Source: Dehalococcoidia bacterium (GTDB taxonomy: Bacteria; Chloroflexota; Dehalococcoidia; DSTF01; JALHUB01). Taken from it: 64,000 nucleotides of DNA. The first letter of the stretch is position 1; each line of letters begins with the position of its first letter. Below the pieces are notes generated by a model. The model saw only the letters and a list, made by a program, of their open reading frames with translations, did not search any database and was not told the origin of the DNA. The stretch covers positions 62,001-126,000 of the forward strand of contig JASEFU010000004.1 of NCBI GenBank assembly GCA_030018455.1, in the 5' to 3' direction. A program made the position numbers and the translations under genes. Shown piece by piece: positions 1 to 64,000 of this stretch.

Positions 1-302
1 CTCTTCCCTACTATCTCCACCTCCGAACCTCTGCGGAGCACGCCGAGGATCTGGTAATCGTTGCCGGGATCGCTGCGAACGCTAACGGTGACCTTTGCCT
101 TGCCCATCAGCTTCCCCGCGACCTTCGTCTGTTTAGGGGTGGCGGTGGTCTTCGCCGGGCCGTTGGTGCCGCTGTCGTCGCCGCCGCCTGACATAACGCC
201 CATGCCGATAATGGCGGCAATTGCGATCACGACGGCAGCGAGGCCGCCCAGTATGACGGGGCTGCGCAAGACGGGGGAGCCGCCACGGCTTGGGGGCATC
301 AT
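1..302 (-). CDS. Membrane-anchored protein with SH3-like start (partial)
   Basis: The gene runs off the left edge, so only the first 100 residues are visible. It starts with a double ATG (MMPPSRGG). A hydrophobic segment lies at about residues 17-38, followed by a Gly/Asp/Thr-rich linker. The last part, KVTVSVRSDPGNDYQILGVL, reads like the opening strands of a bacterial SH3 (SH3_3) domain, in which a 'VRSxPs' motif is typical. Expected topology is an N-terminal anchor with the domain outside the cell. It lies downstream of the dNTPase gene on the same strand. A TAGAAT hexamer sits in the upstream gap, but no good -35 element accompanies it. The fold call rests on a few residues only. Confidence 0.6.
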   Translation of the reverse strand, partial: MMPPSRGGSPVLRSPVILGGLAAVVIAIAAIIGMGVMSGGGDDSGTNGPAKTTATPKQTKVAGKLMGKAKVTVSVRSDPGNDYQILGVLRRGSEVEIVGK

Positions 303-400
303 GACAGTGTCCGCGACCTGGAAGTTTGTTTTCCTGTCGCGTTATTCTAGCAGAATCGGACCGCCGATCATAGGGTTGCCAGTGGGAAAGACGCGGCGCG

Positions 401-1441
401 CTAAGGAACGAAGCCGAGGGAAGCCGCCAGCTCCTGAGCGAAGCCGTCAGTCATGCCGGCGATGTAGTCGGCGGCTCTCCGGGCCGGCGGATCGACCGGC
501 AGCGTGAAGTCGGAGACGATCTCCTCCGGGCGCCTCGTATAGTATTCGAACAGGAAGGCGACAATGCGCTTGGCGCCCTGCGTCTCCCGCCGCGACGCCT
601 CCCACAGATAGACGCGCTCGAACATGAAGTCGCGCATCTCGTCGGCGGCGGCGAGCATGGGGCCACTCATGGTGATGACAGGCGTCCCTTTTGAGAGGCC
701 GGTCGCTGCCCAAGAGCTGGCGACGATGTCGGAGACAAGGGCGTCTATGCGCTGCGAGTGACCGCGTCCGATGACCTCTTTCACCCGCTCTGGCAGGTCG
801 TCCTCGGTCAGGAGGCCGGCGCGGATGGCGTCGGCGACGTCATGGTTCAGATAGGCGACGCTGTCGGCGATGCGCACGATCTGCCCTTCCAGCGTCGCGG
901 GCAACTCGTCGCCCTCGGCGAGAATGCCCGCCCTCGACTTCGAGTGATGGAGTATGCCGTCGCGCACTTCCCAGGTGAGGTTGAGTCCGGTGCCGCCGCG
1001 TTCGAGGAGGTCGACGACGCGCAGGCTCTGCTCGTTGTGGAAGAAGCCTTCGGGCAGGAGCGCCGCCAGCGCTTCCTCGCCGCTGTGGCCGAAGGGCGTA
1101 TGCCCCAGGTCGTGCCCGAGCGCGATCGCCTCCGTCAGGTCTTCGTTCAGGTTCAGCGCGCGGGCGATTGTACGGGCAATCTGCGCTACTTCCAGAGTGT
1201 GTGTTAGCCGCGTGACGAAGTGGTCGCCGACGGGCGCGATGAACACGTGCGTCTTTTGCTTGAGGCGTCGAAACGATTTGCAGTGGATGATGCGGTCGCG
1301 GTCACGCTGGAAATCGGTGCGCAGGGGCGATGGCGTTTCCGGGCGCAGACGGCCGCGGTTGCGGGCGCTGCGGGCGGCGAAGGGCGAGAGCGACTCTTCG
1401 CGTTGCTCCAGCCTTATCCGCACCTGGTTCAAGTCGACCAT
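401..1441 (-). CDS. dgt: dGTPase-like HD-domain deoxynucleoside triphosphohydrolase
   Basis: Predicted 346-residue enzyme that splits dNTPs to deoxynucleosides and triphosphate in the cytoplasm. It carries the HD signature: HTLEVAQIARTIAR supplies the first His, HDLGHTPFGHSGEEAL supplies the His-Asp pair, and a later Asp lies in IVRIADSVAYLNHD. The length fits the short 'dGTPase-like' group. The frame is open further upstream to 1627, but that part has no family features and would run deep into the preceding gene. The ATG at 1441, giving MVDLNQVRIRLEQREE, lies 17 nt past the upstream stop and matches the usual start. No clear Shine-Dalgarno (SD) sequence is visible. Substrate range cannot be read from sequence. 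Confidence 0.9.
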   Translation of the reverse strand: MVDLNQVRIRLEQREESLSPFAARSARNRGRLRPETPSPLRTDFQRDRDRIIHCKSFRRLKQKTHVFIAPVGDHFVTRLTHTLEVAQIARTIARALNLNEDLTEAIALGHDLGHTPFGHSGEEALAALLPEGFFHNEQSLRVVDLLERGGTGLNLTWEVRDGILHHSKSRAGILAEGDELPATLEGQIVRIADSVAYLNHDVADAIRAGLLTEDDLPERVKEVIGRGHSQRIDALVSDIVASSWAATGLSKGTPVITMSGPMLAAADEMRDFMFERVYLWEASRRETQGAKRIVAFLFEYYTRRPEEIVSDFTLPVDPPARRAADYIAGMTDGFAQELAASLGFVP

Positions 1442-1458
1442 CTTGCCGAGGCTGAGGT

Positions 1459-2358
1459 TCAGCGGCCGGAGGCAGTGGTCCAGTCCGGCTCGATGTCTTC
1501 CGCGGGGTTGAAGGTGAGGCGGGCCTGGTTGGAGCCGTCGGCATCCATCAGGTAGATTTCGGGGTTGCCGTCGCGGTCGGAGACGAAGGCGATCTGCGAG
1601 CCGCCCGGCGACCACGCGGGGGCCCAATCGAAGCTCGGGGAGTTCGAGAGATTGCGCTGCTCCGACCCGTCGGCGCGCATCAGGTAGATTTCCGCATTGC
1701 CGTCGCGGTCGGAGACGAAGGCGATCTGCGAGCCGTCGGGCGACCAGGCGGGGGCGTAGTCGTTCGCCTCGTTGTTAGTAAGGTTGGTGGCGCCGGAGCC
1801 GTCCGCGTTCATCACATAGATCTCGTGGTTGCCGTCGCGGCCGGTCGCCAGCGCGATCTGCGAGCCGTCCGGCGACCAGTCGACGCCCCAGTCGGAAGCG
1901 GCGGTCTGAGACAGGTTTTGCTGGTTTGAGCCGTCTGCGTTCATGACGTATATTTGGAGATTCCCGTCGCGGTCGGATATGAAGGCGATCCTTGAGCCGT
2001 CGGGCGACCAGGCGGGGGCGTAGTCGTTCGCCGCGTTGAGGGTAAGCGCCTTCTGGCCGGTGCCGTCGGCGTTCATCACGTAGACCTCAAGCTTCCCATC
2101 GCGCGCGGAGGCGAAAGCGATCTGCGAGCCGTCGGGCGACCACGACGGCGAATAGTCGGGAGCGCGGTTGTTGCTGAGGTTGGTGTAGCCCTTGCCGTCG
2201 GGGTGCGTGAGGTAGATCTCGGGGTTGCCGTCACGGTCCGACTGGAAAGCGATCAGCGCCTGGGCGTCGCCGCTGCCCCCGCAGGCAGCCGCAGCTAGAA
2301 GACAGCCGAGGCCGGCTGCCGGCAGAATGATTGAGGCGATAAGTCGGAGTCGTGTCAT
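1459..2358 (-). CDS. TolB-like PD40 beta-propeller lipoprotein
   Basis: A 299-residue exported lipoprotein. The N-terminus is a signal peptide ending in a lipobox (LLAAAAC, Cys about residue 26). The rest is six near-identical PD40/WD40-like blades of 44 residues. Each has a SPDGSQIAF strand, SDRDGN and EIYVMNADGS. A short closing strand (DIEPDW) ends the protein. This resembles the propeller of TolB, but the N-terminal TolB domain is missing and no Pal or Tol genes are near. It is likely a cell-surface scaffold or binding protein. The blades are so alike that the gene is also a 132-bp tandem DNA repeat. It lies 17 nt upstream of dgt and may be co-transcribed with it. Confidence 0.9.
   Translation of the reverse strand: MTRLRLIASIILPAAGLGCLLAAAACGGSGDAQALIAFQSDRDGNPEIYLTHPDGKGYTNLSNNRAPDYSPSWSPDGSQIAFASARDGKLEVYVMNADGTGQKALTLNAANDYAPAWSPDGSRIAFISDRDGNLQIYVMNADGSNQQNLSQTAASDWGVDWSPDGSQIALATGRDGNHEIYVMNADGSGATNLTNNEANDYAPAWSPDGSQIAFVSDRDGNAEIYLMRADGSEQRNLSNSPSFDWAPAWSPGGSQIAFVSDRDGNPEIYLMDADGSNQARLTFNPAEDIEPDWTTASGR
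1500..2250 (-). repeat. 132-bp coding tandem repeat (PD40 blades)
   Basis: Each propeller blade is encoded by a 132-bp unit. For example, the same string encoding SPDG and its flanks recurs around 1732 and 1996, which is two units apart. About six units are present. Near-identity at the DNA level points to recent unequal crossing-over or gene conversion between blades, so blade number may vary between strains. Confidence 0.8.
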
Positions 2359-2443
2359 GCGCCAGACCAGTGCTCATATTCGCGGGCGGGAGCGTATGTG
2401 TCAAGGACGGCGGGCCCGATCGCCGGATGATTGAGTGCAAGAT

Positions 2444-2471
2444 GTGGGGGCGCATGTTCGTGCGCCCCCAC
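2444..2471 (-). terminator. Hairpin downstream of ppsA
   Basis: A perfect 11-bp GC-rich stem (2444-2454 with 2461-2471) and a 6-nt loop lie 24 nt past the ppsA stop codon. The hairpin has no uridine tract on the ppsA strand. It may be a factor-dependent terminator or an RNA 3'-end stabiliser rather than a classical intrinsic terminator. Confidence 0.5.
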
Positions 2472-2494
2472 GGCACGTTGACCTTTCGATGCGC

Positions 2495-4771
2495 CTACGG
2501 TTTCGTTCCCAGGCGCGACTCCGCGTCGGCGATGATCCTGCGCGTCTTGTCGATGACGTCGGGGTTGACCGATACGGACGTAATGCCCCACTCGACCAGC
2601 TTCTCCGTCAGCTCCGGGTAGTCCGACGGCGCCTGGCCGCAGATGGACGATGTTATACCGCGCTTCCGCGCCGTTGTCACGAGCTGCTCGAGCGACCGCA
2701 TCACTGCGGGGTTGCGCTCGTCGAACTCCTTCGCCAGCACCTCGTTGTCGCGGTCGATGCCGAGCACGAGCTGAGTGAGGTCGTTGGAGCCGATGGAGAT
2801 GCCGTCGATTCCGACGTCGATGAACTCGTTGAGAAGGATGACGTTGGAAGGCACCTCCGCCATCATCCACAGCTTGAAGTCGTCCGACTGTTTGAGCCCC
2901 TCCTGTTCCATCACCTTCTTAACGCCTGCCATCTCTTCCGGCGTGCGGACGAAGGGGATCATCACCCACAGGTTCTTGTGCTGCTTGCGCACGCGCTTGA
3001 TGGCCTCAAGCTCCAGGCGGAAGACATCGATGTCGCGGATGTAGCGGGAAGCGCCGCGATAGCCGAGCATGGGGTTCTCTTCCGGCATCTCGTACTTCTC
3101 GCCGCCCTTGAGATTAGCGTACTCATTTGTCTTGAAGTCGGTCGTGCGGTAGACGACGGGCCGCGGGTCGAAGGCGGCGGCGAACTTGGTGAGCCCCTCC
3201 GCGAGTTTAGCGGTGAACTCCTCGCCGCGCCCCTGCTCGAGGGCGTAGCGCGGGTGCTCGCCGATGTCGGCGATGATGAACTCGGCGCGGAGGAGACCGA
3301 CGCCGTCGACGTTTCGGGCGGCGACGCGGTCGGCGAGCTCGGGCTGCGCCAGGTTGACGTAGACCTTCGTCTTCGTTGCGGCGGCGGCGGCAGTGGCCCG
3401 CAGGCGCTCTCGCTCGTAGGCGGCGAGGGTCGCTTCCGCCCGGCCGTCATAGACGAGGCCGCGGGCGCCGTCGACCGTTATCGTTTGGCCGTCGCGCAGC
3501 TTTCCCGTCGCTTCGCCGGTGCCGACGACGCAGGGGATGCCCAGCTCGCGGCTGACGATGGCGGCGTGAGCGGTGCGTCCGCCGCGGTCGGTGACGATGG
3601 CGACGGCGCGCTTCATGGCCGGCACGAAGTCGGGCGTCGTCATCTCCGCCACAAGGATGTCGCCCGCCAGCACCTTGCCGATCTCCGATGGGTCAAGCGT
3701 AATCTTCACGACGCCCGCCGCGACGCCGGGGCTGGCAGGCGAGCCCTTGAGGATGACGGGGGCAGTTTCCTCGACTGCTTCCGCTTCTTCCTCCGACACC
3801 TCAACGAGGGTGGTAACGGGCCGCGTCTGGACAATGTACAGCTCGTGGTTCTCGCTTGCCCACTCGATGTCCTGGGGGAATGCATAGTGGTCCTCGATGC
3901 GCTTGCCGATCTCGGCCAGACGCACGATCTCCTCGTCGCTCAGCTTCTGGCCGTCGCGCACCGCGTCGGGAACGGGCTGCCAGGAGATGTCGGCGTAGCC
4001 CTTCCCCTTGCCCGTTTCCGTGCGGAAGAGCTGCCGGTCCTGTATCTGGATGTTCTTCTCCAGAATGGAGAGGTTGGCCTTGTCGACGATGTACATATCG
4101 GGGCTGACCTCTCCCGAGACCAGCGCCTCACCGAGGCCGGCTATGGCTTCGACGGTTATCTTCGAGCGATCGCTGGTTACGGGCTCGACAGTGAACATGA
4201 CGCCGGAGCGTTCGGCCTGGACCATCTTCTGGACGGGGACGGCGATCTTGACTTTCATGTGCTCAAAGCCGTTTTCCACGCGGTAGAAGATGGCGCGCGC
4301 CTCGAAGAGAGACGCCCAGCACTCTTTGACGGCCAGCACCACCCTGTCCTCGCCGAGCACGTTGAGGAAGGTGCTCTGCTGGCCGGCGAAGGAAGCCTCC
4401 GGCAGATCCTCCGCGGTGGCGGAGCTGCGCACGGCAACGGGCGGCGCGCCCATCTCGCGATAGTACTGTCTTACCTGCTGGGCGATGTCGTCCGGCATCG
4501 GCGTGTCGACGATCATCTGCTTGATCTTTTTCGACGCCGCCTGGAGGGCATCGCTGTCGTGAACGTCAAGCGCGGAAAGGATCTCGGTTATCCTGGGGGC
4601 AAGGCCGGACTGCTCGATGAAGCGGGAGTAGGCTTCGGCGGTCACGATGAATCCCGGCGGAACGGGAATACCGGCGCGCAGCATCTCTCCCAGGTTTGCG
4701 CCCTTCCCGCCGACGAGGGCGATATCGCCCCGGCCTACCTCTTCGAACTTGACCACGTCCCGATTGTTCAT
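2495..4771 (-). CDS. ppsA: Phosphoenolpyruvate synthase
   Basis: A 758-residue enzyme converting pyruvate and ATP to PEP, AMP and phosphate, the entry to gluconeogenesis. It has the PPDK nucleotide-binding domain (about 1-310, with VGGKGANLGEM near the N-terminus). The swivelling phosphohistidine domain follows, with GGRTAHAAIVSRELGIP and the catalytic His near residue 400. The C-terminal PEP/pyruvate TIM barrel contains IGSNDLTQL and SICGQAPSDYPE with the acid-base Cys. Length and motifs favour PEP synthase over pyruvate phosphate dikinase. The ATG at 4771 has a GGAGG about 10 nt upstream. A TATAAT-like -10 on this strand at 4857-4852 could be its promoter, but the -35 is poor. Confidence 0.95.
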   Translation of the reverse strand: MNNRDVVKFEEVGRGDIALVGGKGANLGEMLRAGIPVPPGFIVTAEAYSRFIEQSGLAPRITEILSALDVHDSDALQAASKKIKQMIVDTPMPDDIAQQVRQYYREMGAPPVAVRSSATAEDLPEASFAGQQSTFLNVLGEDRVVLAVKECWASLFEARAIFYRVENGFEHMKVKIAVPVQKMVQAERSGVMFTVEPVTSDRSKITVEAIAGLGEALVSGEVSPDMYIVDKANLSILEKNIQIQDRQLFRTETGKGKGYADISWQPVPDAVRDGQKLSDEEIVRLAEIGKRIEDHYAFPQDIEWASENHELYIVQTRPVTTLVEVSEEEAEAVEETAPVILKGSPASPGVAAGVVKITLDPSEIGKVLAGDILVAEMTTPDFVPAMKRAVAIVTDRGGRTAHAAIVSRELGIPCVVGTGEATGKLRDGQTITVDGARGLVYDGRAEATLAAYERERLRATAAAAATKTKVYVNLAQPELADRVAARNVDGVGLLRAEFIIADIGEHPRYALEQGRGEEFTAKLAEGLTKFAAAFDPRPVVYRTTDFKTNEYANLKGGEKYEMPEENPMLGYRGASRYIRDIDVFRLELEAIKRVRKQHKNLWVMIPFVRTPEEMAGVKKVMEQEGLKQSDDFKLWMMAEVPSNVILLNEFIDVGIDGISIGSNDLTQLVLGIDRDNEVLAKEFDERNPAVMRSLEQLVTTARKRGITSSICGQAPSDYPELTEKLVEWGITSVSVNPDVIDKTRRIIADAESRLGTKP

Positions 4772-4937
4772 GTGAGTTCTGCCTCCGTGAGTCTACTGGC
4801 CCCGGCCAATCACTGCCGCATCATGCACAGATGGCTTCGGCGCACACTGTCATTATATCGTGTTCAGCAGATTCTACCGTACAGCTGCCTACAAGAGAAC
4901 AGGAGACATTATCGATTCCTCTCGACGTCGCGGGTCT

Positions 4938-6779
<1,842 letters not shown>

Positions 6780-6852
6780 AGAAGAGGGCCTCCCTTCTCC
6801 TTCCGGCCGGGGACGGCGGTCGACCTTTTCGGCCGCTTCCCCGCCACCAGTT

Positions 6853-8205
6853 TCATTCTAAAGGAGAGGTCAAGCAGCGGGCCAGTTCTGTCGCATTATC
6901 AACGAAGACGACGGGAGCGTCCAGCGCGTCGCGCAGGTCATCGGGCGTGCCGCCGTCGAGAAAGCGCTCGCCCGCATGGTCGAGCGAAGCGCGCGGCAGG
7001 AAGACGGCGTCGGCGCAGGGCGCGTCGCGCAGACCGCGGATGAAATCGGAAGCGGTGAGCAGGCCGGACACGGTGACCCTCGGCCCCCAGAACTCGCTTT
7101 CGACAGGACGGACCCGCATGTCGACGCCGGTCGCGGTGGCAAGCCCGGCGGCGATCTTCTGGATTACCGGCGCGATGAGCGTGCCGCAGGCGAGGAGCGC
7201 GGAGCGGGCGTTCGGTTCCAACGGAGCGCGCCGTAGCTTGCGGCGCAGGCGGCGCCAGTCGTCGATGAGGGCGCGGGTCATGCCGATGCCGTTGTGGTAC
7301 TGAGGGAAGCCGTCGTAGCGGGAGGCGGCAGGGAAGGGGCGCCGCGCCAGCAGGTAGAGCTCGTCGGCGGCGTAGACCAGGTCCGCTCCCAGGCGCCGCC
7401 GGAATTCGCGCTGACGGCGCCGCACCTGCGCGAGGAGCGCGGCGGCGTAGGGCGGCGTGCAAGGCGCGATCACGGGCGTTTCGCCGCTCGCAACGCGCGG
7501 CTGTTGATGCCGCGTCATTCCCACGGGCACGACGCCTATCGACTGCACGTGGGGGTAGAGCGCCGACAGGTCTGATATCGTGCGCTCGAGATGCTTGCCG
7601 TCGTTGACGCCGGGGCAGACGACGACCTGAGCGTTGACCCGTATGTCGAGGGCGGCGAGGCGCCGCAACTGCCCCATCACGTTCGGAGCGCGGGGGTTGC
7701 CGAGCATGCGCTGTCGCAGCTTGGGGTCGGTGGCGTGCACGGAGACGTTCAGCGGGCTCAGCCGCTGCTCCGCCAGGCGCCGCCAGTCGCTCTCCGTCAG
7801 GTTGGTAAGGGTGACGAAGTTGCCGTGATAGAAGCTGAGACGGTAGTCGTCGTCCTTCAAGTAGAGGGACGGGCGCATGCCTTCGGGGAGACCTTTGAGA
7901 AAGCAGAAGAAGCAGTCGTTGTTGCAGGTGCGGACGGCATCGAAGACGGGTTGCGCGAATTCGATGCCCAGCTCCTCGCCGCGGTCGCGCGTCGCCGCGA
8001 TGTTGACTCGACGTCCGTCGCGGCGGAGCGTGAGGCGGAACGCGTCCTCGGCCGCGTAGAGCTGGAAGTCGATAACGTCTCGCAGGGGCCGGCCGTCGAT
8101 TTCCAGGACTACGTCGCCGGGCTGGAGTCCGGCCCGCGCCGCCAGGCCGCCGCGCACGGCGCTGATCAGGCCGCCCTTAGGCCTTCCGGCTGTCGTTTCG
8201 CTCAT
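6853..8205 (-). CDS. DUF512 protein with PDZ and Fe-S cysteine motif
   Basis: A 450-residue protein of the PDZ/radical-SAM-like/DUF512 family. A PDZ-like segment comes first (GGLAARAGLQPGDVVLEIDGRP, about 18-40). Next are three cysteines in CNNDCFFCFLKGLPEGMRPSLY (C94, C98, C101), which fit a CxxxCxxC 4Fe-4S radical-SAM site. The DUF512 region forms the C-terminal half, with LLACGTLIAPVI and RVTVSGLLTASDFI. The family is widespread in Clostridia and Chloroflexota and has no assigned reaction. Its start overlaps the end of ispH by 29 nt, so the two are probably translated together. In many genomes it neighbours the GTPase gene der, which is not seen here. Confidence 0.88.
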   Translation of the reverse strand: MSETTAGRPKGGLISAVRGGLAARAGLQPGDVVLEIDGRPLRDVIDFQLYAAEDAFRLTLRRDGRRVNIAATRDRGEELGIEFAQPVFDAVRTCNNDCFFCFLKGLPEGMRPSLYLKDDDYRLSFYHGNFVTLTNLTESDWRRLAEQRLSPLNVSVHATDPKLRQRMLGNPRAPNVMGQLRRLAALDIRVNAQVVVCPGVNDGKHLERTISDLSALYPHVQSIGVVPVGMTRHQQPRVASGETPVIAPCTPPYAAALLAQVRRRQREFRRRLGADLVYAADELYLLARRPFPAASRYDGFPQYHNGIGMTRALIDDWRRLRRKLRRAPLEPNARSALLACGTLIAPVIQKIAAGLATATGVDMRVRPVESEFWGPRVTVSGLLTASDFIRGLRDAPCADAVFLPRASLDHAGERFLDGGTPDDLRDALDAPVVFVDNATELARCLTSPLE

Positions 8206-9055
8206 CTGCCAGCTCGCGAAGGCGGGCCTCTACCGCGTCTACCGTTTCGTCCGGGGTGGAAGCGCCGGCGGTAATGCCGACGCTGCGCTTGCCCGCGAGC
8301 CACCGCGGGTCCACCTCCGACGCCCACTCGATGTGGTGCGTCTCCACGCCTTCCTCCCGCGACACGTCGGCCAGGTGACGGGTGTTCGCGCTCTCCCTTC
8401 CGCCGACGACGATCATAAGGTCGACCCGCCGGGCCAGCTCTCGCGCCGCCGCCTGCTGGTTCGTGGTCGCGTGACAGAGGGTGTTGATGACGCGCAGCTC
8501 GCGGATGTGGCTGAGGCGGTTACTCATCAGGTGGCCGACGAACGAGGCGAAGCGCTCCTTAGTCTCCGTGGTCTGCGAGAGGACGGCGACGCGGGCGGGG
8601 AGACGTTCGATGACGGCGTCGAGCGCTTCTGTGTTGGGCAGGGCCATTCCCTTGCCGCCCGCCCAGCCGGCGACGGCGCGCACTTCGCGGTGGTCGGGGT
8701 CGCCGAAGATGAGCACGGTGAAGCCGTCGCGCGACAGGCGCTTCGCCCACTGCTGCGACCGGGCGACGATGGGGCACGTTGTGTCGACCACCTGCACGCC
8801 GAGCCGTCGGATCTCTTCCAGCACCTGCGGCGCCACGCCATGCGAGGTGATGGCTATGGGACGGCTGTCGGCCTCTGCCGGCGCGCCGATTACTTCGACG
8901 CCCAGGCGGGCCAGGCGCTCCACTACCTGCTGATTGTGCACTACCGAGCCGAGGCTGGTCATGCGGCCGAGGCGCGCCGCCGCCTGCTCCATCGTCTCGA
9001 CGGCGCGGCGCACGCCGAAACAGAAACCCATGTCAGCGGCGCGAATTATCTCCAT
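8177..9055 (-). CDS. ispH: 4-hydroxy-3-methylbut-2-enyl diphosphate reductase
   Basis: A 292-residue Fe-S enzyme for the last step of the MEP pathway, making IPP and DMAPP from HMBPP. The three cluster cysteines are present: C12 in GFCFGVRRA, C94 in DTTCPIV and C194 in NTLCHATTNQQ. Substrate-binding His residues lie in SVVHNQQ (H40), TSHGV (H72) and DPDHREV (H122, with E124 close by). The frame opens at 9103, but the ATG at 9055 (MEIIRAADMGFC) is the family start and lies 7 nt after the plsC stop, whereas 9103 would overlap plsC. It is part of a tight cmk-plsC-ispH-DUF512 unit. Confidence 0.95.
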   Translation of the reverse strand: MEIIRAADMGFCFGVRRAVETMEQAAARLGRMTSLGSVVHNQQVVERLARLGVEVIGAPAEADSRPIAITSHGVAPQVLEEIRRLGVQVVDTTCPIVARSQQWAKRLSRDGFTVLIFGDPDHREVRAVAGWAGGKGMALPNTEALDAVIERLPARVAVLSQTTETKERFASFVGHLMSNRLSHIRELRVINTLCHATTNQQAAARELARRVDLMIVVGGRESANTRHLADVSREEGVETHHIEWASEVDPRWLAGKRSVGITAGASTPDETVDAVEARLRELADERNDSRKA

Positions 9056-9062
9056 CGGGGGT

Positions 9063-9764
9063 TCACCCCACCTCTTCGGTCCGCGTCTGTTGCGGCGGGA
9101 CATCGGCTTCGTCCGCGTACGGCCCCAGGTAGGCCGGCGGCAGCAGAGCGGCTATGCGGCGCATGATCTGGTCGGTGCAGCGGTTGACCTCGTCGGACGA
9201 GATTCGCGTCACGTTCGGCAGGAAGAAGGGGTCGCCGAAAGCGAGGAATACCTTCGGACGCCGCAGGCGCAGAAGTGAGAAGATCACGCCGGGGAAGCGG
9301 ATGTTCTCCGTGCCGCTGATGCCGACGGGGACGATGGGAGCGCCGCTGCGGAGGGCGATGAGCGCCGTGCCCGGGTGCCCCGTTTGCAGCTGTCGCTGTC
9401 GCGAGCGCGTGCCTTCAGGGAACATGACAAGGGCCTTCCCGTCGTGCAGCACCTCTGTAGCTTTGCGGAGGGCGCCGAGGTCGGCTTCGAAGCGCCGGAC
9501 GGGGAGGGCGCCGCTCAGACGGATGAGGAGCCCGAGGATCGGCCAGCCCATCGCTTCCTGCTTTGCCATGAAGACGACACGGCGACCGACGCTCGTTCCC
9601 AGCACAGGAGGGTCGGCGTTGCTCAGGTGGTTGGAGGCGATGATGACGGGCCCGTGGCGCGGGACCTTGTCGATGCCCGTGACGTGGAGGTCGACGAGGA
9701 GCAGCACCACCGCCTTCACCACTAGGCGGCCCGGCCAGTAGAGGATGGGCACCAGCCATCTCAT
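9063..9764 (-). CDS. plsC: 1-acyl-sn-glycerol-3-phosphate acyltransferase
   Basis: A 233-residue membrane-associated acyltransferase that adds the second acyl chain to lysophosphatidic acid. The catalytic NHxxxxD motif is NHLSNADPPVL (about 45-55) and the substrate-binding motif is FPEGTRS (about 115-121). A hydrophobic N-terminus (YWPGRLVVKAVVLLLVDL) should anchor it. Its ATG overlaps the cmk stop (ATGA), implying translational coupling. This gene order (cmk, plsC, ispH) recurs in many Gram-positive and Chloroflexota genomes. Confidence 0.92.
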   Translation of the reverse strand: MRWLVPILYWPGRLVVKAVVLLLVDLHVTGIDKVPRHGPVIIASNHLSNADPPVLGTSVGRRVVFMAKQEAMGWPILGLLIRLSGALPVRRFEADLGALRKATEVLHDGKALVMFPEGTRSRQRQLQTGHPGTALIALRSGAPIVPVGISGTENIRFPGVIFSLLRLRRPKVFLAFGDPFFLPNVTRISSDEVNRCTDQIMRRIAALLPPAYLGPYADEADVPPQQTRTEEVG

Positions 9765-10459
9765 GGCAGTAGCGAAATCACGCGCTCGACCACCTGCTCG
9801 AGCGTGAGCCCGTCGGAATCGATAATGACGGCGTCGCGGGCCGGCCGCAGGGGCGACGCCTCGCGGTTGCTGTCGATGGCGTCGCGACGGGTGAGATCGG
9901 CCAGAACGGTTTCGAAGGATGTCTCTTCGCCCCGGAGCGCCATCTGCTCCTGCCGTCTCCGCGCCCGTTCTTCGCGGGACGCGTTCAGATAGACCTTCAG
10001 TCCGGCGTCCGGCAGGACGACCGTGCCGATGTCGCGTCCAGCCATAACCACGCCGCCGCCGGCCGCAGCCGCGCGCTGGATATCGACCATCGCCCTGCGC
10101 ACCGCCGGCACTCTGGAGACCTGCGATACCGCGCTTTCGACCCGAGCGGAAGTCAGATGGGGCGTGGCGTCTTCTCCGTCCACAAGGATGCGCGCGTGCT
10201 CGTTGACGCCTGTGACAGTCAGGCGCACGCTGGATGCCGCTTGCTGAAGCCGTTCTGCGTCGTCGGGGTTGATGCCGCGTTCGAGTATGAACCAGGTGAA
10301 GGCGCGGTACATGGAGCCGGTATCGAGGAAGCGGTAGCCGAGGCGGCGCGCCACTTCCGCTCCCACGGCGGTCTTGCCGGCGGCCACCGGCCCATCGATG
10401 GCGATTGTCGGTGGGCGTGGGCGAAGGGCCGCCCCTTTTTGGTTCTGCTTCGTCTCCAT
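9761..10459 (-). CDS. cmk: Cytidylate kinase
   Basis: A 232-residue nucleotide kinase phosphorylating CMP/dCMP. The P-loop IDGPVAAGKTAVGAEVA is at about 21-37 and LDTGSMYRAFTWF, a hallmark of Cmk, follows. VVMAGRDIGTVVLPDAGLKVYLNAS and the lid segment with ERARRRQEQ are also present. The first 17 residues precede the conserved core and are variable. It is the first gene of the cmk-plsC-ispH-DUF512 unit and is coupled to plsC by a 4-nt overlap. Confidence 0.95.
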   Translation of the reverse strand: METKQNQKGAALRPRPPTIAIDGPVAAGKTAVGAEVARRLGYRFLDTGSMYRAFTWFILERGINPDDAERLQQAASSVRLTVTGVNEHARILVDGEDATPHLTSARVESAVSQVSRVPAVRRAMVDIQRAAAAGGGVVMAGRDIGTVVLPDAGLKVYLNASREERARRRQEQMALRGEETSFETVLADLTRRDAIDSNREASPLRPARDAVIIDSDGLTLEQVVERVISLLP

Positions 10460-10513
10460 GACTAATTCATTATTGCAGCGCGGATGCAGAGGGGCAAGGA
10501 ACAGATGGGACGA

Positions 10514-12517
10514 CTAGTTCGCGTGGCGACGCGCCTGGAGCCAGAGGAAGGCGGCGGCGCCCCAGCCGGCGCCAAGAGCGAGCAGGCCGCTGCCGAGGGC
10601 GACGGGGAGCCAGGGGAAGCCGCTGCCCGTCGATGCTGGCGGAACCTCGAGGTCGGCCGGTGAAGCGAGCGAGGAGGCGACCGACATGCCGGCTACGGAC
10701 GATGACGGCGCTTCGGCGTCAATGGCGGCGCCCGGCGACGGACTCGGATTGTCGACGAAGTCGTTCGCGCTGTCGCTGTCCGCGCCCGCGGGTGAGCGCT
10801 CGATGCTGTGCCCGATCGCCACCGCCGGGACGGGAGTCGAGAATACGGATGCGTCTCCGCCGTACGAGAGACTATCCACGATGCGTCCTCCGCCGTCCCG
10901 GAGCGCGAGCCTGTCACCGCTGTCGGCGAGTCCGTTGCCGATGCGGCCGTCGGCGACGAGCAGCAGCGCCCCCGCAAAACCCGGATGGGCCTTGCGAAAG
11001 GCCGTCTCATCGGCGGCCACTACGGCAAACGAACGGCCCGGCAAAGTCAGCGAAGGGAGGGCGTCGGTGGCGTGGTTGTCGGCCACCGTCCAGCCCTCCA
11101 TCTCAACCTGCGCATCGGCCGCGTTGTACAGCTCGAACCACTCGCAGCCGCCTTCGGCCGGCGCGTACATGACTTCGTTGATTTTCACTTGGTAGGGCGA
11201 CTTCTCCGCAGACGGCAGCGGGAAGCCGTTGACAACCGGCGTGCGGCGGGCCGGCGTCCATGTCGGAGCGGAGAGGGTCTCGTGTGTCTCCCCGTCCGGT
11301 GCCGTATCCGTCGGGACAGTGGCCGACGGCAGCGGCGGGGCGAATGGAGCCGTCTCGCGCAGGGCCATGTCGTCGAGGTAGATGCGGGCCCCGGCTGCCG
11401 AGACGGGGTCGAGCATGATCCGGAAGCGGGCGGAGCGCGTCCCCGGCGGCGGCGAAAGGGGCTCCGTCTTGATGTGGCGGAACGTGGGATCGCAGCAAGC
11501 CAGCCGCTCGACGGAGTCGGCGGCGCTGATGGCGCTGCCGCTGCCGTCGCTGCTGGCGTACCAGGACACCCGGAGGTAGACCCGTTCGACGGCGGGGTCA
11601 TCGAGCAGGACGTGGCCCTCGAAGACGTATGCTTTGTCCTCGCGCACCAGGACCGTCTGGTAGACCCATTTCGTCGATTCCGTATCGCTGAAGAAGACGG
11701 CGGAGAAGCTGCCGCTGCGGCGCTTCTCGCCAGTCTGGGCGAGGATGCCGCCGTACTTCTGCCAGGCCAGCAGCGCGTCCCCTGCGGTCTCCTCGAAGCC
11801 CGCATTCAACAGATAGCCTTCGGGTATGGTCGGCGGCGCAGGCGTAGGACTGGGCGTGCCGGTCGGGGTGGGGATGAGCGTGGCTGAGGCGACAGCGGTA
11901 ACGGTTGCGGACGGCGCAGCGGTGTGCGCAGGCGTCGCGGTTGCCGGAGACGCGGTGTCCGTGGGCGCCGCGGTCGGCGTCGAGGGAGGGGGCGCGTTGC
12001 CGTCCAGGCGGACGTCATCGACATAGACCTGCGCTCCGCTTCTGTACGAAAGGAGGTAGACGGAGACCGCGGCAGAGACCGCGTTCGGCGCTGTTTGCAC
12101 CGGGCCCGTCGACAGGTGCCGGAAATACGGCCCGTTTTGCGAAAGCTCGCAGTGGTCGTGTTCGATCTCGTTGCCGTCTTCGTCTCTCCACGCGACGTGC
12201 AGATAGACGGCCTCCGCGCGGGCGTCGTTCTTGAGCACGTGGGCCGAAAGCGTGTACGTCCCGCCCGGCTCTATCGGCACTGTCGTATGCCGGAGCATCG
12301 TGCTGCCGGCAACTTGCGCCGTAAGAAGGGCCGAGCAGCCGCCCTCGACGGCGATGCCCTGACCGCAGACGATCTCGAGTCCTCCGGACGCGGCCCATGC
12401 GCGCGTGCCTTCCTCGAAACCTCCGTTCTCCAGGAGTTGCGATGCGCTGATCGGTGTCAGCAAGCGCACGGCGGCCAGCGCAGCAGCGAGAAGCAGCACG
12501 TACAGGAGAGTCCGCAC
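10514..12517 (-). CDS. Surface protein with two CBM-like modules and a lamin-tail domain
   Basis: A 667-residue predicted surface protein. The start is GTG (MRTLLYVLLLAAALAAVRLL), with GGAG 8 nt upstream, and encodes a signal peptide. Two related modules each open with an 'N-GFEE' motif (ENGGFEEGTRAW about 30-41; LNAGFEETAGDALLAW about 237-252). Both end in a YLDD/YVDDV strand, as in carbohydrate-binding modules of the CBM4/9 type. Low-complexity Thr/Ala/Pro linkers separate the parts. A lamin-tail (LTD) domain follows (VKINEVMYAPAEGGCEWFEL through LTLPGRSFAVVAADE, about 440-560). A C-terminal transmembrane helix and a short basic tail suggest display on the outer face of the membrane. Ligands are unknown. 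Confidence 0.82.
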   Translation of the reverse strand: MRTLLYVLLLAAALAAVRLLTPISASQLLENGGFEEGTRAWAASGGLEIVCGQGIAVEGGCSALLTAQVAGSTMLRHTTVPIEPGGTYTLSAHVLKNDARAEAVYLHVAWRDEDGNEIEHDHCELSQNGPYFRHLSTGPVQTAPNAVSAAVSVYLLSYRSGAQVYVDDVRLDGNAPPPSTPTAAPTDTASPATATPAHTAAPSATVTAVASATLIPTPTGTPSPTPAPPTIPEGYLLNAGFEETAGDALLAWQKYGGILAQTGEKRRSGSFSAVFFSDTESTKWVYQTVLVREDKAYVFEGHVLLDDPAVERVYLRVSWYASSDGSGSAISAADSVERLACCDPTFRHIKTEPLSPPPGTRSARFRIMLDPVSAAGARIYLDDMALRETAPFAPPLPSATVPTDTAPDGETHETLSAPTWTPARRTPVVNGFPLPSAEKSPYQVKINEVMYAPAEGGCEWFELYNAADAQVEMEGWTVADNHATDALPSLTLPGRSFAVVAADETAFRKAHPGFAGALLLVADGRIGNGLADSGDRLALRDGGGRIVDSLSYGGDASVFSTPVPAVAIGHSIERSPAGADSDSANDFVDNPSPSPGAAIDAEAPSSSVAGMSVASSLASPADLEVPPASTGSGFPWLPVALGSGLLALGAGWGAAAFLWLQARRHAN

Positions 12518-12649
12518 GGTCGAGCTCCGTGAGAGCAGAAGGGGGCCTTGCAGGAGAGTCCTGCCGGCCTTCTTCCGCGCCGGGTTGCCTTTGGGAGCGG
12601 TGGTTGCCCCCGCCTGTATTGCAGGGTGAGAAGGCGCCTTGTGGGCCCG

Positions 12650-13642
12650 TCAGATGAGCCTGATCAAGCGCGGGTTGGGGGTGATCCCCGGGATGCGCCC
12701 GCGCTTGGCGATGGGCTTGCCTTCCACCTCTTTCAAGTCGGCAGTGAAATCGATAGGCGGCGCGCTGGTGATGTAGCTTCCCACGCCGAAGCCGTCGACG
12801 CGCGCGCCTATTTCGCGCATCTCGCGCATTCGCTGGGGCGTCACGCCGCCGCTAACGAATATCTCAACGTGTCCGTAGCCGCCCTGGTCCAGCCGCGCCC
12901 TGACCTCCTTGACCAGTTCAGCAGTCACGCCGCCGCGTTCTCCCGGCGTGTCGAGGCGGACGCCGCGGATGCGCTCTCCCATGACCGACGCCACCCGTAC
13001 CGCCTCCTCAGCCTCGTCATGGAACGTGTCGACGAGGACGGTGCGGGGCACCTCGGGTGGCAGGAACTTATCGAAGGCGAGCGCCGCGTCGACCGTATCA
13101 CCGAAGCAGATGATGAGCGCGTGGGGCATCGTCCCCGCTGGCTCGATGCCGGCTAGCCGCGCGCCGAGCACCGAGGAGCATGAGAGGCAGCCCCCGACGA
13201 CGGCCGCGTAGTCCATCACGGCCGCAACGTCGGGGTGGACGTGACGGGCGCCGAAGCTGATGACCGGGACCCCCTGCGCCGCCTCGACGCACTCGCGGGC
13301 CGCCGTCGCCCAGCCGCTCTCCTGCGCCAGATAGCCCACGATGGCCGTCTCGTAGATGCCGTAAGACTGGTAGGGAGCGGTTATCCGGAGGACCACTTCC
13401 TTGCGAACGAAGCTCTGGCCTTCGGGCAGGCCCCAGACTTCGGAGCCTTCGGGGAGCGCTGTGCGGAGAAGCGACACCACCTCTCGCATGCCGCAGAGCA
13501 GGCCGTCGCGCGCGGGGAAGACCTCCATCGTGGCGCGAGGATTCAGCCCCGCCTTCTCCAGCACCTCGCGTGTGCGGAGAAAGTAGACGTCCGCTGTGTC
13601 ACCGGCAACGACCGCGGGCGATATGGGGAACTCTTCGTCCAA
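12650..13642 (-). CDS. pncB: Nicotinate phosphoribosyltransferase, short form
   Basis: A 330-residue enzyme joining nicotinic acid and PRPP to give nicotinate mononucleotide in NAD salvage. Family marks are GDTADVYFLRTREVLE near the start, SFGARHVHP, VDTFHDEAEEA, GVRLDTPGERGG and the phosphate-binding IFVSGGVTPQRM/FGVGSYI pair. The length fits the compact, archaeal-like group rather than the enterobacterial PncB of about 400 residues. No ATG fits. The start appears to be TTG at 13642 with AGGG about 8 nt upstream. The nicotinamidase gene immediately upstream would supply its substrate. Confidence 0.9.
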   Translation of the reverse strand: MDEEFPISPAVVAGDTADVYFLRTREVLEKAGLNPRATMEVFPARDGLLCGMREVVSLLRTALPEGSEVWGLPEGQSFVRKEVVLRITAPYQSYGIYETAIVGYLAQESGWATAARECVEAAQGVPVISFGARHVHPDVAAVMDYAAVVGGCLSCSSVLGARLAGIEPAGTMPHALIICFGDTVDAALAFDKFLPPEVPRTVLVDTFHDEAEEAVRVASVMGERIRGVRLDTPGERGGVTAELVKEVRARLDQGGYGHVEIFVSGGVTPQRMREMREIGARVDGFGVGSYITSAPPIDFTADLKEVEGKPIAKRGRIPGITPNPRLIRLI

Positions 13643-13671
13643 CCTGCTTCCCTGCGTTGAGCCTGCGGCGG

Positions 13672-14202
13672 CTATCCTTCCGGCTTGTTGCTGACCTCGG
13701 CCCCCAGCACCCTTTCGATGTGCTTCAGTGCGAACCGGTGGGCCTCTTCATCGAAGGTGGCCACGCAGTCCGCCGGCACTTCCACCACGTAATCGCGGTT
13801 GCGGGCATCGGCGGTGGTGTGAAGCACGCAGATATCGGTGCACACGCCGCATATCACCACCTTCTCCGGCGCGAGCTCGCGGAGGCGGTCCGCCAGCGCC
13901 GTACCGTAGAAAGCGCTGTAACGGGTCTTGGGCAAAATCTCGTCCGGCAGGTCCGCCAGCTCGGGGATGACCTCGGTCTCCACGGTCCCCTTGATGCAGT
14001 GAGGCGGGAACATCTGGAACTCGCGGTCGTCCGGCTCGTGGTTGTCGGCCATGAAGATGATGCGCGAACCCTTGCGTTTCTCTTCTTCCAGGCGCCGGCG
14101 CACGTTCGGGATGACCTTCCGCGCCTCGTCTCCGAGGTAGAGCGGGTAGCCGGGCTCCATGAAGCCGCGGATCATGTCGGCCACTACGACGACGTTCGCC
14201 AT
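13672..14202 (-). CDS. pncA: Nicotinamidase / isochorismatase-family hydrolase
   Basis: A 176-residue hydrolase with the catalytic triad of the family: Asp9 (VVADMIRGF), a Lys in LPKTRYSAFYGT and the nucleophile Cys in VICGVCTDICVLHT. Metal ligands are likely in ADNHEPDDREF. It probably converts nicotinamide to nicotinic acid, because the next gene is nicotinate phosphoribosyltransferase, 29 nt away. Together they form a two-step NAD salvage module. Other isochorismatase-like amidases share these residues, so the substrate call leans on context. Confidence 0.88.
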   Translation of the reverse strand: MANVVVVADMIRGFMEPGYPLYLGDEARKVIPNVRRRLEEEKRKGSRIIFMADNHEPDDREFQMFPPHCIKGTVETEVIPELADLPDEILPKTRYSAFYGTALADRLRELAPEKVVICGVCTDICVLHTTADARNRDYVVEVPADCVATFDEEAHRFALKHIERVLGAEVSNKPEG

Positions 14203-14274
14203 CGTTCAATACCTCGACAGAATGAATCTACCTATCGTTTTATTGTAGATCATCCGCGCCTGCCCGGAGCGACG

Positions 14275-14691
14275 CTACTGCGAGCGCCGGCGCCGCAGCC
14301 TTACCCGACGGAAGACGACCGTCTGGCTCTCGATCTGCGCTTCCGGCTCCATCTCCTCCATCTCCTCATCGTCCCGCGGAACGATTTCGAGCGGCCGCTT
14401 GCCCGGGCGCCGGAGGATGGGCAGCAGGGAACGAGGGCGGAAGAAACGTCCGATGAGCTTTCGGATGAGTATCTCCGCTACGGTGCCGGCAGCGAGCACG
14501 GCCGCCCCCTGGACTATCGCGGGAACGGGCGGCTGCCAGGCCACCGGCTGGTAGTCGCGGCGGACGGCCGGAAGCCTGCGGTCCGACAAGGGGGCGCCAC
14601 ACCTGCGGCAGAAATCGTCCGCAGGATCGTAAGGGGTGCCGCAGTCGGGGCAGAGAAGCACTTCCCCGGTGTAAGAAGAGTCTTCGTTCAT
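14275..14691 (-). CDS. Zinc-ribbon protein with single hydrophobic segment
   Basis: A 138-residue protein of unknown function. An N-terminal zinc ribbon uses two CxxC pairs, CPDCG and CRRCG (about 14-32). A hydrophobic Ala/Val-rich stretch (PAIVQGAAVLAAGTVAEILI, about 57-76) may be a membrane segment. The rest is basic, then acidic (DDEEMEEMEPEAQIE), then a basic tail. It sits between the PHP phosphoesterase and the nicotinamidase on the same strand, with no obvious functional link. Confidence 0.75.
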   Translation of the reverse strand: MNEDSSYTGEVLLCPDCGTPYDPADDFCRRCGAPLSDRRLPAVRRDYQPVAWQPPVPAIVQGAAVLAAGTVAEILIRKLIGRFFRPRSLLPILRRPGKRPLEIVPRDDEEMEEMEPEAQIESQTVVFRRVRLRRRRSQ

Positions 14692-14746
14692 TGCAGTGCC
14701 GAATTATATCAGCGTGGGCGCCGGCTTACAATTGGCCCAGCGAATA

Positions 14747-15400
14747 TTACCTCGCGCGCGACCGGCGCCGGAGCTTGGCCCAGGTGCTGGCGAGATGGAC
14801 AAGCGGGCTGCTGAGGCCGCCGACGATCCTCCCCGCCCGCAGCGCGTTCGGGAACTCCTGCGGGGTATCGAACGCGGGCATCTCCACGTAAGCGTGCCCG
14901 ACCTCCGCGAGCGAGTGGGCGTCGCTGCCGGCGCTCATCGCCAGGCCGCGCTCCTCAGCAAGGGCGCGCGCTTTCTCGTTGTCGCTCTTGAAGGTGACGC
15001 GGGCGTTGAACGCCTCGATGATGTCGACCTGCGGCAGGATGCGCTCGCGGGCGGCGGCGCGCAGCGGTTCGCGGCGCAGGCGGTCGAATGGGTGCGGTAT
15101 GCACACGAGGCCGCCCTGCTCCTTGATCCGCCGCACCGTCTCTTCCGGCGAGAGTCCCCGTGGTATCTCCTCGCTGAGGAAGAAGCCGATGATCTCGCCC
15201 TCGGTTGTTTTCACCTCCTCGGCGACGATGACTTTGAAGGGCGCCATCTCCCGCGCGGCAAGGGCGCCGTCGATCGTATTGTGGTCGGTGATCGCGACGC
15301 AATCGATACCGCGGGCAACGCACTGCTGAATGAGCCGCGCGACTGAGATGAGGCTGTCGGGCGAGCGATCGGTGTGAAGGTGGAGGTCGGCTTTGAGCAT
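14747..15400 (-). CDS. PHP-domain metal-dependent phosphoesterase
   Basis: A 217-residue PHP-family enzyme. The metal-binding motifs are in order: ADLHLHTDRS near the start, AITDHNTIDGA, CIPHPFDRLR and AGSDAHSLAE. This set matches stand-alone PHP proteins related to YciV/TrpH, some of which hydrolyse oligonucleotides or 3',5'-bisphosphates. The frame extends to 15466, but the ATG at 15400 (MLKADLHLHT) puts the first motif at the usual place. Its position beside xseAB could hint at nucleic-acid end processing, but that is only suggestive. Confidence 0.85.
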   Translation of the reverse strand: MLKADLHLHTDRSPDSLISVARLIQQCVARGIDCVAITDHNTIDGALAAREMAPFKVIVAEEVKTTEGEIIGFFLSEEIPRGLSPEETVRRIKEQGGLVCIPHPFDRLRREPLRAAARERILPQVDIIEAFNARVTFKSDNEKARALAEERGLAMSAGSDAHSLAEVGHAYVEMPAFDTPQEFPNALRAGRIVGGLSSPLVHLASTWAKLRRRSRAR

Positions 15401-15514
15401 GTCTTTGTTGCGCTGACTATCCCCGATTCCGTCGGCTGAAGCCCGCGGCGCCAGTCTCACCGTCATGCCCCGGCCTTCAGGCTGGGTAGCGTTCCTGTTG
15501 GAGGATTCCGGGAG

Positions 15515-15763
15515 CTAGAGAGGCTCTTGCTCGTCAAGCTCATCCGGCTCCGGGACGGCGTAGGCGGCGAAAGACTCTTTTAGCTGCCTGACGCGAAGCT
15601 CGGCGGAATCGAGCATCTCCTGGCAGCGCTGGGCGAGGCGCATCCCCTCCTCGTAGAGCGCCAGCGACTTCTCGAGGGGCAGGCCGCCCTGTTCCAGCTT
15701 TGCCACTGTTTCCTCGAGGAGGCCGAAAAGCTCTTCGAAGCTCTCAGTCTTCTTTTCGCTCAT
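15515..15763 (-). CDS. xseB: Exodeoxyribonuclease VII small subunit
   Basis: An 82-residue helical protein with the XseB pattern: SFEELFGLLEETVAKLEQGGLPLEKSLALYEEGMRLAQRCQEML. It forms coiled-coil contacts with several copies per XseA subunit, and the complex degrades single-stranded DNA. The last 15 residues are acidic and variable. Its start overlaps the xseA end by 20 nt, the usual coupled arrangement. Confidence 0.93.
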   Translation of the reverse strand: MSEKKTESFEELFGLLEETVAKLEQGGLPLEKSLALYEEGMRLAQRCQEMLDSAELRVRQLKESFAAYAVPEPDELDEQEPL

Positions 15764-17033
15764 CTTCTTCGCCTTCGTCCGCCCCGAAAAGGGACGGCTG
15801 CAGAGTCGCCGCGGCTGCCGTCCTCTTCTTGCGGCCGCCCGCGCCTTCGACGCGCACGGGGAACGACCCGTCGCTAACGCGGACGCCGAGTCGCTCGCCG
15901 CTCTTCACGGCCCTCGCGCTGCTCACGATGTCGCCGTTTCTCTGGACGAGCGCGTAGCCCCGGTCGAGCGTGGCCTGCGGATGCAGCGAGCGGAGCTGGG
16001 CGCAAAAGCCGTTGAGCTTATTCTGCTGGCCGCTCAGGGTAAGCTCCACCACGCTCGTTGCCCCGCGCAGAAGATCGTCTACCCGCTGGCGCTCGCGGTC
16101 AACCGACGGCCCGCAGCGCTCCATGCGGTGCACCGCCGCCCGGACGTCCTCGCGGCCTTCGCGGACGAGCGCCTGCACCCCCGCAGTGAGCGAGGCAGCC
16201 TGGACGGCGAGGCGGACCAGCACCTGCCGCTTGTCCGGCGCGACCATCTCGGCCGCAGCCGACGGCGTGGGCGCGCGCAGGTCGGCGACGTAGTCGGCTA
16301 TCGTGAAGTCCGTCTCGTGGCCGACGGCGGAGACGACGGGCAGGCGGCTGGCGTAGATCGCGCGCGCTACCGCCTCCTCGTTGAAGGCCCACAGCTCCTC
16401 CAGCGAGCCGCCGCCGCGGGCGACGATTATGACGTCGAGCGCGGGCTCCTGGTTCAGCCGCGAGATGGCGGCGACGATGCCGGGGACGGCCTCGAGCCCC
16501 TGGACGGCGGTGGGGGCGAGGACGACCTCGGCGAGGGGCCAGCGCCGCGACAGCACGGAGCAGATGTCGTGAAAGACGGCGCCCGCCGGCGAGGTGACGA
16601 CGCCGATGGACTTCGGGAAGGGCGGCAGCGGACGCTTGCGCGTCTCATCGAACAGCCCTTCCTCCTGGAGACGCGCCTTCAGCCGCTCGAACTCCATCGC
16701 CAGGACGCCGATCCCTTCCGGCTGTATGAAGTCGACATAAAACTGCAAGTCGCCGCGCGCCTCGTAAAGCGAGATACGGCCGTGCGCGACCACCTGCGCC
16801 CCGTTCTCCATCAGCGACGCAAGCTCGGCGTGGAGCGATGCGGCGCGGAAGAAGACGCAGCGGAGCTGGGCGTTGGCGTCCTTGAGGGTGAAGTAGAGGT
16901 GGCCGGCGCTGGAGCGCGAGAGGTTGGAGACCTCGCCGCTTATCCAGAGGTCGGCGAGGTGGACGTCGCTGTCGAGCAGCTCGCGAAGGTAGGTGGCGAC
17001 GTTGCTGACGCTATGGACGTGCATGGAGGTCAT
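15744..17033 (-). CDS. xseA: Exodeoxyribonuclease VII large subunit
   Basis: A 429-residue catalytic subunit of exonuclease VII. The N-terminal OB-fold (about 10-105) includes VSNLSRSSAGHLYFTLKD and RCVFFR. The catalytic core follows with IGVVTSPAGAVFHDI, VIIVARGGGSLEELWAFN and SAVGHETDFTIADYVADLRAPTPSAAAE, then coiled-coil and C-terminal segments (LDRGYALVQRNGDIV). An in-frame ATG three codons in (17024) is an alternative start. Its stop side overlaps xseB and its start overlaps the efp stop by 4 nt. Confidence 0.95.
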   Translation of the reverse strand: MTSMHVHSVSNVATYLRELLDSDVHLADLWISGEVSNLSRSSAGHLYFTLKDANAQLRCVFFRAASLHAELASLMENGAQVVAHGRISLYEARGDLQFYVDFIQPEGIGVLAMEFERLKARLQEEGLFDETRKRPLPPFPKSIGVVTSPAGAVFHDICSVLSRRWPLAEVVLAPTAVQGLEAVPGIVAAISRLNQEPALDVIIVARGGGSLEELWAFNEEAVARAIYASRLPVVSAVGHETDFTIADYVADLRAPTPSAAAEMVAPDKRQVLVRLAVQAASLTAGVQALVREGREDVRAAVHRMERCGPSVDRERQRVDDLLRGATSVVELTLSGQQNKLNGFCAQLRSLHPQATLDRGYALVQRNGDIVSSARAVKSGERLGVRVSDGSFPVRVEGAGGRKKRTAAAATLQPSLFGADEGEEDERKED

Positions 17034-17593
17034 GTAGAGACGCGCTCAAGGTATTCGCCGCTCCGCGTATCGATCTTAAGAGTGTCGCCGGTATTGATGA
17101 AGAGCGGCACCTGCACCATCAGCCCCGTTTCGAGGCGGGCGGGCTTCGTGCCGCCCTGCGCCGTGTCGCCGCGCACCCAGGGGTCGGTCTCCGTGACCTG
17201 TAGCTCGACGGCGGCGGGCAGCTCGACGCCGATCGCTTCGTCGCCGTAGGTGAGGATGTCGCAGGTGGCGTTCTCGCGCAGGTAGTTGAGGGCGTCGCCG
17301 AGGCGGTCGCTGTTGATGACGATCTGGTCGTACGTCTCCGTGTTCATGAAGTGATGGAGGTCACCCTCGGCGTAGAGGTACTGCGCCGACTGCCTGTCGA
17401 CGCGGGCGCGGGTGAAGCGCTCGCCGGCCTGCACCGTGCGCTCGATTGTGTGGCCGCCGCGCACGTCGCGCAGCTTGAGGCGGACCTGGGCGGTGCCGCG
17501 TCCCATCTTTATGTGCTGGTAGTCGAGCACCTGGTAGAGTACGCCGTCGATTTCGAGTGTAATGCCTTTCTTCAGATCACCTGTCTCAATCAT
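17030..17593 (-). CDS. efp: Translation elongation factor P with Arg at the tip
   Basis: A 187-residue EF-P that relieves ribosome stalling at polyproline. The three beta domains are recognisable: KKGITLEIDGVLYQVLDYQHIKMGRGTAQVRLKLRD, then VDRQSAQYLYAEGDLHHFMNTETYDQ, then TDPWVRGDTAQGGTKPARLETGLMVQVPLFINTGD. The tip of domain I reads MGRG, so the residue normally carrying the modification is Arg32, not Lys. Arg32 forms are rhamnosylated by EarP in some proteobacteria. No EarP gene is in this window. It follows the Xaa-Pro peptidase by 17 nt and overlaps xseA by 4 nt. Confidence 0.96.
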   Translation of the reverse strand: MIETGDLKKGITLEIDGVLYQVLDYQHIKMGRGTAQVRLKLRDVRGGHTIERTVQAGERFTRARVDRQSAQYLYAEGDLHHFMNTETYDQIVINSDRLGDALNYLRENATCDILTYGDEAIGVELPAAVELQVTETDPWVRGDTAQGGTKPARLETGLMVQVPLFINTGDTLKIDTRSGEYLERVST

Positions 17594-17610
17594 CTCCTAT
17601 GCCCTGTCTG

Positions 17611-18690
17611 CTAGAGTTTGGGGGCGCGCGTTAGCACGCGGAGGCGGCCGTTCTCCATCACCGCCACGTCCTCGATGCGGACGCCGCCCCAGCCCGATAT
17701 GTATATCCCCGGCTCGATCGTCATGACCATGCCGTCGGCCAGCACGTCCGTCGAGCCGCGGCCCAGGCGCGGCGCCTCGTGCACTTCCAGCCCGACGCCG
17801 TGTCCGAGGCCGTGCCCGAAGTTCTCGCCGTACCCCGCTTCTTCGATGACGCGGTGGGCCAGCATGTGCGCCTGCTCTCCGGTCATGCCCGCCTCGATAA
17901 GCTCCTCGGCGGCAAGCTGCGCCGCCAGTACTATATCATATATGATACGAAAGCGCTCGCTCCCCTCGCTGGGACAGAACGTGCGCGTCATGTCGGAGCA
18001 GTAGCCGTCGACGCGCGCCCCCAGGTCGACGATGATGGGCTCGCTTTGGGGGAGCGCCTGGTCGCGAGGGAAGGCGTGCGGGAGGGCGCTCCACTCGCCG
18101 CCGGCGACGATCGTATCGAAGGAGACCGCTTCGCCGCCGTGCTCGCGGATGTACTTCTCGATCTCCCACGCCGCCTGTCGCTCCGTCCATCCCGGCTGCG
18201 CGGTCGCCAGCAGGTGGGCATAGGCTCCATCGCCGAGGTCGACGGCGGCCTGTATCGCCTCGATCTCCTGCGGCTCCTTGACGGCGCGCAGTCCCTCGAC
18301 GAGCCCCTGCGCGGGAACGAGGCCGGGCCGGTCGGGCTCCGGCAGCTCCCGGACGACTTCGGAGAACTGCCTGTAGTTCGCGTAGCTCAGGTGGTCGGCC
18401 TCAAAGCCGATCTTCCTGCCTCCGAGTCCGACGAGAAGCGCCGGTAGCCAGCTTTCGACGGCGGTGCTGGTGATGGGGACGAGCTGGAAGCCGGGGGCTT
18501 GCTTGCCGGCCTGCTCGAAGTAACGGAAGTCGGTGGCGATGAGCGCGGCGCTTTCCGTGATGAGAAGATGGCCCGCCGAGCCCGTGAAGCCGGAGAGGTA
18601 GCGCCGGTTCTGAGGATGGGAGACGAGAAGACCGTCGAGCTCCTGCTCGTGGAGCCTCTCGCGCAGCTTTGTGAGGCGGTCTGCGGTCAT
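17611..18690 (-). CDS. Xaa-Pro peptidase, M24 family
   Basis: A 359-residue two-domain metallopeptidase. The creatinase N-domain ([43 protein letters not shown]) precedes the pita-bread catalytic domain. All metal ligands are visible: two Asp in [18 protein letters not shown], His in [15 protein letters not shown], Glu in MTIEPGIYI and Glu in VRIEDV. It removes N-terminal residues before proline or cleaves Xaa-Pro dipeptides. The frame is open to 18873, but the ATG at 18690 overlaps the aroQ stop by 4 nt and gives the normal start. The aroQ-peptidase-efp order is common in Gram-positive bacteria. Confidence 0.93.
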
Positions 18691-19142
18691 GATCCGGCTC
18701 CGCCCTGCTCCTCGCGGATGAGTTCGGTGAGGGCACGCAGGGCGGCGACGTATCCCCGCCAGCCGAGCCCTGCGATGAGCCCGCGGGCGACCTCGCCGGT
18801 GACGGTGCGGCGCCGGAAAGGCTCGCGGCCGTGGATGTTCGAGATGTGCACCTCGATGACGGGCAGCCCGCAAGCGGCGAGGGCGTCGCGCAGGGAGAGG
18901 CTGTAGTGAGTGAAAGCGCCGGGGTTGATGATGATGCCGTCGGCGTCGGGCGCCTGCGACTGGATGAAATCGATGATCTCGCCTTCGTGATTCGACTGAA
19001 AGAACGACGTCTCGACGCCCAGGACCTGCGCCTCCTTGCGCACCAGCACCTCGATGTCGCTCAGGGTGAGTGTGCCGTAGATCTCCGGCTCGCGCGTACC
19101 AAGCAGGTTCAGGTTGGGGCCGTTAATCAGAAGTATCCTCAT
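18687..19142 (-). CDS. aroQ: 3-dehydroquinate dehydratase, type II
   Basis: A 151-residue dodecameric enzyme for step three of the shikimate pathway. Motifs are in order: [20 protein letters not shown] with the catalytic Tyr, [35 protein letters not shown] with the key Asn, and [18 protein letters not shown] with the catalytic His. The other shikimate genes in this window (aroE, aroC, aroK-aroB) are 14 kb away on the other strand. The start overlaps the xerD end by 20 nt. Confidence 0.97.
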
Positions 19143-20115
19143 CTGCCGGCCTGTCCTCCTCTTCTCGGCTTCTTGTCTTCTTCCGCTCCTGAAGCAGCCG
19201 CTCGTAGCTCTGGGCCATGGCGTCCCATGCCTGGTCGTAGACCTGGCGCTGTCGCGCCTCGGTTACGTGCAAGTATATCTGAGTTGTGTTGGCGCTTGCA
19301 TGCCCCATCAGCTCCTGGACGACGCGAAGGTCGGCGCCGCCGTCGAGCATGTGGGTGGCGAACGTATGGCGTATCAGGTGCGGGTGTGCCCGCTTGCCGA
19401 GGCCGCAGGCGAGCGCCGCCTTGCGGACGATGATCTGCACGGCGCGCGCCGATAAGCGGTCACCCTTCCGGTTCAGGAACAGCGCTTCTTCGGCGCCCTT
19501 CGCCAGAAGCGGCCGGCCCTGTCGCAGATAGCGGTGGAGCGCGCGCGCCGCCGGCCTGCCGATGAGGACAATGCGCTCCTTGTTCCCCTTGCCGCGGACG
19601 CGCAGCATGCCTCCCTCTTCGCCCGTTCTCACATCGGACGTATTGAGGCCGACGACCTCGCTGACGCGGGTGCCGGCGGCGTACAGCAGCTCCAGCAGCG
19701 CCCGGTTGCGCAGCCCCTGCGGGCTGTCGGCGTCCGGCGCCGTCACGAGGGCCGTGATCTCCTCTTCGTCGAGGAACCGCGGCAGGCGGCGCGGTCGCTT
19801 CGGGCCGCGGACGGCGGCGCAGGGGTTCGCGCGGACGACTCCCCGCTGGAGCAGGTAACGGTAGAACGACTTGATGGTGCTCACCTTGCGGGCCACGCTT
19901 GCGGGGGCGAATCCGCCTTCAGCGAGGGACGCCAGGTAGGAGCGGACAGTGTGCCGGTCGGCCGTCAGGAGGTCGAGTCCCTCGCCGGCCAGGAACGAGA
20001 AGTAGGCGCGGAGGTCGGTTGCGTAGTTGCGGAGGGTGTAGGGCGAGCGGTTCCGCTCCGACCGCAGCACCTGCACGTACTCCTGTAGCAGAGACTCGTC
20101 CCTGTCCTGCGTCAC
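19123..20115 (-). CDS. xerD: Tyrosine recombinase XerC/XerD type
   Basis: A 330-residue site-specific recombinase, probably for chromosome dimer resolution. The N-terminal SAM-like core-binding domain ([34 protein letters not shown]) is followed by the catalytic domain. That domain carries Arg in [11 protein letters not shown], Lys in [34 protein letters not shown] and the nucleophile Tyr in the last motif. The frame opens at a TTG (20163) inside topA. The GTG at 20115 has AAGGAG 5 nt upstream and avoids that overlap, so it is preferred. There is no phage or integron context. Whether it is XerC or XerD is not decided by sequence alone. The C-terminal tail is highly charged. Confidence 0.92.
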
Positions 20116-20143
20116 GCTCACTCCTTGCTGGATATTCCTCCGA

Positions 20144-22402
20144 TCAGGCGGGGACCTCGACAAGGCGGCTGGGAAGCGGTCCCTTCCAGGAGCACTTCAG
20201 GCATCGCGCCTTGCCGCCAGCCTGCGCCGTCAGCGGGCCGGCGCACTGAGGACACTTCTCCGGCAGAGGGCGCGACCAGCTTGTGAAACGGCACGTGGGG
20301 TAGTTCGAGCAGCCGTAGAACGTCCTGCCGCGGCGCGTGCGCTTGGCGACAATGTCGCCGCCGCAGTCGGGGCAGGCGACGCCCACCTTCGCCAGCAGCC
20401 GGCGCGTCCCCTTGCACTGCGGGTAGTTGGAGCAGGCGAGAAACCGCCCGTAGCGCCCGCGGCGGATGACCATGGGGCTGCCGCAGAGGTTGCAGAACTC
20501 GTTGGGAGCTTCCTGCGCCTCTTCTTCCTCTTTCTCCAGCGGGCGGGTGTAGCGGCACTCCGGAAAGCCGCTGCACGCGAGGAAGCGCCCGAACCGCCCC
20601 CAGCGCGCGACCAGGGGACGGCCGCACTCCGGGCACGTTTCGCCGGTCTCTTCCTGCAGGGGCGGCGCCTCTGCCGCTTTCGCCAGCGCCGACTGCAGCG
20701 GCTCGAAGAAGTCGCGCACGACCGGTTGCCACTCACGCTGCCCGCCGGCGATCTCGTCGAGCTCCTCCTCCATCTCGGCGGTGAAGCCGACCTCGATGAT
20801 GTCGGAGAAGTAGCTTGTGAGGAGGTCGTTGACCACAAAGCCCAGCTCTTTCGGCTTGAGATAGCGTCCTTCCCTTTCGACATAGCCGCGCTGCTGAATG
20901 GTCGAAAGGATGGGCGCGTAGGTGCTGGGCCGCCCGATGCCGTTCTCCTCCATCGCCTTGACGAGAGTGGCCTCGGTGTAGCGAGGGGGCGGTTCGGTGA
21001 AGTGCCGCTCCGGCAGCAGGTCGAGGAGGCGGAGGACGTCGCCTTTCGTGAGCTCGGGCAGCGAGCGCTTGCCGTCGTCGTCGGCTTCGTCGCTGTACTC
21101 CTGATAGACCTGCCGGTAACCGGGGAAGCGGAGGGTGGTCTCGGAGGCGCGCAGGAGCAAAGGCTCGCCTTCTTGCGGCGCGGCCTCGATTTCCGCCGAC
21201 GTCACGTCGTAAACCGCGTCCTTCATCTGGCTGGCAAGCATCCGCCGCCAGATGAGGCTGTAGAGCCGGTGCTGGTCGCGCTTGAGGACACTCCGCAGCG
21301 ACTCGGGGTCGCGGCGCAGCGAGGTGGGCCGGATGGCCTCGTGCGCCTCCTGCGCGCCTTTTGCTTTCTTGCGGTAAACGCGCGCGGTCGGCGGCAGCGC
21401 CTCGGGCCCGAACCTCTCGGCGACGTAGGCGCGTGCCTCGTGTAGCGCCGACTCCGCGACGTGCGTCGAATCGGTGCGCATATACGTGATGAGGCCGACC
21501 TGTCCCTGGCCGGGCAGAGGCAGACCTTCGTAGAGCTGCTGCGCCAGCGCCATCGTGTGACGGGCGGAGAAGCCGAGGCGTCGCGATGCCTCCTGCTGAA
21601 GCGTGCTGGTTATGAAGGGAGGCTGGGGGCGCCGCCGCTGCTCTTTGTGATTGACGGCGCCGACGCTGTAGCGGGCGGACCGCAACGTATGCAGCAGCGC
21701 GTCTGCCTGCTCACGGGAGCCGATCTCCAGCTTCTTGCGCTTCCCGGCAGCGCCGACGAAGCGGGCGACAAACGTCTCGTCGGGCGCCGTCTCCTTCGCG
21801 AGCGTGGCGTCGATCGTCCAGTATTCTTGCGGACGGAAGCGCTCGATCTCCCGCTCGCGCTCGACGACCATGCGCAGCGCCACCGACTGCACCCGTCCCG
21901 CCGAGAGGCCGCGGCGCACCTTCTTCCAAAGCAGGGGGCTTATCTGGTAGCCGACGAGCCGGTCGAGGATGCGGCGGGCCTGCTGGGCGTCGACGAGCTT
22001 CTGATTGATGTCGCGCGGGTGGCGGAAGGCGTTCTGCACCGCCTCTTTCGTTATCTCGTGGAAGACGACGCGCCGGTGCGGCACCTTACCGAGGCCGGTC
22101 GCCTCCACGATGTGCCAGGCGATGGCCTCGCCCTCGCGGTCGGGGTCGGTGGCGAGAAAGACGGTGGCTGCCGTGGCCGCGGCCTGCTTGAGTTCGCGCA
22201 CGACCGCCTGCTTCTCGCGCGGGACGACGTAGCTGGGCTGAAAGCCCGTATCGATATCAACGCCGAGGCGCGATTTCGGGAGGTCGCGTACATGCCCGAC
22301 CGACGCCTGGATTCTGTAGTCAGAGCCGAGGAGGGCGGCGAGGGTGCGCGCCTTGGCCGGCGACTCAACTATTACGAGGTTCTTCTCTTTCTTCTTCGCC
22401 AT
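20144..22402 (-). CDS. topA: DNA topoisomerase I
   Basis: A 752-residue type IA topoisomerase that relaxes negative supercoils. The TOPRIM domain comes first (NLVIVESPAKARTLAALLG, FLATDPDREGEAIAWHI). The catalytic Tyr lies in GLITYMRTDSTHVAE. The gate domains end with ETGENGIGRPSTYAPI-like sequence (MEENGIGRPSTYAPILSTIQ). Four C-terminal zinc ribbons follow: CPECG...CSGFPEC, CNLCG...CSNYPQC, CPDCG...CSNYPTC and CPQC...CLKC. The frame reaches 22465, but the ATG at 22402 (MAKKKEKNLVIVESPAK) is the conserved start. xerD starts 28 nt after its stop. Confidence 0.97.
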   Translation of the reverse strand: MAKKKEKNLVIVESPAKARTLAALLGSDYRIQASVGHVRDLPKSRLGVDIDTGFQPSYVVPREKQAVVRELKQAAATAATVFLATDPDREGEAIAWHIVEATGLGKVPHRRVVFHEITKEAVQNAFRHPRDINQKLVDAQQARRILDRLVGYQISPLLWKKVRRGLSAGRVQSVALRMVVEREREIERFRPQEYWTIDATLAKETAPDETFVARFVGAAGKRKKLEIGSREQADALLHTLRSARYSVGAVNHKEQRRRPQPPFITSTLQQEASRRLGFSARHTMALAQQLYEGLPLPGQGQVGLITYMRTDSTHVAESALHEARAYVAERFGPEALPPTARVYRKKAKGAQEAHEAIRPTSLRRDPESLRSVLKRDQHRLYSLIWRRMLASQMKDAVYDVTSAEIEAAPQEGEPLLLRASETTLRFPGYRQVYQEYSDEADDDGKRSLPELTKGDVLRLLDLLPERHFTEPPPRYTEATLVKAMEENGIGRPSTYAPILSTIQQRGYVEREGRYLKPKELGFVVNDLLTSYFSDIIEVGFTAEMEEELDEIAGGQREWQPVVRDFFEPLQSALAKAAEAPPLQEETGETCPECGRPLVARWGRFGRFLACSGFPECRYTRPLEKEEEEAQEAPNEFCNLCGSPMVIRRGRYGRFLACSNYPQCKGTRRLLAKVGVACPDCGGDIVAKRTRRGRTFYGCSNYPTCRFTSWSRPLPEKCPQCAGPLTAQAGGKARCLKCSWKGPLPSRLVEVPA

Positions 22403-22441
22403 AACGCTCTCTATGTAAAGCTTATCATACCCGTTATGACA

Positions 22442-22461
22442 GGGCGGGCACCGGCCCGCCC
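22442..22461 (-). terminator. Hairpin between dprA and topA
   Basis: A perfect 8-bp GC stem (22442-22449 with 22454-22461) and a 4-nt loop lie 28 nt past the dprA stop. There is no uridine run after it. It may attenuate or delimit the dprA transcript before topA. A TATGAT hexamer just downstream could serve as a topA -10, but no matching -35 is seen. Confidence 0.4.
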
Positions 22462-22489
22462 ACATTATCGGTCGGGACGGGGAGAGGCA

Positions 22490-23587
22490 TCAGCGGACGC
22501 GGACGTAGCTCATCCGGCCCACCTGTCGCACCATCCCCTTCAGCTCGAGCATCGCGAGCGTGCTGCTGACGACGGCGATGGGCAGCCCAGACTCGCGCCG
22601 CACCTCGTCGATATGGCGCGGCTGCGACGATAGACGCCGCAGGAGACGCGCCTCCGTCTCGTCGGCAGGGATGAGCTCCTTCATCTCCATCTGCTGCGGC
22701 ACCATCGTCAGGTTCAGCTCCTCGAGCACGTCCTCGACGCGGCCGACGAGCTTCGCTTCGCCCTCCTGGATCAGCTTGTTGTTCCCGCGGTAGGTCGGCG
22801 CGTAGATGCTGCCGGGCACGGCGAATACCTCGCGGTTCTGCTCCAGCGCCAGGCGGGCGGTAATCATCGCGCCGCTGTTCACGTCACCCTCTACCATCAA
22901 TACGCCGAGGCTGATGCCGCTCATAATGCGGTTGCGACGGGGAAAGTAGTCGGCGCGCGGCTGCGTCCCCAGAGGATAATCGGAGACGAGGGCGCCGCGC
23001 TCAAGCACCTCCTGCGCCAGCTTGGCGTGCTCCGGCGGGTAGACGATGTCGAGGCCGCAGGCCATGACGGCGATGGTGCGGCCGCCGGCGGCGAGGGCGG
23101 CGCGATGGGCGATGGCGTCGATGCCGCGCGCGAGTCCGCTCACCACCGTGACGCGGCTTCCCGCGAGCTCGGTCGCGAACTGCTCCGCGACCTGCCGTCC
23201 GTAGGGGGTCGCGCGCCGCGTGCCGACGATGGCGACGGCCCACTCGTCGGCCGGTTGGAGCTCGCCGCGCACGTAGAGCACGGGCGGGAGGTCGTATATC
23301 TCTTTGAGCTTTGCGGGGTAGGCGTCGTCGTTCCAGGTGAGGGCGCGGACCCGTTGGCGAGTGAGCTGCTCCATCTCCTCGTCGGGCGATATCTCGCCGC
23401 GGTGAGAGAGGATGGCCGTAATTGCCTGCTGGTCGAGGCCGGCGGCGCGGAGCTCGCCCGCGGACGCCGTCCAGGCGTTCTCAAGCTTGCCGAAGTGCTT
23501 TTCGAGCAGGAGGTAACGGGCGCGTCCGATGCGGGGGACGCGTCCGAGTGCGACCCAGTACTTGAGATCGGCGTCGTCGCTCGCCAT
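22490..23587 (-). CDS. dprA: DNA-processing protein DprA
   Basis: A 365-residue protein that loads RecA onto incoming single-stranded DNA during transformation. A short N-terminal helical region (WVALGRVPRIGRARYLLLEKHFG) precedes the Rossmann-like core with VAIVGTRRATPYGRQVAEQFA and VVSGLARGIDAIAHRAALAAGGRTIAVMACGLD. ALVSDYPLGTQPRADYFPRRNRIMSG follows. The C-terminal winged helix (RLLRRLSSQPRHIDEVRRESGLPIAVVSSTLAMLELKGMV) is complete. The frame is open to 23893, but the ATG at 23587 is the family start. The presence of dprA does not show natural competence by itself. dprA-topA-xerD is a common gene order. Confidence 0.95.
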   Translation of the reverse strand: MASDDADLKYWVALGRVPRIGRARYLLLEKHFGKLENAWTASAGELRAAGLDQQAITAILSHRGEISPDEEMEQLTRQRVRALTWNDDAYPAKLKEIYDLPPVLYVRGELQPADEWAVAIVGTRRATPYGRQVAEQFATELAGSRVTVVSGLARGIDAIAHRAALAAGGRTIAVMACGLDIVYPPEHAKLAQEVLERGALVSDYPLGTQPRADYFPRRNRIMSGISLGVLMVEGDVNSGAMITARLALEQNREVFAVPGSIYAPTYRGNNKLIQEGEAKLVGRVEDVLEELNLTMVPQQMEMKELIPADETEARLLRRLSSQPRHIDEVRRESGLPIAVVSSTLAMLELKGMVRQVGRMSYVRVR

Positions 23588-23672
23588 CGGCGGGCATTCT
23601 AGCACAGAGGTTTCGCGCGGGACAACGAGATGCGACGGACGATCCGAGGCGAGTCGGGCCTGGCTGGGCCGC

Positions 23673-23700
23673 TTGACAAGAACGTGAGCGAAAGTATAAT
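23673..23700 (+). promoter_or_regulatory. Consensus sigma70 promoter upstream of lipase
   Basis: TTGACA (23673-23678) and TATAAT (23695-23700) match the consensus exactly, with a 16-nt spacer. Transcription should start near 23707, about 210 nt before the lipase ATG. It is the strongest promoter-like sequence I found in the window. Confidence 0.85.
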
Positions 23701-23706
23701 GGCGGC

Positions 23707-23918
23707 ACTGGTGGTCTTTCCCTGATATCCCCGCCGCAGCATAAGAGGGTGCGGGACGTGAAGGGTGTTCGCTGCGCCTCCCGGCCGCGGCCGTCGGTCT
23801 GCTATTTGTGCCCCGGCGGTCGCCTTCGACGCAACCCGGAGCGGGCGCCGCTGTTTGCGATCCGCCCGGCTGTTGAGCGTGGCATAACTGCACCCCGCGT
23901 TAGGAAAAGGAGTAAGTC
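23707..23918 (+). other. Long leader between promoter and lipase start
   Basis: This stretch of about 212 nt has no convincing ORF. It ends with AAAAGGAG at the right distance from the lipase ATG. It is GC-rich and can fold in places, including a GCCGCGGCC palindrome. No known riboswitch, SRP RNA, tmRNA or 6S signature was recognised, and there is no uridine-tract terminator inside. It may be a plain long 5' UTR or contain a small RNA. Confidence 0.45.
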
Positions 23919-25529
23919 ATGGGACTCTTGGCAGGCAGGCTGAAAGCGCTCGCGCTGGCCGTCATAATCGGCGTCTTTGCGTTGTTGGGGACCGCGTTGG
24001 CCTCCACGGCGCCGCAACCCGCGAACGCGGACGCGGAGTTCGTTCCCATCGTCTTCGTCCACGGCTTTGTGGGCTCGGGGGCGCAGTACCAGTCACAGGC
24101 GATGCGCTTCGCCAGCAACGGCTACCCCGCCGATCACATCAGCGCCTTCGACTACAATTCACTGGACTCGTCTCCGGAGGTCATGAGGCCGCTTCTGGAC
24201 GCCTATATCGATAGTGTGCGCACGAAATTCGACGCCGACTGCGTGCACATCGCGGCGCACTCGCTGGGCACGACGGTGATGCTGGACTACTTGAACAGCG
24301 CGCCCGAACGGGCGGCGCGGGTGTGCAAATACGTGAACCTGGATGGCCGGACCGCCGACGCGCTGCCGGGAGGCGTGCCCACGCTGGCGATCTGGGGAAT
24401 GGGAGACCCTACGCGTCAAATAGTGGGAGCGACTAACGTCTACCTGCCCAACCAGACGCATACGGAGGCCGTGACCTCACCCGAATCGTTCGCAGCGCAA
24501 TATGAGTTTCTCACCGGCCACTCGCCCACGACGTTGGATATACTGCCTGAGGCAAACGTTGAGCTGGCCGGGCGGGCGGTAAACTTCCCTCTCAACAGCG
24601 GATGGGATGGGGCCACCCTGGAAATCTGGGAGGTAGACGGCACGACCGGCGCGCGCATCGGCGGCAGCCCGCAGGCCACGTACGTGCTGGGGGCCGATGG
24701 AGCGTTCGGCCCGTTCGCGGCCGATGGCTCGAAGTACTACGAGATGGTCCTGAGGCGCGAGTACGCCATGGACCACCATTTCTATTTCCAGCGGTTCATC
24801 CGCAGCAACTACCTCATCCGCCTGCTCTCGCTGCCGCCTGATTCGCCCATCTCGGCGCAGGAGGAGCCCGGCCCGAATCATGCGACGATTGCCATTCTCA
24901 GGTACAAGGAATGGTGGGGCGACGATCCGGGCGGAGAAAACGACATCCTCGAAATCAACGGGACAAACGTCATCAACGCGGCGACATGCCCGATCTCGCA
25001 CCGTCCCATCGTGATCCACGCCTTCGACAATAATTCCGACGGCGTGACCGACCTCAGCGCGCCGGACGAGTTCTTCTTTGCGCTGCCGTTCCAGACCGGC
25101 GTGGATATCGTCATGCCCGCGACTACGCCGCCCAACGGGACGATCTGTCTGGCGAATGCGCCGCGGGGCGACGAGGGCCACATGCAGGTGGTGAACGTGC
25201 CCAACTGGGAGTCCTCGCACGACCGGATATCAGTCGAATTCACCGACTACGTGCGCGAGGGCGATCCTCCCTGCGCTCCGCCGCCGACGCCCACCGCTAC
25301 GCCGACACCGAAACCCACGGCAACGCCCGGCCCGACGCCTACGCCCCACGCGACGCCATCAGGTGTTGGCGGAACGGTCAGGCTCCCACCGGCCGGCCTC
25401 GTTGCGGACTTTGCCACGTCGAGCCAAGGTTCTGGCCCGACAGCGGGGACATGGGCGGCGCTGGCTGTGGGGTTGAGTGCCGCGTTCGCGGTGATTGGGA
25501 TCGGCGCGTTGCACTTCGGGCGGCGGTGA
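23919..25529 (+). CDS. Secreted, membrane-anchored lipase / esterase
   Basis: A 536-residue exported alpha/beta hydrolase. The signal peptide (about 1-38) is followed by the hydrolase core. Its HG oxyanion motif is FVHGFVGSG (H48), the nucleophile Ser115 lies in AAHSLGTTV, Asp163 is in GMGDPTR and His181 in NQTHTEAV. The middle and C-terminal region (about 205-440) is probably beta-rich, as in archaeal lipases with a C-terminal sandwich domain. A Pro/Thr linker (PPPTPTATPTPKPTATPGPTP) leads to a last hydrophobic helix and a Arg-Arg end, suggesting membrane anchoring outside the cell. AAGGAG precedes the ATG. The substrate is inferred from family resemblance only. Confidence 0.85.
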   Translation: MGLLAGRLKALALAVIIGVFALLGTALASTAPQPANADAEFVPIVFVHGFVGSGAQYQSQAMRFASNGYPADHISAFDYNSLDSSPEVMRPLLDAYIDSVRTKFDADCVHIAAHSLGTTVMLDYLNSAPERAARVCKYVNLDGRTADALPGGVPTLAIWGMGDPTRQIVGATNVYLPNQTHTEAVTSPESFAAQYEFLTGHSPTTLDILPEANVELAGRAVNFPLNSGWDGATLEIWEVDGTTGARIGGSPQATYVLGADGAFGPFAADGSKYYEMVLRREYAMDHHFYFQRFIRSNYLIRLLSLPPDSPISAQEEPGPNHATIAILRYKEWWGDDPGGENDILEINGTNVINAATCPISHRPIVIHAFDNNSDGVTDLSAPDEFFFALPFQTGVDIVMPATTPPNGTICLANAPRGDEGHMQVVNVPNWESSHDRISVEFTDYVREGDPPCAPPPTPTATPTPKPTATPGPTPTPHATPSGVGGTVRLPPAGLVADFATSSQGSGPTAGTWAALAVGLSAAFAVIGIGALHFGRR

Positions 25530-25548
25530 CTAAGCCAGACCAGGCCGC

Positions 25549-26844
25549 CTAACTGTGCTTCGGGTTGTTGTCGTTTGAGGGCGGCGGCTCCTCTTTCCGC
25601 ACCTGTACCTTCTTGATGCGGCGGCCCGCCACCGACAACACTTTCAGCCGCACGCCGTCGGCCTGCACCTCTTCGCCGACGATCGGTATCTTCCCCAGGT
25701 GGTGGTAGACGAAGCCGCCCACCGTGTCGAAGTCCTCGCCCTCAATTTCCAGCCCCAGCAGCTCGTTCAGGTCGTCGATGCCCACGCGGGCATCGACCAC
25801 CAGCTCGTTCTCGTCGATTTTCTCGACCGTCGGCTCCTCGCGGTCGTACTCGTCCTCGATCTCGCCCACGATCTCTTCCAGCAGGTCCTCGATGGTGACG
25901 AGGCCCGCCGTCCCGCCGTACTCGTCGACGACGATGCCCATGTGGACGCGGTTCGCGCGCATATCGGCGAGAAGCTCGTCGACCTTCTTCGACTCGGGCA
26001 CGAAGAAGGGCGGCCGCGCCAGGTCGCGCAGGTTGGGGGCGGAGCGGTCCGTGCCGCCGGAAGCGAGGAACTTCATAATGTCCTTGGCGTAGAGCACGCC
26101 GACGACGTTATCGATGGTCTCCTCGTAGAGGGGAACGCGGCTGAACCCTTTCTCCATGATGATCTGGGTCGCGTCCTCAAGGGTCGCGTCGGTGGGCACG
26201 GCCGCGATGTCTATACGGGGCACCATGATCTCATGGACGCTCGTTTCTTCCAGGTTAATGATGGCGCGGATCATGCGGCGCTCAGGCTCCTCGATGGGGC
26301 CGTTGCCCTCCTCGATCTCCATCATGCGCACGATCTCCTCGCTCTCGGAGACCTCCTCGGCCGCCTCCGGCTCCCGTCTGAGGAGTCGCATCAGCGCTCT
26401 CCCCGGCAGCCGCAACAGCCAGGCGGGGACGGCGAAGGCGACCTTCAGCGCACGCGCCAGCGGCGCCAGCCGGAGGCTCCAGCGCTCGGGGCTTGCGGTC
26501 ACGAGCAGGCGGGGGAGAGCCTGCAACAGCGCCAAGACGAGCAGCGCGCCGAAAGCGGTCACGGCGAGGGCGGCCCAGGTGTGGCCTGTCTCGCGGAGGA
26601 CCAGGAAGACGCCGATGGCGATGCTGGCGACCAGCGCGACGTCGCGGGCGACGGCCAGCGATTCGAGGACGGCGCGCCTGTCGTTCAGGTAGGCTTCGAG
26701 GGCGTCGGCCCTGCCTTTGCCGGCCGCCGAGCGGACACGCGAGCGGCTAATCGACACGACGCCGGCCTCCGCCGCCGTCACCAGCACGAGCAGCGCCAGC
26801 GCGGCGATAAGCAGCACGAGGCCGACCCATAAGTCAGCTTCCAA
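25549..26844 (-). CDS. CNNM/CorC-type protein with CBS pair
   Basis: A 431-residue membrane protein of the hemolysin C/CorC family, linked to Mg2+ or Co2+ transport and homeostasis. The N-terminal CNNM (DUF21) part has hydrophobic helices (about 5-25, 65-115). It is followed by [24 protein letters not shown] and [18 protein letters not shown] pair (about 205-330, ending [28 protein letters not shown]) and the CorC/HlyC transporter-associated domain (about 345-420) complete it. No ATG fits. TTG at 26844 has AGGAG 9-10 nt upstream and lies 2 nt after the glmU stop, so the two are probably co-transcribed. Confidence 0.9.
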
Positions 26845-26846
26845 GT

Positions 26847-28208
26847 CTACTTGCTCCTGACCTTCCTGCTTATCCTCGCGGGCGCGCCCACCACGAGTTC
26901 GCCGGCGGGCACGTTCCGGTTGACGACCGAGCCCGCGCCCGTGCGGGCGTTCGCGCCCACCTTCACGGGCGCGACGAGCATCGTGTCGCTGCCGATGAAG
27001 GCGCCGTCGCCGATGACGGTGCGGCTCTTCACGCGTCCGTCGTAGTTGCAGGTGATCGTGCCCGCGCCGATATTCACACCTGCGCCCACCTCGGCGTCGC
27101 CGATGTAGCTGAAGTGGCCGATCTTGGTATTGGCGCCGATGCGCGAGTTCTTCACTTCCACGAAGTTGCCGATGTGCGCTCCCCGGCAGATATACGAGCC
27201 CGGGCGGAGGTGGCTGAACGGCCCGATATCGACATCGTCCTCAAGCGTGGCGCCTTCGACCACCGATTCGGTGACGCGGCAGCGCGCACCGAGGGCGGCG
27301 TCAACCAGGCGGCTGTTAGGGCCGACCGTGCAGTCGGGCCCGATGCGCGTGTCGCCGGCGAGAATCGTGTTGGGATAGATGATGACGTCCGTTTCTATCG
27401 CGACCCCGTCATCGATGTATGCGGTCGCGGGGTCGACGATCGTCACGCCCGCCAGCATGTGACGCTGCCGGATGCGCTCGCGCACGACGGCTTCGGCGCG
27501 GGCGAGCTGCGAGCGGTCATTTATCCCCATCGCCTCTTGCGGTTCGTCCGTTTGCACCGTTGCCACCTTCGACCTCTCAGCGATGGCCATGCCCACGAGG
27601 TCCGTCAGATAATACTCGCCGACGGCGCTTTTCGGCAGGCGGCCGAGGCGCGGCCAGAGCCATTCGCTGCGAAAACAGTAGACACCGGCGTTCACCTCGA
27701 CGTCGCTGGCGGCAAGGCTTTGCGACTCCGCTTCCTCGACGATGCGGGTGACGTGTCCCTCGTCGTCGCGGACCACGCGTCCCAGGCCGCTAGGGTCTAA
27801 CGGCCGAGCGGTGAGGAATGTCAGGTCGGCCTGCTCTTCCACGTGGCGTCGCATCAGGTTAGAGATGGTGGACGGCGTAATGAGCGGGATATCGCCGTTC
27901 AGCACGAGCACGTTTTCGGCCGCCGATGCGAGGGGTTGCGCCTGCGCGAGGGCGTGGCCGGTGCCCAATTGCTCCGCCTGGTGTGCGTAGTCGATCCCGT
28001 CGCCGAGCGCCGCTTTCACCTGGTCGGCGCCGTGCCCGACGACCACGACGCAATGCGCATCGTCGCCGGCGGCAGTGCGGGCGGCCTCGAGCACGTACCG
28101 CACCATCGGCTTGCCGGCTATCGAGTGCAGCGCCTTCGGCACCTTCGATTTCATCCGCTTGCCGAGGCCGGCGGCGAGGATGACGGTCACCCAGTTGCTG
28201 TTACGCAT
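26847..28208 (-). CDS. glmU: Bifunctional GlcNAc-1-P uridyltransferase / GlcN-1-P acetyltransferase
   Basis: A 453-residue enzyme making UDP-GlcNAc for the cell envelope. The N-terminal pyrophosphorylase domain (VILAAGLGKRMKSKVPKALHSIAGKPMV; VLNGDIPLIT) is followed by a left-handed beta helix (about 255-450) with acetyl-CoA-site motifs. These are GPFSHLRPGSYICRGAHIGNFVEVKNSRIGA, HFSYIGDAEVGAGVNIGAGTITCNYDG and GAFIGSDTMLVAPV. All hallmarks are intact. It is the first gene of a two-gene unit with the CorC-type gene. glmS, two steps earlier in the pathway, is elsewhere in the window. Confidence 0.97.
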   Translation of the reverse strand: MRNSNWVTVILAAGLGKRMKSKVPKALHSIAGKPMVRYVLEAARTAAGDDAHCVVVVGHGADQVKAALGDGIDYAHQAEQLGTGHALAQAQPLASAAENVLVLNGDIPLITPSTISNLMRRHVEEQADLTFLTARPLDPSGLGRVVRDDEGHVTRIVEEAESQSLAASDVEVNAGVYCFRSEWLWPRLGRLPKSAVGEYYLTDLVGMAIAERSKVATVQTDEPQEAMGINDRSQLARAEAVVRERIRQRHMLAGVTIVDPATAYIDDGVAIETDVIIYPNTILAGDTRIGPDCTVGPNSRLVDAALGARCRVTESVVEGATLEDDVDIGPFSHLRPGSYICRGAHIGNFVEVKNSRIGANTKIGHFSYIGDAEVGAGVNIGAGTITCNYDGRVKSRTVIGDGAFIGSDTMLVAPVKVGANARTGAGSVVNRNVPAGELVVGAPARISRKVRSK

Positions 28209-28753
28209 TTCAAAACGTAAGGCGACGAAGACCGACGCCGGACAGCCTTCATCGCCTCCTACTCCTGATGTGCAGTGGGGGCAAGAAAAAAGCGGTCGCC
28301 GACCATGTCTTCGACACGTCGTACCGCCGATGTTGCGACGGCATCGGCCCGTTTATGAGTGCCGTCGCCGCCTTCAGATGGGTCGTCTTCGTTCACGGAA
28401 GGGATAGGCTCCCTCTTCGCCGGAAGTCCTCCGGCCGGACGCCCTCCGACTCTTGTCTCAGGGAACATCCATCTAAGAATAGTATCGACGCGCGTACCGG
28501 CCTGTCAAGTGGCGGCGCCTTCTCCGCAAGCGCGATCAGGCGGCGGCCGTCGAGCGAAAGCTCCTGTGGATCGAAATCGCCCCACAGGCGCCGCCGGTGC
28601 CTCCGCTCGCGAGGTGGCATACAGCGGAGGGCTGTCAGTAATTGACACCCCCGCGACGCGGCCAATACAATTCGCGCAAAGCTGCGCCTCATTGCGGGTA
28701 GGAGCTGTCGAATAGTGTCAGGGCGTCGATATCTGTTAGACTTGTAGATCGAT
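28209..28753 (+). other. Intergenic region between glmU and alaS
   Basis: This is 545 nt between divergent genes. It holds the alaS promoter near its right end. A possible 75-codon minus-strand ORF (28393-28620, starting MPPRERRHRRRLWGDFDPQEL) has no SD sequence or recognised domain, and I do not call it a gene. On the minus strand a short T6 run (around 28285-28290) follows a weak hairpin. No RNA gene signature was recognised. Confidence 0.5.
28642..28671 (+). promoter_or_regulatory. Sigma70-type promoter for alaS operon
   Basis: TTGACA (28642-28647) and TACAAT (28666-28671) are separated by 18 nt. The start of transcription would be near 28678, giving a leader of about 75 nt. It probably drives alaS and the genes behind it. 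Confidence 0.75.
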
Positions 28754-31474
28754 ATGGATAGCCAGCAGATCCGTCGCAAATTCGTAGAGTTCTTCGAGAA
28801 GCGGGGGCACAAGCCCATACCCAGTTCGTCGCTTGTCCCCCACGGCGACCCGACGCTGCTCTTCACCACCGCTGGCATGGTGCAGTTCAAGCCTTACTTC
28901 ATGGGACTGGCCGAGCCTCCTGCCCGGCGCATGGTCACCGTCCAGAAGTGCTTCCGCACCAGCGACATCGACAGCGTGGGCGACGCGACCCACCTGACGT
29001 TCTTCGAGATGCTCGGCAACTTCAGTGTGGGCGACTACTTCAAGAAGGAATCGATAGAGTGGGCCTGGCAGCTCGTGACCGATGGCGACGAGGGCGTCGG
29101 GCTTCCGCACGAGAAGCTTTGGGTCAGCGTCTACCTAGACGACGACGAGTCCGAGGCGTACTGGCGAGACCTGGGTGTGCCGCTGGAGCGCATCCGGCGC
29201 TACGGCGAGGAGGACAACTTCTGGTTCTCCGGCGACGTCGGGCCCTGCGGCCCCTGCTCCGAGATCCACTACGATTACGGCCCGACGCCGGGCTGCCCCG
29301 AGTGCGAGGCGGGGACGTGCCATCCGCAGATCGGCTGCGGGCGCTTTACCGAGCTGTGGAACCTCGTGTTCACGATGTACTACCAGAACGAGGACGGCTC
29401 GCGGACCGAGTTGCCGCAGAGGAACATCGACACGGGCGCGGGGCTGGAGCGCTGGGCGAGCGTCCTTCAAGGCGTACGCACCGTGTATGAGACCGACCTC
29501 TTCCGTCCGCTTATCGAACTCATCGAGGAAATATCGGGCATGGGTCCGGACCATGACGGCCGCAGGACGGGGATGAGCGGCGAGGAGAGCCCATCGGGGG
29601 TGCCAGTCGCGCGCAGCAAGCGAATAATCGCCGAGCACGCGCGCGCGGTGACGTTCTTGCTCGCGGACGGCGTCATGCCCGGAAACGAAGGCCGCGGATA
29701 CGTGTTGCGCCGCATCCTGCGCCGGGCGATTGCGTACGGGCGACGGCTCGGGCTGACGCGGCCGTTCCTCGCTTCCACCGCCGATGCCGTCGTTCGGCAC
29801 TACAGCCCTCAATACCCCGAGCTGGAAGAGAACAAGGAACTTGTGACCCGAATCGTGTCGCTGGAGGAGGAGAAGTTTCAGAATACGCTCGTTCAGGGAG
29901 AGGCGCAGCTAACCGCGTTCTTGACCGGCCTCGGTACAGGTAAGGAAAGCAGGCTCCCCGGCGTTCACGCGTTCTACCTCTATGACACTTACGGCTTTCC
30001 GCTCGAGCTGACAGTGGAACTGGCGGCCGAGCGCGGCTTTGCCGTCGACGAGGAGGGGTTTGAGCGGGAGATGGAGGCGCAGCGAGAGCGCGCCCGCGCC
30101 GCCGGACGCTTCCGCGCCACGGAAGCGGAGATGGCAGAGGCCTACGCCGCCCTCGCTCAGGCGCGCACCCGCTTCGTGGGCTACGAGACGATGCGCCACG
30201 AGACCAGCGTCCTCGGCATCGTATCGGGCGGCGCAATGGTGGATAGCGTCGCGGAAGGTGAGGAGGCGGAGCTGGTGCTCCATGAGACGCCGTTCTACGC
30301 CGAGGCCGGCGGCCAGGTGGGCGACACCGGCGAGATAGCGGGCGCTCATGGCCGCTTCCGCGTCGAGGACACGCAGCGCACGGAGGGCGGGCTCGTCCTC
30401 CAACGCGGCCGCGTGATCGAGGGGCGTATCGCCGTCAACGACGACGTCGTGGCGCAGGTCGACGCCGCGAAGCGCTGGGACACTATGCGCAACCACACGG
30501 CGACGCACCTTCTGCACGCCGCCCTCCGCCGGGTGGTGGGCCCCCACGCCCGTCAGGCGGGCTCGCTCGTCGCCCCCGACAGGTTGCGCTTCGACTACAC
30601 CCACATTGAGCCGCTGAAGCCGGAAGAGGTCGCCGCCATCGAGTCGCTAGTGAACGAGAAGATACGCGAGGACGCGCCCGTGCGTAAGACGTGGACCTCC
30701 TACGAAGAGGCGATGAAGGCAGGGGTGATCGCTCTCTTCGGCGAGAAGTACGCCGCCGAGGTGCGCGTCATCGAAGTGCCGGAGATCGATAACGGCCGCT
30801 ACAGCGCCGAGTTGTGCGGCGGCACGCATGTCGACTCCACGGGCCAGATCGGCAGCTTCATCATCGTGGGTGAGGAGAGCATCGGCGCGGGCATGAGGCG
30901 CATCGAAGCGCTCACGGGGCGCGGCGCCGACGAGTACGTGCGCGAGCGTATCGCCGCCCTCAACCGGCTGAGCGCGCGCCTGGGCGTCAGCGGTGGGGCG
31001 GCTGAGCTGGAGCAGCGCGTCGAGTCGCTGCTGGGCGAGACGGAGTCGCTGGGGCGGCGCGTCCGCGCTCTCGAACGGGAGCTGGGACGGCGCAGCGCGG
31101 AGCTGCTCGCCGATCAGGCGGAGCGCGTCGACGCCAGCGCCGTCGTCGCCGCTAGGGTGCCGGTGACGAGCCCGGAGGCCTTGCGCGAGATGGGCGACTG
31201 GTTGCGCGACCATCTGCGGAGCGCCGTCATCGTCCTGGGAACAGTCGCGAACGGTAGGCCCAGCTTCCTTGCCGTCGTCACCGCCGACCTGACGGAGCGG
31301 GGGCTGCATGCGGGCGAGCTCATCAGCAAAGTGGCGCAGGTCACCGGCGGGGGCGGCGGCGGCCGGCCGGGGATGGCGCAGGCCGGCGGCAGGGACGCCG
31401 GACGGTTGGACGAAGCGCTGAAGCTCGCCCGAAAGCTGGCCGTCGACGGTCTGAAAGGCGTCAAGGGCTCTTAG
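28754..31474 (+). CDS. alaS: Alanyl-tRNA synthetase
   Basis: A 906-residue class II synthetase charging tRNA-Ala. The catalytic core starts QQIRRKFVEFFEKRGHKPIPSSSLVP and contains TTAGMVQFKPYFMG, GDVGPCGPCSEIHYDYG and NEGRGYVLRRILRRAI. The editing domain carries NHTATHLLHAALRRVVG and ELCGGTHVDSTGQIGSF, which supply the zinc-binding His/His/Cys/His set. The C-terminal C-Ala domain includes AQVTGGGGGGRPGMAQAGG. Everything looks intact, and length is normal. No SD sequence stands out before the ATG. It is followed by ruvX after 3 nt, a frequent partner. Confidence 0.97.
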   Translation: MDSQQIRRKFVEFFEKRGHKPIPSSSLVPHGDPTLLFTTAGMVQFKPYFMGLAEPPARRMVTVQKCFRTSDIDSVGDATHLTFFEMLGNFSVGDYFKKESIEWAWQLVTDGDEGVGLPHEKLWVSVYLDDDESEAYWRDLGVPLERIRRYGEEDNFWFSGDVGPCGPCSEIHYDYGPTPGCPECEAGTCHPQIGCGRFTELWNLVFTMYYQNEDGSRTELPQRNIDTGAGLERWASVLQGVRTVYETDLFRPLIELIEEISGMGPDHDGRRTGMSGEESPSGVPVARSKRIIAEHARAVTFLLADGVMPGNEGRGYVLRRILRRAIAYGRRLGLTRPFLASTADAVVRHYSPQYPELEENKELVTRIVSLEEEKFQNTLVQGEAQLTAFLTGLGTGKESRLPGVHAFYLYDTYGFPLELTVELAAERGFAVDEEGFEREMEAQRERARAAGRFRATEAEMAEAYAALAQARTRFVGYETMRHETSVLGIVSGGAMVDSVAEGEEAELVLHETPFYAEAGGQVGDTGEIAGAHGRFRVEDTQRTEGGLVLQRGRVIEGRIAVNDDVVAQVDAAKRWDTMRNHTATHLLHAALRRVVGPHARQAGSLVAPDRLRFDYTHIEPLKPEEVAAIESLVNEKIREDAPVRKTWTSYEEAMKAGVIALFGEKYAAEVRVIEVPEIDNGRYSAELCGGTHVDSTGQIGSFIIVGEESIGAGMRRIEALTGRGADEYVRERIAALNRLSARLGVSGGAAELEQRVESLLGETESLGRRVRALERELGRRSAELLADQAERVDASAVVAARVPVTSPEALREMGDWLRDHLRSAVIVLGTVANGRPSFLAVVTADLTERGLHAGELISKVAQVTGGGGGGRPGMAQAGGRDAGRLDEALKLARKLAVDGLKGVKGS

Positions 31475-31477
31475 GAG

Positions 31478-31903
31478 ATGCGCGTGCTCGGCCTCGACGT
31501 GGGAGATAAGCGCATCGGTATAGCGATAAGCGACCCCAACAACAGATTCGCCGTCCCGCTGACGGCGCTGGAGAGGCGCTCCCCCGAGGACGACGTCGCT
31601 GAGATAGCGCGGCTCGCCGCATCGGAGGACGCGGGCGAAGCGGTGGTGGGACTGCCGGTCTCGCTCGATGGCGTGGAGAGGGAGCAGGCTCGGCGGGCGC
31701 GCGAGTTCGCCGCACGTCTCGAGAGCGTGGGACTGCGCGTCCGGCTCTGGGACGAGAGGCTGTCGACGGCGCAGGCGGAGCGGCTTCTCAGACGCGACCG
31801 GCCGCAGCACAGACGCGAGAAAGGGGCGCCGGATGCCCTCGCGGCCGCCATCATCCTCCAGGGCTATCTCGATAGCGGCCGGGAAGCCGCCTCATCGGAG
31901 TGA
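31478..31903 (+). CDS. ruvX: YqgF/RuvX-family nuclease
   Basis: A 141-residue RNase H-fold protein of the YqgF family, implicated in 16S rRNA 5' maturation and Holliday junction cleavage. Motifs: GLDVGDKRIGIAISDP with the first catalytic Asp, VVGLPVSLDGVEREQARRAREFAARL, LWDERLSTAQAERLL, and DALAAAIILQGYLDS with the last acidic residue. An AGGAG lies directly before the ATG. The stop overlaps the SD region of mltG. Confidence 0.93.
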   Translation: MRVLGLDVGDKRIGIAISDPNNRFAVPLTALERRSPEDDVAEIARLAASEDAGEAVVGLPVSLDGVEREQARRAREFAARLESVGLRVRLWDERLSTAQAERLLRRDRPQHRREKGAPDALAAAIILQGYLDSGREAASSE

Positions 31904-31905
31904 AC

Positions 31906-32967
31906 ATGTCGCGATTCCTGCCCGCCACGGTCGCCTTTCTCGCCATCGCCGCCACGGGCGCGCTGGCCTTCGCCGTGGCCGTTGCTCCCAACACCGTCCC
32001 CGGAGCGCCGGCCGGCGAGTTCCTGGGGCCGAGGGCGCAGATGTCGGAACCGGTGGTCGTCGTCATCGAGGAGGGCGATGGCGCCAGGGAGATGGCGGAA
32101 GCGCTCGAGAAGGAGGGAGTGATCAGCAGCGCGCGTCTTTTCCGCGTGCTCGTCGCTTTTATGGACATTGAGGACGAGTTGCAGGCCGGCGAGTACGAGT
32201 TCGACACGAACATGCCGGTGCTGGTGGTGATCGACCGCATCCACCAGGGGGTGACGGCGCCCAACGTGGTGACGGTGCCGGAGGGATTGCGCCTGGAAGA
32301 AGTGGCGGCCCTTCTTGAAGAGAAGGGCGTGGTATCCGCCGCCGATTTCCTCGCCGCAGCGGATGACGCCTACGCCTTCGCCTTCCTCTCCGGACGGCCG
32401 GAAGGCGCGACGCTGGAAGGCTATCTCTTTCCCGCCACTTACGGCTTCTCCCGAAACCCGACTGCCGAAAAGGTGATCGGACAGATGCTGGAGGCGTTCC
32501 AGAAGCAGGTGGTCCCGGAGATCGTGGCGGAGATCGCGGCGAGCGAACTCGACCTGCACGAAGTGATAACGCTGGCGTCGATTGTCGAGCGCGAAGCGAG
32601 GAAGCCGGAAGAGCGGCCGCTCATCGCGAGCGTCTACCTCAACCGTCTGAAGGTGGGACTGGCGCTCCAGGCCGACCCCACCGTCCAGTACGCTCTCGCA
32701 TCCGACAAGGAGAACGTCCAGCGCTACGGCTTCTGGAAGAAGGAGCTGTCGTTTGCCGACCTCGAGGTCGAGTCGCCCTACAATACCTACAAGTACGTCG
32801 GCCTGCCGCCGGGGCCGATTGCCAGCCCGGGGCTGGACTCGATCCGGGCCGTCGTGCGGCCGGCGCGCACGAACTACCTCTTCTTCGTCGCGCGGGACGA
32901 CGGCAGTCACGTGTTCGCGGAGACGCTCGACGAGCATCTTCGCAACGTCGAAGAGTACGTGCGGTAA
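31906..32967 (+). CDS. mltG: Endolytic murein transglycosylase
   Basis: A 353-residue membrane protein of the YceG/MltG family that cuts nascent glycan strands of peptidoglycan. An N-terminal helix anchors it (FLPATVAFLAIAATGALAFAVAVAP). A LysM-like part (VVVIEEGDGAREMAEALEKEGVI) follows, then the catalytic region LASIVEREARKPEERPLIASVYLNRLKVGLALQADPTVQYAL with the catalytic Glu in the first segment. YNTYKYVGLPPGPIASPGLDSI is also diagnostic. A GTG lies at 31900, but the ATG at 31906 has GGAG 5 nt upstream and is preferred. Confidence 0.95.
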   Translation: MSRFLPATVAFLAIAATGALAFAVAVAPNTVPGAPAGEFLGPRAQMSEPVVVVIEEGDGAREMAEALEKEGVISSARLFRVLVAFMDIEDELQAGEYEFDTNMPVLVVIDRIHQGVTAPNVVTVPEGLRLEEVAALLEEKGVVSAADFLAAADDAYAFAFLSGRPEGATLEGYLFPATYGFSRNPTAEKVIGQMLEAFQKQVVPEIVAEIAASELDLHEVITLASIVEREARKPEERPLIASVYLNRLKVGLALQADPTVQYALASDKENVQRYGFWKKELSFADLEVESPYNTYKYVGLPPGPIASPGLDSIRAVVRPARTNYLFFVARDDGSHVFAETLDEHLRNVEEYVR

Positions 32968-32979
32968 GGGGTCATCGCT

Positions 32980-33837
32980 GTGAAGTCGGTGGGACTCATC
33001 GGTCTTTCTCTCGCACACTCGCTGTCGCCGCAGATCCACGCGGTGGCATTCGCGCGGCACGGTCTCGATGCCGCTTACGAGCTGTGGGACACGGCGCCCG
33101 ATGCCCTCGAAGCGCGGGTGCGTTCGCTGCGGGCAGACGGCTGTCTGGGCGCGAACGTGACGGTACCCTACAAAGAGGCAGTGGTCCCGTTTGTCGACTC
33201 GCTGGGGGAGACGGCGCGGAAAACGGAGGCGATAAACACGATCGTTAATCGCGGCGGCCGGCTTGAAGGTCATAATACGGATGTCGAAGGCTTCCGGCGG
33301 GCGCTGGAGGAGACAGGGTTCGAGCCCCGAGGTCGGCGCGCGGTGCTGCTGGGCGCTGGCGGAGCGGCGAGAGCCGTCGGCGTCGCGCTGGCGGAGGCGG
33401 GAGCGGGTGAGATCGTGCTGACGGACGTGATCCCGGGCCGGGCGCAGGCGCTTGCTTCGCGGCTCTCAGCGTTGGTTGCGGCGACCGCCGTCGAACCAGC
33501 CGGTGACGCCCTGTCGAAAGCGGTGCGCTCGTGCGACTTGCTGATCAACTGCACGCCGCTCGGCATGCGCCACAGCCCCGTCGAGCGCGACGTGCCGGTC
33601 GATGTGTCGCTCATTCCGCCGGGCTCGCTGGTGTTCGACCTGGTGTACAATCCAGCCGCCACCCCTTTGATGGAAGCGGCGGCGGCGCGAGGCGCGCGCG
33701 CGGCGGGCGGGCTGGCGATGCTGGTCTACCAGGCGGCGGCCTCCTTCAAGCTGTGGACGGGCCTCGAGGCGCCGGAGCGCGAGATGCTTGACGAGGGCCG
33801 CCGCGCACTTGCAGTATCTGAGAAGGGCCATTTATGA
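32980..33837 (+). CDS. aroE: Shikimate dehydrogenase
   Basis: A 285-residue NADP-dependent enzyme reducing 3-dehydroshikimate. The substrate domain has GLSLAHSLSPQIHAVAF and GANVTVPYKEAVVPFVD with the catalytic Lys. NTIVNRGGRLEGHNTDVEGF provides Asn and Asp contacts. The cofactor domain carries VLLGAGGAARAVGVALAEAG, CTPLGMR, and GGLAMLVYQAAASFKLWTG at the end. The start is GTG at 32980 with AAGGGG about 8 nt upstream. It follows mltG by 12 nt and leads the aroE-aroC-aroKB set. Confidence 0.95.
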   Translation: MKSVGLIGLSLAHSLSPQIHAVAFARHGLDAAYELWDTAPDALEARVRSLRADGCLGANVTVPYKEAVVPFVDSLGETARKTEAINTIVNRGGRLEGHNTDVEGFRRALEETGFEPRGRRAVLLGAGGAARAVGVALAEAGAGEIVLTDVIPGRAQALASRLSALVAATAVEPAGDALSKAVRSCDLLINCTPLGMRHSPVERDVPVDVSLIPPGSLVFDLVYNPAATPLMEAAAARGARAAGGLAMLVYQAAASFKLWTGLEAPEREMLDEGRRALAVSEKGHL

Positions 33838-33885
33838 GGTTTCACGCCAACAGTCTTCCTGCGCAGAAAGCACGGTGATGGGGGA

Positions 33886-33947
33886 GTCCTGAGGGGGCAT
33901 GCCCCCTCAGGCGGGGGTCTGGGGGTGTCCCCCAGATTCTTCAGGAC
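33886..33947 (+). terminator. Multi-hairpin structure after aroE
   Basis: A 24-nt perfect palindrome (33888-33911) is followed by an 8-bp hairpin (33918-33925 with 33929-33936, 3-nt loop) and then TTCTT. An outer 7-bp pairing (33886-33892 with 33941-33947) could instead enclose part of the set and competes with the first hairpin. The second hairpin plus its T-rich tail fits an intrinsic terminator for the alaS-aroE transcript. The arrangement also resembles mobile intergenic hairpin elements, but no second copy is visible in this window. Confidence 0.6.
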
Positions 33948-34103
33948 GCCTAGCGGGCGGGTGGGTGGGAAGACAGGCGCTCATGTTACGGCGACCTCGC
34001 CGACGCCTCGATAGGGCACTAACGCGGAGCATTCAGGGCGTTGCCAGGCGGGGAGTGTGACCGAAGGCGCGAAATGACAAAGGGAGGACGGTAGGACGGA
34101 GTG

Positions 34104-35282
34104 ATGGGAACCTTCCGTTTTCTCACCGGCGGTGAATCGCACGGCAGGGCGCTGTCCGCCATCGTCGAAGGGGTACCGGCGGGGCTGGCGCTTTCGGAGG
34201 AATACATAGCGCGCGACCTGCGGCGTCGCCAGGGCGGCTACGGTCGCGGCGCCCGCCAGCAGATCGAAGAGGACCGCGCCGAAATCCTCTCCGGCGTGCG
34301 CCACGGCCTCACCCTTGGCAGCCCCATCACGCTGATAGTCCGCAACCGCGATTGGGAGAACTGGCGCAAGACGATGTCCATCGAGCCCGCCGACGTGCCG
34401 GTCGAGAAGGTGACGCGTCTGCGTCCCGGCCACGCCGACGTCGCGGGGGCGATGAAGTACGGCCACGACGACGTCCGCTCGGTGTTGGAGCGCGCGAGCG
34501 CCCGCGAGACAGCCGCGCGCGTGGCTGTGGGCGCTGTCGCCCGCCGCCTGCTGGAAGAGATCGGGGTATCGATTAACAGCCACACGGTCGCCATCGGCGG
34601 CATTCAGGCGAAGATCGAAAGCGATCCGGACTGGCAGAAGGTCGAGGCGTCGCCGCTGCGTTGCGCTGACGCCGCCGCTGAAAAGCGCATGGCCGCCGCC
34701 ATCGACCAAGCGCGCGAGAACGGCGACAGCCTAGGCGGCGTGACGGAGGTCCGCGCGAGCGGCGTCCCCATCGGGCTGGGGAGCCACGTCCACTGGGACC
34801 GCCGTCTCGATGGACTGCTCGCGCAGGCGCTGATGAGCGTCCCGTCGGTCAAGGGCGTCGAAGTGGGCGAGGGCTCCCGGGTGGCGGAGACGCCGGGCTC
34901 GCAGGCCCACGATCTATTCCTCCCCGTCGAAGAGTGGGCGGGCCGGCCCTGGCGCCGCGCGACCAACCGGGCGGGCGGCATCGAAGGCGGCATAAGCAAC
35001 GGCGAGACGATAGTCCTTCGCGCGGCGCTGAAACCGATATCGACGCTGCCCAAAGCCCCGCAGTCGCTCGACCTGGTCACGGGCGAGCCGGTCGAGGCCC
35101 ACTACGAGCGCGCCGACGTGTGCGTTGTGCCGGCGGCGGGCGTCATCGCCGAGGCGATGGCCGCCATCGTTCTCGCCGGCGCGGTTCTCGAGAAGTTCGG
35201 CGGCGACCACATGGACGAGACTCTGCGCAACTACCGCGCCTACATCGGGAGTGTCGGTCCTCGGCAGGGAGGCCATGACTGA
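34104..35282 (+). CDS. aroC: Chorismate synthase
   Basis: A 392-residue FMN-dependent lyase making chorismate from EPSP. It begins [28 protein letters not shown]. It contains [77 protein letters not shown], and [18 protein letters not shown]. All are family signatures. A GTG directly precedes the ATG at 34104; the ATG gives the conserved N-terminus. The 266-nt gap before it holds the hairpin element, so it may have its own promoter, although none is obvious. The end overlaps aroK-aroB by 8 nt. Confidence 0.97.
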
Positions 35283-36960
35283 GACGCCGCGCCGCATCCT
35301 CCTTACCGGCTTCTCATTCACGGGAAAGTCGCTGGTGGCGCCGCTCGTCGCGCGGGCGCTGGGCTGGCGCGCGCTCGACCTCGACGACCTGATCGAGGCG
35401 GCGGCGGGCAAGCCAGTGGCGCAGATATTCGCTGACGAGGGCGAGTCCGGGTTCCGGCGCCGCGAGAGCGAGGCGCTGGCGCAGGTCTGCCGCGAGCGCG
35501 ATGTCGTCGTCGCGACCGGCGGGGGCATAGTCCTCGCCGACGCTAACCGGCGACTGATGGGCGAGCGCGGCGTCGTCGTTTGCCTGGAGGCGCGGCCGGA
35601 GACGGTGCTGCGCCGCATGCGGCAGGCAGGCGTCGAAGGCTCAGAGCGGCCGCTGCTGAAGAGCGCGAATCCATTGGCGCGAATCCGGCACCTCAAGGCG
35701 CTGCGTCAGACCCTTTATGCCCTGGCCGACCACACCGTCCACACCGACACGTTGTCGCCGGAAGCGGTCGCCGACGAGATCGTGCGCGCGTGGGAGCGGC
35801 TGTCGGGCGCTTCGCTTCTCCCTGACCGGTTCGTTCTCCCGGCAGGAGAAGTGAGCGAACCGTCGCAGCCGGAGATCGCCGCCTGGGTCGCCACCGAGAC
35901 CGCTCGCTATCCCGTATACGCTGCGTGGGGAAGTCTGCCCGACCTGGGCAAGCGGATGAAGGAGGCGGGCCTCGGCGGCAGAGCGCACGTGGTCAGCGAT
36001 TCCAACGTGTGGGCACTGCACGGCGCGGCGCTGGAGACGGCGTTGCGTGAAGCGAAGCTGAAGTGCGACTCGTGCGTCGTGCCCGCCGGCGAGGCAAGCA
36101 AGGGGCTCGACACGGCTTCGATGTTGTACGATTGGCTGGCGGCGCGGCGGGCGGAGCGGGGCGACGCCATCGTAGCGTTCGGCGGCGGCATGGTGGGCGA
36201 CCTGGCGGGTTTCGTGGCCGCCACGTACCTGCGCGGGGTGCCGCTGGTGCAGGCGCCGACGAGCCTCCTGGCGATGGTCGACGCCTCTATCGGCGGCAAA
36301 GTGGCGGTCAATCACCGTGAGGCGAAGAACATCATCGGCGCGTTCCACCAGCCGCGCCTTGTCTTCGCCGACGTGTCGCTGCTGACGACGCTGCCGCGGC
36401 GGGAGCTCGTCTCGGGCTGGGCGGAGGTGATAAAGCACGCGCTGATAATGGACGCGGCGCTGCTCGAGGCGCTGGAGCGGCAGGGGGAACGTCTTCTGGC
36501 GCTCGAGCCGGAGGCGACGGCCCACGTGGTGCGGCGGTCGATGGCGCTGAAGGCGCAGGTCGTGAGCGAGGACGAGCGGGAGACGACGGGCCGGCGCACG
36601 ATCCTAAACTACGGCCACACCGTCGGGCATGCGCTGGAGGCGGCGTCGGAGTACGAGGCGCTGCTGCACGGCGAGGCGGTCTCGGTGGGCATGGTCGCTG
36701 CAGCCGAGATCGGGCGCAGGCTGGGCGTGACGCCGCCGGCGCTGGCCGAGCGGCAGCGGGCGCTGCTGGAGCGCTTCGGGCTGCCGGTGAGGGCGTCCGG
36801 CCTGCGAGCAGAACGTGTCGTCAGGGCGATGGAACTGGACAAGAAGGTCGAGCGGGAGTCCGTCCGCTGGGTGCTGCTGGCGGACGTTGGGCATCCGGTG
36901 CTCCGCAGCGACGTGCCGGCGTCGCTTGTCGCGGAGGCGCTGGACGCCGTGCTCGGATAG
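35275..36960 (+). CDS. Shikimate kinase / 3-dehydroquinate synthase fusion
   Basis: A 561-residue fusion of two shikimate-pathway enzymes. The N-terminal shikimate kinase (about 1-175) has the P-loop GFSFTGKS (12-19), [30 protein letters not shown] and VVATGGGIV. The C-terminal 3-dehydroquinate synthase (about 205-555) has [61 protein letters not shown] and the metal-site [11 protein letters not shown] and HGEAVSVGM. Both active sites look intact, so it should catalyse steps two and five. The frame is open upstream to 35125 inside aroC. The ATG at 35275 fits the overlap and the family start. Confidence 0.96.
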
Positions 36961-36984
36961 GACAGGGCCGGCAACAGGAAGCGA

Positions 36985-37290
36985 ATGACGCGCGAGCAGC
37001 AGGACAGAGAACAAGTGCGAACGCTGCGGGCGACCGTGCGCGGGCTCGTGCAGATGGTCGGGTTCCGGCAGTTCGTCTGGATGCGAGCGAGCGGACTGGG
37101 GCTCGCCGGCTACGTGCGCAATGGAGACGACGGCCGGAGCGTGGAGGTCGTCGCCGAGGGGCCGGCGTCGGCGCTGGAAGAGCTGCTGCGCCATCTGCAC
37201 CGGGGGCCGTACATGGCGCGCGTCGATGAGGTCGAAGCGTCGTGGTCGGACGAATCAGGGAACTACCAGACGTTCGACGTGGCGTACTAG
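36985..37290 (+). CDS. acyP: Acylphosphatase
   Basis: A 101-residue small enzyme hydrolysing acyl phosphates. The catalytic Arg28 lies in RGLVQMVGFRQFV and the catalytic Asn46 in AGYVRNGDDGRSVEVVAEG. The usual Gly after the Gln in 'VQGVGFR' is Met here, a mild departure. SDESGNYQTFDVAY closes the protein. It lies 24 nt after aroK-aroB. A decayed copy of its last dozen codons sits just downstream. Confidence 0.92.
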   Translation: MTREQQDREQVRTLRATVRGLVQMVGFRQFVWMRASGLGLAGYVRNGDDGRSVEVVAEGPASALEELLRHLHRGPYMARVDEVEASWSDESGNYQTFDVAY

Positions 37291-37328
37291 GGATCTTGCC
37301 GTCGGCTTCGGCCCGCGGGGCAGAAGGT

Positions 37329-37371
37329 CTCCGAATCAATCAGGCAGCTATCGGACTTTCGAAGTGGCGCA
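37329..37371 (+). pseudogene. Remnant duplicate of the acyP 3' end
   Basis: About 40 nt after the acyP stop a second run encodes NQSGSYRTFEVAQ, matching DESGNYQTFDVAY at the end of acyP. Both copies share CGAATCA followed by the same codon pattern. It has no start or upstream part, so it looks like the tail of a tandem duplicate or of an older second acyP copy. Confidence 0.6.
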
Positions 37372-37495
37372 GGACTTCTTCGCGCCGACGTGGGGAGACA
37401 CGGTGACGGCCGGTCTTCGGTGTCGCGCTTCGGGGGCGGACGTCCTCCCGCTGACTTATAGGCCTCCGGTTCTTGCGGACTGCCCTGCCCGCGCT

Positions 37496-38296
37496 CTAGC
37501 GTCCCTTGAATTGCGGCTCGCGGCGCTCAACGAATGAACGGGCCCCTTCGATGTGGTCTTCTGTCTGATATAGAAGCGCCTCCATGCTATCGAGGTACTC
37601 CGCCATCGTGCGCCACTCAGTTGAGAAGCTCTTCGCGATGCCGCGCTTGATGGCTATCTGCGAAAGGGGAGCCCCCTTCTTGAGCCTCTCCGCCATTGCC
37701 ATCGCCTCGTCCATCAACCGCTCAGGCGCGACGACCTTGTTTACCAGCCCTATCCGCTCTGCCTGGGCAGCATCGACGAAGTCGCCGGTGAGAGCGATCT
37801 CATAGGCGCGGCCGAGCCCCACTATACGCCACAGGAGGTAGAACCCGGCGAAGTCCGGCTCCAAGCCGCGCCGGACAAACAGTTCGGCGAAGCGAGCGTT
37901 CTCCGATGCGATACGGATATCGCAGCAGAGAGCGATCTCCATGCCCTCGCCCACGGCGGCGCCGTTCACCGCCGCGACCGTTGGCTTGGGAAAGGCGAGC
38001 AACGGCGGCAGCGGCGAGGTAATCACGCCTTTGACGCGCCGGATCCGCCATTGCGCCTCTCTCTCCTGCTGGTCCTGTCCCAGAAATATCTGCCTGACAT
38101 CGTCACCGGCGTGAAAAGCTCTGCCTGCACCGGTGACGATGAGAACCCGCACATCCTCGTCCTCGGCCGCCTCTGTGACCGCCGCTCCCATTTCCGCGTA
38201 ACTCTGAACGGTGCCCGCATTCATGGCCTCGGGGCGGTTGAACGTCAAGATGGCAACGCCATCCTTCTTCTCGTAGATGAGGTCCTGGTACGGCAC
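37496..38296 (-). CDS. Enoyl-CoA hydratase/isomerase-family protein
   Basis: A 266-residue crotonase-fold enzyme acting on an acyl-CoA. The oxyanion hole is formed by GAGRAFHAGDDVRQI (about 57-70) and NGAAVGEGMEIALCCDIRIAS. In the catalytic region the sequence FAELFVRRGLEPDFAGFYLLWRIVG replaces the usual 'PEI..G..P.aG' Glu with Phe and has Asp after Pro. This resembles the PaaG-like isomerase/hydratase branch rather than classical hydratases. The second catalytic Glu may be in RAYEIALTGD. It stands between the acyP region and mobB with no fatty-acid genes beside it, so the substrate is unknown. Confidence 0.85.
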   Translation of the reverse strand: MPYQDLIYEKKDGVAILTFNRPEAMNAGTVQSYAEMGAAVTEAAEDEDVRVLIVTGAGRAFHAGDDVRQIFLGQDQQEREAQWRIRRVKGVITSPLPPLLAFPKPTVAAVNGAAVGEGMEIALCCDIRIASENARFAELFVRRGLEPDFAGFYLLWRIVGLGRAYEIALTGDFVDAAQAERIGLVNKVVAPERLMDEAMAMAERLKKGAPLSQIAIKRGIAKSFSTEWRTMAEYLDSMEALLYQTEDHIEGARSFVERREPQFKGR

Positions 38297-38344
38297 AGCT
38301 CTCTCCTTTCGGGGTTGTCCTTCCGTTACAATCTGTTGCGCGCT

Positions 38345-39040
38345 TCAGTCAGGACGGACATGGGAGCGTGTGGACGCCCCGTATTGGGTCTCGTCCGGCG
38401 GTCGCCTCTTCACCGCGACGACCACGCTCTTTGGGTCCTCGACGCCCTTGAGCGCCCGCACCATCCCCAGAATCGTGCTCGCCACCATCTTGCGCACGAA
38501 CAGGTGGAGGGGTAGGCGTACGCCGTCGATGAACAGTGCGGCGTCTTCGCTGACCTCGGACGTCATGAAGCGTCGGCGGATCAGGTCGGCAAGCGGCGCG
38601 AGGTTGCTTGCAGCAAACGATGGGATATCGATCTCCTCGGGTCTCTCGCCGATGACAGCAAGCAGCTCGTTCTTGTGGCAGAGAAGCTCTTCGTCCGGCC
38701 TGCGTATCTCGATCTTGGGGTAGCTGGCGTGCCGGAAGCCGTCGGCCAGGATGACGTCGTATTCATCGCGCATCTCCCACACGAGCGCGTCAAGCGGCAG
38801 CTCATCCGTCAGGCGCCGAACCGACGCGACCGACCGGGGCCCCCGCATGATCACGGCGTCGCAGCCCGCCGTCTGATAGCGGGCCGTCGTCTCCGATAGC
38901 CCTTCCGTCGCGAAGTCCCGCTTTTCCTCGACGATCGTGGCCAGCTTCAGTCCCTTTGCTGTCAATTCCCTGAGCAGCGCTTCGACGACCGGAGGGGCGT
39001 CCTCACGGTTGCGGGCGACCACGCACACGACAGGCTCCAT
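38345..39040 (-). CDS. MobB-like protein with degenerate P-loop
   Basis: A 231-residue protein related to MobB, the GTPase aiding molybdopterin-dinucleotide assembly. The diagnostic stretch is DVILADGFRHASYPKIEIRRPDEELL (about 94-119). At the N-terminus, where MobB has GxxxxGKT, the sequence reads VVCVVARNREDAPPVVEALLREL, so the nucleotide-binding loop is not recognisable. A C-terminal extension (about 165-210, with EDAALFIDGVRLPLHLFVRKMVASTILGMV) is not part of standard MobB. It lies 12 nt after moeA, supporting a molybdenum-cofactor role. GTPase activity is doubtful. Confidence 0.75.
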   Translation of the reverse strand: MEPVVCVVARNREDAPPVVEALLRELTAKGLKLATIVEEKRDFATEGLSETTARYQTAGCDAVIMRGPRSVASVRRLTDELPLDALVWEMRDEYDVILADGFRHASYPKIEIRRPDEELLCHKNELLAVIGERPEEIDIPSFAASNLAPLADLIRRRFMTSEVSEDAALFIDGVRLPLHLFVRKMVASTILGMVRALKGVEDPKSVVVAVKRRPPDETQYGASTRSHVRPD

Positions 39041-39052
39041 TGGCGTTCCCTC

Positions 39053-40321
39053 CTAGACGTCGCCTTCGTGCGACCCGTGCAGCATCATCACCGTGACCTC
39101 GTCGCCCGGCTCGAGCGCGCGCACGTCCTCGGGGACGACGACGAGGCCGTTGGCGACGACCATTGACATCAGTATGCCGGAGCCCTGCGGCCCGGTGAGC
39201 GAAGCGTAATAGCGGCCCTCTCTCTTCGTGACGACCGCGCGGGCGAAGGTGCGGCGTCCGTCTCTGTTCGTGATGCGGTCTTCCAGCACGGCGCGAATGG
39301 TGGGCCGCTGCCAGTCCTGTCTGCCCATCATCTTGAAGACGGCGGGCCGCGCGAAGAGCTCGAACGAGAGCATCGAACTGACCGGGTTGCCGGGAAAGCC
39401 GATATGGGGCACGCGGCGGTCGCCGGCAGCGAACGCGCCGAAGGCGAGCGGCTTGCCGGGCCGCATGCGCACCGTCCAGAAGTTGATCTCCCCCTCGCGG
39501 GCAAGGACGTCCTTCACGACGTCGTAATCGCCGCGGGAGACGCCCGCCGAGGTGAGCAACATGTCGGCGTCAAGGCCGCTGCGTATCTTCGCCGTCAGGT
39601 CCTCTACGTTGTCCCGCGCGATGCCCAGCACCCTGGGGATGCCGCCGCACTCCCTGACGAGGGCGGCGAGGGCGTAGGTGTTGCTGTCGTGTATTCTTCC
39701 GGGCAGGAGCGGCTCGCCCAGGGGCACCAGCTCGTCGCCGGTGGCGAGCACGGCAACCACGGGGCGGCGGATGACGCTGACCTCGCTGCGCCCCAGCGAT
39801 GCCAGGACGCCCGCCTCGGCGGCGCGGATAAGCGTGCCTTTGGGCAGGACGCGAGCGCCCCGTCGAATATCCTCGCCCGCCCTTCGCACATTTTCTTCTG
39901 TCTTAACAGCCGCGCGTATGCCGACCGAATCCAGCGACTTGGCGAACGCCCCGAAAGCGCGCCCCTCGGCCTCGTCGGTGTCCTCGAAGGGGACGACGGC
40001 ATCGGCCCCAGCGGGCACGGGCGCGCCGGTCATGATCCGCACGGCGGTGCCGGGCGTGACCTCGCCGTCGAACAGGCCGCCGGCGGCCAGCTCGCCGATG
40101 ACGCGCAGGCGGACGGGCGTGTCAGGAGAGGCGCCCTCTGTGTCGGCGGCGCGGACGGCGTAGCCGTCCATGGCGCTGTTGTCGAGCGGCGGGATGTCGA
40201 TGTCGGAGAAGACGTCTTCCGCCAGCACCTGGCCGAGGGCGTCGAGCAGGGGTTTCGTCTCCGGCTCGAGGACGCGCACGGAGGCGAGGATACGTTCGAG
40301 CGCTTCTTCAACGCTGATCAT
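39053..40321 (-). CDS. moeA: Molybdopterin molybdenumtransferase
   Basis: A 422-residue enzyme inserting molybdate into adenylylated molybdopterin. Signatures: PPLDNSAMDGYAVRAADTEG near residue 45, GTAVRIMTGAPVPAGADAVVPFEDT, VAVLATGDELVPLGEPLLPGRIHDSN, LLTSAGVSRGDYDVVKDVL, and HIGFPGNPVSSMLSFELFARP. The frame has a TTG one codon upstream, but the ATG at 40321 has GGAG 8-9 nt before it and gives MISVEEALERIL. No Moco riboswitch is recognisable in the 180-nt upstream gap. It is followed by the MobB-like gene. Confidence 0.95.
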   Translation of the reverse strand: MISVEEALERILASVRVLEPETKPLLDALGQVLAEDVFSDIDIPPLDNSAMDGYAVRAADTEGASPDTPVRLRVIGELAAGGLFDGEVTPGTAVRIMTGAPVPAGADAVVPFEDTDEAEGRAFGAFAKSLDSVGIRAAVKTEENVRRAGEDIRRGARVLPKGTLIRAAEAGVLASLGRSEVSVIRRPVVAVLATGDELVPLGEPLLPGRIHDSNTYALAALVRECGGIPRVLGIARDNVEDLTAKIRSGLDADMLLTSAGVSRGDYDVVKDVLAREGEINFWTVRMRPGKPLAFGAFAAGDRRVPHIGFPGNPVSSMLSFELFARPAVFKMMGRQDWQRPTIRAVLEDRITNRDGRRTFARAVVTKREGRYYASLTGPQGSGILMSMVVANGLVVVPEDVRALEPGDEVTVMMLHGSHEGDV

Positions 40322-40503
40322 CAAGCGGGCTCCGTTAAGGAGGTCTCATTCAATGATACAGGAATCGTTGTTGTGGGACACTTAGGCGAATCTCAGAGGG
40401 ACAGGAGACCGGTAGCAAAGGATGGTGAATCCACAGCGCCGAGGAGGCAACGCATTCGGGAGCAGGCAAGATGCCCGCCCTATGAGCTGTTCCGGACGGC
40501 CGG

Positions 40504-40752
40504 CTAGTAGCGGACGGCGAGGCAGGTGGTCGTCCGCTGCACGCCATCGACGCGCTGGATGCCCTCAGTGATGAAGCGGCCCAGCCGGTCGAGGTCTTCC
40601 GCTTCGAGCTGGATGATCACGTCGTACGGCCCAGTCACCGTATCGACCGCGACGATTTTGGCGTCCGGGTGCTTGAAGCCGGCCAGAGTCTCGCTTATCG
40701 ACTTCGCTTTGCCGACCTCGGCGTCCACCAGTACGTATCCGTGTACTGTCAT
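40504..40752 (-). CDS. Stand-alone Lrp/AsnC ligand-binding (RAM) domain protein
   Basis: An 82-residue protein that is just the RAM (AsnC_trans_reg) domain, with no helix-turn-helix. It contains VHGYVLVDAEVGKAKSISETLAGFKHPDAKIVAVDTVTGPYDVIIQLEAEDLDRLGRFI. Such single-domain proteins form multimers and may bind amino acids or modulate full Lrp-type regulators. It lies upstream of moeA on the same strand after a 182-nt gap that shows no feature I can name. Confidence 0.88.
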   Translation of the reverse strand: MTVHGYVLVDAEVGKAKSISETLAGFKHPDAKIVAVDTVTGPYDVIIQLEAEDLDRLGRFITEGIQRVDGVQRTTTCLAVRY

Positions 40753-40872
40753 CGTCTCGCCTCCTGTGCGATGCTACCGTCCTGCTCACCTATCATAGTT
40801 TGCAGGCGGCGCTTGTCAAGGAGAGCGTGGGCGGCTCCGGGGCCTGAGGGCCGTGAAGACCGGCGGGTCGCG

Positions 40873-40901
40873 TTGACGGGCGATAGGCGATTTGCTATCA
40901 T
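40873..40901 (+). promoter_or_regulatory. Promoter for tRNA-Val (and perhaps thrS)
   Basis: TTGACG (40873-40878) and TATCAT (40896-40901) have a 17-nt spacer. The predicted start is near 40908, only a few bases before the mature tRNA 5' end at 40911. No other promoter is evident before thrS. Confidence 0.75.
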
Positions 40902-40910
40902 GCTCATCGC

Positions 40911-40987
40911 GGGCGATTAGCTCAGTTGGTTAGAGCGCTGCGTTGACATCGCAGAGGTCACTGGTTCAAATCCAGTATCGCCCACCA
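40911..40987 (+). tRNA. tRNA-Val (anticodon GAC)
   Basis: A full cloverleaf: the acceptor stem pairs GGGCGAT (40911-40917) with ATCGCCC (40977-40983). The D arm contains AGCTCAGTTGGTTAGAGC. The anticodon stem CTGCG/CGCAG encloses TTGACAT with anticodon GAC, and the T arm contains GGTTCAAATCC. Discriminator A is followed by an encoded CCA (40985-40987). It decodes GUC and GUU. The thrS T-box leader starts within a few bases of its 3' end. Confidence 0.97.
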
Positions 40988-40989
40988 TA

Positions 40990-41254
40990 GAGAAAAGCGA
41001 AGACCAGGGCGATGGGCCGGACGGGGAGCCCCGTCGGCCGGTCGCGGCGGGACGGCGCCAGAGAGGGGCGCAACGGTGCGAGCGCTCCGCCCAAACGCCG
41101 CGAATACCACCTGCGAGCCGGACGTCGAAAGCGGTGCGAGTAGGCGTCCCCGGAGGCACCCGTTAGCGGCCGAACGAGTCCCGACGAGTCGTCGGGAGAA
41201 TCGGGGTGGAACCACGGCACGCCTCCCGTCCCCGGACGGGGGGCTTTTCTTTTC
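40990..41254 (+). promoter_or_regulatory. T-box riboswitch leader of thrS
   Basis: The conserved T-box element GGGGTGGAACCACGG is at 41203-41217. Its TGGA (41207-41210) would pair with the tRNA acceptor end. Stem I carries an AGAGAG segment and a GGTGCGAG distal loop (41069-41083). The specifier region reads GAA-T-ACC-ACC-TGCGAG, so the specifier codon is ACC (41106-41108), a threonine codon. A terminator follows. Uncharged tRNA-Thr should stabilise the antiterminator and allow thrS expression. The 5' limit is approximate. Confidence 0.92.
41221..41254 (+). terminator. T-box intrinsic terminator
   Basis: A 10-bp stem (41221-41230 with 41235-41244, one G-U pair) is followed by TTTTCTTTTC. Its 5' arm begins 3 nt after the T-box sequence GGGGTGGAACCACGG, so terminator and antiterminator are likely to be mutually exclusive. 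It is 34 nt before the thrS ATG. Confidence 0.9.
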
Positions 41255-41287
41255 GCCGGTTTGGGCCGAAATGACAGGGGGACAGAG

Positions 41288-43012
41288 ATGAGCGATAAAG
41301 ACGAACGCGTGGTCACGATGCGCCACTCGGCGTCGCACGTCATGGCGGAGGCGGTCCTCTCGCTTTTCCCGGAAGCGAAGTACGCCATCGGGCCGCCCAT
41401 CGAGAACGGCTTTTACTACGACTTCGATCTGCCGCGCGCCCTCACGCCCGACGATCTGACGGCGATCGAGGAGAAGATGAGGGAGAGCATCGCCGCCGAC
41501 CGCCCGTTCGTGAGCGAGAGCGTGTCGAAGGAGGAGGCGCGGCGCATCTTCGCCGGGCAGCCGTACAAGCTGGAGCTGATCGACGATATTGAGGGCGAGA
41601 GCGTGACCATCTACAAGCATGGCGATTTCATCGACCTTTGCGCCGGCCCTCACGTGAAGAGCACGAGCGAGATCGGCGCCTTCAAGCTGACGGGCATAGC
41701 GGGCGCTTACTGGCGCGGCGACGAGCGCAACGCCATGCTCCAGCGCATCTACGGCGCCGCGTTCGAGACGCAGGAGGAGCTCGACGATTACCTGCGGCGC
41801 GTGGAAGAGGCGGCGCAGCGCGACCACCGCCGGCTGGGGCGCGAGCTCGACCTGTTCAGCTTCCACGAGGAGTACGGCCCCGGCCTCGTCTACTGGCACC
41901 CGAAGGGGGCACGCATCCGTACGATAATAGAGGACTTCTGGCGGCGCGAGCACTATCGGGCGGGATACGAGATCGTCTATTCGCCTCACATCGGCAAGGC
42001 GGCGTTGTGGGAGGCAAGCGGCCACCTCGGCTTCTACCAGGAGAGCATGTATTCGCCCATGGACGTGGACGGGCAGGACTACTACATCAAGCCGATGAAC
42101 TGCCCCTTCCACATACAGATCTACCGCAGCCAGATACGCAGTTACCGCGACCTGCCGATGCGCCTTGCCGAGCTTGGCACGGTCTATCGCTATGAGCGCT
42201 CCGGCGTTCTGCACGGTCTACTGCGCGTCCGGGGCTTCACTCAGGATGACGCCCATATCTTCTGTCGCCCCGATCAGATGGAGGCCGAGATCCTGCGCTG
42301 CGTGAGCTTTGCCGTCTTCCTCCTGCGCACGTTCGGCTTCCAGGACTTCCGCGTCTACCTGTCGACGCGCCCCGAGAAGTACGTGGGAACGCTGGAGGAC
42401 TGGGACATGGCCGAGGAAGCGCTGCGTCGCGCCATCGATGCGGCGAAGCTGCCATACGAGGTAGACGAGGGCGGCGGCGTATTCTACGGCCCCAAGATCG
42501 ATATTAAGATCAGGGACGTGCTGGGCCGGGAGTGGCAGTGCACGACTGTCCAGTTCGATTTCAACTTGCCGGAACGCTTCGACCTGACGTTCGTCGGCGA
42601 CGACGGCCGTCAGCGCCGGCCCTACATGGTGCACCACGCTCTCCTCGGCTCGATGGAGCGCTTTCTGGGGGTGCTTATTGAGCACTACGGGGGCTCGTTC
42701 CCCCTGTGGCTGGCGCCGGTCCAGGCCGCCGTCATTCCCATCGCCGACCGGCACGTCGAGTACGCGCGGGAGGTGGCGGCGGCGCTCGAAGCGGCGGGCC
42801 TGCGAGCGGAGGTGGACGACCGCAACGAGCGCATGAACGCCAAAATCCGCGACGCCCAGCTCCAGAAAATACCGTACATGCTTGTCGTCGGCGACCGCGA
42901 GGCCGGCTCGGGCGAAGTGAACGTGCGGCTGCGCAGCGGCGAGACGCTGGGGGCGCTGTCGCTTACTGAACTAATCGCGCGCATGCAAGACGAGGTCGCT
43001 GCGAAGACGTAG
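41288..43012 (+). CDS. thrS: Threonyl-tRNA synthetase lacking the TGS domain
   Basis: A 574-residue class II synthetase. The usual N-terminal TGS domain (about 60 residues) is absent. The protein starts at the editing domain with MRHSASHVMAEAVLSLFPEAKYAIG (H13, H17) and DLCAGPHVKSTSEIGAFKL, the Cys/His pair of the editing site. The catalytic core contains MNCPFHIQIYRSQIRSYRDLPMRLAELGTVYRYERSGVLHGLLRVRGFTQDDAHIFC, with the zinc-ligand Cys first. The anticodon-binding domain ends the protein. A TTG lies in frame at 41261, but the ATG at 41288 after AGGGGGA is better. It is controlled by the T-box just upstream. Confidence 0.96.
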   Translation: MSDKDERVVTMRHSASHVMAEAVLSLFPEAKYAIGPPIENGFYYDFDLPRALTPDDLTAIEEKMRESIAADRPFVSESVSKEEARRIFAGQPYKLELIDDIEGESVTIYKHGDFIDLCAGPHVKSTSEIGAFKLTGIAGAYWRGDERNAMLQRIYGAAFETQEELDDYLRRVEEAAQRDHRRLGRELDLFSFHEEYGPGLVYWHPKGARIRTIIEDFWRREHYRAGYEIVYSPHIGKAALWEASGHLGFYQESMYSPMDVDGQDYYIKPMNCPFHIQIYRSQIRSYRDLPMRLAELGTVYRYERSGVLHGLLRVRGFTQDDAHIFCRPDQMEAEILRCVSFAVFLLRTFGFQDFRVYLSTRPEKYVGTLEDWDMAEEALRRAIDAAKLPYEVDEGGGVFYGPKIDIKIRDVLGREWQCTTVQFDFNLPERFDLTFVGDDGRQRRPYMVHHALLGSMERFLGVLIEHYGGSFPLWLAPVQAAVIPIADRHVEYAREVAAALEAAGLRAEVDDRNERMNAKIRDAQLQKIPYMLVVGDREAGSGEVNVRLRSGETLGALSLTELIARMQDEVAAKT

Positions 43013-43383
43013 CGCCCCGCTGCGCACCCCGACATCTGAGCCGGGCGCGGCGAGCGGCAGTTCACGAATCGGTCACACAATCGATAGGCGGCTGCTCGTC
43101 CTTTCTCTTCAACTTTCACGTTTCCTTCACGCTCCATTGGACAGAATTCATAGGCGCTCCACGCGGCTCGTCCACTATTAACTGAGCGTCACCTTTTCGG
43201 ACTGGAAGCGGCGACCAACCCGGGAAGGGTTTCCGGGTGGCGTCGCGGGAGAAGTGGCCGGGAGAGACGTTGAAGCCAGGGAGGGTCTCTCCCACACATG
43301 GACGCCTCGGCGAGTGGGCAGCGAGGGCAGTCTTCGTTTCCGGCTTGCCGCAAGAACGGGAGGGGTAGTGAAAGGAAGGAAAC
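43013..43383 (+). other. Structured leader before the sugar ABC operon
   Basis: This is 371 nt with no ORF of note. Two strong hairpins lie at 43211-43246 (GCGAC/GTCGC outer, ACCCGG/CCGGGT inner) and 43260-43293 (9-bp GGGAGAGAC/GTCTCTCCC, 16-nt loop). Neither is followed by a U tract. No consensus promoter pair was found. A TTGGAC at 43137 has no -10 at a workable distance. The arrangement suggests a folded 5' UTR, but it matches no riboswitch class I recognise. Confidence 0.5.
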
Positions 43384-44721
43384 ATGTTTAGGTCGAAGTA
43401 TCACTGGTTGATTCCGGCGGTGCTTTTGGTCGGCGCGCTCTCACTCGCGGTCGCTTGCGGCGGCGAGGAAGAAGAGGGGACGCCGACGCCTCCGGGACAG
43501 ACACCCGGCACGCCGGGGGCGGGAGGGCCTCTGGGAACGGTCAACGTATTGGGCATCTGGGGCGGCGAAGAGTTGTCCAGCTTCGAGGCGATGGTGGCGC
43601 CCTGGGAGCAGGAGACCGGGGGCAACGTAGAGTTCACGGGCACCCGCAACATCACCGCCGACCTGACGCTGCGCGTGGAGGGCGGAAACCCACCCGATGT
43701 CGCGATACCCGCGGAAATCGGCCTGTTCCAGGACTTTGCCCGGGCGGGCGATCTGCAACCGCTCTCGAGTTGCCCGGGCCTTGAGGAGATGGTCAGAAGC
43801 CAGTACCCGCAGGCGTTCCTCGACCTGGGAACTGTCGACGGCACGCTCTACGGCTTTTTCATGAAAGCGGACTCGAAGGCGACGGTCTGGTACAACCCTA
43901 CTCTGTTCGACGAAAACGGTTGGGAGCCGCTGGGCGCGGACAGCAGCTTCAGCGATCTCGTGGGCCTTTCGAACCAGATCCTGGATAGCGGCACGGTCGC
44001 TCCCTGGTCGATCGGTGTGGAGAGCGCGGAGGCCAGCGGCTGGCCGGGGACGGACTGGATACAGCAGATCATCCTCAACGAGTCGGGCGAGAGTGTATAT
44101 GACGGGATAATCGATGGCTCGATCCCGTTCACTGATGACAGGGTCAAGTCGGCCTGGGAAATGTTCGGTGAGATCGCCCTGACGCCGGGATTTGTCGTGC
44201 AAGGCGGCGGCGCAGGCATCAACGCCACAAACTTCCAGGACGCCACGTACCCGCCGTTCGAGACGCCGCCGCGCGCCGCCATGACGTACCTTGGCAGCTT
44301 TGCGGCCGGCTTCATTCAGGACCAGTTCCCGGACGCCGTGCCCGGAAGCGATTTCAATTTCTTCACATGGCCGGGAGGAGCGGTGACTGGTGGCGCGAAC
44401 ATCGTCTACGCGTTTAACACCAACCCCACCGTCTGTTCCTTCCTCGAGTACCTTGCTGGCGCGGACGCCCAGAGCATCTGGATCGAGCGCGGCGGGTTCA
44501 CTTCCGTCAACACGGAAGTTGACCTCAGCGCATACCCGGATGAGGTGTCGCGCAACGTGGCCGAGCAGCTCACGGGCGCCGAAGTGTTCCGCTTCGACCT
44601 TGATGACGCGGTTGGCGGCGCTTTCCAGCAGGCCTACTTCCAGGGTGTGACGCAGTACCTGGCCAACCCGGCAGACCTGGACAGCATCCTGCAAAACATT
44701 GAGGCGAGCCGGGGGCAGTAG
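43384..44721 (+). CDS. Sugar ABC transporter substrate-binding lipoprotein
   Basis: A 445-residue exported solute-binding protein. The signal peptide ends in the lipobox LSLAVAC (Cys about 25), followed by an acidic then Thr/Pro/Gly linker. The mature part starts VNVLGIWGGEELSSFEAMVAPWEQETGGNVEF, typical of family 1 sugar-binding proteins. RVEGGNPPDVAIPAEIGLFQDFARAGDLQPL and DGTLYGFFMKADSKATVWYNPTLFDENGW follow. It resembles AglE-like alpha-glucoside binding proteins, but the ligand cannot be read from sequence. It leads an operon with two permeases and an ATPase. Confidence 0.92.
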   Translation: MFRSKYHWLIPAVLLVGALSLAVACGGEEEEGTPTPPGQTPGTPGAGGPLGTVNVLGIWGGEELSSFEAMVAPWEQETGGNVEFTGTRNITADLTLRVEGGNPPDVAIPAEIGLFQDFARAGDLQPLSSCPGLEEMVRSQYPQAFLDLGTVDGTLYGFFMKADSKATVWYNPTLFDENGWEPLGADSSFSDLVGLSNQILDSGTVAPWSIGVESAEASGWPGTDWIQQIILNESGESVYDGIIDGSIPFTDDRVKSAWEMFGEIALTPGFVVQGGGAGINATNFQDATYPPFETPPRAAMTYLGSFAAGFIQDQFPDAVPGSDFNFFTWPGGAVTGGANIVYAFNTNPTVCSFLEYLAGADAQSIWIERGGFTSVNTEVDLSAYPDEVSRNVAEQLTGAEVFRFDLDDAVGGAFQQAYFQGVTQYLANPADLDSILQNIEASRGQ

Positions 44722-44765
44722 GAATAGAAAGAACAGCTTGCAGGGAGCTGAACAGTAACGAACGC

Positions 44766-44799
44766 GGAAGGGCAGCCTTGGCACACAGGCTGCCCTTCC
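44766..44799 (+). other. Hairpin between binding protein and permease
   Basis: A perfect 12-bp stem (44766-44777 with 44788-44799) has a 10-nt loop and no U tract. It lies 45 nt after the binding-protein stop and 17 nt before the first permease. Such stems often protect the upstream part of the mRNA or cause partial stopping, making binding protein more abundant than permease. Confidence 0.65.
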
Positions 44800-44815
44800 A
44801 TGGAAGGATGGAACG

Positions 44816-45745
44816 ATGATCGGACGACGCTGGTGGGCGCCCTGGCTGTGGCTCGCTCCTGCAATCGTGCTTCTGGGCACCTACCTTGTTTACCCCTCGA
44901 TCGACACCTTTCGCCGGAGCCTCCTCGACGCCCGTTCCCAGGATTTCGTTGGGTTTGACAATTACGATTTCATTATTCGCAACCCGTTGCCGTTCGTCGC
45001 CGATACGCATTCCGCGCTGCTAAACAACTTCCTCTGGCTGGTGCTGTTCACGGCCCTTACCGTCAGCCTGGGCCTGGTAATCGCTGTGCTGACGTCCCGC
45101 GTGCGTTATGAGACTGCCGCCAAGGCGGCGATATTTATCCCGATGGCGATTTCGTTTGTCGCCGCCGCCGTGATATGGCGGTTCATGTATGAGTTCAACG
45201 CCAACATCGGCACCGTGAACGCCCTTATCACGCGCCTGGGAGGAGACGCGACGGCCTGGCTGCAGAACACAAACGCGCCCTATTACTGGCTTATCCAGGA
45301 AGGGCCGCGAACGCTGCCGGGGCCGATTCAGCTCAACAACTTCGCCCTCATTACCGTGGGCGTATGGATGTGGACGGGTTTCGCGATGGTCGTGCTGTCG
45401 GCGGGGCTCAAGGGAATATCGACGGAGGTGCTGGAGGCTGCGCGCGTCGATGGGGCGAACGAGTGGCAGATATTCTGGCGCGTTATTGTCCCCATCCTCT
45501 CGCCTACCATCGCCGTGGTCGCCACCACCCTGGTAATAAACGCGCTCAAGCTCTTCGACCTCATCTGGGTGATGACGGGCGGTCGCTTTCAAACCGATGT
45601 GGTGGCCACGCTGTTCTTCAAGGAGGCCTTCGTGGTGCGCAATTTCGGGGTAGGAGCGGCCCTTGCCGTCGTCCTCTTGTTGCTCGTCGTGCCCGTCATG
45701 CTGATCAGCATCCGGCGGTTCCAGTTCCAGGAGGAGATACGATAG
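44816..45745 (+). CDS. Sugar ABC transporter permease (MalF-like)
   Basis: A 309-residue inner membrane protein with about six helices. It starts APWLWLAPAIVLLGTYLVYPSIDTFRRSL, which is characteristic of the first permease. The ATPase-contact EAA loop reads EVLEAARVDGANEWQIFWRVIVPILSP (about 203-229). The C-terminus ISIRRFQFQEEIR is typical. The second permease starts at its stop codon. No large periplasmic insert like that of E. coli MalF is present. Confidence 0.93.
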   Translation: MIGRRWWAPWLWLAPAIVLLGTYLVYPSIDTFRRSLLDARSQDFVGFDNYDFIIRNPLPFVADTHSALLNNFLWLVLFTALTVSLGLVIAVLTSRVRYETAAKAAIFIPMAISFVAAAVIWRFMYEFNANIGTVNALITRLGGDATAWLQNTNAPYYWLIQEGPRTLPGPIQLNNFALITVGVWMWTGFAMVVLSAGLKGISTEVLEAARVDGANEWQIFWRVIVPILSPTIAVVATTLVINALKLFDLIWVMTGGRFQTDVVATLFFKEAFVVRNFGVGAALAVVLLLLVVPVMLISIRRFQFQEEIR

Positions 45746-46692
45746 TGCAGGCAGTGAAGATGCCGGCCGGCTACCGCAGGGCAGCAAGAAGCATCCCCAG
45801 AGCGGTGGGCCACGAAGTCCGCAGCTTATTCGTCCGCCTCCCTCTGCACGCCACGATCGTCCTGCTCATGGCGGTATGGAGTATCCCGACCATAGCGCTG
45901 CTCGTGAGCTCCTTCCGAGACCCCATAGCTATTGCCGCGAACGGGTGGTGGAATGCCGTTACGTCGCCCTTCGAGTTCACGCTTCAGAACTACCAGCGCG
46001 TGCTCGAACAGCGGGGGATGGGGCGCGCGTTTACGAACAGTCTCATCATCTCGGCGCCGGTGACGGTGCTTGTAATCATGGTGGCGGCTTTCGCCGCCTA
46101 TGCGTTCGCCTGGATGCGGTTCCCGGGGAGGAACATCCTTTTCCTGGTGATGGTGGCGCTTCTCGTCGTTCCGCTGCAGATGACGCTCATCCCCGTGCTG
46201 CGGCTCTACACGAATATAACCATCACCACTCAGGTGCCCCTGATTGGAGGCAACCTCTTCGGTGTCAGCAGTTTTCCCGGCATATGGGTCGCGCACACGG
46301 CATACGGGCTGCCGTTCGCCATATTCCTGTTACGCAATTTCTTTGGCTCGCTGCCGCGCGATCTCATCGAGTCCGCTTACCTCGACGGCGCCTCTGATGT
46401 GGGCGTCTTCTTCCGGATTATCATCCCTCTGTCCGTTCCTGCGATTGCGGCGCTGGCCATTTTCCAGTTCCTCTGGGTGTGGAACGACCTGCTGGTAGCG
46501 CTGATCCTTCTCGGACGCGCAGACCTCGCGCCCATGACGCTCACGATCACGAACCTCGTGAGCTCGTTTGGCTCGCAGTACCAGCTCCTGACGGCGGCCG
46601 CGTTCATTTCGATGGCCCTGCCGCTGGTCATCTTCTTCGCGCTCCAACGTTACTTCGTGCAGGGCATTCTTGCCGGCGCGGTGAAAGGCTAG
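45745..46692 (+). CDS. Sugar ABC transporter permease (MalG-like)
   Basis: A 315-residue membrane protein. LFVRLPLHATIVLLMAVWSIPTIALLVSSFRDP opens the transmembrane domain. NSLIISAPVTVLVIMVAAFAAYAFAWMRFPGR and the EAA loop LIESAYLDGASDVGVFFRIIIPLSVPAIAALAIFQFLWVWNDLLVALI follow. The frame is open far upstream. GTG at 45745 overlaps the upstream stop by one base and has GGAG 8 nt before it, so it is preferred. ATG at 45760 is an alternative. Confidence 0.92.
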   Translation: MQAVKMPAGYRRAARSIPRAVGHEVRSLFVRLPLHATIVLLMAVWSIPTIALLVSSFRDPIAIAANGWWNAVTSPFEFTLQNYQRVLEQRGMGRAFTNSLIISAPVTVLVIMVAAFAAYAFAWMRFPGRNILFLVMVALLVVPLQMTLIPVLRLYTNITITTQVPLIGGNLFGVSSFPGIWVAHTAYGLPFAIFLLRNFFGSLPRDLIESAYLDGASDVGVFFRIIIPLSVPAIAALAIFQFLWVWNDLLVALILLGRADLAPMTLTITNLVSSFGSQYQLLTAAAFISMALPLVIFFALQRYFVQGILAGAVKG

Positions 46693-46750
46693 AGCCGGTT
46701 GGGGCCTGCGGTGATAGAATGAATCTGGACGCACCTGGGGAGACATTTCG

Positions 46751-47863
46751 ATGGCATCCGTAACCTTCGATCACGTGACCAAGCGCTTTGAGAACGTTGT
46801 TGCTGTCAAGGACCTCGTGCTCGAAATACCGGACAAGGAGTTCCTGGTGCTTGTCGGGCCTTCCGGCTGCGGCAAATCGACAACGCTGCGGCTCCTTGCC
46901 GGGCTCGACGAGATAACGGAGGGCAAGGTCTACATCGGCGACCGGCTGGTAAACGATGTGGCGGCGAAAGACCGCGACATAGCGATGGTCTTCCAGTCTT
47001 ACGCCCTTTATCCGCACATGTCCGTCCGTGACAACATGGCGTTCAGTCTTTCGCTGCACCACGTGCCCAAGGACGAGATCGACCGGCGGGTGCGGGAAGC
47101 GGCGCAGATCCTGGGGATCGAGGAGCTGCTGAAGCGCAAGCCGCGTCAGCTTTCGGGAGGGCAGCGGCAGCGGGTGGCCCTGGGACGGGCAATCGTTCGG
47201 CATCCGGCGGTATTCCTGTTCGACGAGCCGCTTTCGAACCTCGACGCCAAACTGCGTGTGCAGACGCGCGCCGAGCTCAGCAAGCTGCATGAGCGGCTGG
47301 AAACGACGTTCGTCTACGTGACGCACGACCAGGTGGAAGCGATGACGATGGCGACCCGCATCGCCGTCCTCAACGACGGCGTGTTGCAGCAGGTGGGTGC
47401 GCCGCAGGAACTGTACGACCACCCGAAGAACCTGTTCGTCGCGGGCTTCATCGGCAGCCCGGCGATGAATTTCTTCCACGTTGTTGTGAAGCGCGGCCCT
47501 GATAACCTGCTTCTCGATGCCGGCCCCTTCCAGATGCCGGTGCCACCCGCGAGAGCGCGCGCACTTGCGCCTTTCGTGGACAAGCGGCTCATCGTCGGCA
47601 TCAGGCCGGAAAGCATACACGACCCCGAATTCCCGCGCCCGGGCGTCGAGCCGGTGCCGGTGGAGGCGGAGGTAGACGTTCTCGAGCTGATGGGCAATGA
47701 GGTGTTCCTCCACCTGATAAGCGACGGGAAGAACTTCCTGGCCCGCGTCGACCCGAGGACGAAGGCGAGGGCCGGCCGCAAGATACAGGTCGTCTTCGAC
47801 GTATCAGACCTGCACGCCTTCGACCCGGAGACAAGGGAGGCCATACCTTCCGACGGCAGTTGA
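46751..47863 (+). CDS. Sugar ABC transporter ATPase (UgpC/MsmK/MalK-like)
   Basis: A 370-residue ATPase energising the adjacent permeases. Walker A is GPSGCGKST (about 37-45) and the Q-loop is VFQSYALYPHMSV. The signature is LSGGQRQRVALGRAIVR, Walker B is VFLFDEPLSNLDAKLR, and the switch His is in VTHDQVEAMTMATRI. The C-terminal regulatory TOBE-type region (about 240-370) is present. GGGGAG lies 9 nt before the ATG. The gap of 58 nt after the permease is consistent with one operon. Confidence 0.95.
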   Translation: MASVTFDHVTKRFENVVAVKDLVLEIPDKEFLVLVGPSGCGKSTTLRLLAGLDEITEGKVYIGDRLVNDVAAKDRDIAMVFQSYALYPHMSVRDNMAFSLSLHHVPKDEIDRRVREAAQILGIEELLKRKPRQLSGGQRQRVALGRAIVRHPAVFLFDEPLSNLDAKLRVQTRAELSKLHERLETTFVYVTHDQVEAMTMATRIAVLNDGVLQQVGAPQELYDHPKNLFVAGFIGSPAMNFFHVVVKRGPDNLLLDAGPFQMPVPPARARALAPFVDKRLIVGIRPESIHDPEFPRPGVEPVPVEAEVDVLELMGNEVFLHLISDGKNFLARVDPRTKARAGRKIQVVFDVSDLHAFDPETREAIPSDGS

Positions 47864-47908
47864 GTGCATGAGCGTGGTTTGCCGGCGGAGGCGGCCCGTT
47901 TGCAGGGC

Positions 47909-48481
47909 TCAGGCGGCTTGACGCCCCTTCCGCCGCTCGCCCAACTGGTCGAGCGCGCGCTTCGCCTCGATGGGGGAGGTCAGATGTGCCTCGAGGCCCT
48001 CCAGCGCCGCTATCACGGGCCGTAGCGTCTCCTCAGTCTCCGGAGTGGCGCCTTGCCTTATTATTCCCTTCAGTACGCGCTCGGCGCCGTTGAGAAAGGT
48101 CGAGGAGGAACGTCTTCTCAACTGGCGCAGCACAGGCTCGACGGCATGCTCGCCCAGCGCGATGAGCCCCGTGCCGGCCAGCCAGCGGACGCCGAAGCGG
48201 CGGTCGCACAGGCGGTGGACAAGGGCGGGCGCCGACAGCGGGTCGCGGATTTCGGAGAGGGCCTTGGCCGCCGCCCAGCGCAGGCGCCAGTTGCGCTCCC
48301 GAAGCGTGGCGATAAGCACAGGCACGGCCGCACTCCCGGCAGCGGTCAGCCGCCTGCGCGCCTCCAGCCGGGTCGCGTAGTCTGCCGAACGGAGACGATC
48401 GATCAGAGCGTCTATGTCCTCATCGGGCTTCAGGTTCCCTGACGTTTCGCCGGCCGCTGCCGGTCGTGTCGTGTTCATCAT
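47909..48481 (-). CDS. HEAT-repeat protein
   Basis: A 190-residue protein of helical repeats, with no enzyme motif. At least three HEAT/PBS-lyase-like units are seen: IDALIDRLRSADYATRLEARRRLTAAG, AAVPVLIATLRERNWRLRWAAAKALSEIRD and APALVHRLCDRRFGVRWLAGTGLIALG. A further basic helical part follows. It is probably a protein-binding scaffold. Two ATGs in tandem (48481, 48478) follow GGAGGAG. It stands alone, convergent with the sugar ATPase gene. Confidence 0.85.
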   Translation of the reverse strand: MMNTTRPAAAGETSGNLKPDEDIDALIDRLRSADYATRLEARRRLTAAGSAAVPVLIATLRERNWRLRWAAAKALSEIRDPLSAPALVHRLCDRRFGVRWLAGTGLIALGEHAVEPVLRQLRRRSSSTFLNGAERVLKGIIRQGATPETEETLRPVIAALEGLEAHLTSPIEAKRALDQLGERRKGRQAA

Positions 48482-48574
48482 TATTCTCCTCCCATCGCTC
48501 CGTCCTTCAATTCCATTCTACTACCGCCGCCTCCGCCCGCTGATTGACTGCGCTACACGCGTCCTAAATAGCGA

Positions 48575-48598
48575 GGGGAGGGCCTTATCGCCCTCCCC
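48575..48598 (-). terminator. Hairpin downstream of the acylase gene
   Basis: A perfect 9-bp GC stem (48575-48583 with 48590-48598) with a 6-nt loop lies 27 nt past the acylase stop. On the minus strand it is followed by TCGCTATTT, a weak tail. It is a likely terminator or 3' stabiliser. Confidence 0.55.
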
Positions 48599-48625
48599 TT
48601 CACGCTTTGCCTGCGACGCTGCGGG

Positions 48626-51031
48626 TTATTCTTCGAGGCGAAGGTTCACGAACAGACGCATCGGCTTGTACTGGAACAGGCGGTACAAATCGAGCTGGTC
48701 GGTGGTGTGCGGCCCCAACGTGCCGTCGGGCGCAACAAACGAGCTCTGCCCGAGCGGGATGATGTTGTAGGCCTCGATCGTCGGCTTCTTCAGGACGACG
48801 ACCTGCGCGTAGGTTGACCGGTTCGACAGGGGGATGCGGCCGAACTCGATGCCGAGCGGGTGCCGGAATACCGTCTCTTCGCGCGGAACGAACCAGCGCG
48901 ACATGTCGCTTGTTTGGAACAGGTACGCGATGGAATCGAGGGCTTCTTCGAGGCTGCGGACCATCAGCACATTGGGGTCGGCGCCGTTGAAGTAGTCGAA
49001 GTGAGGCGGGACCGCGCTCGCGCCGCCATCGAGGGCATGCAGCAAGACGTTGGCGTCGACAGATTTTACCGCGCCACCCATCTCGTCACCGAAGGTGGCG
49101 TGTTTCATCTTGTCCTGCCACACCCAGAAGACCACGTGTCCGAGCTGGTACTGCTTGCTGGTGATAACGTCGCTGATGGCGGAGCCGTCCCACTGTTCCA
49201 GCGCCTGCCGCGCCTGCGGGACAAGCGGATGGGCCGACGGCACGGCATCGAGGGCGCGCATGAGGTACGGCAGCAGGAAGCGCGACTCTCGCCCCATCGT
49301 TTCCACGCGCCCGATGTCCTTCGGGATGTCGAACATGTCCTCCAGCGAGATGAGTTGCGGCCCCGCGAGCCTGTCCTGGATTTCGAGCACGCGGTTCTGC
49401 TTGCCGAAGCGCTGACCATCGGGGTCGTCGAACCAGACGGCGGGCTTGTTGTTCCAGTTCGCGAGCCAGGCCTGAAGGGGGTTGATCGAGACGGGCATGG
49501 GGCGGAAGCCGCCGGGCCATTCGGCCTCCCCCGTGCCGGGCAGGGGCAGGCGCGCGTCGTAGCCGGCGGGCCGCAACGGCACCTCGCCGGTCTGCCAGTA
49601 GGCGATGTTGCCCTCGTTGTCAGCGTACATGAAGTTGTGCGCCGTGACGATTAGTCTGGCCGCCTGCTCGAACTGCTGCGGGGTGTGCGAGCGCCCGAAC
49701 ATCAGGAACGGACGCGTGTTCTCGAACTCGCGCATCCAGTGGACACGCTTCTGGCTGAACGCCACGCCCTTCTCGTGGTCGAAGCCGATGACGGGGCCGT
49801 GCACCGTCCGGTAGACGTCGTAGGCCACGTCTGTAGTCTTGAGGGGGACGCCGGGCAGGCTGACCCTCATCTTGATGATTTCTTGCCGCGCTTCCATTGG
49901 CGTGCAGACGCCGTTGAACATGTAAGATGTCGGGCCGCAAAGCGTCTCGACGTACGTGTCCACGTTGTCCCCGGTGGCGGTCGTCGAGGTCCACGCGATG
50001 TCCTCGTTGCGGCCGATGAGGACGGGCGGCACGCCGGCGAAGGCCATGCCCGTGACGTTAAAGCCGCTGCCGCCTTTGAGCTGCACCTCGTGGATGACGG
50101 CGGGCGTGTCGAACCCCATCTGAGGGCCGCCGTAGAGCATCGCCGCGCCTTCGGCGCTCTTGTTCGGCCGGACGGCCCAGGCGTAGCTGCCGAGCTTCGT
50201 GGGGATGCCCAGCGAGGCCCACAGCTCCTTCGCCCTCTCCAGTCCGTCCGTCGCGACGGCGGCGCCCACGCCTCGAAGCTGCGCTTCCAGGCCGGCGGGC
50301 AGCGCTGACGCCGTTGTGCCGGGGGCGATTTGCGGGCTGCCGGGCGCGGGAATGGTGGTCGGCGAATCGCGGTCGTTGGTCCAGCGGAGGTCGTTGAACA
50401 TCGCCCAGCCTGCGGCTTCACCGTTCCTGGCGATGAGCTCGTCCAGCAGCGCCTGGTTCTTGAGTTCGCCGCCGCCGATCTCGCCGAACCGCCTCACCAT
50501 GAAGGCCCCAAAGGCGGCAGAGTCGCGCAGCGTCCAGAGGCCGGGCGAGAAGCCCAGGAAATGGAACTCGTACGGCATCTTAGAGGGGTCTTTGCGGACG
50601 ACCTCCTTGATGTAGCGGTTGATGCCGTTGACGTAGGCCGTATAAATGACACGTTCTTCTTCGCTGACCTGAGTGAGCACATAGTCGAGCTCGGCGTCGG
50701 TGTAGCCGTCGCGACGAACCTCCTCGTCCGCTTCGAGGAAGGACGGGCCGAAGACCTCGGCGAGCTTTCCCGTTGCTGCCCGCCGGTGCAGCTCGAGCTG
50801 CCAGAGGCGGTCCTGCGCCACCGTGTAGCCGTACGCTTCGAAGAGGGCGGCGTTGGTGGACGCGAAGATGTGGGGGATGCCCCACTCATCGCGGTAGATG
50901 CGCGCGGTCACTCCTCCGACCTCAAGCGTGGTCCACCCGTCTTCCGCCTCCACCGAGTCCAGCGTGGGCTGCGACGCAAACGCCGCGATGAGAACGAACA
51001 GGACGATCAGTATCCGGCTGTGTGATTTCAT
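48626..51031 (-). CDS. Penicillin acylase family hydrolase
   Basis: An 801-residue exported Ntn-hydrolase precursor. A signal peptide (about 1-29) leads into GGVTARIYRDEWGIPHIFASTNAALFEAYGYTVAQDRLWQLELHRRAATGKLAE, the typical start of the alpha chain. Maturation should cut before Ser282 in LGSYAWAVRPNKSAEG. The usual motif is Ser-Asn-x-Trp, so Tyr-Ala here is unusual. NWNNKPAVW carries the likely catalytic Asn. The natural substrate could be an N-acyl amide, for example a homoserine lactone, lipopeptide or beta-lactam. AAGGAGG precedes the ATG. It is the last gene after the cupin and sugar-dehydrogenase genes on the same strand. Confidence 0.93.
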   Translation of the reverse strand: MKSHSRILIVLFVLIAAFASQPTLDSVEAEDGWTTLEVGGVTARIYRDEWGIPHIFASTNAALFEAYGYTVAQDRLWQLELHRRAATGKLAEVFGPSFLEADEEVRRDGYTDAELDYVLTQVSEEERVIYTAYVNGINRYIKEVVRKDPSKMPYEFHFLGFSPGLWTLRDSAAFGAFMVRRFGEIGGGELKNQALLDELIARNGEAAGWAMFNDLRWTNDRDSPTTIPAPGSPQIAPGTTASALPAGLEAQLRGVGAAVATDGLERAKELWASLGIPTKLGSYAWAVRPNKSAEGAAMLYGGPQMGFDTPAVIHEVQLKGGSGFNVTGMAFAGVPPVLIGRNEDIAWTSTTATGDNVDTYVETLCGPTSYMFNGVCTPMEARQEIIKMRVSLPGVPLKTTDVAYDVYRTVHGPVIGFDHEKGVAFSQKRVHWMREFENTRPFLMFGRSHTPQQFEQAARLIVTAHNFMYADNEGNIAYWQTGEVPLRPAGYDARLPLPGTGEAEWPGGFRPMPVSINPLQAWLANWNNKPAVWFDDPDGQRFGKQNRVLEIQDRLAGPQLISLEDMFDIPKDIGRVETMGRESRFLLPYLMRALDAVPSAHPLVPQARQALEQWDGSAISDVITSKQYQLGHVVFWVWQDKMKHATFGDEMGGAVKSVDANVLLHALDGGASAVPPHFDYFNGADPNVLMVRSLEEALDSIAYLFQTSDMSRWFVPREETVFRHPLGIEFGRIPLSNRSTYAQVVVLKKPTIEAYNIIPLGQSSFVAPDGTLGPHTTDQLDLYRLFQYKPMRLFVNLRLEE

Positions 51032-51093
51032 GTCGGCGTCCTCCTTCTGAATAAAGACCGCTACCCGGCGGCGACGGGGACAGGACGAGTGCG

Positions 51094-51441
51094 TCAGGAT
51101 TTTATCATAATCAGGGCCATCTTAAAGGGCGTAAGGGCCAAGACAGAGTGCGGCGTGTCCGCCGGGAGGAGGGTCATCTCGCCCCGCTTCAAGACGACGG
51201 CGTTGCCGGCGACCGTTATCTCCGCCTCCCCCTCAAGAACGTAGGCGAGGGCGGTGAAGGGGGTGGTGTGAGAGGAGAGACCCTCTTTCGCATCGAAGGC
51301 AAAGAGCGTGACGTTGCCGCCGCTGCCGCTAACCAACTGACGGCTGACGATGGAGCCCCCCTGGTGCTGGACCATTTCCTCGGGTCTGAAGGCGCGCCCT
51401 ACCAGATCCCGCCCCTTATCGCCGGCCTGTTGTCTCGACAA
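51094..51441 (-). CDS. Cupin-domain protein
   Basis: A protein of about 115 residues with a single cupin barrel. FDAKEGLSSHTTPFTALAYVLEGEAEITVAGNAVVLKRGEMTLLPADTPHSVLALTPFKMALIMI shows the two cupin motifs, with His in SSHTT and TPHSV as possible metal ligands. The frame starts at a TTG (51498). A second TTG at 51441 has GGGAGG 6 nt upstream and is preferred. ATG at 51375 would lack an SD sequence. It may be an enzyme or small-molecule sensor. Confidence 0.82.
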   Translation of the reverse strand: MSRQQAGDKGRDLVGRAFRPEEMVQHQGGSIVSRQLVSGSGGNVTLFAFDAKEGLSSHTTPFTALAYVLEGEAEITVAGNAVVLKRGEMTLLPADTPHSVLALTPFKMALIMIKS

Positions 51442-51507
51442 GGTCTGCCTCCCGTTACCTTTGCTGGGAGTATGGAACGCGGGACGGGCTTGTGGCAAGC
51501 AGTCACG

Positions 51508-52740
51508 TTATTTGGGCTGGAGACGATAGATCGCGTTGGCCTGGGTGATTATCAGGAGCTCGCCGTCGGGCAGCTCGGCGAAGGAGGTGATGGGCAGCCC
51601 GCTCTCGACGAGGAGCACCGGCTTACTGTCGTCGGCGGGATTAAGGGCCCAGACGCGGCCGCTGCAATAGTCGCCGAAGACGTACCAGCCGGCGAGCTCG
51701 GGCATGGCGACGCCCCTGTAGACGTAGCCGCCGGTAATCGAGCAGCCGAGATCGTGGCCGTAGGCGGCGCGAGGCAGGGCGAGCCCCTGCGTGTCGCAGG
51801 CGGGCGTCTGGAAGCACTCGAAGCCTTCCATTAGGCTCCAGCCGTAGTTGCCGCCGGCGACAATGAAGTCGATCTCCTCCCATGCCGATTGGCCGACGTC
51901 GCCCGCCCAGATCGCGCCCGTGGAGCGGTCGAAGCTGAAGCGCCAGGGATTCCTGAGGCCGTAGGCGTAGATTTCGGGGCGAGCGCCCTCTACGTCGACG
52001 AACGGGTTGTCGTCGGGGACGGAGTAGCCTTCAGGCGTCACTTCAATGCGGATAATGGACCCCAGCAATGTCCCCAGGTTCTGCCCGTTGCCCAGGGGGT
52101 CGTTCGCGCCGCCGCCGTCGCCGAGGCTGAGGTAGAGGTAGCCGTCGGGGCCGAACGCGAGCTGGCCGCCGTTATGGTTGGTGAAGGGATCGGGGATTTC
52201 CAGCAGTACCTGCTCGCTGTCGGGGTCGAGCTGGATGTCGCCCACCGTGAACCGCGACAGGACGTCGCGGCGGGGTTCCCTGGAGACGTAGTAGACGAAG
52301 ACCTGCCTGTCGGTGGGGAAGTTGAGGGAGAAGGCAAGGCCGAGCAGGCCGTCCTCGAAGCCTTCTCTACCGACTCGATCAGAGAGGTCGGCGTACAGGT
52401 CCGGCGCGAAGGAATCGGTGAGCGAGACGCGCCAGATGAAGCCGTCTTGCGTCAGGACGACAGCTTCGCCCTCCCTGTCCGGGATCGCGACCAGGCCAAG
52501 CATCAGGCCGAAGTTGGCCGATTCGACGGCGCGGACGACCCGATACGCGTTCTCCTCGGGGCCTTCTCCTGCGGGACTCGTGACCGGGGGCGCGCCCGGC
52601 GGCGGTTCCACCGTCCTCGTGACGATGTTTGCCGGTTCGCCATTACCGTTGTCGCCGCCGCCGTCGCGGCACGAGACGGACAGGATGGCAGCAACGGCCG
52701 CGAGAAGGAGGGCGGGAAAGAGCAGCCGCAGACTCTTCAT
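51508..52740 (-). CDS. PQQ-dependent sugar dehydrogenase family lipoprotein
   Basis: A 410-residue exported lipoprotein (lipobox ILSVSC) of the soluble glucose/sorbosone dehydrogenase six-bladed propeller family. Marks: GLLGLAFSLNFPTDRQVFVYYVS, NHNGGQLAFGPDGYLYLSLGDGGGANDPLGNGQNLGTLLGSIIRIEV, YGLRNPWRFSFDRSTGAIWAGDVGQSAWEEIDFI and GGYVYRGVAMPELAGWYVFGDYCSGRVW. The His and Gly/Asp clusters fit the active site of this family, but not every member uses PQQ. No pqq genes are in the window. The ATG at 52749 lacks an SD sequence. The one at 52740 gives a cleaner signal peptide. Confidence 0.9.
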   Translation of the reverse strand: MKSLRLLFPALLLAAVAAILSVSCRDGGGDNGNGEPANIVTRTVEPPPGAPPVTSPAGEGPEENAYRVVRAVESANFGLMLGLVAIPDREGEAVVLTQDGFIWRVSLTDSFAPDLYADLSDRVGREGFEDGLLGLAFSLNFPTDRQVFVYYVSREPRRDVLSRFTVGDIQLDPDSEQVLLEIPDPFTNHNGGQLAFGPDGYLYLSLGDGGGANDPLGNGQNLGTLLGSIIRIEVTPEGYSVPDDNPFVDVEGARPEIYAYGLRNPWRFSFDRSTGAIWAGDVGQSAWEEIDFIVAGGNYGWSLMEGFECFQTPACDTQGLALPRAAYGHDLGCSITGGYVYRGVAMPELAGWYVFGDYCSGRVWALNPADDSKPVLLVESGLPITSFAELPDGELLIITQANAIYRLQPK

Positions 52741-52809
52741 CTCAGACATCCTGCTATCACGGCACTACTGTTGAGAATAGCAGAAGCGCCACGGCGTGTC
52801 TTTGACTGA

Positions 52810-53607
52810 ATGGCCGGAGCGGGCGCTCTGCGGCGTGCTAGAATGGATCAAGACCCCAAGATGAGTGGGCCGATGAAGGAACTGACGGGCCCCCATGTTC
52901 CGCGACGCCTCTTCTCGCCGATCGCGCACAACTACGAACGGCCCGCGCTCACGCTCAGCCTCTTTCAGTACAGGCGCTGGCGCCGCTTCATGCTGTCGCG
53001 GCTGGATCCGGACGGTCTGACGAGGCGCGACAGACAGACGCGGGTGCTGGACGTGGCCACCGGGACAGGCGCGCTCGCCTTCGACCTGCTGGAGCGAATG
53101 GAGGGGTTGCGCGTAGTGGGCGCGGACATAACGCGCGCGATGCTCCGGGAGGCACAGGCGCGGGCGGGTCGCGACGGCACGGGCAGGCGCCTCGAGCTGG
53201 TGGAGTGCGACGCTGAAGCGGCGCCTTTCCGCGACGAGAGCTTCGATGCACTCCTCTTCGCCTATCTGCTCCGCTATGTCTCCGACGTGCCGGGCACCCT
53301 GCGCGCGCTCGTTCGGCTGCTGAAGCCCGCGGGCACGATGGTCTCGCTCGATTTCGCCGTGCCGTCGGGGCTTGCCTATCCCCTGTGGCGCCTCTACACG
53401 GGGCTCTTGTTGCCTGTGGGCGGCAGACTTTATTCAAAGGCCTGGCAGGAGGCGAGCGGATTTCTGGGGCGCAGCATACGCGGCTTCTATGAGCGGTGGC
53501 CGGAGGAGCGCCTGCTGGAGGAGTGGGCGAGGAGCGGACTCGTCGACGTGCAGGCGCGGCGTCTGTCTTTGGGCGGGGCGATAGTGATATGGGGGAGGAG
53601 AGCATGA
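52810..53607 (+). CDS. SAM-dependent methyltransferase, UbiE/MenG-like
   Basis: A protein of up to 265 residues with a class I Rossmann methyltransferase fold. Motif I is VLDVATGTGALAFDLLE, motif II is VVGADITRAMLREAQARA, and CDAEAAPFRDESFDALLFAYLLRYVSDVPGTLRALVRLLKPAG follows as in UbiE/MenG. FSPIAHNYERPALTLSLFQYRRWRRFML at the start also fits that group. The exact start is uncertain: ATGs at 52810, 52843, 52861 and 52873 all lack a good SD sequence. It overlaps the UbiA-like gene by 4 nt, so the two are probably partners on a lipid or quinone-like substrate. Confidence 0.85.
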   Translation: MAGAGALRRARMDQDPKMSGPMKELTGPHVPRRLFSPIAHNYERPALTLSLFQYRRWRRFMLSRLDPDGLTRRDRQTRVLDVATGTGALAFDLLERMEGLRVVGADITRAMLREAQARAGRDGTGRRLELVECDAEAAPFRDESFDALLFAYLLRYVSDVPGTLRALVRLLKPAGTMVSLDFAVPSGLAYPLWRLYTGLLLPVGGRLYSKAWQEASGFLGRSIRGFYERWPEERLLEEWARSGLVDVQARRLSLGGAIVIWGRRA

Positions 53608-54371
53608 TGAAGGGCTGGCAGCGGGCCACGGATGCCATGGCGCTGGGTCGGGTGCGCGAGTTGAGCCCCGCTTTCTACGCGCTGAGTCCGGGAGGGTGGC
53701 GTGATTATGTGACGCTGTTCCATCTGCCTTACACGTTGTGGCACCTGAGCTACGTCGTGCTGGGGGCGGCCATTGCCCCGAATGTGCACTGGGACCGGCT
53801 GGCGGCGTCGCTGGCGGCGTTTCTGCTGGCGATGGGCCTCGGGGCGCACGCGCTCGACGAGCTATCGGGGCGGCCGCTGAAGACGCGCATTCCGGAGGAG
53901 GCGCTGAAGGCAATCGCGGTGCTGGGCCTCTGCGGGGCAATCGGGCTGGGGATGGCGGGCGCCGTGCTGGTGACGCCGTGGCTCCTGGCATTCATATGTT
54001 TCGGCGCTTTCATAGCACCGGCCTACAATCTGGAGTGGTTCGGCGGGAGATTTCACTCCGACGCGTGGTTCGCGCTGTCGTGGGGGAGCTTCCCGCTCGT
54101 CACATCCTACTGGGTCAATGCGGAAGAAGTGGGGCCGGCAGCGTTAGCCGGTGCCGCGGCGGCTTTCTTCTTGAGCCTCGCTCAGAGAACGTTGAGCCAT
54201 CGGGTGCGCACAGTGCGGCGGAGGGTGAGCGGCATCGAGGGCACGGTGCGCTACGCGGACGGCGGGATCGAAGCGATAGACCGCGGCTGGGCGCTGGGGG
54301 TGGAGGAGCGGGCGCTGAAGCTGCTGACGGCTTCTGTCGTAGGGGTGAGTGTCGCAGTGCTTCTGGCGTGA
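53604..54371 (+). CDS. UbiA-like integral membrane protein, divergent
   Basis: A 255-residue membrane protein with several helices. TLFHLPYTLWHLSYVVLGAAIAP resembles the first helix of UbiA prenyltransferases. LGAHALDELSGRPLKTRIPEEALKAIAVLGL lies where UbiA has its Asp-rich NDxxDxxxD motif, but only one Asp-Glu pair remains. FGAFIAPAYNLEWFGGRFHSDAWFALSWGSFPLVTSYW resembles the second UbiA loop, again with few Asp residues. The start (53604) overlaps the methyltransferase stop and follows GGGGGAGGAG. It may be a prenyltransferase with altered metal binding, or a non-catalytic relative. This is an inference from pattern only. Confidence 0.65.
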   Translation: MMKGWQRATDAMALGRVRELSPAFYALSPGGWRDYVTLFHLPYTLWHLSYVVLGAAIAPNVHWDRLAASLAAFLLAMGLGAHALDELSGRPLKTRIPEEALKAIAVLGLCGAIGLGMAGAVLVTPWLLAFICFGAFIAPAYNLEWFGGRFHSDAWFALSWGSFPLVTSYWVNAEEVGPAALAGAAAAFFLSLAQRTLSHRVRTVRRRVSGIEGTVRYADGGIEAIDRGWALGVEERALKLLTASVVGVSVAVLLA

Positions 54372-54420
54372 CGGCGCAAACGCGTCGTTGGCCTGGTAGC
54401 AAGACGGAGACTCCCGAACG

Positions 54421-54468
54421 ATCTATTGAGTGCAGGACTCCGTCCTGCAGCCCGTTATGGTTACCGGT
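54421..54468 (+). repeat. Intergenic palindromic repeat, copy A
   Basis: A 48-nt element begins ATCTAT and contains a perfect hairpin TGCAGGAC-TCC-GTCCTGCA. It ends ACCGGT. Copy B at 58301-58347 shares all three blocks at the same spacing. It lies between the UbiA-like gene and the zinc-ribbon gene. Confidence 0.7.
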
Positions 54469-54530
54469 TGACCTGCCGAGTGCTGATGCTCCATCATGGG
54501 GTCACGTTTGGCCCCTGACGGAGGAAGCGC

Positions 54531-55124
54531 ATGGGTTACTGCCCGGACTGCGGCGCCGAGAACGAGGCCGACGCCGTCTTCTGCGAGGCGTGCGGTGCGC
54601 GTTTGGCGGCGACGTTGCTCACGCGTGGGACATCGAAACGAGGGGTTCAATCGAGGAAGCTCCGTCCGTATCTCGGTGGGGCGCTCGTACTATCGGTAGC
54701 GATTGTGTTTGGCGCCGCCGCTTACGCGCTGGTCGGCCGGGGAGACGGTGGGGCGGGAGGCGAGAGCGCGGTGGCCGATCGTGCGACCGCCACCGTCGGC
54801 GTCGAACCCACCGTTGTCACGACCGTTCCGCGGACCGCGACCATGCCGGCGCTTGCAGGCCATTCCTCGCCTGAAGACGCAATAGGGGCCTTTCTGGCAG
54901 AGCGCGGGGTCGAGTACGCCGGCGATTGCGACATGATAAGCCTGGACGAGGACATCGGCTCGTACTGCTCCATCCTGTGGGAAGAGCGGTCGGATGGGGA
55001 TATCTACGCTATCGGCCTCGCTTTCTCGGAGGGCGATACCTGGCTGCTGGTGGAGGAGAGCGAAGGCCGCTGGGCCGTCGTCGAGGCGGCGGAGCTGATA
55101 TTCGGCGAGCCGCCTCCCTGGTAA
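54531..55124 (+). CDS. Zinc-ribbon membrane protein
   Basis: A 197-residue protein. The N-terminal zinc ribbon (MGYCPDCGAENEADAVFCEACGARL) is cytoplasmic. A transmembrane helix follows (YLGGALVLSVAIVFGAAAYALVG, about 47-69). A Thr/Val-rich linker then leads to an outside domain (about 108-197) with SSPEDAIGAFLAERGVEYAGDCDMIS and two cysteines that may form a disulfide. The outside part resembles small immunity- or cystatin-like folds only vaguely, so the function is unknown. GGAGG precedes the ATG. Confidence 0.82.
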   Translation: MGYCPDCGAENEADAVFCEACGARLAATLLTRGTSKRGVQSRKLRPYLGGALVLSVAIVFGAAAYALVGRGDGGAGGESAVADRATATVGVEPTVVTTVPRTATMPALAGHSSPEDAIGAFLAERGVEYAGDCDMISLDEDIGSYCSILWEERSDGDIYAIGLAFSEGDTWLLVEESEGRWAVVEAAELIFGEPPPW

Positions 55125-55139
55125 GCGCAGGATCTGACG

Positions 55140-56030
55140 TCAGGGAAGCAGATCGGGCAGCGCCACCAGCTCGTACCCGGCGGCGCGCAGCCCGGCGATC
55201 ACTTCCGGCAGCGCCGCGGCGTCCTGTGATTCCGACCCCACGTGCATGATGACGATTGCCCCCGGCCGAGCCCGTGAAAGCACCGTCTGCGCGATCTCGC
55301 CGGCGCCGGCGCCTGCCCAGCCCCCGCTGTCGATCGTCCAGTTGATGGCGTAGGTATACCCGGCGGCGTAGATATCGCAGAGCACCGACTGGTCGAGGTC
55401 GCCGAAGGGCGGGCGGAAATAGGGACGTGTGCTTGTGCCGGTGATGGAGCGGATTACGGCGTCGGCGTGCTGTAGCTGGTCGATCCGCTCGTCGCGGGTT
55501 AGCGGCGCCGTGCCGGTCGAGAAGCCAGTGAACGAGGGGTGGCCGTACGAGTGGTTGATGATGAGGTGGCCGCCGGCGGCGATTGCGCTCACGAGGCCGG
55601 GGTTTTGTTCCGCCCAGACGCCGGTGAGGCCGAATGCGGCTGTCACGCCTTGTTGGGCCAGCGTGTTGAGGATATCGCTCGTGTAGCCTCTGTCGGCTCC
55701 CGCGTCGAAGGTGAGGGCGATAGCCCGCCGGGTCTGGTCGCCGATGCGCGCCTCGACTGCTGCCTGTCCGCAATACAAGTCCAGCGGCGGTCTGGCGACG
55801 GGCGGGATGGGCGCGAGCGGTGTCGGGTCCTGCGGGGCGGGCGTCGAAGTGGGGGCGCCACTAGGAGGTGTCGGGGTGGAGCGGGGTGGCGAAGTGGGAG
55901 TAGCGGCCGCTGGTTCACCGGTGGGGACAGGCAGCGCTTGTTCGCTGCCGCAGCCGGCGAGCAGGCCAAGAGCGAGGGCGCCCGCGACGGCCAGGACGAG
56001 TGGGCGAAGACGGGAAGTCGCGCTTAACAT
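55140..56030 (-). CDS. Polysaccharide deacetylase lipoprotein (NodB domain)
   Basis: A 296-residue lipoprotein (lipobox LGLLAGC, about residue 27) with a Pro/Thr linker (about 35-85) and a NodB deacetylase domain. RAIALTFDAGADRGYTSDIL supplies the catalytic Asp, but the usual second Asp is Ala, as in some deacetylase families. INHSYGHPSFTG gives the metal His pair, and PYFRPPFGDLDQSV gives the RPPxG motif. The end motif IVIMHVG is intact. It probably removes acetyl groups from a cell-wall or surface polysaccharide. The ATG at 56030 is preferred to 56081, which would precede the signal peptide. It is convergent with the zinc-ribbon gene. Confidence 0.92.
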   Translation of the reverse strand: MLSATSRLRPLVLAVAGALALGLLAGCGSEQALPVPTGEPAAATPTSPPRSTPTPPSGAPTSTPAPQDPTPLAPIPPVARPPLDLYCGQAAVEARIGDQTRRAIALTFDAGADRGYTSDILNTLAQQGVTAAFGLTGVWAEQNPGLVSAIAAGGHLIINHSYGHPSFTGFSTGTAPLTRDERIDQLQHADAVIRSITGTSTRPYFRPPFGDLDQSVLCDIYAAGYTYAINWTIDSGGWAGAGAGEIAQTVLSRARPGAIVIMHVGSESQDAAALPEVIAGLRAAGYELVALPDLLP

Positions 56031-56073
56031 AACGCCTCGATTATACGGCGGCCTTCCGCGGCGAGGAACGCAT

Positions 56074-58128
56074 TCATGCATATGCCAGGAGGGCCATGTG
56101 GAAGATGTTGAGTTCGGGGAACTCCACCTCCGCGTAGTCGCCTTCGCGACGCCACGAAAGAGGCTGCTCCGCGGGCAGCAAGGCGGCCCTTTGGAGAGTC
56201 TTGCCGTCTAGCTTTACCCTTACCTTCAAGTTGTGGGCAGGGACGGGCGGAAGCAGCTCCTGCTCGTTTATCAGGGAGACGAGGTAGCGCTTCCGCTCCG
56301 GCTGGTGAGAGAGCGTTACTTCGACCGCAGGCGGCGCGTCGGCGTCGAACGAGAAGGGCTGTGCCGCCAGCGAGCGCACGATCTGCACAAACGCCTGCTT
56401 GTGGGGGGGCTGGTCGGCTGCCTCGATGGGCGCCGCCGCCCACGCCACTCTGCCTTTGCCGGCGCGACGCCGCACGAGCGAGGCGTAGTCGGTGGCGATG
56501 CCGGGCGGGTTGGAATGGATCGATGCGAGGCGCGAGCCGTCGGAGGGGTCGGTGTAGGGCAGCGTCAAGGTGGCGGCGACGTCGTCGCTGTTGTGGGCGC
56601 GCGCCTTCACCTGCGGCCGGAAGATGCTCAGCGGGAATGCGGGCTCGATGCCGGGGAAAAGGGAGCGACCGCTCTCAGTCGGGCTCATGTAGGTCACGTT
56701 TTCCGCCGTGTCACCCTCGGTTTCGACTCCGAAGAGGTCGGCCAGGCGGGCCAAAGGGGCGCGTCCGCTGGCGTACAGGCCGCCGCCGTCTTCGACGAAC
56801 CGTCGCAGCGCCTGCGCCTCTTCATCATCGAGGAACAGCAACTCCGGGAGGACGATGACGCGGTACTTCGACGTGTCGGCGAGGTTGTTCTTGCTGATGA
56901 CGCCGAAGGGGATATGGGCTTCGCGCAGGCTCCGTGCCGCGCCTAACGCCGCATCGAGGTGGGGCACCCTCCAGCCGGCGGCGGTCACCCGCTTGCCGTT
57001 GTCGTCGAAGTCCATCTTCGAGTCGAGGCTGAAGTAGACGGCAACGTCCTGGCAGAGGTCGCCGCCGAGGAAGGGCTCGTACTCGCGGGAACGGGAGAAT
57101 ATCTCGCCCATCGTCTCGTAGACGCGCGGGTTCAGGGTCCCGACGGGGTCGATGGCATCGATGAAGAAGAAGGCGCCGTTGTGGGCCATAGCCAGGTAAG
57201 CGTGGACCTCCAGCATCTCTTTGGACTTAGCCGTAGTGTGGTCGCGCAGGCTGGGGTAGCAGCGGGAGGTCATGAACTCGAACGGCTTGTTGGGGGTGAT
57301 GCTGTCGTACAGCTTGCAGATGAGGGACTGCTGCGCGAAACCGCCGTAGAGGTCGCCGCCGATGTAGTCGTTGTGCTCGCGCAGCGCCAGCGTCGTGCCG
57401 ATGACGCTGCTCTGGGTGAGGGGCGCCGAGTTGTGCTCGACCGTTATTTCCGGCCGACATCGCCGCGCGGTGTTGGTGGCGAAGGCTGCGAACTCCACCA
57501 GCCACTCCTCGCGTTTCTTCTGGAACGTCAGCCAGCGGTCGTCTTCCCAGTTGATGACGTCCGGCATGTCGCCGCCGACTTCGGACTCGAAGCGGGCGCG
57601 GCAGGCGGGGCAATAGCAGACACCGGGCCAGAACGTCATGTCGAAGAAGATGCCCTCGAAGCGGTAGGCGGCGAGGAGCTCCTCGACCTGCGCGGTCACA
57701 AACGCCCTGTAGTCGACGTTGTTGGGGCAGCAGACGCCGTAGCGGCCCGCCCTTCCGCCGCGCTCCCTGGACGGCTTCCCGTCGACGTCGAGGATGCGCC
57801 AGGAGGGGTTATTGTCGTAGGCCCAGTTGTTGAAGATGAGGCTGTAGTAGGCGATCACATCGATCCCTTCGCGATGGCAGAGGTCGGTGATTTCGCCCAG
57901 TACGTCCCTGCCGCGCAGGCCCCGGTGCATCTGCCCTGTCTTCGTCGGCCAGTAGCAGTAGCCGACGTGCGAGTTGGCGTAGACCATAGCTGACTTGACG
58001 TTGGCGGTCTTCAGCAGCTCGACGTAGGTCTGCGGGTCGAGTTTCGAGAGGAAGCTGTCGTCCCAATCGTCGATGTGCATGTCGACGAGGTTGCGCCGGT
58101 AGCTCTTCGTGAACCATTTGCCTTCCAT
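56074..58128 (-). CDS. GHL6-like / beta-galactosidase-trimerisation glycosidase
   Basis: A 684-residue enzyme with a TIM-barrel glycosidase core. MHIDDWDDSFLSKLDPQTYVELLKTANVKSAMVYANSHVGYCYWPTKTGQMHRGL, FEGIFFDMTFWPGVCYCPACRARFESEVG and EITVEHNSAP match hypothetical glycosyl hydrolases of the GHL6 type. A central region (about 390-600, VISKNNLADTSKYRVIVLPELLFLDDEEAQALRRFVEDGGGLYASG) resembles the beta-galactosidase trimerisation domain. A small beta domain ends it. There is no signal peptide, so it should act in the cytoplasm. AAGGAG lies 6 nt before the ATG. The deacetylase gene follows after 43 nt. Confidence 0.85.
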   Translation of the reverse strand: MEGKWFTKSYRRNLVDMHIDDWDDSFLSKLDPQTYVELLKTANVKSAMVYANSHVGYCYWPTKTGQMHRGLRGRDVLGEITDLCHREGIDVIAYYSLIFNNWAYDNNPSWRILDVDGKPSRERGGRAGRYGVCCPNNVDYRAFVTAQVEELLAAYRFEGIFFDMTFWPGVCYCPACRARFESEVGGDMPDVINWEDDRWLTFQKKREEWLVEFAAFATNTARRCRPEITVEHNSAPLTQSSVIGTTLALREHNDYIGGDLYGGFAQQSLICKLYDSITPNKPFEFMTSRCYPSLRDHTTAKSKEMLEVHAYLAMAHNGAFFFIDAIDPVGTLNPRVYETMGEIFSRSREYEPFLGGDLCQDVAVYFSLDSKMDFDDNGKRVTAAGWRVPHLDAALGAARSLREAHIPFGVISKNNLADTSKYRVIVLPELLFLDDEEAQALRRFVEDGGGLYASGRAPLARLADLFGVETEGDTAENVTYMSPTESGRSLFPGIEPAFPLSIFRPQVKARAHNSDDVAATLTLPYTDPSDGSRLASIHSNPPGIATDYASLVRRRAGKGRVAWAAAPIEAADQPPHKQAFVQIVRSLAAQPFSFDADAPPAVEVTLSHQPERKRYLVSLINEQELLPPVPAHNLKVRVKLDGKTLQRAALLPAEQPLSWRREGDYAEVEFPELNIFHMALLAYA

Positions 58129-58300
58129 GGAACTCCTTTCTATCGGGGGCCTGGTTGCCTTCGCGAGTATAGCAGGGAAGGGACCGAGACCAAAACAGGG
58201 GACAGCCGGTCGGTGAGCCGGATAACCAGTCACCGAATAGGAATGGATAAACGGGTGAGGTGGCGAGTGGCGCAGCAGTGGGAGGGTCGGGCCCGGCCCG

Positions 58301-58347
58301 ATCTATCGGCTGCAGGACGGAGTCCCGCAGCCAGAGTTGGAACCGGT
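58301..58347 (+). repeat. Intergenic palindromic repeat, copy B
   Basis: A 47-nt element shares ATCTAT, TGCAGGAC and ACCGGT with copy A (54421-54468) at matching positions. The hairpin core reads CTGCAGGACGGAGTCCCGCAG, with one mismatch in the stem. About three quarters of bases are shared by eye. Confidence 0.7.
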
Positions 58348-58353
58348 CTTCCT

Positions 58354-58438
58354 GCTGAAGCGTCGTTCAGCCGCAAGCCTGCCCGGCCGGCAGGCGGGCA
58401 AGCACCGTTCGTCTGCTGAAGCGACGTTTGGCGCAAGC
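58354..58438 (+). repeat. Short direct repeat pair GCTGAAGCG...GCAAGC
   Basis: Two related units, 58354-58379 and 58415-58438, read GCTGAAGCGwCGTTyrGC(C)GCAAGC. They are separated by 35 nt holding a CCCGGCCGG palindrome. They directly follow repeat copy B and probably belong to the same class of intergenic mobile or decayed element. Confidence 0.6.
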
Positions 58439-58567
58439 ATCTCTCGTGTTGTACCGGAGCGGCCCCGCGACGGCTTCGCCTTGTCAGGGTGAGGCTTTGT
58501 ATGTTAAGAAGGAGTTGTTCGTGGCACCACGAAAGGTGTTCTGCGGTCGCCTTCAGGGAGGGTGAAG

Positions 58568-60097
58568 GTGTTCAAGAAGCTCCTTATCGCCAACCGTGGC
58601 GAGATCGCTTTACGAGTGATGCGCACCTGCCGTGAGATGGGCATCTCCTGCGTCGCGGTTTACTCCGACGTCGACCGTGCGGCCCTCCACGTCCGTTACG
58701 CTGACGAAGCGTACCTGCTGGGTTCCGGCGCGCCGAAAGAGAGCTACCTCAACATCGAACGCATCGTCGAGATCGCGCGGAGGTGCGGCGCCGAGGCCAT
58801 CCACCCCGGGTACGGCTTTCTTGCGGAGAACGCCGCCTTTGTCGACGCGTGCAACGAGAACGGCATCGTCTTCATCGGGCCATCTTCCGAGACGATGCGG
58901 ATTATGGGCGACAAAGTGGCGGCGCGGCGTCTGGTGGCGAGCGCGGGTGTGCCCGTAGTGCCGGGTGAGGACAACGTGAGGACGGCGCTTGAGGCGCTGA
59001 CGGCGGCGGAGCGGCTCGGCTATCCGGTGCTCATAAAGGCGGTCGCCGGTGGTGGGGGGAAGGGCATCCGCGTCGTGCACGGCGTGCGCGACATGGAAGC
59101 GGCCCTGAGCATCGCCGGCAGCGAGGCGGCGAGCGCGTTCGGCGACCACAACCTCTACATCGAAAAGCTGCTCGATCCGGTGCGTCACGTGGAGGTGCAG
59201 TTTGTGGCCGACGGCGCCGGCAACGTCCTCGTCTTCGGGGAGCGCGAGTGTTCAATACAGCGGCGCCATCAGAAACTCGTTGAGGAATCGCCGTCGACGG
59301 CTCTCAGTCCGTCCCAGCGCGAGAGCATGTGCAGCGCCACCGTCACCGTCGCCCGGGCGTCGGGCTACGCCAACGCGGGCACGGTCGAATTCCTGCTCGA
59401 TGCGGGCGGCGACTTCTACTTTCTCGAGATAAACAGCCGGCTACAGGTGGAGCACCCGGTGACGGAGATGATAAGCGGCATGGACCTGGTGGCGGAGCAG
59501 ATCCGCGTCGCCGCTGGCGAGGGGCTCTCGCGACGGCAGGAGGAGATCGTCCTGAGCGGCTGGGCGCTGGAGTGTCGCATCACCGCCGAAAACCCGTACG
59601 ACGACTTCCTTCCCTCGCTGGGCCGCGTCGATTACGTCAGCGAGCCCCACGGCCCGGGGATCCGCGTTGACAGCGCGCTCTACTCCGGCTGCGATCTCCC
59701 GTACTATTACGATCCCATGGTTGCCAAGGTCATCGCCTGGGGACGCACGCGCGACGAAGCAATCCGACGTATGCGGCGGGCTCTCCGCGAATTCGTAGTT
59801 GTGGGCGTTGATACGAACATACCCTTCCATCTGCAGTTGCTCGACGACCGGCGCTTCCTGGACGGGCAGCTTCACACGCGCTTCCTTGACGACTTCACGA
59901 TGTTTCCCGCCGAGCAGGATGACGAACGGAACGCCGCCCTGGCGGCCGCTGCCGTCCTCACCCATCAGAAGACAAACCACCGGGCGCCCACGCCGGAATA
60001 CGATGACGGCAGCCGATGGCGCGCGGCAGGCAGGCTGGCAGAAGCCAGAGCGACGACCTGGCCGAGAGGTCCGCAGTGGGGAAGAAGTATCGGCTGA
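58568..60097 (+). CDS. accC: Biotin carboxylase (acyl-CoA carboxylase subunit)
   Basis: A 509-residue ATP-grasp enzyme that carboxylates biotin. MFKKLLIANRGEIALRVMRTCREMGI opens the pre-ATP domain. VLIKAVAGGGGKGIRVV is the glycine-rich ATP loop, and FGERECSIQRRHQKLVEESPS and FYFLEINSRLQVEHPVTEMISGMDLV carry catalytic residues. The last 50 residues are variable. A GTG at 58562 abuts GGGAGG. GTG at 58568, 6 nt after it, is the better start and gives the conserved N-terminus. BCCP overlaps its end. The carboxyltransferase gene is not in this window, so acetyl-CoA versus propionyl-CoA specificity is open. Confidence 0.94.
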   Translation: MFKKLLIANRGEIALRVMRTCREMGISCVAVYSDVDRAALHVRYADEAYLLGSGAPKESYLNIERIVEIARRCGAEAIHPGYGFLAENAAFVDACNENGIVFIGPSSETMRIMGDKVAARRLVASAGVPVVPGEDNVRTALEALTAAERLGYPVLIKAVAGGGGKGIRVVHGVRDMEAALSIAGSEAASAFGDHNLYIEKLLDPVRHVEVQFVADGAGNVLVFGERECSIQRRHQKLVEESPSTALSPSQRESMCSATVTVARASGYANAGTVEFLLDAGGDFYFLEINSRLQVEHPVTEMISGMDLVAEQIRVAAGEGLSRRQEEIVLSGWALECRITAENPYDDFLPSLGRVDYVSEPHGPGIRVDSALYSGCDLPYYYDPMVAKVIAWGRTRDEAIRRMRRALREFVVVGVDTNIPFHLQLLDDRRFLDGQLHTRFLDDFTMFPAEQDDERNAALAAAAVLTHQKTNHRAPTPEYDDGSRWRAAGRLAEARATTWPRGPQWGRSIG

Positions 60098-60591
60098 AGC
60101 TGGGGGAAGAGGATATTCAGGCCGAGGTGGAGGATGCCGCGGACGGGACGCGCGTTTCCATCGACGGGGCCTGGCACGACATAAGCATCGAGCGGATCGG
60201 TGACAGCGCTCAGTACTCGCTGATCATTGATGGACGCCCGTATCGTCTCTTCGCCGAACAGACGCCTCACGGCTACTGCCTGATCGTCAACGGTCGGAGC
60301 TACAACGTAGTCACTCTGCGCACGTCCTCGCGCGGCCCCGCGCCCGGCGACATCGCCGCCGCACCGACGGCCGAGGGCGAATGGGTCCTGTCGTCGCCGA
60401 TGACGGGAGTCGTGCAAAAGATCTTCGTGTCGCTGAACGACGTGGTGGAACCGGGTGAGGTGCTGATGATAATTGAGGGCATGAAGATGCAGAATGAGCT
60501 GCGCGCGCGTCACGGCGGCCAGGTGAAGGCGATATACGTCAGCGTGGGCCAGCAGGTGGAGAAAGGAACGCCGCTGCTGGTCCTGCTCTGA
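60076..60591 (+). CDS. Biotin carboxyl carrier protein
   Basis: A protein of about 171 residues carrying the biotinyl domain. SSPMTGVVQKIFVSLNDVVEPGEVLMIIEGMKMQNELRARHGGQVKAIYVSVGQQVEKGTPLLVLL includes the biotinylated Lys in EGMKMQNE. The preceding part (about 1-90) has KKYRLKLGEEDIQAEVED and repeated beta segments like the BT-type linker of acyl-CoA carboxylases. The frame is open from 60016. GTG at 60076 after GAGAGG limits overlap with accC to 22 nt and is preferred. Its last 82 nt overlap the yihY-type gene on the other strand. Confidence 0.9.
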   Translation: MGKKYRLKLGEEDIQAEVEDAADGTRVSIDGAWHDISIERIGDSAQYSLIIDGRPYRLFAEQTPHGYCLIVNGRSYNVVTLRTSSRGPAPGDIAAAPTAEGEWVLSSPMTGVVQKIFVSLNDVVEPGEVLMIIEGMKMQNELRARHGGQVKAIYVSVGQQVEKGTPLLVLL

Positions 60592-61646
60592 CCGCGGGCT
60601 GCCGGTGTTCTTTTTCGGGGTTCCATTACCGAGAGTCCGCCCATCATTCCCGCCAGAACCGACCAACCGGCCGGCAACGGTGTCACTGCGGCATTCGTGC
60701 GCCCTGAACGAGAGTCCGCGGGCGGCCCGGACCGGGAAGCCGGCGTCCTCCGGAAAGGAAGCGGCCGCGCCTGTGGCTGTGGCGTCGGCTTCTCAGCAGG
60801 GCCGCCTCCGACTCTCTCTTGCTCCAGCACCGCGTTAACCTGGGCGCCGAGCAGGAATATGAAACTGGTGAGGTAGAGCCATATCAGCAGGATGACGACG
60901 CCTCCCAGGGCGCCGTAGGTGGAGTTGTACGACCCGAAGTTGGATACGTAGAGGCCGAAGAGATGGGTCGCGAGAAGCCAGCCGGCGGTGAAGAGTACCG
61001 AGCCAGGCGTAATCCATCTGAACGGAAGGTTCTTGTTCGGCGTGGCCCAGTACAGGAAAGCGATAGCGAGCAGGATGGCGGCGATGGCAAGGGGCCAGCG
61101 CACGAAGGTGAATAGCGTAGTCGCTGCGCCGCTGAGGCCCATCCTTTCCGCGATATCCACGCCCGCCGCCTGCCCGACGACGAGGGTCAGGAACGCGAGT
61201 ATGACGGCCGCGCCTGCCAGCAGCGTCAGGCTGAGCGCGAGGAGATACTTACGCCAGAGCGGGCGCTTCTCTTCCACGTCGTGCACACGATTCATCCCCT
61301 TGATAATCGTGTTGACGCCGCTGGAGGCGGCCCATACAGCGCCGATGATGCCGATGGAGAGGAGGCCGGGGTTGGTGCCGGCAAGGATGCTGTCCAACTG
61401 CTCGCGGAGGACGCTGGCGGCGTCGTCAGGGATTGTGTCGCCGATGGCGTTGATAATGCGATCGGTCGGGTCGTCGACATTGAAGACGTCGGTCACGAAC
61501 CCGGCGAAAGCGGCGATGAAGATGAAGAACGGGAAGAGAGCGAGGAAGAACCGGTACGACATCTCGGCGGCCAGGCCGCTCAGATCGTTACCGGATATCT
61601 TTTTGATAAAGGTCTTCGCGAGGTCAATCCAGCGCTGAAGGCGCAT
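60510..61646 (-). CDS. YihY/UPF0761-family membrane protein
   Basis: A 378-residue membrane protein of the YihY (formerly 'RNase BN') family. It contains LSGLAAEMSYRFFLALFPFFIFIAAFAGF, IIGAVWAASSGVNTIIKGMNRVHDVEEKRPLWRKYLLALSLTLL, FLYWATPNKNLPFRWITPGSVLFTAGWLLATHLFGLYVSNF and STYGALGGVVILLIWLYLTSFIFLLGAQVNAVLE. About six helices are predicted. The C-terminal 95 residues are Pro/Arg-rich and outside the family. The last 27 are encoded antisense to BCCP. AAGGAG lies 7-8 nt before the ATG at 61646; 61664 lacks this. Confidence 0.85.
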   Translation of the reverse strand: MRLQRWIDLAKTFIKKISGNDLSGLAAEMSYRFFLALFPFFIFIAAFAGFVTDVFNVDDPTDRIINAIGDTIPDDAASVLREQLDSILAGTNPGLLSIGIIGAVWAASSGVNTIIKGMNRVHDVEEKRPLWRKYLLALSLTLLAGAAVILAFLTLVVGQAAGVDIAERMGLSGAATTLFTFVRWPLAIAAILLAIAFLYWATPNKNLPFRWITPGSVLFTAGWLLATHLFGLYVSNFGSYNSTYGALGGVVILLIWLYLTSFIFLLGAQVNAVLEQERVGGGPAEKPTPQPQARPLPFRRTPASRSGPPADSRSGRTNAAVTPLPAGWSVLAGMMGGLSVMEPRKRTPAARGQSRTSSGVPFSTCWPTLTYIAFTWPP

Positions 61647-61875
61647 CGTGAAGCTCCTTCTCATGATATTGCCGCCTGCCGGGGGCCGTTTCAGTGGCGG
61701 GGTACCGAAAGGCCCTCCGGTGGCGACATCATCTTACATCATAGGAGGCTGCTATTGAGAAAAAATGAAGCGCGCTGCGTGGGGCGTGAAGGCTGCGTGA
61801 ACAATAGCGCGCGTTCTGAATCTGCGACGTCAAGCCTACATGGAGTGGACTTCACTTCTCTCAGACCCTTCCCTC

Positions 61876-61904
61876 TTGACCCCGCGCTTTCCGAAGGCTA
61901 CTGT
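61876..61904 (+). promoter_or_regulatory. Candidate promoter for the Tat lipoprotein gene
   Basis: TTGACC (61876-61881) and TACTGT (61899-61904) have a 17-nt spacer. The start would be near 61911, giving a leader of about 70 nt before the ATG at 61982. The -10 matches the consensus only in part. Confidence 0.5.
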
Positions 61905-61981
61905 ATGAGCCCCAAGGGGTGAGGAGGCAGGGACAGCGGGGACGGGCCTCCTTCCAGTCGGGATTCTTTCGGAGGCCCTGT

Positions 61982-62914
61982 ATGGTGCTCGGACATCATA
62001 TAAGCAGACGTCGGTTTCTCATTCTGACGGCAATGGCGGGAGCGGCCGCCGGCCTTGGCCTTTCCTGCCGGCCTCCGCCGCCTTCGCCGGCCGTCCCTCT
62101 GCGCGGACGCGCCCAGGGCCCTTGCCACCTGGCGTGGGCCTGGAAGTTCGCCGTCGACGGCCCGCCCGAGCAGGTCGCCTCGGTACTCGCGCAGCATAAC
62201 CTGGGCATCATTCTCAAGACTCATACCGGCACGCAGTGGATGTCGACGCAGGACACGTCGCCCTACGCCGTCACAGGGCCGGTGCAGGTCGCGGTGCTGG
62301 CGGACTACTTCGAGAGCTACGGTATCCCCTTTCACACGTACTGCGTGCTCCACGGCGTCGACCCGGTACGGGAGGCGGAGATGTGCGCGGACGTCGCCAG
62401 CGCCGGCGCGCGAAGCGTCATCGTCGACCTGGAGCCGTACGACGGGTACTGGCGGGGCACGCCGGAGGGGGCGATTGCGTTCGGTCAGGAGTTCCGGCGC
62501 AGGCAGCCGGGTGGCGTCCTGCACCTTTGCGTCGAGCCCCGGCCGTGGCAGCTCTCGCGGGTGCCCGCGGCCGAGTTTGCGTCCTTCAGTCAGGCCGTCG
62601 TGCCCATGGTCTACTGGGAGTCGTTCAACACGGCGGAGAACGTCAGGCTCTTCCAGCAACATGGCTTTCCTCCCGGACCGGAGGGCGTGACGCCGGAGTT
62701 TCTGCTCGACGTGACGCAGAGCGTGCTGGGCGGCTACGGGCTGCCGATAATTCCCATCGGCCAGGGCGCGTCGACGATCGAGAAGTGGAAGCGCTTCGTG
62801 GTGAGGGCGTCGCAACTGGGGATGAGCAGCGTGTCGGCGTGGCGGTACGGCGTCACCAACCCTGATGTCTGGATGCTGCTGAAGTACTGCAAGCCCGCCG
62901 GCCTGACCTGGTAG
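61982..62914 (+). CDS. Tat-exported lipoprotein, putative TIM-barrel protein
   Basis: A 310-residue protein. The signal is twin-arginine with a lipobox: SRRRFLILTAMAGAAAGLGLSC. The mature part begins GPCHLAWAWKFAVDGPPEQVASVLAQHNLGIILKTHTGTQWMS. Segments such as YFESYGIPFHTYCVLHG, AGARSVIVDLEPYDGYWRGTPEGAIAF, HLCVEPRPW, VPMVYWESFNTAENV and IPIGQGASTIEKWKRFVVRA alternate strands and helices. They carry acidic residues at strand ends, as in glycoside-hydrolase-like TIM barrels. No family is recognised with certainty. GGAGG lies 7 nt before the ATG; the ORF extends to 61919 without support. Confidence 0.82.
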   Translation: MVLGHHISRRRFLILTAMAGAAAGLGLSCRPPPPSPAVPLRGRAQGPCHLAWAWKFAVDGPPEQVASVLAQHNLGIILKTHTGTQWMSTQDTSPYAVTGPVQVAVLADYFESYGIPFHTYCVLHGVDPVREAEMCADVASAGARSVIVDLEPYDGYWRGTPEGAIAFGQEFRRRQPGGVLHLCVEPRPWQLSRVPAAEFASFSQAVVPMVYWESFNTAENVRLFQQHGFPPGPEGVTPEFLLDVTQSVLGGYGLPIIPIGQGASTIEKWKRFVVRASQLGMSSVSAWRYGVTNPDVWMLLKYCKPAGLTW

Positions 62915-62950
62915 CGCCGCCCCGGCTTTCTCTCCCCCATCCGCTCGTCA

Positions 62951-63145
62951 TCAGCCGGATTCGCTCTTCGGCCTGGCCTCGCGCTCTCTTCTGGGGCGCG
63001 GACGCGCGCGCTCGCCGCTCGCGAACATGAGCGCGGCAAGCGACAGACCGAACATGGTTGCCGTCCACTTCATCTGGGCGTCGATAACGCCCGACCAGAG
63101 GAGCCCTATGAGGATTGCCAGCGTTACCAGGAAGATGTTCGACAT
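62951..63145 (-). CDS. Small membrane protein
   Basis: A 64-residue protein with two hydrophobic helices (about 4-22 and 28-44) and a basic Arg/Pro tail. Its short loop is DAQMKW. AAGGAA lies 7-8 nt before the ATG. No family is recognised. It is convergent with the Tat lipoprotein gene. Confidence 0.6.
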   Translation of the reverse strand: MSNIFLVTLAILIGLLWSGVIDAQMKWTATMFGLSLAALMFASGERARPRPRREREARPKSESG

Positions 63146-63220
63146 CTCGATTCCTTTCGAGCTCGGGCCTACGGCTCGATTATAGCATCACGCGCGGCGC
63201 CTCGCGGGGAAGCGTTCTTA

Positions 63221-63249
63221 TTGAGGCGGGAGAGCGCATCGTGTAGAAT
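63221..63249 (+). promoter_or_regulatory. Promoter for tRNA-Gly
   Basis: TTGAGG (63221-63226) and TAGAAT (63244-63249) with a 17-nt spacer place a start near 63256, about 38 nt before the tRNA. A GGCGCC hairpin (63256-63261 with 63272-63277) lies in the 5' leader. Confidence 0.7.
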
Positions 63250-63293
63250 GGTGAAGGCGCCGCGAGGGAAGGGCGCCGCCTCTGTGACTGAGA

Positions 63294-63368
63294 GCGGGGG
63301 TAGCTCAGCGGAAGAGCTCCTGCCTTCCAAGCAGGACGTCGCGGGTTCGAATCCCGTCCCCCGCTCCA
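63294..63368 (+). tRNA. tRNA-Gly (anticodon TCC)
   Basis: The acceptor stem pairs GCGGGGG (63294-63300) with CCCCCGC (63358-63364). The D arm has TAGCTCAGCGGAAGAGC. The anticodon stem CCTGC/GCAGG encloses CTTCCAA with anticodon TCC (63326-63328), and the T arm has GGTTCGAATCC. Discriminator T is followed by encoded CCA (63366-63368). It decodes GGA and GGG. A CTTTTT run just after may end the transcript. Confidence 0.97.
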
Positions 63369-63572
63369 CTCCTTTTTCCAATCCCACCTTGTCACCTTTG
63401 CGCTGATTCGACTCGTGGCGGTTGGTTGTCTGTCGGGCAATGCTTGTGTGATCCGGCGGCGGGACAATTAAAGGAAGACACGGGCCCGGCGAACGCGGGG
63501 GCCCGTCAAGATTGCGAGGAGAGGGCGCAGCTTCGAGTTGTGAAGCCGTGACGGTCGCAGAAGGAGGAGGAA

Positions 63573-64000
63573 ATGGTAGCGGAGAGAGAGCCGGCGCCTG
63601 GGCCGGAGGAATGGGAAGTCGTTATCAGCCGTGTATTCGATGCCCCGCGTGAGCTCGTCTTTAAGGCGTGGACGGATTGCGGTCTGTTCCGACGATGGTG
63701 GGGGCCGAAAGGCTACACTACCCCGTTTTGTCAGATTGATGCCCGTCCCGGCGGCCAGTTTCTCAGTTCAATGAGGTCGCCGGAAGGGCAGGACTACTGG
63801 AGCAAGGGCGTCTGCCGTGAGCTGGTTGCGCCGGAGCGGCTGGTGATGACGGACTCCTTCGCGGACGAGAAGGGGAACATCGTGCCGGCCTCATACTACG
63901 GGATGGGTCGGGACTGGCCCATCGAGATGCTGATATCGGTGAGGCTGGAAGAGGACGAAGGCGGGACGCGGCTCACTCTCAGGCACGGGGGCACGGGCGC
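63573..64000 (+). CDS. AHSA1/SRPBCC-family protein (partial)
   Basis: The gene runs off the right edge; 142 residues are visible. EWEVVISRVFDAPRELVFKAWTDCGLFRRWWGPKGYTTPFCQIDARPGGQFLSSMRSPEGQDYWSKGVCRELVAPERLVMTDSF is typical of the AHSA1-like (activator of Hsp90 ATPase homologue) branch of START/SRPBCC ligand-binding proteins. These often act as small-molecule binding or stress proteins of unknown ligand. GGAGGAGG lies before the ATG. A GC hairpin (63481-63487 with 63499-63505) is in the upstream gap. Confidence 0.9.
   Translation, partial: MVAEREPAPGPEEWEVVISRVFDAPRELVFKAWTDCGLFRRWWGPKGYTTPFCQIDARPGGQFLSSMRSPEGQDYWSKGVCRELVAPERLVMTDSFADEKGNIVPASYYGMGRDWPIEMLISVRLEEDEGGTRLTLRHGGTG

Follow-up and report, generated by a model that had tools for sequence, protein, structure and literature searches.

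Prenyltransferases of the MenA/UbiA superfamily (PF01040), among them AfUbiA (4tq3-4tq6), ApUbiA (4od4/4od5) and UBIAD1 (8djk), have nine transmembrane helices in the canonical members and carry an NDxxD motif and a second DxxxD motif. To our knowledge, two Asp-rich metal sites are required in all well-known UbiA enzymes. Loss of both Asp motifs usually entails loss of prenyltransferase activity. MenA is followed by MenG, which belongs with UbiE and COQ5 (PF01209, TIGR01934; COQ5 structure 4obw) to a family of C-methyltransferases. A locus that combines relatives of both families, and that differs from menA-menG in several respects, is analysed below.

Organisation of the gene pair

Within the window, i.e. 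the whole 64,000-nucleotide stretch of DNA that was analysed, two consecutive genes were located on the forward strand. The first (bp 52810–53607, 265 aa) encodes a UbiE/MenG-type SAM-dependent methyltransferase of a clade apart from canonical MenG, and the second (bp 53604–54371, 255 aa) a seven-helix membrane protein of the UbiA superfamily without the canonical Mg2+/diphosphate motifs. Both open reading frames were present and shared a 4-nt ATGA stop/start overlap (bp 53604–53607, forward strand), as had been stated in the preliminary description, an arrangement that suggests translational coupling; a ribosome-binding-like sequence, GGAGGAGAG, lies just 5′ of the ATG of the second gene. The true start of the methyltransferase gene may be 17 codons downstream, at bp 52861, since homologues begin near that position. 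Neighbouring genes in the window (bp 48626–52749 and bp 54531–60097) encode a penicillin amidase, a cupin, a glucose/sorbosone dehydrogenase, a zinc-ribbon protein, a polysaccharide deacetylase, a glycosyl-hydrolase-like protein and a biotin carboxylase, and no pathway hint for the pair was found among them.

Methyltransferase

The first gene product had been described earlier as UbiE/MenG-like, and this assignment held. It matched Pfam Ubie_methyltran (PF01209) with 105.5 bits (cut-off 20.1), retained the SAM motif LDVATGTG and the UbiE-type C-terminal region, and matched COQ5 (4obw) nearly from end to end. Its score against TIGR01934 was 120.7 bits, below the cut-off of 158.35, and in a phylogenetic tree the pair methyltransferases formed a clade of their own, separate from the canonical MenG proteins of the same genomes (SH-aLRT 99). 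The pair methyltransferases have an invariant LLRYVxD, whereas the canonical MenG proteins of these genomes mostly have LRN or LRH in place of LLRYV. One row inside the pair clade that carried a different label (L139) turned out to be the second pair copy of G006, a genome with two copies of the pair. The third-best NCBIfam match was MpqE, a methyl-plastoquinone methyltransferase (NF052510), at 106 bits; with a cut-off of 335 bits, the protein is not a member of that family.

Fold of the UbiA-like protein

Sequence models alone gave little for the second protein: Pfam UbiA (PF01040) reached 12.1 bits, below its gathering cut-off of 34.2, no NCBIfam model matched, and 24 of 82 family members were matched by Pfam UbiA at E up to 0.5, the best at 4e-6. 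A PDB sequence-profile search returned no meaningful match, and only the fold search succeeded. An AlphaFold2 model (pLDDT 94.2, pTM 0.88, from a 73-row alignment) consisted of seven long helices with a beta hairpin before the last one, in contrast to the nine transmembrane helices of canonical UbiA members. When this model was compared with the PDB by Foldseek, the top 12 matches all belonged to the UbiA superfamily (prob 0.98–1.00, best E 7e-3, TM about 0.5), including chains of AfUbiA, UBIAD1 and ApUbiA (fold match at prob 1.00), a membrane PRTase and an archaeal lipid synthase; the E-values are modest, yet the top matches all agree on this superfamily. A profile comparison with MenA by hhalign (prob 91%, E 1e-6) covered residues 101–191, corresponding to helices 3–6, and is a likeness to MenA that comes in addition to the UbiE/MenG-type methyltransferase as partner. 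Structure prediction, by which the preliminary description had proposed to decide whether the UbiA-like helices that it noted form a UbiA fold, thus returned that fold, and the profile comparison agrees; on the model, the second protein has the all-helical membrane fold of UbiA.

Replacement of the Asp-rich motifs

The first Asp motif survives, where helix 63–87 ends, as the remnant H82-A-L-D85-E86-L-S-G-R-P91-L-K-T94 (bp 53847–53885, forward strand), which includes the HALDELSGRP (residues 82–91) that had been picked out from the sequence and that has the family form HALDELxGRPL. Near-global hhalign, of low confidence outside the core, aligned D85 with the final Asp of NDxxD in MenA; in this register, the N position of the motif is occupied by A or S and the first D position by an invariant H82. 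The first Asp-rich motif, NDxxDxxxD, is therefore missing, with D85 alone remaining, so that the earlier remark on the absence of the usual Asp-rich motifs and the retention of HALDELSGRP was correct. The site of the second Asp-rich motif, at the end of helix 178–207, is occupied by Q194-R-T-L-S198-H-R-V-R202-T-V-R205-R206 (bp 54183–54221, forward strand) in the invariant form QRxLSxxxRxxRR. No conserved acidic residue was found at residues 186–211, the region of the second UbiA motif, among 82 sequences, a result for which the exact alignment is immaterial. MenA/UbiA enzymes thus have NDxxD and DxxxD where this protein has HxxDE and QRxLSxxxRxxRR. In the model, the conserved segments at the ends of both helices and in the loop after helix 127–142 are predicted to coincide with the active-site loop positions of UbiA.

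Fifteen polar or aromatic residues were invariant in all 82 sequences of the family alignment (Y25, H40, Y43, H82, D85, E86, T94, Y141, H151, W160, Q194, S198, R202, R205 and R206), as were P91 and L197 in the two segments. Of the fifteen, those from H40 to R206 are predicted to sit in loops or at helix ends that correspond to the active-site face of UbiA. Every invariant residue was also kept in L021 and L051, two members of this alignment whose genes are solo. Strict invariance of this kind, with the solo members included, argues against simple decay of the motifs.

Distribution and linkage of the two genes

A search of 60 related genomes yielded ten UbiA-like members in nine genomes, including the host, and a scan of GTDB contigs yielded 246 relatives. 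The best 80 of the 246, which were taken for locus analysis, came from metagenome-assembled genomes (MAGs) of Chloroflexota and Actinomycetota, together with one contig each under the labels Chlamydiae and Bacterium HR32. About 28 of the 301 genomes in a sample of the phylum carry the family; five further weak matches in this sample are probably ordinary UbiA proteins, two of which adjoin a canonical MenG. Flanking DNA was sufficient to judge adjacency in 75 of the 80 GTDB loci, and in 73 of these the methyltransferase gene and the UbiA-like gene were same-strand neighbours, with the gene order reversed in one (L055). The two remaining genes, L021 and L051, had no adjacent methyltransferase gene. 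L021 is followed by a large open reading frame that appears molybdopterin oxidoreductase-like by eye, and no second UbiE-type methyltransferase was detected in the L051 genome at the threshold used. Because identity within the family is 45–68% across two phyla and adjacency of the genes is near-universal, the observation is more than chance.

At least five genomes, from three families, have the two genes fused in frame (L008/L033, L022/L162, L161 of G285, L163 of G292 and L164 of G124). Fusions had first been read from open-frame lengths, and they were confirmed in G285, G318, G124 and G292; a candidate in G215 was not confirmed, and in G207 the common reading frame lacked the SAM motif. The structure model of a fusion protein (pLDDT 91.9, pTM 0.65) was confident for the domains and not for their packing. 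Mirror-tree comparison gave r 0.72, as high as in none of 1,000 permutations, a value to which species phylogeny contributes and which it alone could produce. That the pair is functionally linked, as previously proposed, is supported by the conserved adjacency, the several fusions and the one reversed order; its homologues, whose failure ever to co-occur with the methyltransferase had been named as counter-evidence, lie beside it in nearly all judgeable loci. The flanks gave no clue to a substrate, as they vary across loci (by eye, proline dehydrogenase, XseA, HflX-like, SDR and other genes), and no more than 6 of the 80 GTDB loci have an NmrA-like reductase close by. No paper on such a methyltransferase/UbiA-like pair was found in the open-access literature, which does not prove that there is none; within this conserved two-gene module, the UbiA-like protein apparently represents a divergent and undescribed branch of an otherwise known superfamily.

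Relation to menA-menG and to quinone-ring synthesis

A menA-menG operon also lies on contig C3 of the host, separate from the pair (L169, 5823–6563 and 6560–8170, overlapping), and its products scored above the cut-offs for MenG (TIGR01934, 187 bits) and MenA (TIGR00751, 116.5 bits). This operon resembles the pair in the two superfamilies involved and in a 4-nt overlap, but differs in that menA comes first, the metal motifs NDxxD and PDxxxD are intact, and the methyltransferases fall into different clades. The host MenA homologue (L169, 6560–8170) is 536 aa long, with about 200 residues ahead of the UbiA domain that matched no Pfam family at E 1e-5; a related protein of G001 seems to share this extension.

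A canonical MenG was present besides the pair in 51 of 54 carriers, including the host (7/9, 20/20 and 24/25 in the three carrier sets), and a separate MenA-family match in all 29 carriers tested. MenG is common throughout the phylum sample (243 of 301 genomes), and its enrichment in carriers was not significant (26/28 versus 217/273, Fisher p 0.13); with so high a base rate, co-occurrence was rejected as a sign of a common pathway. Two carriers, G005 (96% complete) and G032, had no canonical MenG above the cut-off, and the pair methyltransferase may serve as MenG in them. For most carriers, replacement of canonical MenA and MenG by the pair was rejected on these counts. Coupled, sometimes fused and distinct from the host MenA-MenG operon, the pair represents an ancient paralogue of menA-menG in which the acidic two-metal site of the UbiA fold has been replaced.

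By family searches, MenB exceeded the cut-off in 16 of 29 carriers and not in the remaining 13, which include the host, and in none of these 13 did the same kind of search detect MenD above the cut-off or MqnA/MqnD (PF02621); two MenB-positive controls both gave MenD. The pair therefore does not require that the naphthoquinone ring come from a recognised source, and it is possible that gaps in the MAGs or divergent enzymes explain the missing genes. The host (G000, 97.7% complete) and the 12 other carriers have MenA homologues, and most of them MenG, despite the lack of detectable ring genes, so they may use ring enzymes that have diverged, or a quinone route that has not been recognised. The absence of classical and futalosine ring genes by the tested markers fits the suggestion that further quinones await discovery (PMC13386864).

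Possible function of the pair

By analogy with MenA and MenG, and from the residues conserved, the reading that we consider most likely (probability roughly 0.45) is that the pair is a coupled module for a prenyl lipid in which the UbiA-like protein is catalytic; a prenylated aromatic (quinone-like) lipid would be made or modified by it with no use of the customary two-metal diphosphate site. That the two genes form a stand-alone, membrane-bound two-step module related to the menA-menG pair seems to us to have a little less than an even chance. In such a module, an anionic prenylated lipid would be bound at the active-site face of the UbiA fold by the Arg cluster R202/R205/R206 together with Q194 and S198, with H82-D85-E86 placed opposite, and would be processed outside the standard two-metal diphosphate mechanism, either without any metal or with one metal that H82/D85/E86 would hold. 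C-methylation of the aromatic ring in this product would then fall to the methyltransferase, in the order known from MenA and MenG, and the end product would likely be other than ordinary menaquinone: a quinone-like lipid, modified or additional.

As the main alternative, it is conceivable, if rather doubtful, that the UbiA-like protein does not catalyse anything and instead binds lipid as a scaffold in the membrane, from which a prenylated substrate is presented to the methyltransferase, the chemistry being left to the latter. Loss of both metal motifs and of two helices leans towards such a binding scaffold, and tight coupling and fusion to the methyltransferase would suit it as well. However, membrane anchoring needs less than a fully invariant H/D/E/Q/S/R set, and the retention of this set in the two solo members, one of them in the L051 genome, where no second UbiE-type methyltransferase was detected at the chosen threshold, would count against a protein without catalysis. 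It appears improbable that the pair is an alternative MenA-MenG for ordinary menaquinone: the protein superfamilies are identical for both genes and two carriers lack a canonical MenG above the cut-off, but the UbiA-like protein has no MenA metal motifs, and canonical MenG and MenA-family proteins accompany the pair almost throughout, in the host as an operon. Scarcely more plausible is the modification of ready-made menaquinone, e.g. by extra ring methylation or chain modification, to which the MenA and MenG homologues of most carriers and the MenB of 16 of them could be added in support; the 13 carriers in which no MenB, MenD or MqnA/MqnD was detected speak against it, and the extra ring methylations of menaquinone known to us are made by enzymes other than the UbiE type.

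Returning to a catalytic UbiA-like protein, we regard as tentative, and on balance doubtful, the more specific proposal that the acidic two-metal diphosphate site has been rebuilt as a His/Asp/Glu plus three-Arg site and that in Chloroflexota and Actinomycetota the enzyme, with a dedicated and sometimes fused methyltransferase, makes a prenylated quinone-like lipid that is as yet undescribed. Since the module consists of two genes, or of one fused gene, it is directly testable. A conserved branch with replaced UbiA metal sites and a methyltransferase, in two large and mostly uncultured phyla, would mean either new chemistry on this fold or a new lipid product.
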